Assembly: GCA_006218055.1 (NCBI GenBank)
Contig: VBWD01000024.1
Span: forward strand, 18,860 to 51,099
Length of the DNA: 32,240 nt
Direction: 5' to 3'
Origin: Gallionellaceae bacterium
Lineage (GTDB): Bacteria; Pseudomonadota; Gammaproteobacteria; Burkholderiales; Gallionellaceae
Below the pieces are notes generated by a model. The model was not told where the DNA came from. It ran no database searches and saw only the letters and a program-made list of their open reading frames with translations. Of this stretch, positions 1 through 32,240 are shown one piece after another. The number at the start of each line of letters is the position of its first letter. Within the stretch, counting starts at the first letter, position 1. The translations under genes were made by a program, and so were the position numbers.

Positions 1-2
1 GG

Positions 3-3000
3 ATGAATGGAGGGCCGATGGTAATTGACCCAGTGACAGGCAAACCTATGCCTGCCCCTCCAGGGATGTACGGCGCACCTGCCATTGACCCCGCAACGGG
101 AATGCCGATGGCCCCCGCCCCCGGCATGTATGGGCCGCCAGGAACGCCAGGCATGTACGGCCCCCCTGCGATAGACCCAGTAACAGGATTGCCTATGGCG
201 CCAGCCCCCGGTATGTACGGCGGCGCGCCGATGCCCGGAATGCCAGGTGCATATGGCCCACCAGCGATTGACCCAGTAACAGGCATGCCGATGGCTCCCG
301 CGCCTGGCATGTATAACCCCGCTAACCCGACAGCAGGCGGGCCTGGAATGTCCGGTCCTCTAGGAACACCAGGTATGTACGGCCCCCCTGCGATAGACCC
401 GGCAACAGGAATGCCTATGGCTCCAGCCCCCGGTATGTATGGTGGCGCACCCATGCCTGGAATGCCCGGTGCGTATGGTCCCCCAGCGATCAATCCTGCG
501 ACAGGAATGCCGATGGCACCTGCTTCTGGAATGTATCCGCCAACCGCGCCCATGCCGGGATCTGCCACAGGCATGTACAACAACCCACCGATGCCGGGTG
601 GAATGTATCCACCTACAGCGGGCATGCCCTACAACGACCCATCCATGATGGGCGCTGGGCCTGGGATGTATGCACCTGCTCCGACGATGGGGATGTACAA
701 CCCACCGATGCCAGGGATGCCAGCCACAGGCATGTACAACAACCCGCCGATGCCTGGAGGTATGTACCCCACCGCGCCGGGTATGTCGTACAACGATCCC
801 ACCATGATGGGCGCAGGACCTGGAATGTATGCACCCGCGCCAACGATGGGGATGTACAACCCACCGATGCCCGGGATGCCAACCACAGGCATGTATAACA
901 ACCCACCGATGCCAGGAGGCATGTACCCGCCCGCACCGAGCATGAATTACAACGATCCAGCCATGATGGGCACCATGTATGGCGCCCCGATGACAGGGAT
1001 GTACAACACAGCGCCGATGCCCGGTATGCCTGCGACGAATATGTATGCACCGGTACCTGCGATGCTAGGCGGAATGTACACAAGTCCCACTATGACAAGC
1101 ATGTATAGCCCCGCAATGACGGGCACATGTGCTACGTGTTATGCCACCACTTACGTTGCCCAATACGGCTATGGCCCTGACGGCAACTTGTTGTCGGGAT
1201 ATGTCTTGGTGAATGGCATCCCAACGCTGCAAACCTCTGCTCGCTATGGCTATCAATTCGACTTCTATGGCATCGAGGTGTTGATGCCAGGGTTCGCAGT
1301 GGATATGTACGGCAACGCTTACCCCACCGGTGCGACATCGAAGTTCGGGTTCTATTCGGGTGGTACTTTGATGCCGGGTTATGCGATGGACTCATATGGC
1401 AATGCCTATCCGATGGGGAATCCACCGTCTTATGGGTACACCTATGACTACTACGGCAATCTCGTGTTGGCACCTGGGTTCACGCGGGACATGTATGGCA
1501 ATCCGGTGATGAATACTGCCACGACCATGGTTGGTTGGATTGGCGGAACTTGCGCGGGTTACTCTGCTCCGGGCGGGACATATTGCGATCCAGCTACCAA
1601 CACTTTCATGAGCGTCGGCGGCACGACTTATACCTTGGGCTGGGTCGGCGGCCCCTGTGCGGGATTCTCTACTCCAGCAGGCGCGACGTGTGACTTCACT
1701 ACCAACACCTTCGTGAATTCTGGTGCTGTAAGCACAGCGGTTGTAGGCACCATGTGTACTGGATACGGCATGGTTTCGGGCTCGTTGTACTGTAACGGCG
1801 CGACCTGGCAGATACCTACAGCAGGAATGGCTTGCTCTGGCGCTGCAACCGTGGGGTCTCTGTATTGTAACGGCGCGACTTGGATGACGCTGGCAGGAGG
1901 CGCCGCTTCGGGGACTGCTTGCTCAGTGGTGGGAACGGTGTCGGGTTCGCTATATTGCAATGGCGCAACCTGGTCTACTCCCGCCGTCGGCGGAGCTTGT
2001 AGCATCCCTGGCCTAAGTGTGGGTGGCTTCACTTGTTCGGGTGGGATGTGGTCGTATATGGGGACAACAGGGACGGCGGTAGTCGGAACGTCGTGTTACT
2101 CGGTCGGCTCTGTTTCGGGTTCACTATATTGTGATGGCTTGTATTGGATGTACCCAACTCAGGGTGGCTGGTGCACGGGAGCGGTTTCTGTAGGTGGTTT
2201 TGCTTGTGTGGCAAACATCTGGACGACAGGCGCGACTGCGGGCACATCATGCGGAGCAATGGGATCTGTTTCGGGCTCACTGTATTGTGATGGAGTCTCT
2301 TGGATCACGCCGGCAGTCAATCAATTCTGTTCAAGCCCAGGTACGGTCGTCGGGACATTCACCTGTTCTGGCGGGATGTGGACGTCCAATATGGCCATGA
2401 TAGGAGGTTCATGTGCGGGTGCGGGAACCGTGTCTGGGGTGTACACCTGTGATGGCACGCAGTGGGTGCAAGCAGGTACTTATTGCATGACCAATGGGGC
2501 GACTATCGGCGCGCTGACCTGCTCTTACAATTACTGGTCTTACTCGGGTGGTGCGATGGTGAACACCTATTGTGCAAGTCCGGGAATGACATCTGGATCG
2601 CTGTATTGTGATGGGTCGATGTGGGTCTATCCAGTGGCTAACAATTTCTGTAGTTCACCGGGGCTGGTCATCGGAAGCCTCACCTGCTCGAACGGGTATT
2701 GGTCATCGTCAGGTATGGCAGTTGCTGGTGGATCATGTGTAGGTTCGGGTATGGGGGCAGTGTCAGGCGCATTGACGTGTGATGGCGCAACGTGGATTCA
2801 GGCAGGCACATACTGTTATACCAATGGTATGACGGTTGGCGCTTTGACCTGCTCCGCGAATATTTGGACATCCTCTGGCGCTGCGGTAGCGAATACCGCT
2901 TGTGGGACACCGGGGGCGGTTTCGGGAACATTGTTCTGTGATGGAGCAATGTGGACTTCTCCGGTGGTAAACAGCTTCTGTAGTTATCCAGGGAAAGTGG

Positions 3001-4058
3001 TGGGTAGCTTGATGTGTTCTGGAGGATTCTGGACGATGACTGGGGGAGGTGCCATTTATGGGGGCGCATGTTCAGTGGCGGGTAGCACCTCGGGGACGTT
3101 GTACTGCAACGGATCCACATGGGAAACGCCTTATTGGGGCGGCCCCTGCACAGGCTCTGCAGGCGTGATGAATATGGTGTGTAACGGTACACAATGGACG
3201 ACGCCGACATATGGGACACCAGGAATACCTAACCTAGCCTTCCCAACGATACATAACACTCCACCAGTCAATGGCATGTACGATGCTTTTGAGGTTGATG
3301 TATCGATTCCGGCAAGCTACAAAAACATCGGCTATATGTATAACTTGGGAGGTGCAAATTCTTTCGAGATTGCTTTGAACAATACGGCGACTACTCTGCT
3401 CGACATGTATGGAGCGTTGAGTTCTTTCCAAGCGCCCTCGGTAGGGGGGGCATCAAGTGTGAACGTCATCCAACTGGATCAGGGAACTGCGGTGCCATTC
3501 GATATGGGGTCAGACCCTATGACTGGGATGTCTTGGGGTCGTTGGCAGGGTGGGAACGTCAATCTCACAGTATTGCCAGGTACTGCGACGCCCACTGCAC
3601 AAACAGGTAGCTTGCACTGGTTCTCTACGGGTATGCAGACGCAGGCAGTGACCTTGCCAGTAACAGGTACGTGGAATTACGCATTGATTGGAAATACCAG
3701 CCCGACTGATAACACGGGCGTAGTGGGGACGCTTAACAATGCGACCTTTAATGCGAACTTCTCGACACAAACTGTGAATGTCGGTGTGAGCGTGAGCATG
3801 CCCGCATCGAGCGCTTCGTCAGCGATGCCAGTGACACTTAATGCGAATGCAAGCAATGTGTCGATATTGGCTGGAGGTAACTTCAAGACGGTCATACCGA
3901 CGGTTTCTTGTACAGGGTCGGGATGCTTTTCACCAACAGGTAGCGGAGTCATCGGTGGTCAATTCTCTGCTCCGACAGGGCAAGGGGTGGGTGTCGGTTA
4001 CGGCTTAGTGAATGGCGGGCAGACTGTTAATGGTACAGCGGTCTTTAAGCAACAGTGA
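3..4058 (+). CDS. Giant repeat-containing, Cys-rich secreted/surface protein (5' partial)
   Basis: The reading frame is open to the left edge, so the true start and any signal peptide lie outside the window; 1351 residues are visible. Four regions follow each other. Residues 1-370 are rich in Met, Pro, Gly and Tyr and built from repeats around GMY and IDPxTGxPM. Residues 385-505 hold about three YG-rich units ending in DMYGNAYP. Residues 510-1070 hold 20 modules of about 27 residues, each with two cysteines and most ending in Trp (pattern GxxC-x(8-12)-C(D/N)GxxW). Residues 1075-1351 are non-repetitive and resemble, from memory, the C-terminal beta-barrel-like domain of some betaproteobacterial FecR-domain surface proteins. 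Forty regularly paired cysteines imply disulfides and an extracytoplasmic location; this is inference. I do not recognise the full protein. The following PPIase gene is probably co-transcribed. Confidence 0.85.
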   Translation: MNGGPMVIDPVTGKPMPAPPGMYGAPAIDPATGMPMAPAPGMYGPPGTPGMYGPPAIDPVTGLPMAPAPGMYGGAPMPGMPGAYGPPAIDPVTGMPMAPAPGMYNPANPTAGGPGMSGPLGTPGMYGPPAIDPATGMPMAPAPGMYGGAPMPGMPGAYGPPAINPATGMPMAPASGMYPPTAPMPGSATGMYNNPPMPGGMYPPTAGMPYNDPSMMGAGPGMYAPAPTMGMYNPPMPGMPATGMYNNPPMPGGMYPTAPGMSYNDPTMMGAGPGMYAPAPTMGMYNPPMPGMPTTGMYNNPPMPGGMYPPAPSMNYNDPAMMGTMYGAPMTGMYNTAPMPGMPATNMYAPVPAMLGGMYTSPTMTSMYSPAMTGTCATCYATTYVAQYGYGPDGNLLSGYVLVNGIPTLQTSARYGYQFDFYGIEVLMPGFAVDMYGNAYPTGATSKFGFYSGGTLMPGYAMDSYGNAYPMGNPPSYGYTYDYYGNLVLAPGFTRDMYGNPVMNTATTMVGWIGGTCAGYSAPGGTYCDPATNTFMSVGGTTYTLGWVGGPCAGFSTPAGATCDFTTNTFVNSGAVSTAVVGTMCTGYGMVSGSLYCNGATWQIPTAGMACSGAATVGSLYCNGATWMTLAGGAASGTACSVVGTVSGSLYCNGATWSTPAVGGACSIPGLSVGGFTCSGGMWSYMGTTGTAVVGTSCYSVGSVSGSLYCDGLYWMYPTQGGWCTGAVSVGGFACVANIWTTGATAGTSCGAMGSVSGSLYCDGVSWITPAVNQFCSSPGTVVGTFTCSGGMWTSNMAMIGGSCAGAGTVSGVYTCDGTQWVQAGTYCMTNGATIGALTCSYNYWSYSGGAMVNTYCASPGMTSGSLYCDGSMWVYPVANNFCSSPGLVIGSLTCSNGYWSSSGMAVAGGSCVGSGMGAVSGALTCDGATWIQAGTYCYTNGMTVGALTCSANIWTSSGAAVANTACGTPGAVSGTLFCDGAMWTSPVVNSFCSYPGKVVGSLMCSGGFWTMTGGGAIYGGACSVAGSTSGTLYCNGSTWETPYWGGPCTGSAGVMNMVCNGTQWTTPTYGTPGIPNLAFPTIHNTPPVNGMYDAFEVDVSIPASYKNIGYMYNLGGANSFEIALNNTATTLLDMYGALSSFQAPSVGGASSVNVIQLDQGTAVPFDMGSDPMTGMSWGRWQGGNVNLTVLPGTATPTAQTGSLHWFSTGMQTQAVTLPVTGTWNYALIGNTSPTDNTGVVGTLNNATFNANFSTQTVNVGVSVSMPASSASSAMPVTLNANASNVSILAGGNFKTVIPTVSCTGSGCFSPTGSGVIGGQFSAPTGQGVGVGYGLVNGGQTVNGTAVFKQQ
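20..530 (+). repeat. Coding repeats, six IDPxTGxPMxPAxGMY units
   Basis: Six degenerate in-frame copies of a unit translated as (A/V)I(D/N)P(V/A)TGxPMAPAPGMYG lie in the first gene, separated by spacers of variable length that often contain GTPGMYGPP or GAPMPGMPGAYG. The copies differ mostly at third positions, so they look old or under selection at the protein level. Confidence 0.8.
564..1040 (+). repeat. Tandem coding repeat, 159-bp period
   Basis: Copies begin near 564, 723 and 882, exactly 159 bases (53 codons) apart. Each encodes TGMYNNPPMPGGMYP, then YNDPxMMGAGPGMY and APAPTMGMYNPPMPGMP. The first two copies are nearly identical in protein; the third loses the middle part. Such a period can expand and contract by recombination without breaking the frame. 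Confidence 0.85.
1530..3210 (+). repeat. About 20 two-cysteine protein modules
   Basis: Counting by eye gives 20 successive modules, each with a pair of cysteines 8-13 residues apart, usually followed by (D/N/S)GxxW. Two flavours tend to alternate, one with VSGSLYCDG and one with VGxxTCSGGxW, suggesting that the array grew by duplicating a two-module (about 54-residue) block. The third to fifth modules share the ending CNGATW. Confidence 0.8.
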
Positions 4059-4086
4059 GTACTTGGTTCGTTAAGCGGAGGTCATC

Positions 4087-4860
4087 ATGAAAAGAAACTT
4101 GATCGGGTTGTTCATCTTGTTGGGGTTATTCCAGGCGCGAGTGGCATGCGCGGAAGAGGCGGTGCTGAAAGTCAATGGTGTCGCTATCCCGCAGGTGCGT
4201 ATCGACATGCGTGCGAAAGCTAGCGGTCACGCTGACACTGCAGAGCTGAGAAAAATAGTTCGCGATGAGATGATCATTCTTGAAGTGATCGCTCAAGAAG
4301 CGGTGCGCTTGGGGTTGAACAAAAATTCAGAGGCTGCACAGCAGATCGAGTTGGCCAAGATGTCAGTGTTGAGCAGTCTTTTTGTTCAGGATTACGTGAA
4401 GAATCATCCGGTCACTGACAGCCAGATCAAGCAGGAATACGAGCGAGTCAAACCCTCATATAGCGGTACTGAATACAACGTTCGCCATATCTTGCTGGCG
4501 ACCGAAAAGGAAGCCAAGGAGGTGCTGGCGCTATTGGCCAAAGGCGGCAGTTTTGAAAAACTAGCCACCGAGAAATCGAAAGATGCCAATTCTGCTGCGC
4601 GTGGCGGCTCGTTGGGGTGGGCTCTGCCGAGTGTGTTTGTGCCGCAGATCGCCAGTGCATTGCTGATCCTGGAAAAAGGCGGCTACACCCAAGAACCGGT
4701 GCAATCTCAAATGGGGTGGCATGTGATTCGTCTTGACGATGTGCGGGAGCGCAAAGCGCCGAGTTTGGAAGAGCTTAAGCCGCAGATACAGCAGCGCCTG
4801 CAGCAGCTATCTTTGCATAAGGCCATGGGAGACCTCCGAGCCAAAGCCAAGATAGAGTGA
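4087..4860 (+). CDS. Periplasmic PpiC/parvulin-type peptidyl-prolyl isomerase
   Basis: The 257-residue protein starts with a signal peptide (MKRNLIGLF...ACAEE, cleavage near residue 22), has a helical chaperone-like N-terminal segment, then a single parvulin domain at about residues 132-228. That domain shows YNVRHILLATE, the GGSLGW motif and GWHVIRLDD, all typical of PpiC/PrsA/SurA-type rotamases. It catalyses cis-trans isomerisation of Xaa-Pro bonds in the periplasm. The start is fixed by GGAGGT at 4077-4082, four bases before ATG. It lies 28 bases after the proline-rich repeat protein and before a terminator, so the two probably share a transcript and the isomerase may help fold that protein (inference). 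It is shorter than SurA, with one parvulin domain rather than two. Confidence 0.9.
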   Translation: MKRNLIGLFILLGLFQARVACAEEAVLKVNGVAIPQVRIDMRAKASGHADTAELRKIVRDEMIILEVIAQEAVRLGLNKNSEAAQQIELAKMSVLSSLFVQDYVKNHPVTDSQIKQEYERVKPSYSGTEYNVRHILLATEKEAKEVLALLAKGGSFEKLATEKSKDANSAARGGSLGWALPSVFVPQIASALLILEKGGYTQEPVQSQMGWHVIRLDDVRERKAPSLEELKPQIQQRLQQLSLHKAMGDLRAKAKIE

Positions 4861-4885
4861 ACCGGGCAGGTCAGGGTTTTACGGC

Positions 4886-4916
4886 AGGGGGCGCGCAAGG
4901 CGCCCTCTTGCTTTTT
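4886..4916 (+). terminator. Rho-independent terminator after the PPIase gene
   Basis: AGGGGGCGC pairs with GCGCCCTCT (nine pairs, one G-U) around a GCAAG loop and is followed by TGC and five T residues. It separates the PPIase from the efflux unit. Confidence 0.85.
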
Positions 4917-4922
4917 AGGTAC

Positions 4923-4951
4923 TTGCGTTGAATATTAGAATTCGCTAATAT
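4923..4951 (+). promoter_or_regulatory. Efflux operon promoter overlapped by an inverted repeat
   Basis: A TTGCGT -35-like hexamer (4923-4928) and TAATAT -10-like hexamer (4946-4951) are 17 bases apart, 31 bases before the adaptor start. ATATTAG (4932-4938) and CTAATAT (4945-4951) form a perfect 7-bp inverted repeat with a 6-base centre across the spacer and -10. A dyad placed like this is what a dimeric repressor such as a TetR-type protein would use; no regulator gene is adjacent. An alternative -10, TAGAAT at 4936-4941, falls inside the same dyad. Confidence 0.5.
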
Positions 4952-4981
4952 GCGCGTCCTTAACTTTTTCGCTGGTGTGAT

Positions 4982-6001
4982 ATGAAACGAAATCTAGGCA
5001 TTTTGATCGGGCTTTCATTGGTGGCTTCCGTTCACGCGGCGGAACCAGCGGCGACCGTTGCGGTGCAGTTCCGTGAAGTGGAGCAGACCTATAGCGTGGA
5101 CGGCGTGGTGGAAGCGACGCGTCAGGCGACGGTGTCGGCACAGATATCGGGTCGCGTTAAAGCAGTCCTGTTCGATGTGGGTGATCGTGTGAGCAAAGGC
5201 CAGATCATCTTGCGCATCGACGAGAGCGAAGCGAATCAGGCCGTCGCCGGAAGCAATGCACAGGTGGCGCAATCTCTGGCCGCGTTAAGCAATGCCAAGC
5301 TGAACTACGAGCGTTCGCAACAGTTGTTCGCGCAGAAGTTCATCAGCCAAGCCGCACTGGATAAGGCCAAGGCCGACTACGACATGGCAGAAGCGCAAGC
5401 TAAAGCCAGTGCGGCAGGTGCACAACAGTCTGCCTTGGCGAAGAGCTACACCTCGGTCATCGCACCGTATGCGGGCGTAGTTTCGGCACGGATGGTGGAG
5501 ATGGGTGAGATGGTCACCGTGGGTAAGCCATTGATGACGGGGTTCGATCCGTCCGAGTTGCGCATCATCGCGAACGTGCCGCAGTACAAGTTGGCTGAGA
5601 TCGGTCAGCGCCCTTCGGCTAAGGTCGAAGTGCCAGAACTGGGCCGTTGGCTCAAGGTGGCGAGTGTGATGGTGCAGCCGTCGGCGGATGCACGTACCCA
5701 CAGCACACAAGTACGGGTGAACCTGCCTGCCAATGAGAAGGGCATCTATCCAGGCATGTTCGTGCGCACCCATTTCGTGGTGGGCAAAGAGAAAAAGCTG
5801 TTGATCCCAAGTTCTGCCGTGTTGCGCCGCAGTGAAGTGGTGGCGGTGTACGTGATGGACGACAAGGGCCAACCGCGTCTGCGCCAAGTGCGCTTGGGTG
5901 AAGTCACCGAAAAAGGCGAGGTCGAGGTATTGGCTGGCCTGACGGAAGGTGAGCGCGTAGCGACTGATCCCGTCAAAGCGGGCATGGCGGTGAAGAAATG
6001 A
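4982..6001 (+). CDS. RND efflux periplasmic adaptor (membrane fusion protein)
   Basis: The 339-residue protein has a signal peptide (cleavage after about residue 19), then the HlyD/AcrA order of domains: a barrel-sandwich lipoyl half (around VSAQISGRVKAVLFDVGDRV), a long helical hairpin (about residues 88-150), the second lipoyl half (APYAGVVSARMVEMGEMV), a beta-barrel domain and a membrane-proximal C-terminus ending near VKAGMAVKK. There is no lipobox cysteine. It bridges the inner-membrane pump to an outer-membrane channel. Its stop overlaps the permease start as ATGA, so translation is coupled. No strong ribosome-binding site is seen before the ATG. The substrate cannot be told from the sequence. 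Confidence 0.93.
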   Translation: MKRNLGILIGLSLVASVHAAEPAATVAVQFREVEQTYSVDGVVEATRQATVSAQISGRVKAVLFDVGDRVSKGQIILRIDESEANQAVAGSNAQVAQSLAALSNAKLNYERSQQLFAQKFISQAALDKAKADYDMAEAQAKASAAGAQQSALAKSYTSVIAPYAGVVSARMVEMGEMVTVGKPLMTGFDPSELRIIANVPQYKLAEIGQRPSAKVEVPELGRWLKVASVMVQPSADARTHSTQVRVNLPANEKGIYPGMFVRTHFVVGKEKKLLIPSSAVLRRSEVVAVYVMDDKGQPRLRQVRLGEVTEKGEVEVLAGLTEGERVATDPVKAGMAVKK

Positions 6002-9000
6002 TGGGCATATCTGGGCGTATCGCCCGCACCTTCCTGCACTCGCAGATGACGCCACTACTGGCGTTGGTGGCGATGCTGTTGGGTATCTTTGCGGTGGCGG
6101 TGACGCCGCGCGAGGAAGAGCCACAGATCAACGTGACCATGGCGAACGTGCTCATCGCTTATCCGGGTGCATCGGCTCAGGACGTGGCGCGCACGGTCTC
6201 GACACCTGCCGAGCAGGTGTTGTCGCAGATCGCCGGTGTGGATCATGTGTATTCCGTGTCACAGCCCGGCATGTCGGTACTCACCGTGCAATTCAAAGTG
6301 GGTGAAGAACACGTCACTTCGTTGGTGAAACTGTATGACGTGATTAACTCGCATGCGGATTGGCTACCGCCGACCTTGGGGGTGATGCAACCCATCATCA
6401 AGGCGCACGGTATCGATGATGTGCCTATCCTCGCGCTGACCCTGTGGCGCGCAGAATCGGCGGGCGGCGGATTGGCGCTGACGCAGGTGGCGCACGCCAT
6501 CGAGGCTGAATTGAAGCGGGTCAAAGGGACGCGCGAAGTAGCCACGCTGGGGGCAAGTCAGCGTGCAGTGCGTATCTTGTTGAATCCTGAAGCGCTGAAT
6601 GCTTATCAGATCTCGTTGCAGGAAGTGCGTGCCGCATTGCAGGCCGCCAACGTGTCGCAAAGCGCGGGCACCCTGGTGCAGAGCAACCGCGAAGTATTGG
6701 TGCAGACCAACAATTTCTTGAGCGATGCGGGTGAAGTGCGTCAATTGGTCATCGGCACGTTCGATGGCAAGCCGGTGTTCTTGCATGACGTTGCGCAGGT
6801 GCGCGACGAAGCTGAGTTGCCCTCCAACTATGTTTGGATGGGAACGGGCGTCGCAGCAGGCGACAAAGGCATCGAGGGGCAAGGCGAGTTCACGGCAGTC
6901 ACGGTGAGCGTCACCAAGAAGCCGGGCGAGAACGCCGTTGATGTCGCTGAAAAACTGTTGCATCGTGTGGATGAATTGAAAGGCAGCGTCATCCCGGATG
7001 ATGTGAAAGTCACCATCACGCGCAACTATGGCGAGACAGCCAACGACAAGGCGATGAAGCTCATCAAGAAGTTATTCTTCGCGACCTTCGCGGTGGTAGC
7101 TTTGGTGTGGTTCGCACTGGGTAAGCGTGAAGCGGCCATCGTTGGCATCGCGATCATCCTGACTTTGGCGTTGACGCTGTTCGCGTCGTGGGCATATGGC
7201 TTCACATTGAATCGCGTGTCGCTGTTCGCGCTTATCTTCTCCATCGGTATCCTAGTGGACGATGCCATCGTGGTGGTGGAGAACATCCACCGTCGTCGTG
7301 AGTTATCACAGCATCAGCCGTTGTCGGAGATCATTCCGGAAGCGGTGGATGAGGTGGGCAGTCCGACTATCCTCGCCACCTTTGCGGTGATCGCCGCGCT
7401 GTTGCCGATGGCCTTTGTGACGGGATTGATGGGGCCATATATGAGCCCAATCCCGATCAACGCCAGCATGGGTATGTTGATCTCGCTGGCCATCGCTTTC
7501 ATCGTCACGCCGTGGTTGGCGCACAAGTTGTCCGATGCTCACCATGCCGTGGTGAAGGATGAGCGCGATACCAAGATCGCGCACTTCTTCCGCAATCTGC
7601 TCACGCCGTTCTTGAACGGGGTGCACGGCATCCCGATGCGTCGCAAATTGTGGTTGGGCATCTTGGCGGCGTTGCTGATCGCGGTGTCATTGACCGTGGT
7701 GAAATTGGTCGTGTTAAAGATGTTGCCGTTCGACAACAAGTCCGAGTTCCAAGTGGTGGTGGATATGCCAAGTGGCACGGCGTTGGAACAGACTGCGGGT
7801 GTGATGCGTGAGGTCGGTACCTATCTGTCGACGGTGCCGGAAGTGACCGACTACCAAGCCTACGCAGGTACGGCCTCACCGATCAACTTCAATGGTCTGG
7901 TGCGCCAATATTATTTGCGTAACGCACCGGAGCAGGGCGACATCCAAGTCAATCTGCAAGACAAGCATCAGCGTGATCGTAGCAGCCATGAGATCGCCAC
8001 GGCGGTGCGCGAGCCTATCGAAGCCATCGCCAAAAAGTGGAACGCCAAGGTGAAAGTGGTCGAAGTACCACCCGGTCCGCCGGTGATGTCGCCTATCGTG
8101 GCCGAGATCTACGGCCCAGATTATCAAGGGGCGCGTGAGGTGGCTAGCAAGGTGCGCGAGCAATTTGTGCAGACCGCAGACATCGTTGGCATCGACGATA
8201 CGGTGACAGAGGCCACGCCCAAGCTGATGCTGCGTGTGATGCAAAGCAAGGCCGCTATTCTGGGTGTCTCCACGCAGAACATCGCGGATACCATCCAGGT
8301 CGCTTTGGCGGGGCAGGATGTGACTTCGTTGCATGAAGAGAATGCCAAATATGCGCCGCCATTGCGCATGGCTTTGCCGGCAGAAAAACGCAGCCGTATC
8401 GACGATGTGCTGAAGCTGAAGGTGCGTGCCAAAGACGGTGCGCTGATCCCGCTCTCGGATTTGGTGCAAGTCATCCAGATGCAGCGCGACTATCCCATCT
8501 ATCACAAGGACCTGCTGCCCGTGGTGTATGTGACAGGCGATATGGCAGGCGATTTGGACAGCCCGTTGTATGGCATGTTCGATATCAACGGTAAGACGGG
8601 TGATATGGATCTGGAGCAAGGCGGTGTGCTGCAATCTTGGTTCTTCCATCAGCCGTCCGATCCTTACAAGAGCTATGCCTTGAAGTGGGACGGCGAATGG
8701 CAGGTCACCTTCGAGACCTTCCGCGATATGGGTATCGCTTACGGTGTCGGACTCATCCTGATCTATCTGTTGGTGGTAGCGCAGTTCAAGAGCTATACCG
8801 TGCCGCTCATCATCATGGCGCCCATTCCGCTCACCATCATCGGTGTGATGCCGGGCCATGCTTTGTTCGGTTCGCAATTCACCGCGACCTCGATGATCGG
8901 CATGATCGCCTTGGCGGGCATCATTGTGCGCAACTCCATCCTGTTGGTGGACTTCATCAACCTGCAGTTGCGTGATGGTGTTGATCCGCAGCATGCGGTG

Positions 9001-9201
9001 ATCGCCGCTGCCAGTGCGCGTGCCAAGCCCATCATCTTGACGGGATTGGCTGCGATGTTGGGCGCATTGTTCATCTTGGATGACCCCATCTTCAACGGAC
9101 TAGCGTTGTCGCTGATCTTCGGTATCTTGGTATCCACCATGCTCACGCTGGTCGTCATCCCTGTGTTGTATTACGCATCGTTGTACAAGAAGTACCAATA
9201 A
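5998..9201 (+). CDS. RND efflux permease, AcrB/HAE1-like
   Basis: At 1067 residues this is the usual length for an RND pump. One N-terminal helix is followed by a large periplasmic domain, a block of helices, a second periplasmic domain and a final helix block. The fourth helix carries the paired aspartates of the proton relay in GILVDDAIVVVEN (D421 and D422), and the tenth-helix region reads GIIVRNSILLVDF. These mark a proton-driven drug/solvent type exporter rather than SecDF. ATG at 5998 overlaps the adaptor stop; ATG at 6001 is an equally possible start. No TolC-like gene follows, so the outer-membrane partner must be encoded elsewhere. Substrate unknown. Confidence 0.93.
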   Translation: MMGISGRIARTFLHSQMTPLLALVAMLLGIFAVAVTPREEEPQINVTMANVLIAYPGASAQDVARTVSTPAEQVLSQIAGVDHVYSVSQPGMSVLTVQFKVGEEHVTSLVKLYDVINSHADWLPPTLGVMQPIIKAHGIDDVPILALTLWRAESAGGGLALTQVAHAIEAELKRVKGTREVATLGASQRAVRILLNPEALNAYQISLQEVRAALQAANVSQSAGTLVQSNREVLVQTNNFLSDAGEVRQLVIGTFDGKPVFLHDVAQVRDEAELPSNYVWMGTGVAAGDKGIEGQGEFTAVTVSVTKKPGENAVDVAEKLLHRVDELKGSVIPDDVKVTITRNYGETANDKAMKLIKKLFFATFAVVALVWFALGKREAAIVGIAIILTLALTLFASWAYGFTLNRVSLFALIFSIGILVDDAIVVVENIHRRRELSQHQPLSEIIPEAVDEVGSPTILATFAVIAALLPMAFVTGLMGPYMSPIPINASMGMLISLAIAFIVTPWLAHKLSDAHHAVVKDERDTKIAHFFRNLLTPFLNGVHGIPMRRKLWLGILAALLIAVSLTVVKLVVLKMLPFDNKSEFQVVVDMPSGTALEQTAGVMREVGTYLSTVPEVTDYQAYAGTASPINFNGLVRQYYLRNAPEQGDIQVNLQDKHQRDRSSHEIATAVREPIEAIAKKWNAKVKVVEVPPGPPVMSPIVAEIYGPDYQGAREVASKVREQFVQTADIVGIDDTVTEATPKLMLRVMQSKAAILGVSTQNIADTIQVALAGQDVTSLHEENAKYAPPLRMALPAEKRSRIDDVLKLKVRAKDGALIPLSDLVQVIQMQRDYPIYHKDLLPVVYVTGDMAGDLDSPLYGMFDINGKTGDMDLEQGGVLQSWFFHQPSDPYKSYALKWDGEWQVTFETFRDMGIAYGVGLILIYLLVVAQFKSYTVPLIIMAPIPLTIIGVMPGHALFGSQFTATSMIGMIALAGIIVRNSILLVDFINLQLRDGVDPQHAVIAAASARAKPIILTGLAAMLGALFILDDPIFNGLALSLIFGILVSTMLTLVVIPVLYYASLYKKYQ

Positions 9202-9205
9202 GCCT

Positions 9206-9250
9206 TAAGTCCTTACTTCCCGTTGAGGGGGTAAGGGCTTATTAATTTTT
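9206..9250 (+). terminator. Rho-independent terminator after the RND permease
   Basis: TAAGTCCTTAC (9206-9216) pairs with GTAAGGGCTTA (9231-9241), 11 pairs with one G-U, around a 14-base loop, followed by a T-rich tail ending in five T residues. Confidence 0.8.
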
Positions 9251-9254
9251 CGAG

Positions 9255-9277
9255 TAGAATCCGCAACCCTTAAGGAG
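9255..9277 (+). promoter_or_regulatory. -10-like TAGAATCCGC and ribosome-binding site of the DUF2892 gene
   Basis: TAGAAT at 9255-9260 lies 31 bases before the ATG and just after the preceding terminator, so a promoter is needed here. AAGGAG at 9272-9277 is a strong ribosome-binding site. I see no good -35 hexamer at 16-18 bases. Confidence 0.4.
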
Positions 9278-9285
9278 TTTCAAGC

Positions 9286-9495
9286 ATGAACGCAGAACGT
9301 ATTGTCCGCATCGTCGCCGGTTTTTTCATCTTGCTGTCTTTGGCATTGGGCGTTGAAGCCAGCCCTGTATTCGTCAGCAGCTATTTCTTGTTCTTCACGG
9401 CATTCGTTGGTTTGAACTTGTTCCAAAGTGGGTTCACACAGATATGCCCGTTGAATGGCATCCTCGCTCGTTTCGGTGTCAAAGGCAGTTGCTAA
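9286..9495 (+). CDS. DUF2892 (YgaP-like transmembrane domain) small membrane protein
   Basis: The 69-residue protein has two hydrophobic segments (about residues 8-24 and 28-48) and the family's C-terminal signature, here QICPLNGILARFGV, after an N-terminal NAERIVRIVAG. This domain is the membrane anchor of rhodanese YgaP in E. coli and often occurs alone next to sulfur-handling genes. Its function alone is not known. A rhodanese with its own membrane segment is encoded two genes downstream. The gene end overlaps the start of the glycosyl ligase gene. Confidence 0.85.
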   Translation: MNAERIVRIVAGFFILLSLALGVEASPVFVSSYFLFFTAFVGLNLFQSGFTQICPLNGILARFGVKGSC

Positions 9496-11282
9496 AAAAA
9501 TATCGCCCCCTTTCGTTTAATTTCGCCCACATCAGTTTGGCCTTCGTTGGCCTGATGTGGGTTTTGCCTTTTCTGAATTACAACCACGCGTTCCCCATCA
9601 CGACCTTCTATCAAGAGTGGAGTGCCGCCTTGCTGGGCATGTGCGCGCTCCCTTTGCTGTTGACGGCGCGTTATTGGCAAGCACCCCATGTGCCGCGCAT
9701 CGTGCTGTTGCCGATAGGGCTGCTGATGGTGATGTTGGTGCAGTTTTTGATAGGGCGCGTCTCTCACTTCGATCATCTGTTGTTGCTTTCCCTCTATTTC
9801 CTGTTTGCTGCGCTACTGATGATGTTGGGGCAGCGACTGCGTGAAGAGTTGGGGTTGTCACTGGTGGTGACGGTGCTCGCCGTTTTCGTTCTGATCGGCT
9901 CCGAATTGAATACCTTGGCGGGAATGCTGCAGCACTATCGTTGGGATACCTTCCTGAACTCGGTCGTCACCGTCAAGACCTCCAATGCGGTCTATGGCAA
10001 CACGGCGCAGCCGAACCACTATGCAAACTACATCGCGCTAGGCTTGTTGTCTCTGGGATTCCTGCATGCGAAACGTCTCCTGCGTATGTGGCAAACCATC
10101 GTTCTGGCTACGCCTCTGCTCTTTGTGTTGGTGCTTTCCGGTTCTCGCAGCGCTTGGCTCTATCTGACATTTGCGCTCGCACTTTCATGGTTGTGGCAGC
10201 GCAGGGATGTCTCGTTGCGTCCGGTGATGTTCTTTTCTCTGGCTGTCTGGTTGGGCTTCCTTGTGATGCATTTTGTGGTTCAGCTACCTTTTTTGGAAGG
10301 GGCCACAGGCAGTATCACTTCTGCGGAGCGGCTGTTCGGTGAGGTAGGCGGAGGCAGTATCCGTTTCCATCTTTGGCGTGAAGGTTGGCTGATCTTTGCG
10401 CAGTTCCCTCTGTTGGGTGCAGGCTTCGGCCAGTTCGCTTATGAGCATCTGCTGCTTGGATCGGAGTTGCAGAATCCATCTATCACGGGCCTTTACAACA
10501 ATGCCCACAACATCGTTCTGCAAGTGGCTGCTGAAGCAGGGCTTGCGGGCTTGGCCGTTCTGTTGGGCAGCTTGGGAATGTGGTTCTGGCAATCAGTCGT
10601 GCGCAAGACACAGTTCGATATCGAACATTGGTGGGCATACGGGGTGCTTGCCGTTATCGCCATCCATAGCCAATTGGAATATCCACTCTGGTATCTCTAT
10701 TTCATCGGCATCGCCGCGATACTGATAGGGTTGATCGACAAGACGAGCTATCGTTTGGAACTAAGAACGGTGGGTCGCCTATCGGTCGGCGTTATCCTAT
10801 TGTTGGGGGCGATGTCATTGGTGCAAGCGTTCCAAGGTTATAAACATCTTGAGGAAGCACTGCAACTCAGAATGGCGGCAAGCAAAGACCCCAAATACAT
10901 CCCTGCGGCACGTGACGAGTTGTTGGTGGCCTATCGCTATCCTTTGTTGAGTTCTTATGCCGAGTTGTTCATTGCCAACATGATGGATCCCAGCGCGGAT
11001 CATCTGAAGGAGAAGCTCGAGCTGAATGAGCGCGCACTGCGCTACATTCCCAACTCCACGGTTGTTTACCACCAAGCGTTGTTCTTGGTGTGGACGGATC
11101 GCCCCGAGGAAGCCAAGACGATGATCGCCGATGCGATTTGGGCCTATCCCTATGAGTGGGCTGTCGTCAAGACCGAGTTCGATCAGTTGGTGAAGCTAGA
11201 TTCAGTCCGCTTCGGCCCTCTGTTAGAATTCGCCACCCAAAAATACGAGGAGTACCAGCGTGCTGCAGTTCCTGGAAAATAA
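9489..11282 (+). CDS. PglL/Wzy-family O-oligosaccharyltransferase or O-antigen ligase
   Basis: A polytopic inner-membrane protein of about 597 residues with some 10-12 helices. The PglL_A-type motif is visible as NAVYGNTAQPNHYANY, followed by the Wzy_C region (LSGSRSAWLYL, then the large periplasmic loop with GAGFGQFAYEH and NAHNIVLQ, then HSQLEYPLWYLYF), which contains the conserved His/Arg/Glu positions of lipid-linked glycan ligases. The soluble C-terminal part resembles the Wzy_C_2 extension found in PglL proteins. It would move a glycan from undecaprenyl diphosphate to Ser/Thr of exported proteins such as pilins, or to lipid A core. Start: TTG at 9489 gives MLKKYRPLSF just before the first helix and overlaps the DUF2892 stop; ATG at 9444 is also in frame but would add a polar stretch overlapping DUF2892 by 52 bases. 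Confidence 0.85.
   Translation: MLKKYRPLSFNFAHISLAFVGLMWVLPFLNYNHAFPITTFYQEWSAALLGMCALPLLLTARYWQAPHVPRIVLLPIGLLMVMLVQFLIGRVSHFDHLLLLSLYFLFAALLMMLGQRLREELGLSLVVTVLAVFVLIGSELNTLAGMLQHYRWDTFLNSVVTVKTSNAVYGNTAQPNHYANYIALGLLSLGFLHAKRLLRMWQTIVLATPLLFVLVLSGSRSAWLYLTFALALSWLWQRRDVSLRPVMFFSLAVWLGFLVMHFVVQLPFLEGATGSITSAERLFGEVGGGSIRFHLWREGWLIFAQFPLLGAGFGQFAYEHLLLGSELQNPSITGLYNNAHNIVLQVAAEAGLAGLAVLLGSLGMWFWQSVVRKTQFDIEHWWAYGVLAVIAIHSQLEYPLWYLYFIGIAAILIGLIDKTSYRLELRTVGRLSVGVILLLGAMSLVQAFQGYKHLEEALQLRMAASKDPKYIPAARDELLVAYRYPLLSSYAELFIANMMDPSADHLKEKLELNERALRYIPNSTVVYHQALFLVWTDRPEEAKTMIADAIWAYPYEWAVVKTEFDQLVKLDSVRFGPLLEFATQKYEEYQRAAVPGK
11224..11252 (+). promoter_or_regulatory. -10-like TAGAATTCGC and ribosome-binding site before the rhodanese gene
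   Basis: TAGAAT at 11224-11229 lies 36 bases before the GTG start, inside the end of the ligase gene; a weak TTCAGT is 17 bases upstream. GAGGAG at 11247-11252 is a strong ribosome-binding site that supports the GTG start. Confidence 0.4.
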
Positions 11283-11673
11283 TGTTTTAACTGTATCAAT
11301 CACTTTCATCAGCGGCTACATGCTGTTCTGGTCTTACTTCGGAAATCGCTTGCGTGGTATCAAAGAGGTGGACACTCACGCAGCCATGAATTTGATCAAC
11401 CGACAGAACGCAGTCGTGCTGGATGTGCGCGAACAAACCGAATACGACGCAGGTCACATCATCAATAGCCGCCTGATCTCGGCGCGTGCCTTGAAGGAAC
11501 GCATCGGCGAACTTGAGAAGTTTCGTGAACGCCCGATCGTCGTCGTATGTCGCAGCGGCGCACGCGCCACAGCCGCGACAGCATTGCTGAACCGTGAGGG
11601 ATTCGCGCAAGCACACCTGTTGGTCGGTGGCGTCACGGCGTGGCAAAAAGCCAGTCTGCCGCTAGAGCGCTAA
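11260..11673 (+). CDS. Membrane-anchored rhodanese-like sulfurtransferase (YibN type)
   Basis: 137 residues: an N-terminal membrane helix (about residues 8-27) followed by a single rhodanese domain. VVLDVREQTEYDAGHI is the CH2A-like motif and C97 in VVVCRSGARA is the persulfide-carrying active-site cysteine in a six-residue loop. It would transfer sulfane sulfur at the cytoplasmic face of the inner membrane. It starts at GTG, overlapping the ligase gene by 23 bases. The order rhodanese-grxC-secB-gpsA is well conserved in beta- and gammaproteobacteria. Confidence 0.9.
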   Translation: MLQFLENNVLTVSITFISGYMLFWSYFGNRLRGIKEVDTHAAMNLINRQNAVVLDVREQTEYDAGHIINSRLISARALKERIGELEKFRERPIVVVCRSGARATAATALLNREGFAQAHLLVGGVTAWQKASLPLER

Positions 11674-11683
11674 GGAATCGAAA

Positions 11684-11941
11684 ATGGCTAAAGTCGTCAT
11701 GTATTGCACCGCCGTATGCCCTTACTGCATCAACGCGGAGCGCTTGTTGCTGAACAAGGGCGTGAAAGAGGTCGAGAAGATCCGCATCGACCTTATGCCA
11801 GAACAACGCGAATTGATGGAGGCCAAGACTGGCCGCCGCACCGTGCCGCAGATATACATCGACGAGACACACGTGGGCGGATGTGACGATTTATTTGCTC
11901 TAGATAGAGCAGGGGGCTTGATGCCGCTACTTAATAACTAA
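11684..11941 (+). CDS. grxC: Glutaredoxin 3
   Basis: 85 residues, the normal length of GrxC. The redox-active CPYC motif is at residues 12-15, followed by the conserved TVPQIYIDETHVGGCDD glutathione-binding segment. It reduces disulfides and glutathionylated proteins in the cytoplasm using glutathione. It starts 10 bases after the rhodanese stop and precedes secB by 13 bases, so it is part of the same operon. Confidence 0.96.
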   Translation: MAKVVMYCTAVCPYCINAERLLLNKGVKEVEKIRIDLMPEQRELMEAKTGRRTVPQIYIDETHVGGCDDLFALDRAGGLMPLLNN

Positions 11942-11954
11942 CCAAGGAATAGAA

Positions 11955-12437
11955 ATGACTGAAGCTGCAGCAGCACCCGCCGTCCCCGTTTTTAATATCG
12001 AAAAACTCTATGTGAAAGACTTGTCGCTGGAGATTCCCAATGCGCCCGCTATCTTCTTGGAGCGCGTCAATCCTCAGATCGACCTGCAATTGCAGACGCA
12101 AGCGTCCTCGGTCGACGAGGGGATCTTCGAGGTCGTGGTGACCATCACTGTGACAGCCAAGTTGCCAGAGAAAGACAAGGTCATGTTCCTCATCGAAGCC
12201 AAGCAGGCAGGTATCTTCCAGATCCGTAACATCCCGGCAGAAGAGATGGAGAGCGTGCTGGCGGTGATGTGTCCGAATATCCTGTATCCGTACCTGCGCG
12301 AAGTGGTGTCTGACGTCGCGGTGCGTGGCGGTTTCGCACCGGTGCTCCTCAATCCGATCAACTTCGATGTCATCTACCAGCAGCAAAAGCAACAGGCGCA
12401 AGCCCAGGCTGAAGCTGCCGCAACGGTCAAACATTGA
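11955..12437 (+). CDS. secB: Protein-export chaperone SecB
   Basis: 160 residues, typical of SecB. Recognisable landmarks are FNIEKLYVKDLSLEIPNAP near the N-terminus, the central MFLIEAKQAGIFQI, and CPNILYPYLREVVSDVAVRGGF followed by PVLLNPINFDVIY; the Gln/Ala-rich tail is also usual. It forms a tetramer that keeps preproteins unfolded and hands them to SecA. An AAGGAATAGAAATG context provides the ribosome-binding site. The stop overlaps the next ATG by one base. Confidence 0.97.
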   Translation: MTEAAAAPAVPVFNIEKLYVKDLSLEIPNAPAIFLERVNPQIDLQLQTQASSVDEGIFEVVVTITVTAKLPEKDKVMFLIEAKQAGIFQIRNIPAEEMESVLAVMCPNILYPYLREVVSDVAVRGGFAPVLLNPINFDVIYQQQKQQAQAQAEAAATVKH

Positions 12438-12868
12438 TGAAATTCTCCGCCGCACTGCTACTTTTCGTTGTCAGCCAAACGGCTGCGGCATTCGAGTACG
12501 TGTCGGTGGCTGAGCCTGCCATCTTGTATGACGCCAATTCCCTCAAGGCGAACAAGCTGTTTGTCGCCACGCGTTATTTGCCGCTGGAGCAGGTCGTGGT
12601 GTTGGAGAACTGGGTCAAGGTGCGCGATTCGGGTGGCAAGATCTTTTGGATCGAGAAGCGCAATCTGAGCAGCAAGCGCTATGTGGTTGTCACAACAGAG
12701 ACCTCAACAGTCCGTACCAACTGGGACGACAGCGCCACCGTGGCATTCATCGCACCACGCCAGCTTGGCTTGGAGTGGCTAGGTAATGCGGGCGCAGGTT
12801 GGGTCAAGGTGCGCCACCGGGATAGCACCACGGGGTACGTCAAAAGTAACGACGTCTGGGGCGACTGA
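12437..12868 (+). CDS. Exported SH3-domain protein
   Basis: 143 residues with a clear signal peptide (MKFSAALLLF...AAAFEY) and two bacterial SH3-like segments: about residues 22-76 (YDANSLKANKLFVATRYLP ... WVKVRDSGGKIFWIEK) and 84-140 (VRTNWDDSATVAF ... WVKVRHRDSTTGYVKSND). Proteins of this type usually bind cell-wall or other periplasmic ligands; no specific function is known. It is commonly found between secB and gpsA in betaproteobacteria. ATG at 12437 shares its A with the secB stop; a TTG three bases earlier is possible but unnecessary. The stop overlaps the gpsA start by one base. Confidence 0.85.
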   Translation: MKFSAALLLFVVSQTAAAFEYVSVAEPAILYDANSLKANKLFVATRYLPLEQVVVLENWVKVRDSGGKIFWIEKRNLSSKRYVVVTTETSTVRTNWDDSATVAFIAPRQLGLEWLGNAGAGWVKVRHRDSTTGYVKSNDVWGD

Positions 12869-13893
12869 TGCGCATCGCGGTTCTGGGTTCTGGCGCATGG
12901 GGTACGGCACTGGCGATCAGTTTCGCCGCACGCCACGAAGTCACACTGTGGGCGCGCGACGAGGGGCAGGCCGCGACGATGCGCGACACTCGACGCAATC
13001 AGCGCTACCTGCCCGACCTCCAACTTCCCCAGAATCTTGCAGTCACCGCGGACATCACTCAAGCATTGGATCAAGTCGAACTGATCATCGCGGCCGTTCC
13101 TGTGTCGGGACTGCGCCCCGTGATGCAACAGATCGCCAGCCACTTTCCGTCGGCGGGAAAACTTCCGGGTGTCATCTGGCTGTGCAAGGGTATCGAGACG
13201 ATCACTTCTTTGTTGCCCCATCAGATCGTGAATGAGACATTGCCCGCGAATTTCCCGCGTGGTGCGTTGACCGGACCGAGCTTCGCACAGGAGGTCGCAC
13301 GCGGACTGCCGACTGCATTGACGCTGGCCTCCACCGATGGTGAGTTCGCGCAGAGTACCGCCAAGGCATTGCACCACTCACGCTTGCGTATCTATTCCAG
13401 CACTGATGTGGTCGGTGTCGAGGTTGGTGGGGCCATCAAGAACGTGTTAGCCATCGCGGCCGGTATCTGTGATGGGATGCAGATGGGATTGAATGCGCGC
13501 GCTGCTTTGCTGACACGCGGTCTGGCCGAGATGACGCGCCTCGGTTTGCAGATGGGCGGACGTGCCGAGACCTTGGGCGGATTATCGGGAGTGGGCGACC
13601 TCATTCTCACCTGTACCGGCGATCTGTCGCGCAATCGCCAAGTCGGCATGTTGCTCGCGCAACGTCATTCTCTCTCTACCATCTTGGGTGAGCTGGGACA
13701 TGTGGCGGAAGGTGTCTATACCGCACGTGAAGTGCAGCGCATCGCCCAACAGCAGGGTGTAGAGATGCCGATCTGCCAAGCGGTGTATCGCGTGCTGTAC
13801 GAAAACATGCCGGCAGACAAAGCGGTCGAGGCACTACTCAGTCGCCAGCCCGGTGAAGAATTCTCCAGTACAGGGCAATACCGCACGATATAG
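12868..13893 (+). CDS. gpsA: Glycerol-3-phosphate dehydrogenase [NAD(P)+]
   Basis: 341 residues, near the usual length of GpsA. The N-terminal GSGAWGTALA is the dinucleotide-binding GxGxxG, the middle has GPSFAQEVARGLPTA, and GGAIKNVLAIAAGICDG contains the catalytic lysine. NARAALLTRGLAEMTRLG and LSGVGDLILTCTGDLSRNR are diagnostic. It reduces dihydroxyacetone phosphate to sn-glycerol 3-phosphate for phospholipid synthesis. Translationally coupled to the SH3 gene and last in its operon. Confidence 0.97.
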   Translation: MRIAVLGSGAWGTALAISFAARHEVTLWARDEGQAATMRDTRRNQRYLPDLQLPQNLAVTADITQALDQVELIIAAVPVSGLRPVMQQIASHFPSAGKLPGVIWLCKGIETITSLLPHQIVNETLPANFPRGALTGPSFAQEVARGLPTALTLASTDGEFAQSTAKALHHSRLRIYSSTDVVGVEVGGAIKNVLAIAAGICDGMQMGLNARAALLTRGLAEMTRLGLQMGGRAETLGGLSGVGDLILTCTGDLSRNRQVGMLLAQRHSLSTILGELGHVAEGVYTAREVQRIAQQQGVEMPICQAVYRVLYENMPADKAVEALLSRQPGEEFSSTGQYRTI

Positions 13894-13896
13894 AGG

Positions 13897-13915
13897 GAAG
13901 GGTAAATTACCCTTC
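13897..13915. terminator. Perfect dyad between convergent gpsA and trmL
   Basis: GAAGGGTAA and TTACCCTTC form a perfect 9-bp dyad around a single A. It covers the space just after the gpsA stop and the trmL stop codon itself, so it may end transcription from both sides. There is no long T run on either strand, so it would be a weak intrinsic terminator. Confidence 0.4.
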
Positions 13916-14584
13916 ACCCTCAAAGCCACACTGCCTCCACGCCTCATACACCACCACCGCCACCGTATTCGACAGGTTCAAACTGCGGTTGTTGGGCAAC
14001 ATCGGCAAGCGCAGTCGTTGTTCTGGCGGCAATGATTCCAAGACTTCACTTGGCAAGCCTCGACTTTCTGGGCCGAACAAAAACGCGTCTCCCTTTTGAT
14101 AGCACACCTCATGGAAGGGGTGCGAACCTTTGGTGGTGAAGGCGAACAGGCGCAGGGGATTCGAAAGTTCGCGTAGCGATGCGGTTGTCCCCTCTCCCAA
14201 GGATTCAAGATTGCCTTTCTCGTTTGCTCTTTCTCCCGCTAGCGGGGGAAAGTTGGATAGGGGGGATTCATGTGGGGGATAACCAGCGACTTGCACGGTT
14301 CTATCGTGCTTAGTCGAATGGCTAGTAGTCCCATCAGGGTTAGGGTGGGGGAGGTGCGCATGGCGCGCCTGAGGCAAGCTTTGAAGACATTCCTGCAAGC
14401 TGTCATGCACCTTCATCGACGCATACTCGTGATAATCCAAGCCTGCCCGCTTCAACTGCTTGTCATCAAGATCGAACCCAAGAGGGCGCACCAGATGTAG
14501 ATGGACTCCCGTGTTGGCACACAAGCGAATTACGTTGCCTGTATTGGGAGGTATCTCTGGTTGATACAGAATGACTTCGAACAT
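13907..14584 (-). CDS. trmL: tRNA (cytidine/uridine-34-2'-O)-methyltransferase with in-frame insertion
   Basis: A SPOUT-class methyltransferase that 2'-O-methylates the wobble base of certain leucine tRNAs. Conserved blocks are [18 protein letters not shown] (motif 1, residues 9-26), GPESRGLP (motif 2, about 171-178) and [21 protein letters not shown] (motif 3, about 198-218), which make the knotted SAM site. At 225 residues it is about 70 longer than usual. The extra length is one block, roughly residues 74-141, rich in Pro/His/Gly/Ser and encoded by palindromic repeat DNA; flanking sequence joins well if the block is removed. All catalytic motifs are intact, so the enzyme may still work. 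It is the only - strand gene here. Confidence 0.9.
14162..14371 (-). repeat. REP-like element inserted in frame within trmL
   Basis: About 200 bases match nothing in normal TrmL. They contain a near-perfect 24-base palindrome at 14229-14252 (CTTTCTCCCGC/GCGGGGGAAAG type, one mismatch) and runs such as CCCCTCTCCC and GGGTTAGGGTGGGGGAGG, the style of dispersed REP elements in proteobacteria. The other copy of this style lies at 17678-17703. Borders are estimated from protein alignment by memory, so they may be off by 10-20 bases. Confidence 0.65.
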
Positions 14585-14586
14585 GA

Positions 14587-14620
14587 GAAAAGCCTTGTTG
14601 AATAGTATGAAAAGCCTTGT
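14587..14620. promoter_or_regulatory. Direct repeats GAAAAGCCTTGT, 22 bases apart, between trmL and mshE
   Basis: GAAAAGCCTTGT occurs at 14587-14598 and 14609-14620, starts 22 bases apart (about two helical turns), in the divergent intergenic region. The spacing would suit a regulator binding two half-sites on one face of the DNA. It could equally be a chance duplication. No convincing -35/-10 pair was found for either gene. Confidence 0.3.
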
Positions 14621-14692
14621 CAGGAAACGGGAAAACGGCTAACTTCCGCTCCGATTGTTTGGTTGTGGTGCATTAATACTTCAGGGGGAATT

Positions 14693-16385
14693 ATGGCGCG
14701 TCCGGAAAAAGTTCGCTTGGGCGACTTGCTGGTACAGCACGCTCGATCAGTTGCAATTCGTGCTTGAACAGCAGAAACGCACGGGTCGCAAGCTGGGTCG
14801 AGTTTTGGTGGACAACGGTTTCATCACCGAAGATCAGATCTCTGAGACGCTGGCCAAGCAGCTCAGCATCCCCTACATCAACCTCAAGTACTACAACCCC
14901 AACCTGGAGATCGTGCGGCGCTTGCCCGAAAATCAAGCACGCCGTTTCCGCGCCATCGCACTTGAGGAGCGCAACGGCGCTTTGCTCATCGGGATGACTG
15001 ATCCTACCGACCTGTTCGCATTCGACGAGATCTCGCGCATCCTCAAGCGCGACATCGATGTGGCCGTGGTCACCGAGGGGCAGCTGCTCGAAACAATTGA
15101 CCGTGTGTACCGCCGTACTGACGAGATCAGCGGTCTGGCAAAAGAGATATCAGAGGATTTGGGCGAGGGTTACATCGACTTCGGCGCGCTGAGCGATACT
15201 GTCGGCACCGAAGAGGCGCCGGTAGTGAAACTGTTGCAAACCATGTTCGAAGATGCCGCGCAGGTCGGCGCATCCGACGTTCACATCGAACCTCAGGAAA
15301 CACGCTTGCAGATCCGCTTCCGTATCGACGGCGCGTTGCATCTGCAAACTGAAGCAGACAGCAAGATCGCCGGATCCATCGCCTTGCGTTTGAAGCTGAT
15401 GTCCGGACTCGACATCTCGGAAAAACGTCTGCCGCAGGATGGTCGTTTCAACATCCGCGTACGCGATCAGGCCGTGGATGTGCGTATCTCCACCATGCCC
15501 ACCCAATACGGCGAATCCGTGGTCATGCGTCTGCTCAACCAGAGCGGCAGCTTCCTCTCCCTCGACAAACTCGGCATGCCGCCGGATATGCTCAAGCGCT
15601 TCCGCGAGATCATCCAGCGCAGCAACGGCATGGTGCTGGTCACCGGCCCCACGGGTTCGGGAAAAACGACCACGCTGTATGCAGGCCTGGCCGAGATCAA
15701 CACCATCGATCAAAAGATCATCACCGTAGAAGACCCTGTCGAATATCGTTTACCCGGCATCAATCAAGTACAGGTGAACGAAAAGATCGATCTTACTTTC
15801 TCCAAAGTGTTGCGTTCCGCTTTGCGCCAAGACCCGGATGTCATTCTCATCGGCGAAATGCGCGATGCGGAAACAGCGCAGATCGGTATGCGTGCCGCGA
15901 TGACGGGTCACTTGGTGTTCTCCACCCTGCACACGCGCGATTCGAGCGGTACCTTGTTCCGTTTGGTGGACATGAATGTGCCTAAATACATGGTGGCCTC
16001 CTCGGTACAGGCTGTGCTGGCACAGCGGCTACTACGCCGTGTGTGCGAAAGCTGCAGCGAGGTGCATCAACCGACACCGCAAGAAGTCGAATGGCTGGAA
16101 TCGGAAGGTGTGGCGCGTGGCGCGTGGGGTAATTTGATGCATGGACGCGGTTGTTCACATTGCAACGGTACGGGGTATCACGGACGTATGGGCGTCTATG
16201 AGATGTTGGAAATGACCCAAGACCTGGTGGATGCAGCGGCACATGAAGACAACACCCACTTTATGCAGGCCGCGCGCAATTACCTAAAAGGCAAGACATT
16301 GATCGATGGCGCGCTGAACGAGATGAAATTGGGACACACCAGCATTGCCGAGGTTATGCGCATCAGTAACCAGGTCGAGGACTAA
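14693..16385 (+). CDS. mshE: MSHA pilus extension ATPase MshE (frameshifted near 14738)
   Basis: A GspE/PilB-type hexameric ATPase. The N-terminal MshEN domain is followed by an ATPase domain with Walker A GPTGSGKTT (near 15645), Walker B DPDVILIGEMRD (near 15832), an intervening SDVHIEP Asp box and a four-cysteine zinc motif CESC...CSHC (near 16049-16161). The natural start is ATG 14693, after AGGGGG at 14683-14688, and reads MARPEKVRLGDLLVQH. This frame stops at 14767; the homologous sequence resumes as TLDQLQFVLEQQ in the frame that runs to 16385. The switch is at 14735-14741. An ORF beginning at 14655 in the second frame exists, but its first 29 codons are not MshE-like. As read, the gene is broken unless this is a sequence error. 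Confidence 0.85.
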
Positions 16386-16387
16386 GC

Positions 16388-17620
16388 GTGCCTGTATTTT
16401 CTTATAAAGGCAGAAGCGGTCGCGGCGAGATGGTGCAGGGTACGCTGGAAGGCGCGGATAGCGGTGCCATCGCGGACCAGCTGCTGAACACCGGCATCAC
16501 GCCAACCGAGATCAAAGTCTCGCGTGCGGGGCGCACCAAGGCGGATGGTCCGAGCCTGTGGCAACGTCTGTCGCAGGACAAAAGCGTGGACCCTTTGGAG
16601 CTCATGCTGTTTTCGCGCCAGATGTACACCCTGCTCAAGGCGGGCGTCCCCATCATGCGTGCGCTGGCTGGCTTGCAGGAATCCAGCCAGAACCAGATGT
16701 TCGCCACCATGATCCAGGACCTGCGCGAGAGCCTGGACAGCGGCCGCGAACTGTCCACGGCCATGCGCCGTCATCCCAAGATCTTTTCGCATTTCTATGT
16801 GAGCATGGTGCAGGTCGGCGAGATGACCGGTATGCTGGACCAGACCTTTTTGCGTCTGTATGACCATCTGCAATTCGAAAAAGACATGCGCGAGCGCATC
16901 AAGTCGGCAGTGCGCTATCCCATGTTCGTCGTCATCGCCATGGGCATCGCACTCGTCATCGTCAACCTCTTCGTTATTCCCGCCTTTGCCAAAGTGTTCG
17001 AGGGATTTCACACTGAACTTCCCCTAATGACCAAGATTTTGTTGGGCTTCTCCAACTTCATGTTGGTCTCATGGCCGATACTATTGGCCGCATTGATTGG
17101 TGGAGTGGTGGCTTTCCGTTCTTGGATAAAGACTGTGGATGGGCGCTACAAATGGGATCGCTACAAATTCGAATTGCCCATCGCCGGCCCCATCATCAAA
17201 AAAGCCACACTCGCCCGTTTTGCACGCAGCTTGGCGCTATCTTTCAAGAGCGGCATCCCCATCGTGCAAGCGCTCAATACCGTGGGCATGGTGGTGGATA
17301 ACGAATACATGCGCAGCAAGGTCGAGCAGATGCGTGACGGTGTAGAACGTGGCGAGAGCATTCTGCGCACGGCTAGCGCCACAGGTGTGTTCAACCCTAC
17401 CGTGATGCAAATGATCGCCGTGGGCGAAGAGACGGGCGACATGGATGGCTTGATGTTTGAGGTGGCCAGCATGTACGAACGTGAAGTCGAATACGAGATC
17501 AAGAATCTGAGCGCGCAGATCGAGCCCATCATGATCGTGGGGCTGGGGGCGATGGTGCTAGTGCTCGCTCTGGGTATCTTCCTGCCGATGTGGGACTTGG
17601 GCAAAGCGGCGTTGCACTGA
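16388..17620 (+). CDS. mshG: MSHA pilus inner-membrane platform protein MshG
   Basis: 410 residues of the GspF/PilC family: two repeated cytoplasmic helical domains (about residues 70-170 and 275-370, each with an FSR/FAR-xLxxLLxxGxPxxxA-type motif, here LMLFSRQMYTLLKAGVPI and LARFARSLALSFKSGIPI) and membrane segments near residues 173-200, 220-240 and 380-402. It couples MshE to pilin addition at the inner membrane. It begins with GTG two bases after the mshE stop and its stop overlaps the next prepilin ATG by one base. Confidence 0.95.
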   Translation: MPVFSYKGRSGRGEMVQGTLEGADSGAIADQLLNTGITPTEIKVSRAGRTKADGPSLWQRLSQDKSVDPLELMLFSRQMYTLLKAGVPIMRALAGLQESSQNQMFATMIQDLRESLDSGRELSTAMRRHPKIFSHFYVSMVQVGEMTGMLDQTFLRLYDHLQFEKDMRERIKSAVRYPMFVVIAMGIALVIVNLFVIPAFAKVFEGFHTELPLMTKILLGFSNFMLVSWPILLAALIGGVVAFRSWIKTVDGRYKWDRYKFELPIAGPIIKKATLARFARSLALSFKSGIPIVQALNTVGMVVDNEYMRSKVEQMRDGVERGESILRTASATGVFNPTVMQMIAVGEETGDMDGLMFEVASMYEREVEYEIKNLSAQIEPIMIVGLGAMVLVLALGIFLPMWDLGKAALH

Positions 17621-18261
17621 TGATGAAAGCTAGGATTGGGGAATTAGGATTGAGGATTGAGATGCGAGGATCAAACTCCCCTCGCCCGCTTGCGGGAGAG
17701 GGGCTGGGGGTGAGGGTGATTACTCAATCCTCAATCCGCGCTCCCAAATCCTCTAAGGGCTTCACCCTCATCGAACTCATCGTCGTCATCATCATCATCG
17801 TGGTGTTGGCGGGGATATTCTTAACCCGCGTTCCGCTCTATCAGGAACAGGCGGAAAAGGCCGCCATGCAACAAGTAGAGGGCGCTCTACAAAGTGCGCT
17901 GGTATTACGTTTTGGCACCTTGCATGCACGCGGGGCGGCAAGCGAAAAAGAGTTGGGCATCTTAGCTACCGACAACCCCATCAAGTGGTTGCAAAAGATG
18001 CCTCCCAACTACAAGGGTGAGTTCTACGATCCCAGTCCGCGCTCCATTGCGCCGGGGAATTGGATGTTCGACCTCAAATCGCGCGAATTGATCTACGTTG
18101 TCGATCACGCCGAGTATTTCAAAGCAGGCAAAGATGGGAACAAGTGGATACGTTTCCGTGTGCATTTGGAGTATGAGCCTGTGCTGGGACGTCCGGAATC
18201 CGGTAAGGAACTGGTCACCACCCTGTTCGAATCGACCGAACCCTACCACTGGTTAGACTGA
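17620..18261 (+). CDS. MSHA-type prepilin with an unusually long leader
   Basis: The class III prepilin signature [15 protein letters not shown] is plain, but the leader before it is 47 residues from ATG 17620 (45 residues from ATG 17623 or later), against 6-20 normally. The leader is encoded by an inverted-repeat element (17647-17737) containing a REP-like palindrome. A GTG at 17716, at the end of the element, would give a normal 15-residue leader. The mature part (about 165 residues) has the alpha-helical spine, then a domain ending FESTEPYHWLD. Its position after mshG matches mshF/mshB of Vibrio, but I cannot assign it more exactly. It is coupled to mshG and followed two bases later by a membrane protein gene. 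Confidence 0.8.
   Translation: MMKARIGELGLRIEMRGSNSPRPLAGEGLGVRVITQSSIRAPKSSKGFTLIELIVVIIIIVVLAGIFLTRVPLYQEQAEKAAMQQVEGALQSALVLRFGTLHARGAASEKELGILATDNPIKWLQKMPPNYKGEFYDPSPRSIAPGNWMFDLKSRELIYVVDHAEYFKAGKDGNKWIRFRVHLEYEPVLGRPESGKELVTTLFESTEPYHWLD
17647..17737. repeat. Inverted-repeat element with REP-like palindrome inside a prepilin leader
   Basis: GGATTGAGGATTGAG (17647-17661) and its exact 15-base inverse (17723-17737) bracket a 61-base centre. That centre holds the palindrome CCCCTCGCCCGC-TT-GCGGGAGAGGGG (17678-17703, one mismatch) followed by GCTGGGGGTGAGGGTG. The whole could fold into one long hairpin in mRNA or single-stranded DNA. It looks like a small non-autonomous element. Confidence 0.7.
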
Positions 18262-18263
18262 GC

Positions 18264-18887
18264 ATGCACCCCATCATCCAGACTTGGCTGTTCCAATCCG
18301 CGGTGATCTTTCTCGTTATCGGCAGTGTGGCAGGATTGTTCGTGGGGGCACTTTTGATATTTCGGCCGCAACATTTCCAAGTGATCAGCGTGTTGCTCAA
18401 CCGCTGGATATCCACGCGCACTTTCGATAAGAATTTGGAGCGCAGTTTCTCACTCGATCCGTGGTTGTATCGCTATCAGCGCTTTACAGGCATGCTGATC
18501 TTGCTGGGGTCATTGTTCGTCTTGTTTTACTTCACCGTGCAATTGGATAGGGCTGCGACCATAGAAGGTCTAGCCAAGCATTTCCACTACTACCCCTCGA
18601 TAGTCGGCGGATTGCTCGATGCGCTGGTGTTGAGTTCGTTGCTGGGTACGCTTTGTGCTGTTTTCGTGGCATTGAGTTTGATATTTCGTCCCAGCTTGCT
18701 GCGAGGTTTTGAGGAGAGCGCCAACCAATGGCTATCCCTGCGCAAAGCACTCAAGCCCTTGGAGATCCCGCGCGACAACATGGAAAGGTATGTTCAACGC
18801 CACACGCGCCAAATAGGTATCTTCCTGCTGCTGGGCAGCCTCTATACTTTGGTGCTTCTGGCCTATGGGATGGCGCGCATCAATTAA
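18264..18887 (+). CDS. Four-helix membrane protein with internal duplication, function unknown
   Basis: 207 residues with four likely membrane segments (about 11-33, 75-92, 118-141, 183-203). The two halves align with an offset near 108 residues: LLIFRP (30-35) with SLIFRP (138-143), NRW (46-48) with NQW (154-156), and YRYQRFTGMLILLGSLFVL (69-87) with RYVQRHTRQIGIFLLLGSLYTL (175-196), although the pairwise identity is modest. It starts two bases after the prepilin stop, so it belongs to the mshE-mshG transcript. I do not recognise the family; the context suggests a role in pilus assembly or signalling, but nothing in the sequence proves it. Confidence 0.8.
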   Translation: MHPIIQTWLFQSAVIFLVIGSVAGLFVGALLIFRPQHFQVISVLLNRWISTRTFDKNLERSFSLDPWLYRYQRFTGMLILLGSLFVLFYFTVQLDRAATIEGLAKHFHYYPSIVGGLLDALVLSSLLGTLCAVFVALSLIFRPSLLRGFEESANQWLSLRKALKPLEIPRDNMERYVQRHTRQIGIFLLLGSLYTLVLLAYGMARIN

Positions 18888-18913
18888 ACCAAGCAACTCA
18901 TTAGAGGCGCTCA

Positions 18914-18931
18914 GCAAGCTGGCTCCTACAA
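18914..18931 (-). repeat. REP-type repeat, 18 bases, copy 1
   Basis: On the - strand this reads TTGTAGGAGCCAGCTTGC, an exact inverse match to 20225-20242. TGTAGGAGCCAGCTTGCTGG-like sequences are well-known dispersed elements in Pseudomonas and related bacteria. Confidence 0.7.
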
Positions 18932-18973
18932 AATGTCTGTATCTAATAGGTAATTCAGAGTGAAAATTGGATG

Positions 18974-19002
18974 ACCGTTCGTCGAAAACCCACTACCGTT
19001 CG
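18974..19002 (+). promoter_or_regulatory. Tandem AlgR/LytTR-like binding site upstream of the major pilin
   Basis: ACCGTTCG occurs twice, at 18974-18981 and 18995-19002, start-to-start 21 bases. The first continues as CCGTTCGTC, identical to the AlgR consensus of Pseudomonas aeruginosa; the second is CCGTTCGCG. The pair ends 21 bases before a plausible -35, the position expected for an activator of the pilin promoter. Confidence 0.5.
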
Positions 19003-19023
19003 CGGAATTTGGGTAACAAACGC

Positions 19024-19052
19024 TTGCTAACCCCGTGTTTATTCGATAAATT
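19024..19052 (+). promoter_or_regulatory. Candidate promoter of the major pilin gene
   Basis: TTGCTA (19024-19029) and TAAATT (19047-19052) are 17 bases apart, each matching four of six consensus bases. The transcript would have a leader of about 93 bases with a GC-rich hairpin near 19074-19085. The rest of the 264-base gap (18888-19151) holds only the REP copy and the tandem site. Confidence 0.4.
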
Positions 19053-19151
19053 GGCGACCGCTTGTAGGATAGCGCCGCTGCGGCAGTGTTTGAAACGGGC
19101 AATGAAGTACAACTAACGGGGCTGCGGCTCTACAATCTCTAGGAGAGAAAA

Positions 19152-19535
19152 ATGAAGAAACAACAAGGTTTTACACTGATCGAATTGATCGTCGTTATCG
19201 TGATTTTGGGTATCTTGGCGGCGACAGCATTGCCAAAGTTTGTGGATTTGTCGGATGATGCAAGAAAAGCTGCCGTTCAAGGTGTGGCGGGCGCATTGAA
19301 TTCGGCCGGTACGATTAACTATGCATCAAGAAAAGTAGGGCATGCAGGTGCGCTGGCTGTAACGAGTGCTACAACTTGCGCGACAATCATTAGCAACCTG
19401 ATGGAGGGCGGCGCTCTTCCAGCGGGATATGCTGCTACCGACAGCGCGTCGTCGGTTAGCGGAATCAGCTGCTCGGTTAATTCAACTCCAACTCCGACTA
19501 CCGCTACCATTGCGGTTATTCCTGTTACCGACTAA
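19152..19535 (+). CDS. mshA: Major MSHA-type pilin (MshA-like)
   Basis: 127 residues with a six-residue leader MKKQQG and the N-methylated start [27 protein letters not shown], very typical of MshA pilins. The mature pilin would be 121 residues. C76 and C107 can form the usual C-terminal disulfide. The tail after C107 is low in complexity ([17 protein letters not shown]), rich in Ser, Thr and Pro. AGGAGAG at 19141-19147 is a strong ribosome-binding site. It stands alone between its own candidate promoter and a strong terminator, as expected for the most abundant subunit. The gene name rests on position and N-terminus; MshB has a similar start. Confidence 0.85.
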
Positions 19536-19627
19536 CAATTAAGTGAATTAAAGGGGGCAGGCTCGAATTAATAACAGCCAACCCCTTACCCTCAACTCAC
19601 CGAGGTTGAACAATTGCAGTATTGAAC

Positions 19628-19655
19628 AAGGGAGGCTTCGGCCTCCTTTGTTTTT
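19628..19655 (+). terminator. Strong Rho-independent terminator of the pilin gene
   Basis: GGAGGC-TTCG-GCCTCC with three further pairs on the outside (one G-U), followed by TTTG and five T residues. The UUCG loop makes this very stable. Confidence 0.93.
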
Positions 19656-19673
19656 CTAGCGGGTTTGATGCTT

Positions 19674-19690
19674 TGTTACAATGCGCCCCG
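19674..19690 (+). promoter_or_regulatory. Extended -10 promoter before the MshC-like gene
   Basis: TGTTACAAT at 19674-19682 is an extended -10 (TGnTACAAT) followed by GCGCC. It lies just after the pilin terminator and 45 bases before ATG 19722, so the downstream operon can start here. No clear -35 is seen. Confidence 0.5.
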
Positions 19691-19721
19691 TGTTGTTCAT
19701 GGCTTTAGAAAGCGACCATCA

Positions 19722-20207
19722 ATGCGTTTAAGTTCTGCACAAATCGAAGCGATCAAGCAAGAGTTCGGACAAGGTTTCGACACTCGGGTGGGTGAGCTTG
19801 TGTTGGTTGAACAAAAAAGAAATCAGCGCGGCTTCACGCTGGTGGAGCTGATCACCGTGATGGTCATCGTTGGGATCATGGCGGTGGCAGTGTTGCCCCG
19901 TTTTTTTACCGTGAGTGAGTTCGAGGATCGCGGCAGTGCAGATCAAGTGAAATCCATGTTGCGCTTTGCGCAAAAGACAGCAATCGCGCAGCACCGAAAT
20001 ATCTCTGTGGACATCTCGACGGCGGCAACGCCGAACTGCACCACGACGCTTGCGGGTGCAGTTTTGACATGTCAGGTGAAATCCACCGTCGTCACCAAGA
20101 CAGTGACGTTCAATGCACTGGGTCAGCCGGTGCCGAATGCCGCAGATTCCGTCACCGTGGGTGGTGCCGCCATCACTATCGAAGCGGAGACGGGTTATGT
20201 GCACTAA
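19722..20207 (+). CDS. mshC: MshC-like prepilin (GspH/FimT type) with atypical N-terminal extension
   Basis: 161 residues from ATG 19722. The prepilin motif RG|FTLVELITVMVIVGIMAVAVLPRF begins near residue 36, followed by a GspH-like domain (SADQVKSMLRFAQKTAIAQHR, two cysteines, GQPVP). Family leaders are much shorter. The first 26 or so residues (MRLSSAQIEAIKQEFGQGFDTRVGEL) look like the start of a small nucleotidyltransferase rather than a pilin leader. GTG 19800 or TTG 19803 would give a normal leader (MLVEQKRNQRG or similar). ATG 19665 in the same frame lies upstream of the -10 and is unlikely. The mshC name rests on family features and on mshD following later. Confidence 0.75.
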   Translation: MRLSSAQIEAIKQEFGQGFDTRVGELVLVEQKRNQRGFTLVELITVMVIVGIMAVAVLPRFFTVSEFEDRGSADQVKSMLRFAQKTAIAQHRNISVDISTAATPNCTTTLAGAVLTCQVKSTVVTKTVTFNALGQPVPNAADSVTVGGAAITIEAETGYVH

Positions 20208-20224
20208 ACTAAATGAACGGGCGG

Positions 20225-20270
20225 TTGTAGGAGCCAGCTTGCGTTGCTGGATTCCCGTCTACGCGGGAAT
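20225..20270 (+). repeat. REP copy 2 plus dRS3-like dyad
   Basis: TTGTAGGAGCCAGCTTGC (20225-20242) is the exact inverse of copy 1 at 18914-18931. At 20251-20270, ATTCCC-N8-GGGAAT matches the dRS3 repeat pattern known from Neisseria, which serves as an insertion target for some filamentous phages. Both lie at the left border of the foreign cassette. Confidence 0.65.
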
Positions 20271-20285
20271 GACAAGGTAATCTGC

Positions 20286-20777
20286 ATGAATATGCTCGAC
20301 CTGCTCAAGCTACTTGCAAAATCAGAAGTAGATTTTGTCTTGGTGGGCGGGTTAGCGGTGGCCTTAAGAGGTTATTCGCGCTTCACGGTGGATGTGGATG
20401 TTGTGCTTGCAATGGAAGCTGAGAATCTTGCCAAATTTATTCAAGTGGCAAAGCAAGCGGGTTTAAAACCAACCATACCGGTGCCCATCGAGTCGCTTGC
20501 TAATCCAGATTTGATTGAGCAGTGGTATCGAGATAAGGGAATGCTGGCTTTCAGTTTGCGCACAGTCGACACGCGTCCCTTGGTGCTCGATGTTCTGGTC
20601 AAGCCGGTTGTGCCGTATGTGGATCTGCGCAAGCAGGCGACCTTGTTGGATATTGGCGAATTGAAAGTGGCAGTGGCCGCGGTTGATCATTTAATAACGA
20701 TGAAAACCGGTACGGGGCGAAGCAAAGATCAAATTGATATTGAAGAGCTACGCAAGATACAAGCGAACAATGAATAG
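20286..20777 (+). CDS. AbiEii-like/DUF6036-type nucleotidyltransferase
   Basis: 163 residues. LVGGLAVALRGYSRFTVDVDVVL holds the GG and D-x-D features of the nucleotidyltransferase fold (residues about 20-42), then a helical region and VLDVLVKPVV, with a third acidic residue at the D of LDVL. Such proteins often act as toxins or antitoxins of abortive-infection type systems (AbiEii, MenA/MNT families) by transferring nucleotides to tRNA or a partner protein; which applies here is unknown. AAGGT lies 7 bases before ATG 20286. The gene overlaps the next by 8 bases. It interrupts the usual mshC-mshD order. Confidence 0.75.
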   Translation: MNMLDLLKLLAKSEVDFVLVGGLAVALRGYSRFTVDVDVVLAMEAENLAKFIQVAKQAGLKPTIPVPIESLANPDLIEQWYRDKGMLAFSLRTVDTRPLVLDVLVKPVVPYVDLRKQATLLDIGELKVAVAAVDHLITMKTGTGRSKDQIDIEELRKIQANNE

Positions 20778-20967
20778 TGCTGAAGACAATTATCAGATCA
20801 TCCGCCAGCTACAAGATGGACGGGATTTCTTGCTTACGATGCTTGAGCAAAATCCGTCTTTGCTGAAGACGGCAGAACCGCGTATTCGTGAGTTGTTCGA
20901 GTTTGGGCGGAGCGATAACGTGGCACAGCGTGGTATGAGTCAGAGCGTGAAAGTGAGCCATGACTGA
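20770..20967 (+). CDS. Small acidic protein between nucleotidyltransferase and ORF6N genes
   Basis: 65 residues from ATG 20770, which overlaps the nucleotidyltransferase end by 8 bases; its own end overlaps the ORF6N gene by 8 bases. The sequence (NYQIIRQLQDGRDFLLTMLEQNPSLL...) looks helical and has no signal peptide. Family not recognised. Its position and size would suit the partner of a toxin-antitoxin pair with the upstream protein, but that is inference. Confidence 0.6.
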   Translation: MNSAEDNYQIIRQLQDGRDFLLTMLEQNPSLLKTAEPRIRELFEFGRSDNVAQRGMSQSVKVSHD

Positions 20968-21493
20968 CATCATCGCCATTGAATCCGTAGCGCAGCGCAT
21001 TTTGGTATTGCGCGGGCAGAAAGTAATGATCGATGCCGATTTGGCGGAGCTGTATGGCGTGGATAACAAACGCCTGAACGAGCAGGTCAAGCGGAATATC
21101 GAGCGGTTTCCTTCAGACTTTATGTTTCAGCTTACCCAAGATGAAAAAATCGAGGTGGTCGCAAATTGCGACCACCTCGCCAAGCTTAAGTATTCGCGGA
21201 CTTTGCCTTATGCTTTTACCGAACACGGTGCACTCATGTTGGGCAATGTGCTGAAATCGGAACGTGCTGTGGAGATGAGTGTGTTCGTCGTACGCGCCTT
21301 CGTGCAGTTGCGCGAAATGCTTTCAACGAACAAAGAATTGGCGGCAAAGCTGCTGGAGTTGGAGCGCAAAGTATCCAGCCACGATCAAGCGATCGTTGGG
21401 TTGATGAACGGAATTCGCGAATTGATGAAGCAACCGGATGACATGAGTCGCCCAATTGGCTTCACCGCAAAAATTAAAGGGAACAAGTTATGA
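20960..21493 (+). CDS. ORF6N-domain (phage/KilA-N-associated) protein
   Basis: 177 residues. IESVAQRILVLRGQKVMIDADLAELYGV is the classic start of the ORF6N domain, continuing with VKRNIERFPSDFMFQLT and LPYAFTEHGALMLGNVLKSERAVEMSVFVVRAFVQLRE. A coiled-coil-like C-terminus follows (LLELERKVSSHDQAIVGLMNGI). These domains are thought to bind DNA and are common in phages and mobile islands. The gene holds a perfect 29-base palindrome at 21151-21179. Its stop overlaps the mshD ATG as ATGA, so it is co-translated with pilus genes. Confidence 0.9.
   Translation: MTDIIAIESVAQRILVLRGQKVMIDADLAELYGVDNKRLNEQVKRNIERFPSDFMFQLTQDEKIEVVANCDHLAKLKYSRTLPYAFTEHGALMLGNVLKSERAVEMSVFVVRAFVQLREMLSTNKELAAKLLELERKVSSHDQAIVGLMNGIRELMKQPDDMSRPIGFTAKIKGNKL
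21151..21179. repeat. Perfect palindrome, 14-bp arms, inside the ORF6N gene
   Basis: CGAGGTGGTCGCAA (21151-21164) and its exact inverse (21166-21179) flank a single A. It encodes EVVANCDHLA in the protein, a stretch I remember as recurring in other ORF6N proteins. Confidence 0.85.
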
Positions 21494-22107
21494 GTGGCAA
21501 TTTGCCATCGATCACAAACGCGAGGCAGCTCTTGCAGCGCGGCATCAGTCTCATCGAGCTCATCATCTTCATCGTCATCATCAGCGTGGCGCTGACGGGT
21601 ATCTTGCTGGTGATGAACACGGTGACGCGGCACAGTGCCGATCCGCTGATTCACAAGCAGGCGTTGGCCATCGCGGAATCGTTGTTGGAAGAGGTGGAGC
21701 TAATGCCGTTCAGTTATTGCGATCCGGACGATGCGAGTGCGGTCGTGGCTACCTCTGCCGTGGTTGGCGGTACCGGATGCGACGCGACAGTCGAGGCAAT
21801 GGGGGCTGAGACGATTGGAGGGGTGACCGAAGACCGTTACGGCACGGCTAGTCCCAGTGACAATGCGAGTTTCGATAACGTGAACGACTACAACGGATTC
21901 AACATGGGGGCGGGTTCCGTGGTGGACATCACCGGCGGCGCGGCGGTGGGGGGCTACTCGACCAGCATCGCCATCGTCGAGACGGCGTTAGGCACTGTGC
22001 CAGCCGGCGAGTCGTTGCGCATCACGGTGACTGTGACGGGGCCGGACAATGTGCCCATCGTGCTGGATGGCTACCGGACGCGTTATGCGCCGAGGAGCGT
22101 GCCATGA
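21490..22107 (+). CDS. mshD: MshD-like minor prepilin
   Basis: 205 residues. The leader of 18 residues ends RG|ISLIELIIFIVIISVALTGIL, a MshD-type start with Ile instead of Phe at mature position 1. The mature helix runs into HKQALAIAESLLEEVELMPFSYCDPDD, as seen in MshD proteins; a short domain with two cysteines follows. A minor pilin of the priming or tip complex. ATG overlaps the ORF6N stop, and the stop overlaps mshO by four bases. Confidence 0.85.
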   Translation: MSGNLPSITNARQLLQRGISLIELIIFIVIISVALTGILLVMNTVTRHSADPLIHKQALAIAESLLEEVELMPFSYCDPDDASAVVATSAVVGGTGCDATVEAMGAETIGGVTEDRYGTASPSDNASFDNVNDYNGFNMGAGSVVDITGGAAVGGYSTSIAIVETALGTVPAGESLRITVTVTGPDNVPIVLDGYRTRYAPRSVP

Positions 22108-22991
22108 GAATGAGGCGACAAAGCGGCTTCACCTTGGTGGAGATGATCATCGTGATCGTCATCACCGGCATCATCGGCGGCATCGTGGCGATGTTCTTGC
22201 GCGCCCCGGTGCAGGGATATGTGGATAGCGCACGCCGTGCAGAGCTGACCGATATCGCGGATACGGCGTTGCGCCGTGTGTCGCGTGACCTGCGTCTGGC
22301 ATTGCCGAATAGCGTGCGGCGCACGACAAATGCGGGCAGTGTCTATTTGGAATTCATCCCTACGATTGGTGGCGGGCGTTACCGTGCAGGTGAGGCGGGT
22401 GCGGGTGTGGCCCAGTGCGGTAGCTTGGCTGCGGATGTGCTGGATTTCTCTGCGGCGGACACTTGTTTTCAAGTGCTGGGTCAGATGCCGCTGCCGCCGG
22501 TGGTAGCCGGAGATCAGGTGGTGGTATATAACTTGGGCATCCCCGGTGCCGATGCCTATGCGGGCAACACAGCGGCCACGCACAATCGGCGTGCGGTGAG
22601 CGGCGTGGGTCCGAGCAGCATCACGATGACCTCTACTGCCGCCCTTCCATTTGATTCTTGTGCATTCAACGCGGGCGGATTCGTGGTGGGCGGATGTCGC
22701 TTCCAAGTGGTGCAGACACCGGTGACCTATGTGTGTACTCCGGTGGCGGGTGGCGCGGGCGGCACCCTGATGCGCTGGCAGGGTTATCCCATTCAGCCGG
22801 CACAGCCCACAGCGCTGCCGGCTGGAGGGACCAGCGCGACGCTCGCGACCAATGTCAGCGCATGTGATTTCACCTATGCGGGGAATGTGGTGGCGGAGCG
22901 CTCCGGCTTGGTCACCATGCACCTGACCATCACCGAGCAAGGCGAAAGCGTCAGCCTGTATGGCGCGACCCATGTGAGTAACGTGCCATGA
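22104..22991 (+). CDS. mshO: MshO-like minor prepilin
   Basis: 295 residues with leader MRMRRQSG and FTLVEMIIVIVITGIIGGIVAMFL; then the MshO-like RAPVQGYVDSARRAELTDIADTALRRVSRDLRLALPNSVR. The large C-terminal domain has six cysteines (CG, CF, CAF, CRF, VCTP, ACDF). It is the largest prepilin of the locus, GspJ/PilW-like in position and length. It overlaps mshD and mshP by four bases each. Confidence 0.88.
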   Translation: MRMRRQSGFTLVEMIIVIVITGIIGGIVAMFLRAPVQGYVDSARRAELTDIADTALRRVSRDLRLALPNSVRRTTNAGSVYLEFIPTIGGGRYRAGEAGAGVAQCGSLAADVLDFSAADTCFQVLGQMPLPPVVAGDQVVVYNLGIPGADAYAGNTAATHNRRAVSGVGPSSITMTSTAALPFDSCAFNAGGFVVGGCRFQVVQTPVTYVCTPVAGGAGGTLMRWQGYPIQPAQPTALPAGGTSATLATNVSACDFTYAGNVVAERSGLVTMHLTITEQGESVSLYGATHVSNVP

Positions 22992-23404
22992 AGAATACGC
23001 AAAAAGGATTCAGCATCATTTCCGCCATTTTCTTGCTGGTGGTGCTGTCATTCTTGGGGGTGGCGATGGTGACTTTCTCGACCACCCAGCATCAGACAGT
23101 AGCGATGGACGTGATGGGTTCGCGCGCCTATCAGGCGGCGCGTGCAGGGGTGGATTGGGGGGCGTATCAGGTGCTGCGCAATGGCGGGGCCTGTGCCCCG
23201 ACGACGACATTACCTGTGGGAACGCTCGCCGGAACGTTGGGCCAATTCGATGTGTCCGTGACCTGTGGCGCTGTTGCGGCAAGCGAGGTGACCGCCACGA
23301 GCGGAACCGTCACAGTCTATTCTTTGTCTTCCACGGCCACGTTCGGCACGTTGGGGCAGCCCAGTTACGTCGAGCGACAGATCCAGATCACCATCGCGCA
23401 GTGA
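22988..23404 (+). CDS. mshP: MshP-like minor prepilin
   Basis: 138 residues. Leader MKNTQKG, then FSIISAIFLLVVLSFLGVAMV, lacking the usual Glu at mature position 5, as is normal for MshP/GspK-PilX-like subunits. AYQAARAGVDWGAYQVL is characteristic of MshP. Two cysteines follow. A subunit without Glu5 is expected at the fibre tip. Coupled to mshO by an ATGA overlap. Confidence 0.88.
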   Translation: MKNTQKGFSIISAIFLLVVLSFLGVAMVTFSTTQHQTVAMDVMGSRAYQAARAGVDWGAYQVLRNGGACAPTTTLPVGTLAGTLGQFDVSVTCGAVAASEVTATSGTVTVYSLSSTATFGTLGQPSYVERQIQITIAQ

Positions 23405-23630
23405 TTCGTAGCTGTGGTTGTGCATGGATCATTTTCCGTCGTCGAACCGACGTGGATGTTCAAGTTTCGTCAATGGCGCTACAACAATAAAGCACAGCAG
23501 CCAGCCTGGGATTGTCCAAGGAGTCGTGATTTCGGTGGTTCGGTTCTTGCTGTGTTTCTTGTGACAACCACAAAGCAAAGTCCTCATGCATATATGAGGT
23601 GGCAGTAGTTAAGTGTTGCGGAGAAATATC
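23405..23630 (+). other. Gap between mshP and mshQ
   Basis: 226 bases without a convincing gene. A 64-codon frame at 23414-23608 starts with GTG and lacks family resemblance. CCTCAT (23582-23587) and ATGAGG (23594-23599) form a small dyad shortly before mshQ. GGAG at 23619-23622 is the ribosome-binding site of mshQ. I see no clear terminator, so mshQ may or may not share the mshP transcript. Confidence 0.5.
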
Positions 23631-26600
23631 ATGGTCAAAACGATGGGCATCTATTTGAGTGGCGTGATCGCATTGTTGGCGATCGGCATGGCACAGGCCG
23701 CGCCCTATTTTGTTGCGGCAGGTACGGCCCGCAACGGGACTGGTGCGGTCACCGTCTCGTGGCCGGCACACGTGACTGACGATGTCGCCCTACTGTTCGT
23801 TGAAAGTGCGGGCGGCCAGCCGGTGACGCTTTCCACTCCATCCGGTTTCGTGCAGGTCACGAACAGCCCCCAAGCGACAGGCGCGGGCACAGCGGGAACC
23901 CAACTTAGCGTTTATTGGGCGCGCGCCACTTCGGCGGCGATGCCTTCCGTGGTGGTGGCAGATCCGGGAGATCACGTTTATGCCCGCATCATCACCTATC
24001 GCGGTGTGATCAACAGTGGCAATCCGTGGGATGTGACAGGCGGGGGCGTCAAGGCCGTTGCCGGCACGACTGTCACCGTGGCCGGAGTCACCACTACTGC
24101 TGCGGATACGTTGATCGTGCAGGCGGTCGCACGCAGCAACGATTCCTCTGCCGCAGCCTTCAGTGCCGAGACGAATGCGAGTCTGGTAGGTATAGGTGAG
24201 CGTTCCGACGGCGGCACCACATCGGGCAATGGGGGAGGTTTTGCGGTGTGGGATGGTTCGTTGATGCTTGCCGGTGCCAGCGGAAACACCACGGCCACAG
24301 TCACCAGCTCGATCAACGCGTTCTTCACGATTGCCTTGAAACCGGCGCCCGGAACGGGAAGTGTGACGGCAAGTCCGTCCAGTTGTGTGAATGTGGCGGG
24401 TATCGGCACCTTGCCGTGGGCGACCACTGCCAATGCGATCTCCAGCAACAATGCATTCTCCACGATATCGCTCAATGACGGTCAGGTGAGCAACTACCTG
24501 CGCTGTACGGGTTATGGTTTCGCTATTCCGGCGGGAGCCACCATCACCGGCATCGTCGTTAACGTCGAGCGCAAGGCATCCAGCACCAACAGCATCCGCG
24601 ACGCGGCGATGCGTCTGGTCAAAGAGGTGGCGGGTGCTCCGGTCATTCAAACTCCTGATCGTTCCACGCTCACCAACTACACCACGGCGGATGTGGTCGA
24701 GGCGCATGGCGGCGCTGCCGACTTGTGGGGTGGCGCATGGACGCCTGCAGATATCAACTCCACCAACTTCGGTGCGGCTGTTGCCTCGCAGAAACCGGGC
24801 ACGGCGGGCGGTGCGCGCACGGTGAGCGTCGATCACATGTCGGTCACGGTGCGTTACACCACCAGCCTGCTGCATCATGTGAGTATCTCTGCGCCGACGA
24901 ATGAGATGTCTTTGACCGAGGTTCCGGTAGTCATCACACCACACACAATTTCACACGGGGCGATCACGGCAGTGGGCACGCTCAGTCTTTCCACCAGTAC
25001 GGGCACCGGGGATTGGGTGATCGGCACCGGCACCGGTATTTTGACTCCGGGTGCCGCGAACAGTGGCTTGGCCAGCTATACCTTCGGTGCGGCGGAGAGT
25101 TCCGTCACATTGGGTTTCATCTCTCAGGCGGGAGGGACGGTGACGTTGAACGTGGCTGATTCGGGCGGAGCCGATATGTTGTTGAACACGCCACTAGCGG
25201 AAAAAGCCAATACCATCACCTTTACGCCGGCCGCCTTTGCTTTTACCAATAGCGCATGTACCCATAACGTCGCATTCGGCACGCCAGGGCAGTGTGCTTT
25301 GGTGACCTGGACTCCGCGCACGGCGGGGTTGTCCTTATCCGGGATATATATCACCTCGGTGAATACCGCAGGTGTTCCGACGCGTTTGCATCCAACTCAG
25401 GTAAGGACGCGCAACATGCAGTTCGGTGCGTCTTGCCACAACCCGGTAGCCAACGCGGGTGTACGGGCGACTTTCTCGGCTACGGCGGCCTTATTGCCGT
25501 TGTGTCAGTCCAACGGCGCGACACCGACCACATGGACTGCCGGTGTCGACCTTTCTTTTGCCGGTGGTAGCACCTCTGTCGGGCCATACAGCTTCAATTA
25601 TGACGACGTGGGCCAAGTCGAAATCCAGATGCGCAACAGCGCGGCCACCATGGAAACCGGCGGAAGTGGCGCGTTCGTCGTAAAACCGGCCGATTTCGTG
25701 CTGTCAGCCATCAAACGCAGCAGTGACAACTTTCCGAATCCAGCAGCCGCGAATGCTGGCGGAACGGCTTTCGTGAAAGCGGGAGAGGCGTTCTCGGTGA
25801 CGGTGATGGCAGTGAATGCCGGCGGCACGGCCACCCCGAACTATGGAAAAGAGACGAGTGCGGAAAGCGTCAAGTTGAACCCCGCTTTGGTGACGGGCTT
25901 GGGTCTGACCAACAACCCGGCGGTAGCCGGCGGCTTTGGGGTGTTCGCTGGCGGGGTGGCCACAGGTGCCGCATTCGAGTGGGACGAAGTGGGCATCATC
26001 ACGCTGACACCCAGTGTGGGCGATGGCAGTTATTTGGGGGCGGGCGATGTCACGGGTACGACCAGCGGTAATGTCGGGCGATTCAGTCTGGGTAAATTCG
26101 CTTTGCAGAACATCACCTTCGATGAACGCGCCGACCTGTGCCAAAACGGTTTCCTCGTGGCGGATGGCGTGACCCCTTGCGCTTCCACCTTCACTTACAT
26201 GGGGGAGCGGATCGATGCGAATTTCACGCTGGCACCTGCGAGCCTCAATGGTGCGTTGGTGCACAACTATGTGGATTCAGCGACCGTTGCCAATGATTTT
26301 GCCAAGCTCGATCCGAGCACCTTTGCCAATTTGAATATAGCCGCGGTGGATAGAGCCACGGTGGGCGGACCGTACTTCCTGACGGCGCGCGTATCCAACA
26401 GCGGTATGCCGGCCGCAACCTGTGCGACCGTGCTTTGCTTTGAGGCCGGTAGCGCAATAGTCACCGTGCCCTTCACCTTCAGCCGTAATGTTGCCCCCGA
26501 CGGGGCTTATGCCGCGGTAGGAATCGGTATCGCGCCTGTCGACAGTGATGGTGCCCGTGTGGAGGGGGTAGGTGCCGTGCCAGGTCTGTGCAACAACCCG

Positions 26601-27044
26601 AATGCGGTGGATTGTTACGACTTGGATAGCGATGCCTTGATCGGCAACGACCGGGCGCTGTTGGGTACCGGCGAATTCCGCCATGGCCGTACACGCATCG
26701 CCAATAGTCACGGCTCGGAACTGTTGGCGCTGACACTACCCGTCGCAATGGAATACTGGAATGGCGCGACATTCACCGCGAGTGCCGACGACAGCCTGTC
26801 CGTGGTCGCGGTCGCACTGGGCAATTACCAGCGCAACCTGAACGCCGGAGAGACGATCCTCTCAATGTCCGCCATCATCGGCGGTCTGGGGCGGATCGGC
26901 CTGTCCGCACCGGGCGCGGGCAATAACGGGAGTGTGGATGTCACGGTGACGTCGCCCGGCTATCTGCCGGGCAACACCGGGCGCGCCACCTTTGGTGTGT
27001 ACAAGGGAAGTACCGAGTTCATTTACCTGCATGAAGCGTACTGA
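23631..27044 (+). CDS. mshQ: MshQ-like large secreted adhesin with DUF6701 C-terminus
   Basis: 1137 residues from ATG 23631, with GGAG eight bases upstream; GTG 23613 is a less likely start. A signal peptide ends near MAQA|APYF. Beta-rich repeats follow. The C-terminal half is DUF6701: a Cys-containing region (SACTHNVAFGTPGQCALVTWTPR), then DEVGxx-type strands (YNFD-like YSFNYDDVGQVEIQMRN), a PFTFSRNVAPDG block, FRHGRTRIANSHGSELLALTLP, MEYWNGATFT and the very end TFGVYKGSTEFIYLHEAY. This end is characteristic of MSHA biogenesis protein MshQ. The usual Cys after DDS is absent (DDSLS). In other pili, large proteins of this kind act as tip adhesins; that role is inference. Confidence 0.9.
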   Translation: MVKTMGIYLSGVIALLAIGMAQAAPYFVAAGTARNGTGAVTVSWPAHVTDDVALLFVESAGGQPVTLSTPSGFVQVTNSPQATGAGTAGTQLSVYWARATSAAMPSVVVADPGDHVYARIITYRGVINSGNPWDVTGGGVKAVAGTTVTVAGVTTTAADTLIVQAVARSNDSSAAAFSAETNASLVGIGERSDGGTTSGNGGGFAVWDGSLMLAGASGNTTATVTSSINAFFTIALKPAPGTGSVTASPSSCVNVAGIGTLPWATTANAISSNNAFSTISLNDGQVSNYLRCTGYGFAIPAGATITGIVVNVERKASSTNSIRDAAMRLVKEVAGAPVIQTPDRSTLTNYTTADVVEAHGGAADLWGGAWTPADINSTNFGAAVASQKPGTAGGARTVSVDHMSVTVRYTTSLLHHVSISAPTNEMSLTEVPVVITPHTISHGAITAVGTLSLSTSTGTGDWVIGTGTGILTPGAANSGLASYTFGAAESSVTLGFISQAGGTVTLNVADSGGADMLLNTPLAEKANTITFTPAAFAFTNSACTHNVAFGTPGQCALVTWTPRTAGLSLSGIYITSVNTAGVPTRLHPTQVRTRNMQFGASCHNPVANAGVRATFSATAALLPLCQSNGATPTTWTAGVDLSFAGGSTSVGPYSFNYDDVGQVEIQMRNSAATMETGGSGAFVVKPADFVLSAIKRSSDNFPNPAAANAGGTAFVKAGEAFSVTVMAVNAGGTATPNYGKETSAESVKLNPALVTGLGLTNNPAVAGGFGVFAGGVATGAAFEWDEVGIITLTPSVGDGSYLGAGDVTGTTSGNVGRFSLGKFALQNITFDERADLCQNGFLVADGVTPCASTFTYMGERIDANFTLAPASLNGALVHNYVDSATVANDFAKLDPSTFANLNIAAVDRATVGGPYFLTARVSNSGMPAATCATVLCFEAGSAIVTVPFTFSRNVAPDGAYAAVGIGIAPVDSDGARVEGVGAVPGLCNNPNAVDCYDLDSDALIGNDRALLGTGEFRHGRTRIANSHGSELLALTLPVAMEYWNGATFTASADDSLSVVAVALGNYQRNLNAGETILSMSAIIGGLGRIGLSAPGAGNNGSVDVTVTSPGYLPGNTGRATFGVYKGSTEFIYLHEAY

Positions 27045-27112
27045 TTCGAAGAAATCGAGAGGTGTAGCGCGCAGAAAGGCGGCCTGTGAGGGCGGCCGGC
27101 TCTGATTTTGGG

Positions 27113-27366
27113 TAGAATGCGCAGTTTTTTTGTGCGCTTGTTGGTTGGGAGAGTGGTTTGGGAAAACAGTCACTCGCTTTGGTATTTGCGTTAGCTGAGG
27201 CACTTTCGCAAGAGGCGTTCGCGCATAGCGTAGCGTGATTTTCACCTATACGTCAACGTCTGTAACAGGCGATGCGATTGCTACCGGTTACGATGTGATC
27301 CCCATCGAAAAGACCGCCAGATTGAGCGCGCCTGAAGGTGTGCGATTAATAACGATTAAGATATAA
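27113..27366 (+). pseudogene. Possible remnant of a small secreted-protein gene
   Basis: TAGAATGCGC (27113-27122) resembles the -10 motif seen before real genes here, and TTG 27158 follows 45 bases later. The frame 27158-27238 reads LGKQSLALVFALAEALSQEAFAHSVA, signal-peptide-like. The next frame, from GTG 27235 overlapping the TGA, reads IFTYTSTSVTGDAIATG and ends at 27366. This looks like a degraded gene with a frameshift, but each part is short. The rest of the 379-base gap (27045-27423) shows nothing else apart from the ribosome-binding site AGGGGA at 27414-27418. Confidence 0.25.
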
Positions 27367-27423
27367 AAGTTGTACGAGACTTGTGAAATTGTCTGATATG
27401 GCATTACGAGGTAGGGGATTTAA

Positions 27424-28260
27424 ATGGACAAGCTAATCAAAATCATTCTGTTGACGTTGTCGATATTCGGGTGTTTCCCGCAGTTGGCGTTCGCCGACTA
27501 CGTGGGTGAAGTGCAGACCACAAAATACCTCGATCAACAAACAATCAATATGATTTCAAGTCGCTTGCAATCGGGGCAGGCGGGTTTGCAGGTGGGGGAT
27601 GAGGTTTCTTACTTCATTCAATTCACGCCAACTGACAACGGCGGCATCATCGGGGCGGGCGGCTACGTTACCGACTACATCCCTGCGGGCACGCAAGTCG
27701 TCAATGCGCAATTTGTGCAATTGAATGGGGATGGCACGTTCTCGCAAATTGCTCCTCCCCCTCCCGCTGAGGTCATGGCGGCTTACGTGCCGGGGGTATC
27801 CGATACCGGTATCTTCTTTTCCACTGATCCAAGAACGGCGCAGTACACCAATCCAGCCAGCCCGACGATCTCATCGGTCAACGGCTACCCCGCCATGGGC
27901 GGTATGACTACCCACAATTTTTGGGATAAGGAAATGACTCGGGTCTATTCGCCTGCGGCGCGAATCGCGACCGTGGGTTGTCCGCTCATATCGCCTTGGG
28001 TGGCGACGATGGGTGCCGGGCCAGTGGCCGGGCGCGACACGGTGCTGCAAAACGACTATACCGGCGGAACCGGGCCATGGCAGCGCATCAGTTACCCGGG
28101 CTCCTATTTTGGCTGCGGGACGCGTCACGGTAGGCGAATTGTTCTCGGTGCGCATCACACTGAAAATAACTCAACCTATACCGACCAATGGCTTGATCAA
28201 CAACACCGAGGTGTTCGGCGGCGACACCAGCATCAAAGCGCCGGGCGCTTTGATCGGTAA
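27424..28260 (+). CDS. N-terminal fragment of giant DUF11-repeat secreted protein (frameshifted)
   Basis: The first about 230 codons belong to a secreted protein: signal peptide MDKLIKIILLTLSIF...LAFA|DYVG, then an N-terminal domain with VGDEVSYFIQFTPTDNGG and GPWQRISYPGSYFG. After about 28110 the frame turns into basic low-complexity sequence (RHGRRIVLG...HRGVRRRHQHQ), while the natural continuation, GRVTVGELFSVRITLKITQP, is in the +1-shifted frame. AGGGGA before ATG 27424 is a good ribosome-binding site. Together with the next feature it forms one gene. Confidence 0.8.
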   Translation: MDKLIKIILLTLSIFGCFPQLAFADYVGEVQTTKYLDQQTINMISSRLQSGQAGLQVGDEVSYFIQFTPTDNGGIIGAGGYVTDYIPAGTQVVNAQFVQLNGDGTFSQIAPPPPAEVMAAYVPGVSDTGIFFSTDPRTAQYTNPASPTISSVNGYPAMGGMTTHNFWDKEMTRVYSPAARIATVGCPLISPWVATMGAGPVAGRDTVLQNDYTGGTGPWQRISYPGSYFGCGTRHGRRIVLGAHHTENNSTYTDQWLDQQHRGVRRRHQHQSAGRFDR

Positions 28261-31200
28261 AGACGTAGTGTGGAAATATCACATCCCCAACGTTGCCAAT
28301 GCCGATACGACATTGACGTTGATCAAACGTGTGGTGGGGATGTGCACCGGCGTGGGTTGTGTGCCGCAGCCATTCTCAGGCGGTGCGGTGCCTGCGCTGC
28401 CGAATCTTAAATTGCGCTATGAAGTACTTTACCTGAACAGTAGCGGAGGCCCGCAAACTGCGGTAACGCTTTCCGATACTTTACCCCCGGGATCGGCTTT
28501 GGTTGCGGGATCAGAAGCGGTGGTGACGGGTCCCAATATTTTGCCTACGACAGCCGTTGCCGGCGGATTTAGCTTTCAGACTTTGGCTTCTCTCGGCTCC
28601 GGCAGTGGTGGCACAGTGAGATTTGATGTCAATGTCGCTGCACCTGCGGTAAAAACAGCTATTAGCAACATAGCCAAACTGGTCAGTTTGTCTCTGCCGG
28701 GCGGCGTGCAATCGGTTGCAACGGTCAGTCCCACCAATACGGCGAGTCTGGCACTTAATATCTCTACCTCTACACCTACTAGCGCTCCGGGCGGTACAGC
28801 AACCTACAGCGTCAGCCTGTCCAACAACGGTGCAGCAGGTGCAACACTGGGGCCTCTTGCAGCCGATGGTGGTGTGGTTCATACATTACCAAGTTCAGGC
28901 GTAACGTTACCGGCTGAACGGTTCACCTTCCAACAACCCGCAGTCGGGGCGATGTGTGGTGTCACACTGCTGGCGATGAATCAAGCTTGCGGTGTGCTGA
29001 CAACCCCGGGTGTTGGTGTGGCACCCGCGACGCTAAGTTATGTGGTGATGGCGGTAACTGGTGCCGGCGTGGCTGCTGTTGCGCCATCGCCTTACGCCGG
29101 TCAGAACCGAGAACAATTGACCTTTAAACCGACGGCGCTGACCACTATCCCGATTGGCGGCAAATTGGATATTACTTTCAATGCCGGTGTCGGGCTGAAT
29201 GTGGCTTCATCCACTGTAGGCTATACCAGCGATGATGTGGTGACCTACGGCGGTGGATTCGTGACTGCACCCGGCCTCACTACAATCAGTACCAGCGGTG
29301 TCGCACCGGTTAAGGTGGACATTCCGTTGAGTGTCAGTATCGCAATCGATTGCGTATATTCCGGCGTGGCATGCGTCGCTTATACCGGCGGTAGCATCCC
29401 GTCTAATAGCAAGATCAAGTATCGCCTCAACTACAGCAATACTGGAGCCGATCAGACTAACGTCGTCTTGATCAATACCTTGCCGACTAACACCTCGTTC
29501 GTTGCGGGCTCGGCATCCGGGGCGGTTCAGCCGACCACACTTGGACAAGTGATGACCTTTCCGACGATCCCTACTTTGTTGAGCGGGGCTACGGGGGCGG
29601 TGACATTTGATGTTCTATTGAGTCCGCTGGTGTTGAGCGGCACATATTTGACCGATACCGCCAATATCAAGAGTGATGCCTATGCCGGGGGCGCAAGCAG
29701 CAGTCTGACCACCACCGTCAATGACAGCGCCAATCTGACGGTCACTCAAACCACTTCAACGCCCACGCTGGTGAAATGTACCGCAGTGAATATACCCGCA
29801 GGCTGCGGCCAAGCCAGCTATCGCATTACCGTCACCAATAATGGCAACACGGGGGCGGGCAATATCGTCGTCAACGAGTTATTGCCGTTCACCGGGACAT
29901 TGGCCGATATAACCAAACGATTTAATTTCACTGCGGCATCCACCGTGATTTCTGGGATGGCTGCTGTAGCCCCCACACCAGTTGGCCCGCCTCCCACAAT
30001 GCCGGGCTACACGACCAATCTAAATCAGCAACAGATGGTTTGGACTTTCACTGGGCAAACCCTTGCTCCAGGTGCCACATTGACCATCGACTACAAAGCA
30101 GATGCAGGCACTGGTTTGGCAGCGGGTAATGCCGTGTACACCAGCAGCGCGATCGTGAATTACACCGCAGGGCCCTTGGTGGGCTCAACAGCCCTGACAG
30201 CGGCAGCGTTGAACACTGCGCCCGTGACAATCCCCACCAATTTGGTGGTGACCACATCCATTGATTGTGTCTATGACGTCTTGGGAGCTTGCAATGCGTA
30301 CACAGGAACAGGCGTGATTCCGACGGCGGCGAAAGTGCGTTACAAAATGCACTATCAAAATACCTCGGCATCCGCCAAGGACAGTGTGTACTTGTGCGGT
30401 CAGCTTACTTCCAGCATTGCGCCTGCGTTGACGGCCACCTTTACAACCCCCACTGTTGCGCCTACCCCTGTGGGCCCTTTTACCAATATCCCCGCCTTGG
30501 CATTGCCAGTGGCGCCCGTCCCTGCGGCTGTGGCAGCCTGCGGATTCGTTGCGCCGATCGCGCCCACAACGGCGGTGACCTTCAACTACCCAGTCATTGC
30601 GACGCTGGCAGCAGGGGCAAGTGGTGATGTGTATTTCGATGCGCTGACCAATGGTACTGCCGGAGCCACGCTTACGTTAAACGGTGCGATGGTTGTTTCT
30701 GCGCTAGCGGCGGGACCTTATACCGAAAGAGAAACTTCATCGACCGCAGTCTTTGTGCAAAACGCACCCGTGTTGAGCATCACAAAGGCAACCACTACCC
30801 CCGGTCGCAAGCCGGGTGAAATCGCGACCTACAGCATCACCATCAAAAACACCGGCAATGTCGCCACCACTTCGCTCAAGGTGTATGACTTCTTGCCATT
30901 TAGCGGGACTACGGTGGATCCGAACAAACGGTTTACTTGGACTGCGAACGGTACGATTAGCTGTTTGCCTGCGGTAGGATGCCCCGCATTGCCAGCACCT
31001 GCGGTGGTGGTGCCCCCAGCCTTCTTGCCTTTTAGTAACAGCCCCAATCAGCAGCAAGTATTGTGGGACTTTGGCGGCTACGCTTTGGCAGCAGGTTCGA
31101 CCGTGACCTTTACCTTTACCGCCACAGCGGGTGCGCCAGAGAGCTCGCCTACTTTCTTGCCTGCGGGAAACTACAACAACTCGGTCAAAGCAGATTTCAC

Positions 31201-32240
31201 TTATTTGCAAGGCTTGGCTACTTTGTCCGGCAGTTATAGCAAGGATTTCACTGACATAGCGGATCGCATCGTGGTCGCCACTGCTTTGGCGGATATTGTG
31301 TTGACCAATAGCAATGGTGTGACATCAGTCGCAGCGGCCACATCGACCACATATAGCATCGTAGTGACCAACAATGGCCCAGATTCGGTTAGCGGCACAG
31401 TATTGAAAGTGCCAGTGGCTACCGGACTTAACAAGACTGCAGTGTCTTGCACCTCAGCCAATTTCAGTTGTCCTATCGTTACAACAATTGCGGCATTGGA
31501 GGGGGCGGGTATCACTTTGAGTCCTCTTAATTTAGGTCAAAGTGCCACGATTACGGTGACTGCGGATGTCACAGCGCTGAGCGGAACTGTAACTTCAACT
31601 GCAACGGTTGTGTTGCCAGCAGGCATGATGGATAGCACACCCAGCACACCACTGACCGTAAGCGATGCCGACAACGTGGTGGTACCCGATTTGTCGACTT
31701 CAACCCTCACTGTGGTCGATGGTAACGGCGGTTCGCACGAGTCTCTCGATGTGATGACCTATACCGTGACATTGACGGAATCAGCGGGTGTGGCAGCGGC
31801 GAATGTGACAGTGACTGCGCCAATTCCGGCAAATACGACATCCTTAACGGTGGTAGGCACATTGCCTGCGGGCGCTTCACTTTGCCCGACCAACTCGACG
31901 ACTAATTTTGCGATTTGCGGGGTATCCGTTCCCGCGAACGGCTCGATCATATTGAAATACAGCGTGGTGATCAGCAATGCTCCCGCCCCTGCGGTGGGCA
32001 CGCTGATTAGTAGCACCGCAACCATTCAAGTACCTAGTGGTATCGGTGGCACACCTACCACCAGTTTCACGGTGGGCACACCTGCTACCAATGGCATGAA
32101 GGCCTTGTATCTGTATGGGTCGGATGCGGCAACAGGGTTGGTTGCATGTGCCGCAGCCGTGCCTTGCAAAATGTCTCGAACTGCCACGCCCGTGACTGCT
32201 CCTTCCAATACGGTTATTTCGATACCTAGAAATACGTTGG
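28112..32240 (+). CDS. Continuation of DUF11-repeat surface protein (frame-shifted, 3' partial)
   Basis: About 1376 codons are open from the frameshift region to the right edge without a stop; I checked each codon. This frame is already open from 27908. The protein is a chain of DUF11-like beta-sandwich modules, recognised by repeats of YxxxVxNxG followed by xxDxLP: LRYEVLYLNSSGG...LSDTLPPG, IKYRLNYSNTGAD...LINTLP, YRITVTNNGNTG...NELLPF, YSITIKNTGNVA...YDFLPF, YSIVVTNNGPDS. A larger block of about 310-340 residues is duplicated (IDCVY at about 29347 and 30268; KRFNF at 29911 and KRFTW at 30928). It lies directly after the mshQ region and is probably a surface adhesin; no anchor is visible because the end is missing. 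Confidence 0.8.

Follow-up and report, generated by a model that had tools for sequence, protein, structure and literature searches.

The T11SS exports surface proteins such as TbpB, LbpB, fHbp and hemophilin through Slam-type exporters. As described in the parts of PMC8406197 and PMC12282271 drawn on here, secretion of this cargo is directed by the C-terminal barrel while the N-terminus is variable; the same part of PMC8406197 reports that cargo lacking a lipid is soluble, and that of PMC12282271 places all verified T11SS/Slam exporters within an animal-associated cluster. Multi-TbpBBD proteins of Sphingomonas and Psychrobacter with Pro-Thr(-Asp) repeats (PMC12282271, the parts used here) resemble the protein described below in their repeat-rich N-terminus, in carrying more than one C-terminal-type lobe and in having a Slam partner, whereas a FecR domain goes unmentioned in the main text of that source and Cys modules in the parts used here.

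Here, we analyzed a window of 32,240 nucleotides from a Gallionellaceae bacterium, a member of an iron-oxidizer family, in agreement with the iron-oxidizer-like host suggested by the initial annotation. We report that the open reading frame at the start of this window encodes, with a probability of roughly 0.65, the distal portion of a surface protein exported by a T11SS of the Slam type and comprising a barrel export signal, a Cys stalk and a FecR domain as a possible anchor. The protein had been annotated as belonging to no recognizable kind; its C-terminus models as a hemophilin/TbpB/fHbp fold and its gene lies behind that of a Slam-like exporter, which therefore makes it T11SS-type cargo. 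With known T11SS/Slam cargo it shares the fold of the C-terminal lobe, an adjacent Slam-type exporter, a Sec signal (judged by eye here) and a variable N-terminal part. It differs in that a FecR domain takes the place of the lipid anchor, that Cys stalks are swapped and up to 7 lobes per protein occur among its relatives, and that the hosts are, by their labels, beta- and gammaproteobacterial environmental MAGs. The parts are individually recognizable; we found no description in the literature of their combination, nor of any FecR-headed T11SS cargo.

The gene probably begins upstream of the window

In the ORF list of the window, a single open frame, 3-4058, encodes 1351 aa, but this is probably an incomplete gene and the ATG at position 3 is probably not its true start. 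A run of 47 N (C3:18813-18859) ends immediately before the window, and upstream of this gap lie, in order, a gene for a Slam-like outer-membrane protein and an ORF that opens with a signal peptide (judged by eye) and continues into a FecR domain and (PGQ)n. In the closest relative, the FecR domain, GMY head, Cys modules and barrel are all found in one 932-aa ORF, within the uninterrupted gene order Slam - FecR..barrel - PpiC. A complete gene confined to the window and starting at position 3 was rejected on two grounds: no stop closes the frame before the N gap, and this relative continues into FecR. The true start is most likely that of the FecR-domain ORF, 762 bases upstream, and we infer that the two ORFs are joined across the gap.

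That the FecR ORF terminates inside the gap, leaving the window ORF as a separate protein with its own start, is very improbable. The FecR and window frames do differ in the present assembly, which is uninformative because the real gap length is unknown, and a natural split between FecR and cargo exists at three loci (L068, L070 and L074). In these natural splits, however, a signal peptide is apparent on both halves, whereas none is seen by eye after the ATG at position 3, and the nearest relative has the corresponding parts, in matching order, in one ORF.

Table 1. Features of the locus. Positions are those of the window unless a contig is named; aa numbers refer to the window ORF.
Feature	Position	Strand	Basis or remark
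5' part of the gene, FecR ORF, outside the window	G000:C3:18098-18812 (= L002:9239-9953)		Upstream ORF listing
3' portion of the FecR-head-Cys-barrel gene, 1351 aa + stop	3..4058	+	5' join inferred; continuous in relative L024/L052
Met/Pro/Gly/Tyr-rich low-charge head (aa 1-375)	3..1127	+	GMY and I[DN]PxTGxPM repeats
Linker (aa 376-511) containing CATC and YGN[AP]x units	1128..1535	+	Translation
Two type I Cys modules (WIGGTCAGYSAP-like, aa 512-580)	1536..1742	+	Same type in L054, L055, L065
18 type II Cys modules, GxxCxxxGxVSGxLYCxGxxW (aa 581-1070)	1743..3212	+	Mostly alternating pairs of ~49 aa
C-terminal lobe, hemophilin/TbpB/fHbp fold (aa 1091-1351); barrel proper ~aa 1215-1351	3273..4055	+	AF2 model, Foldseek, VIA
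PpiC-type prolyl isomerase	4087..4860	+	Starts 28 bp downstream of ORF 3-4058

A repeat head and two types of cysteine module

The initial annotation had described a head of GMY and IDPxTGxPM repeats, YGNAYP units and 20 two-Cys modules ending in Trp. We counted 20 GMY and 6 I[DN]PxTGxPM repeats in aa 1-375, a region that contains 94 Pro, 65 Met, 65 Gly and 28 Tyr; YGNAYP occurs twice in its exact form, and a variant unit, YGNPV, is found at aa 498. The forty cysteines said to form regular pairs are there as well: the window ORF has 44 Cys, 40 of them within aa 505-1075, as 20 pairs. The closing Trp requires a correction, in that C-x(9-13)-C-x4-W fits 18 of the 20 pairs (mean 0.18, maximum 3 in 2,000 shuffles of this region), while the first two pairs, C517/C528 and C552/C563, represent a second type that lacks it.

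A match of the modules to a known repeat family would have counted against the initial annotation; searches of Pfam and NCBIfam profiles and PDB sequences gave none that was meaningful. PDB rows for an IgE receptor rest on 12-13 residues and were taken as chance, and profile searches lent no support to a reading of the modules as PilV-shufflon, sushi or further known Cys repeats. The modules had no match in phages or plasmids. Stalk types are exchanged between relatives. Matches to OCRE, CXCXC and BA14K were also seen, in low-complexity parts of relatives.

The C-terminal lobe and the adjacent Slam-like gene

Predicted structure supports the barrel-like C-terminus proposed by the initial annotation. 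The AF2 model of aa 800-1351 (pLDDT 82.3, pTM 0.60) contains the 8-stranded barrel lobe of the TbpB/hemophilin/fHbp fold: in a Foldseek search the best match was 7rea (E 1.1e-5) and the best 50 rows were all hemophilin, TbpB, LbpB or fHbp entries, counting as TbpB two rows that are chain B of TbpA-TbpB-transferrin complexes. VIA gave Z 11.0-13.6 among the 50 matches listed, mainly covering model residues 292-552, and added NHBA and HpuA to the fold relatives. At the sequence level, profile A2 retrieved hemophilin 8gm3 from the PDB (E 0.0092), whereas the wider profile A5 retrieved nothing related there. Unlike known T11SS/Slam cargo, none of 17 C-terminal lobes matched Pfam TbpB_B_D at E <= 0.1; the NCBIfam model NF041636 (Slam-dependent surface lipoprotein, slam_lipo) was matched by 2/17 members (best 1.6e-6), the one score listed, for L038, being 26.9 bits where the cut-off is 80. 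A MrkD receptor-binding domain was discarded as a candidate for the C-terminus, with E 0.0032, 17.7 bits against a required 27, and no match from a slightly shorter stretch.

Linkage to the exporter is nearly invariant. A Slam-like gene lies on the same strand within 600 bp upstream of 58 of the 70 barrel ORFs (69 named loci); of the other 12, one is a tandem second copy and 11 start no more than 242 bases from the end of a contig. Such a neighbor is likewise present at 15/16 relative loci (14 upstream, 1 downstream), the sixteenth being cut at a contig end. PF04575 (SlipAM) was matched by 26 of 30 Slam-like members (E <= 0.01; best 4e-12) and TPR_Slam by 10 of the 30. The Slam-like protein of the window's own genome scores 18.3 bits against SlipAM, under the cut-off of 22, and its gene, the one at this locus, is the only strong Slam-like gene in that genome. 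Together with the signal peptide of the upstream ORF, this adjoining exporter agrees with the surface protein initially proposed: an exported protein, probably at the surface. On the other side, a PpiC gene lies within 75 bp in the three of 70 related ORFs that have a GMY-type head.

The FecR domain as a possible anchor

FecR was present in the ORFs of 16/16 relatives and in or beside every locus of sufficient length (62/62: 59 fused, 3 separate). A covalent FecR anchor is not universal, since FecR is a separate ORF in L068, L070 and L074. The FecR domain of our locus scores 36 bits against PF04773, above the curated cut-off of 24, with L053 and L057 just below it (23 and 23.5 bits). Its model (pLDDT 90.8) matches 4m0n and 6ovk in the PDB, and VIA gave Z 15.4-15.9 to FecR/PupR, 9.9 to 5ix9 (73/76 residues, 2.3 A) and 4.7 to the next row.

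FecR/PupR periplasmic domains being the best structural matches, the domain could be a periplasmic sensor arm that signals when the surface part makes contact or binds a ligand. We regard such signaling as improbable: unlike in FecR/PupR systems, the domain is fused to exported cargo and no anti-sigma domain or membrane helix was seen by eye before FecR, into which the signal peptide runs; moreover, no sigma factor or TonB transducer was found among the 10 window proteins scanned, and by eye none of the upstream ORFs resembles one.

The second structural likeness is to 5ix9 ('cell surface anchoring domain'), which we take to be a domain of an RTX adhesin and which was also found with a sequence profile (2.6e-5) and Foldseek (E 0.012); single-sequence searches with our FecR domain or with L124 did not find it. 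The NCBIfam model NF033682 (retention_LapA) was matched by 50/57 FecR members at E <= 0.001, at 27.3 bits in member 1, below the cut-off of 50. A control FecR protein without a barrel from the same genome (L124) scores alike on this model (2e-6), which refutes the likeness as specific proof of anchoring and makes it generic rather than particular to this family. L038:554-2698 gave no retention match and is unusable as a control because Pfam shows DUF6600, not FecR.

In common with LapA-type adhesins, the protein has a small beta domain of similar fold at its N-terminal, predicted periplasmic end, a long repeat stalk and a C-terminal export signal; in contrast to them, it belongs with the T11SS rather than the T1SS, its retention_LapA score is below cut-off, its FecR fold is longer and a LapG partner is usually absent. 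A LapG-type protease (PF06035) was not found in the window's own genome (G000), an absence that weighs little because this genome is 71% complete. PF06035 occurs in just 9 of 61 genomes, and only 1 of 12 carriers is among those 9, leaving LapG-regulated release unsupported. A lipobox-like motif is found in 2 of the 59 FecR ORFs, two others of which start inside FecR and are therefore unable to reveal one, and no SPII lipobox was seen in that of our locus.

Alternatively, the whole protein, FecR included, may be secreted like hemophilin to serve an extracellular matrix or metal/haem-binding role, with FecR no anchor at all. Soluble, non-lipidated T11SS cargo is known (PMC8406197, the part used here), hemophilins are among the closest folds, and FecR is split off at the three loci named above. 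FecR members also match the Leptospira surface-adhesin models Lsa33 (54/57) and LipL45 (48/57), below cut-off in the member shown. In addition, the lobe may hold a metal or haem site, since the His of its SLHW motif (aa 1205) is invariant in 12/12 aligned lobes. Against this, the 1351 aa contain only 2 His, and the constant presence of FecR in or beside the sufficiently long loci is unlike a single-lobe hemophilin. We consider full release unlikely, though well within reason.

Proposed mechanism and implications

If the protein is T11SS-type cargo, the chain would enter the periplasm through Sec by means of its N-terminal signal peptide. There, the hemophilin/TbpB-like lobe would be recognized by the Slam-like TPR and barrel protein encoded upstream, which, as the shared fold and near-invariant gene linkage suggest, would then lead the cargo across the outer membrane. 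Outside, the Cys-pair array, presumably stapled by ~20 local disulfides, would form an extended stalk, of which the low-charge Pro/Met/Tyr head, initially proposed as a possible site of metal binding or crosslinking, may also be part; the downstream PpiC isomerase probably helps to fold this Pro-rich head. FecR could stay folded in the periplasm and tether the chain to the cell, the role played in classical Slam cargo by a lipid anchor, a step to which we give nearly an even chance. As for the use of the tip, our guess is that attachment or cell-cell or mineral contact is likeliest. More generally, and tentatively, we propose a T11SS retention system, somewhat short of even odds, in which Slam-type pores would display non-lipidated giant proteins with FecR as a folded periplasmic stop, or as a split partner in three loci, parallel to LapA in the T1SS and with exchangeable disulfide-stapled stalks.

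If true, T11SS/Slam biology would reach free-living bacteria of an iron-oxidizer family, and the pair of Slam and FecR cargo would offer a large, uniform two-gene set for the study of export and anchoring. It suggests how lipid-free cargo could remain at the cell surface, and how small Cys-repeat modules may be exchanged in evolution like spare stalks.

The window ORF and its upstream part

The 1,351-aa product of ORF 3-4058 contains all four regions described in the initial annotation: a Met/Pro/Gly/Tyr (GMY) head, a YGN linker, Cys-pair modules and a C-terminal barrel lobe. The window is directly preceded by 47 N, and the ORF before this gap carries a signal peptide at its front (judged by eye), a FecR domain (PF04773, 36 bits against a cut-off of 24) and (PGQ)n, its frame running into the gap. 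In the nearest relative (G047, a Gallionellaceae MAG; WSYA01000019, which appears as both L024 and L052), the order of a Slam-like gene, a single 932-aa FecR/GMY/Cys/barrel ORF and a prolyl isomerase gene (PpiC) is uninterrupted. Because this relative carries the same parts in one continuous ORF, we infer a join across the gap, the window ORF most likely being the 3' part of a single FecR-to-barrel gene.

Elsewhere in the window, DUF6701 and MshEN/T2SSE genes resemble an MSH-type pilus locus, while a Wzy_C/Wzy_C_2 protein with a PglL_A motif is, from its domains, a putative O-antigen ligase or protein glycosylation ligase.

Coordinates of loci and genes in the window and in compared loci (L002, own locus including upstream DNA)
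Feature	Location	Remark
Window	G000:C3:18860-51099	own genome
GMY/Cys/barrel ORF	window 3-4058 (+)
Wzy_C/Wzy_C_2 protein	window 9444-11282	followed by rhodanese gene
MshEN/T2SSE ATPase	window 14655-16385
DUF6701 protein	window 23613-27044	1143 aa; downstream of the ATPase gene
Large protein, four DUF11 stretches	window 28013-32239	continues past window end
TPR + outer-membrane-barrel gene	L002:7770-9218	482 aa; ends 20 bases before FecR ORF
Separate FecR ORF	L068:3957-4397	between Slam and cargo
Separate FecR ORF	L070:4291-4731	between Slam and cargo
Separate FecR ORF	L074:2446-2913	between Slam and cargo
Two tandem FecR-barrel genes, after one Slam-like gene	L079:4430-9398
Single ORF with 7 barrel lobes	L083:2-8605	2867 aa

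A barrel lobe linked to a Slam-like exporter

A structure model of residues 800-1351 (pLDDT 82.3, pTM 0.60) bears out the initial description of the C terminus as barrel-like, superposing on the lobes of hemophilin, TbpB, LbpB and fHbp. These proteins make up the best 50 of 63 Foldseek rows at E <= 0.001 (top row 7rea, E 1.1e-5; two of the 50 are chain B of TbpA-TbpB-transferrin complexes, counted as TbpB), and VIA gave Z 11.0-13.6 to the same proteins plus NHBA and HpuA among the matches listed, mainly over model residues 292-552. Sequence evidence is weaker than structural: a profile reached hemophilin 8gm3 at E 0.0092, a wider lobe profile found no related entry in the PDB, and of 17 barrel-lobe members two matched the slam_lipo model and none Pfam TbpB_B_D. 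The C-terminal domain is present in 17 of 100 genomes and, by profile searches, in 49/158 genomes of the family and 6/398 drawn across the phylum, the own genome being counted each time. According to two papers (PMC8406197; PMC12282271), the kin of hemophilin/TbpB-type proteins are cargo of type 11 secretion (T11SS) and its outer-membrane exporter Slam, with a C-terminal barrel that directs secretion and a variable N terminus.

A Slam-like gene lies on the same strand, at most 600 bp upstream, for 58 of the 70 barrel ORFs at 69 named loci; among the 12 exceptions, 11 start no more than 242 bases from the edge of a contig, and the last is the second gene of a tandem pair. A second set of 16 loci, overlapping the first in part (e.g., L024 = L052), has a Slam-like neighbor in 15 (14 upstream, one downstream, L037), the sixteenth being cut. 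SlipAM was detected in 26/30 Slam-like proteins and TPR_Slam in 10/30 (E <= 0.01); the window genome's own protein scores 18.3 bits against SlipAM, under the cut-off of 22. The gene beside the window ORF is the single strong Slam-like gene of that genome, a second match (E 4.8e-6) covering the TPR part only. With this gene linkage and the predicted cargo fold, export of the window protein via a T11SS-type route is strongly indicated.

Exchangeable putative stalks

The regular Cys pairing first noticed in the sequence holds: residues 505-1075 contain 40 Cys as 20 pairs, 18 of which match C-x(9-13)-C-x4-W (2,000 shuffles: mean 0.18, maximum 3), and the type II modules are mostly alternating pairs of ~49 aa each. 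Charged residues are scarce in the protein: K+R+E+D make up 3.1%, compared with a median of 10.2% in 65 related ORFs >500 aa, a set that takes in its Cys-rich relatives. One of its two His sits in SLHW and is invariant in 12/12 aligned barrel lobes, so a ligand site in the lobe is possible.

Close relatives carry three module types: type II in the window, L052 and L059; type I in L054, L055 and L065, as well as in the two leading Cys pairs of the window protein and once in L059; and type III (CVAPxVWNGxxC-like) in L053, L056, L057 and L058. Type III falls at two positions of a 14-row barrel tree, as an L053+L057 group (support 100/100) and as L056 and L058 within a group (support 99/98) that also holds L054 and L055, both of type I. 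These putative stalk types are exchangeable between relatives. Type II modules occur in 2/158 family genomes (the window's and G047) and in 1/300 of the order, the own genome; L059 was recovered solely in the named-locus set. GMY-type heads are visible in three of 70 ORFs (L052, L054, L065), several heads being lost at contig edges. PpiC lies within 75 bp of all three, as it does, at 28 bp, downstream of the window ORF. It is also downstream of 3 of the remaining 67, at two loci (L079 twice, L087) and distances of 61 to 1772 bp.

The FecR end as a possible anchor

FecR domains occur in 59 of 70 barrel ORFs; eight of the other 11 are cut at contig edges, and three (L068, L070, L074) encode FecR in a separate ORF; by eye, both this ORF and the cargo seem to have a signal peptide. 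The FecR ORF stops one base before the cargo start in L068 and L070, whose cargo retains residues resembling distal FecR strands, and overlaps the cargo in L074; at these loci the FecR fold appears divided over two secreted proteins. In L037, NGIGGTG repeats lie between signal peptide and FecR, which is therefore not always directly at the front. Signal peptides were assigned by eye. A lipobox-like motif was seen in 2/59 FecR-bearing ORFs; two others start within the FecR domain itself and so lack the stretch in which such a motif would lie.

The FecR model (pLDDT 90.8) matches FecR/PupR domains at VIA Z 15.4-15.9 and the 'cell surface anchoring domain' 5ix9, a LapA-type retention module, at 9.9 over 73/76 residues (following row 4.7). 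A FecR sequence profile also reached 5ix9 (E 2.6e-5), which the own FecR domain as a single query did not find. N-terminal retention modules are periplasmic and hold adhesins, as first described for a Marinomonas primoryensis adhesin (PMC13090378). The FecR end has a like fold, but LapG-type proteases are mostly absent here (present in 9/61 genomes, including 1/12 C-terminal-domain carriers), which counts against a specific retention reading, as does a barrel-less FecR protein of the same genome that scores equally on the retention model. On the basis of where FecR lies, its fold and the lack of a lipid, we tentatively put forward, at slightly under even odds, the hypothesis that it serves as an anchor.

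A probable new cargo architecture

FecR-headed T11SS cargo was not found in the record lists and opening parts of abstracts searched, and 'FecR' has 0 occurrences in the main text of PMC8406197 and PMC12282271. Three compared genomes (G006, G018, G022) fall in the window's genus, and the host likely belongs to a Gallionellaceae iron-oxidizer lineage. The window protein is most probably a T11SS-type surface cargo, with an architecture that is new among such cargo.
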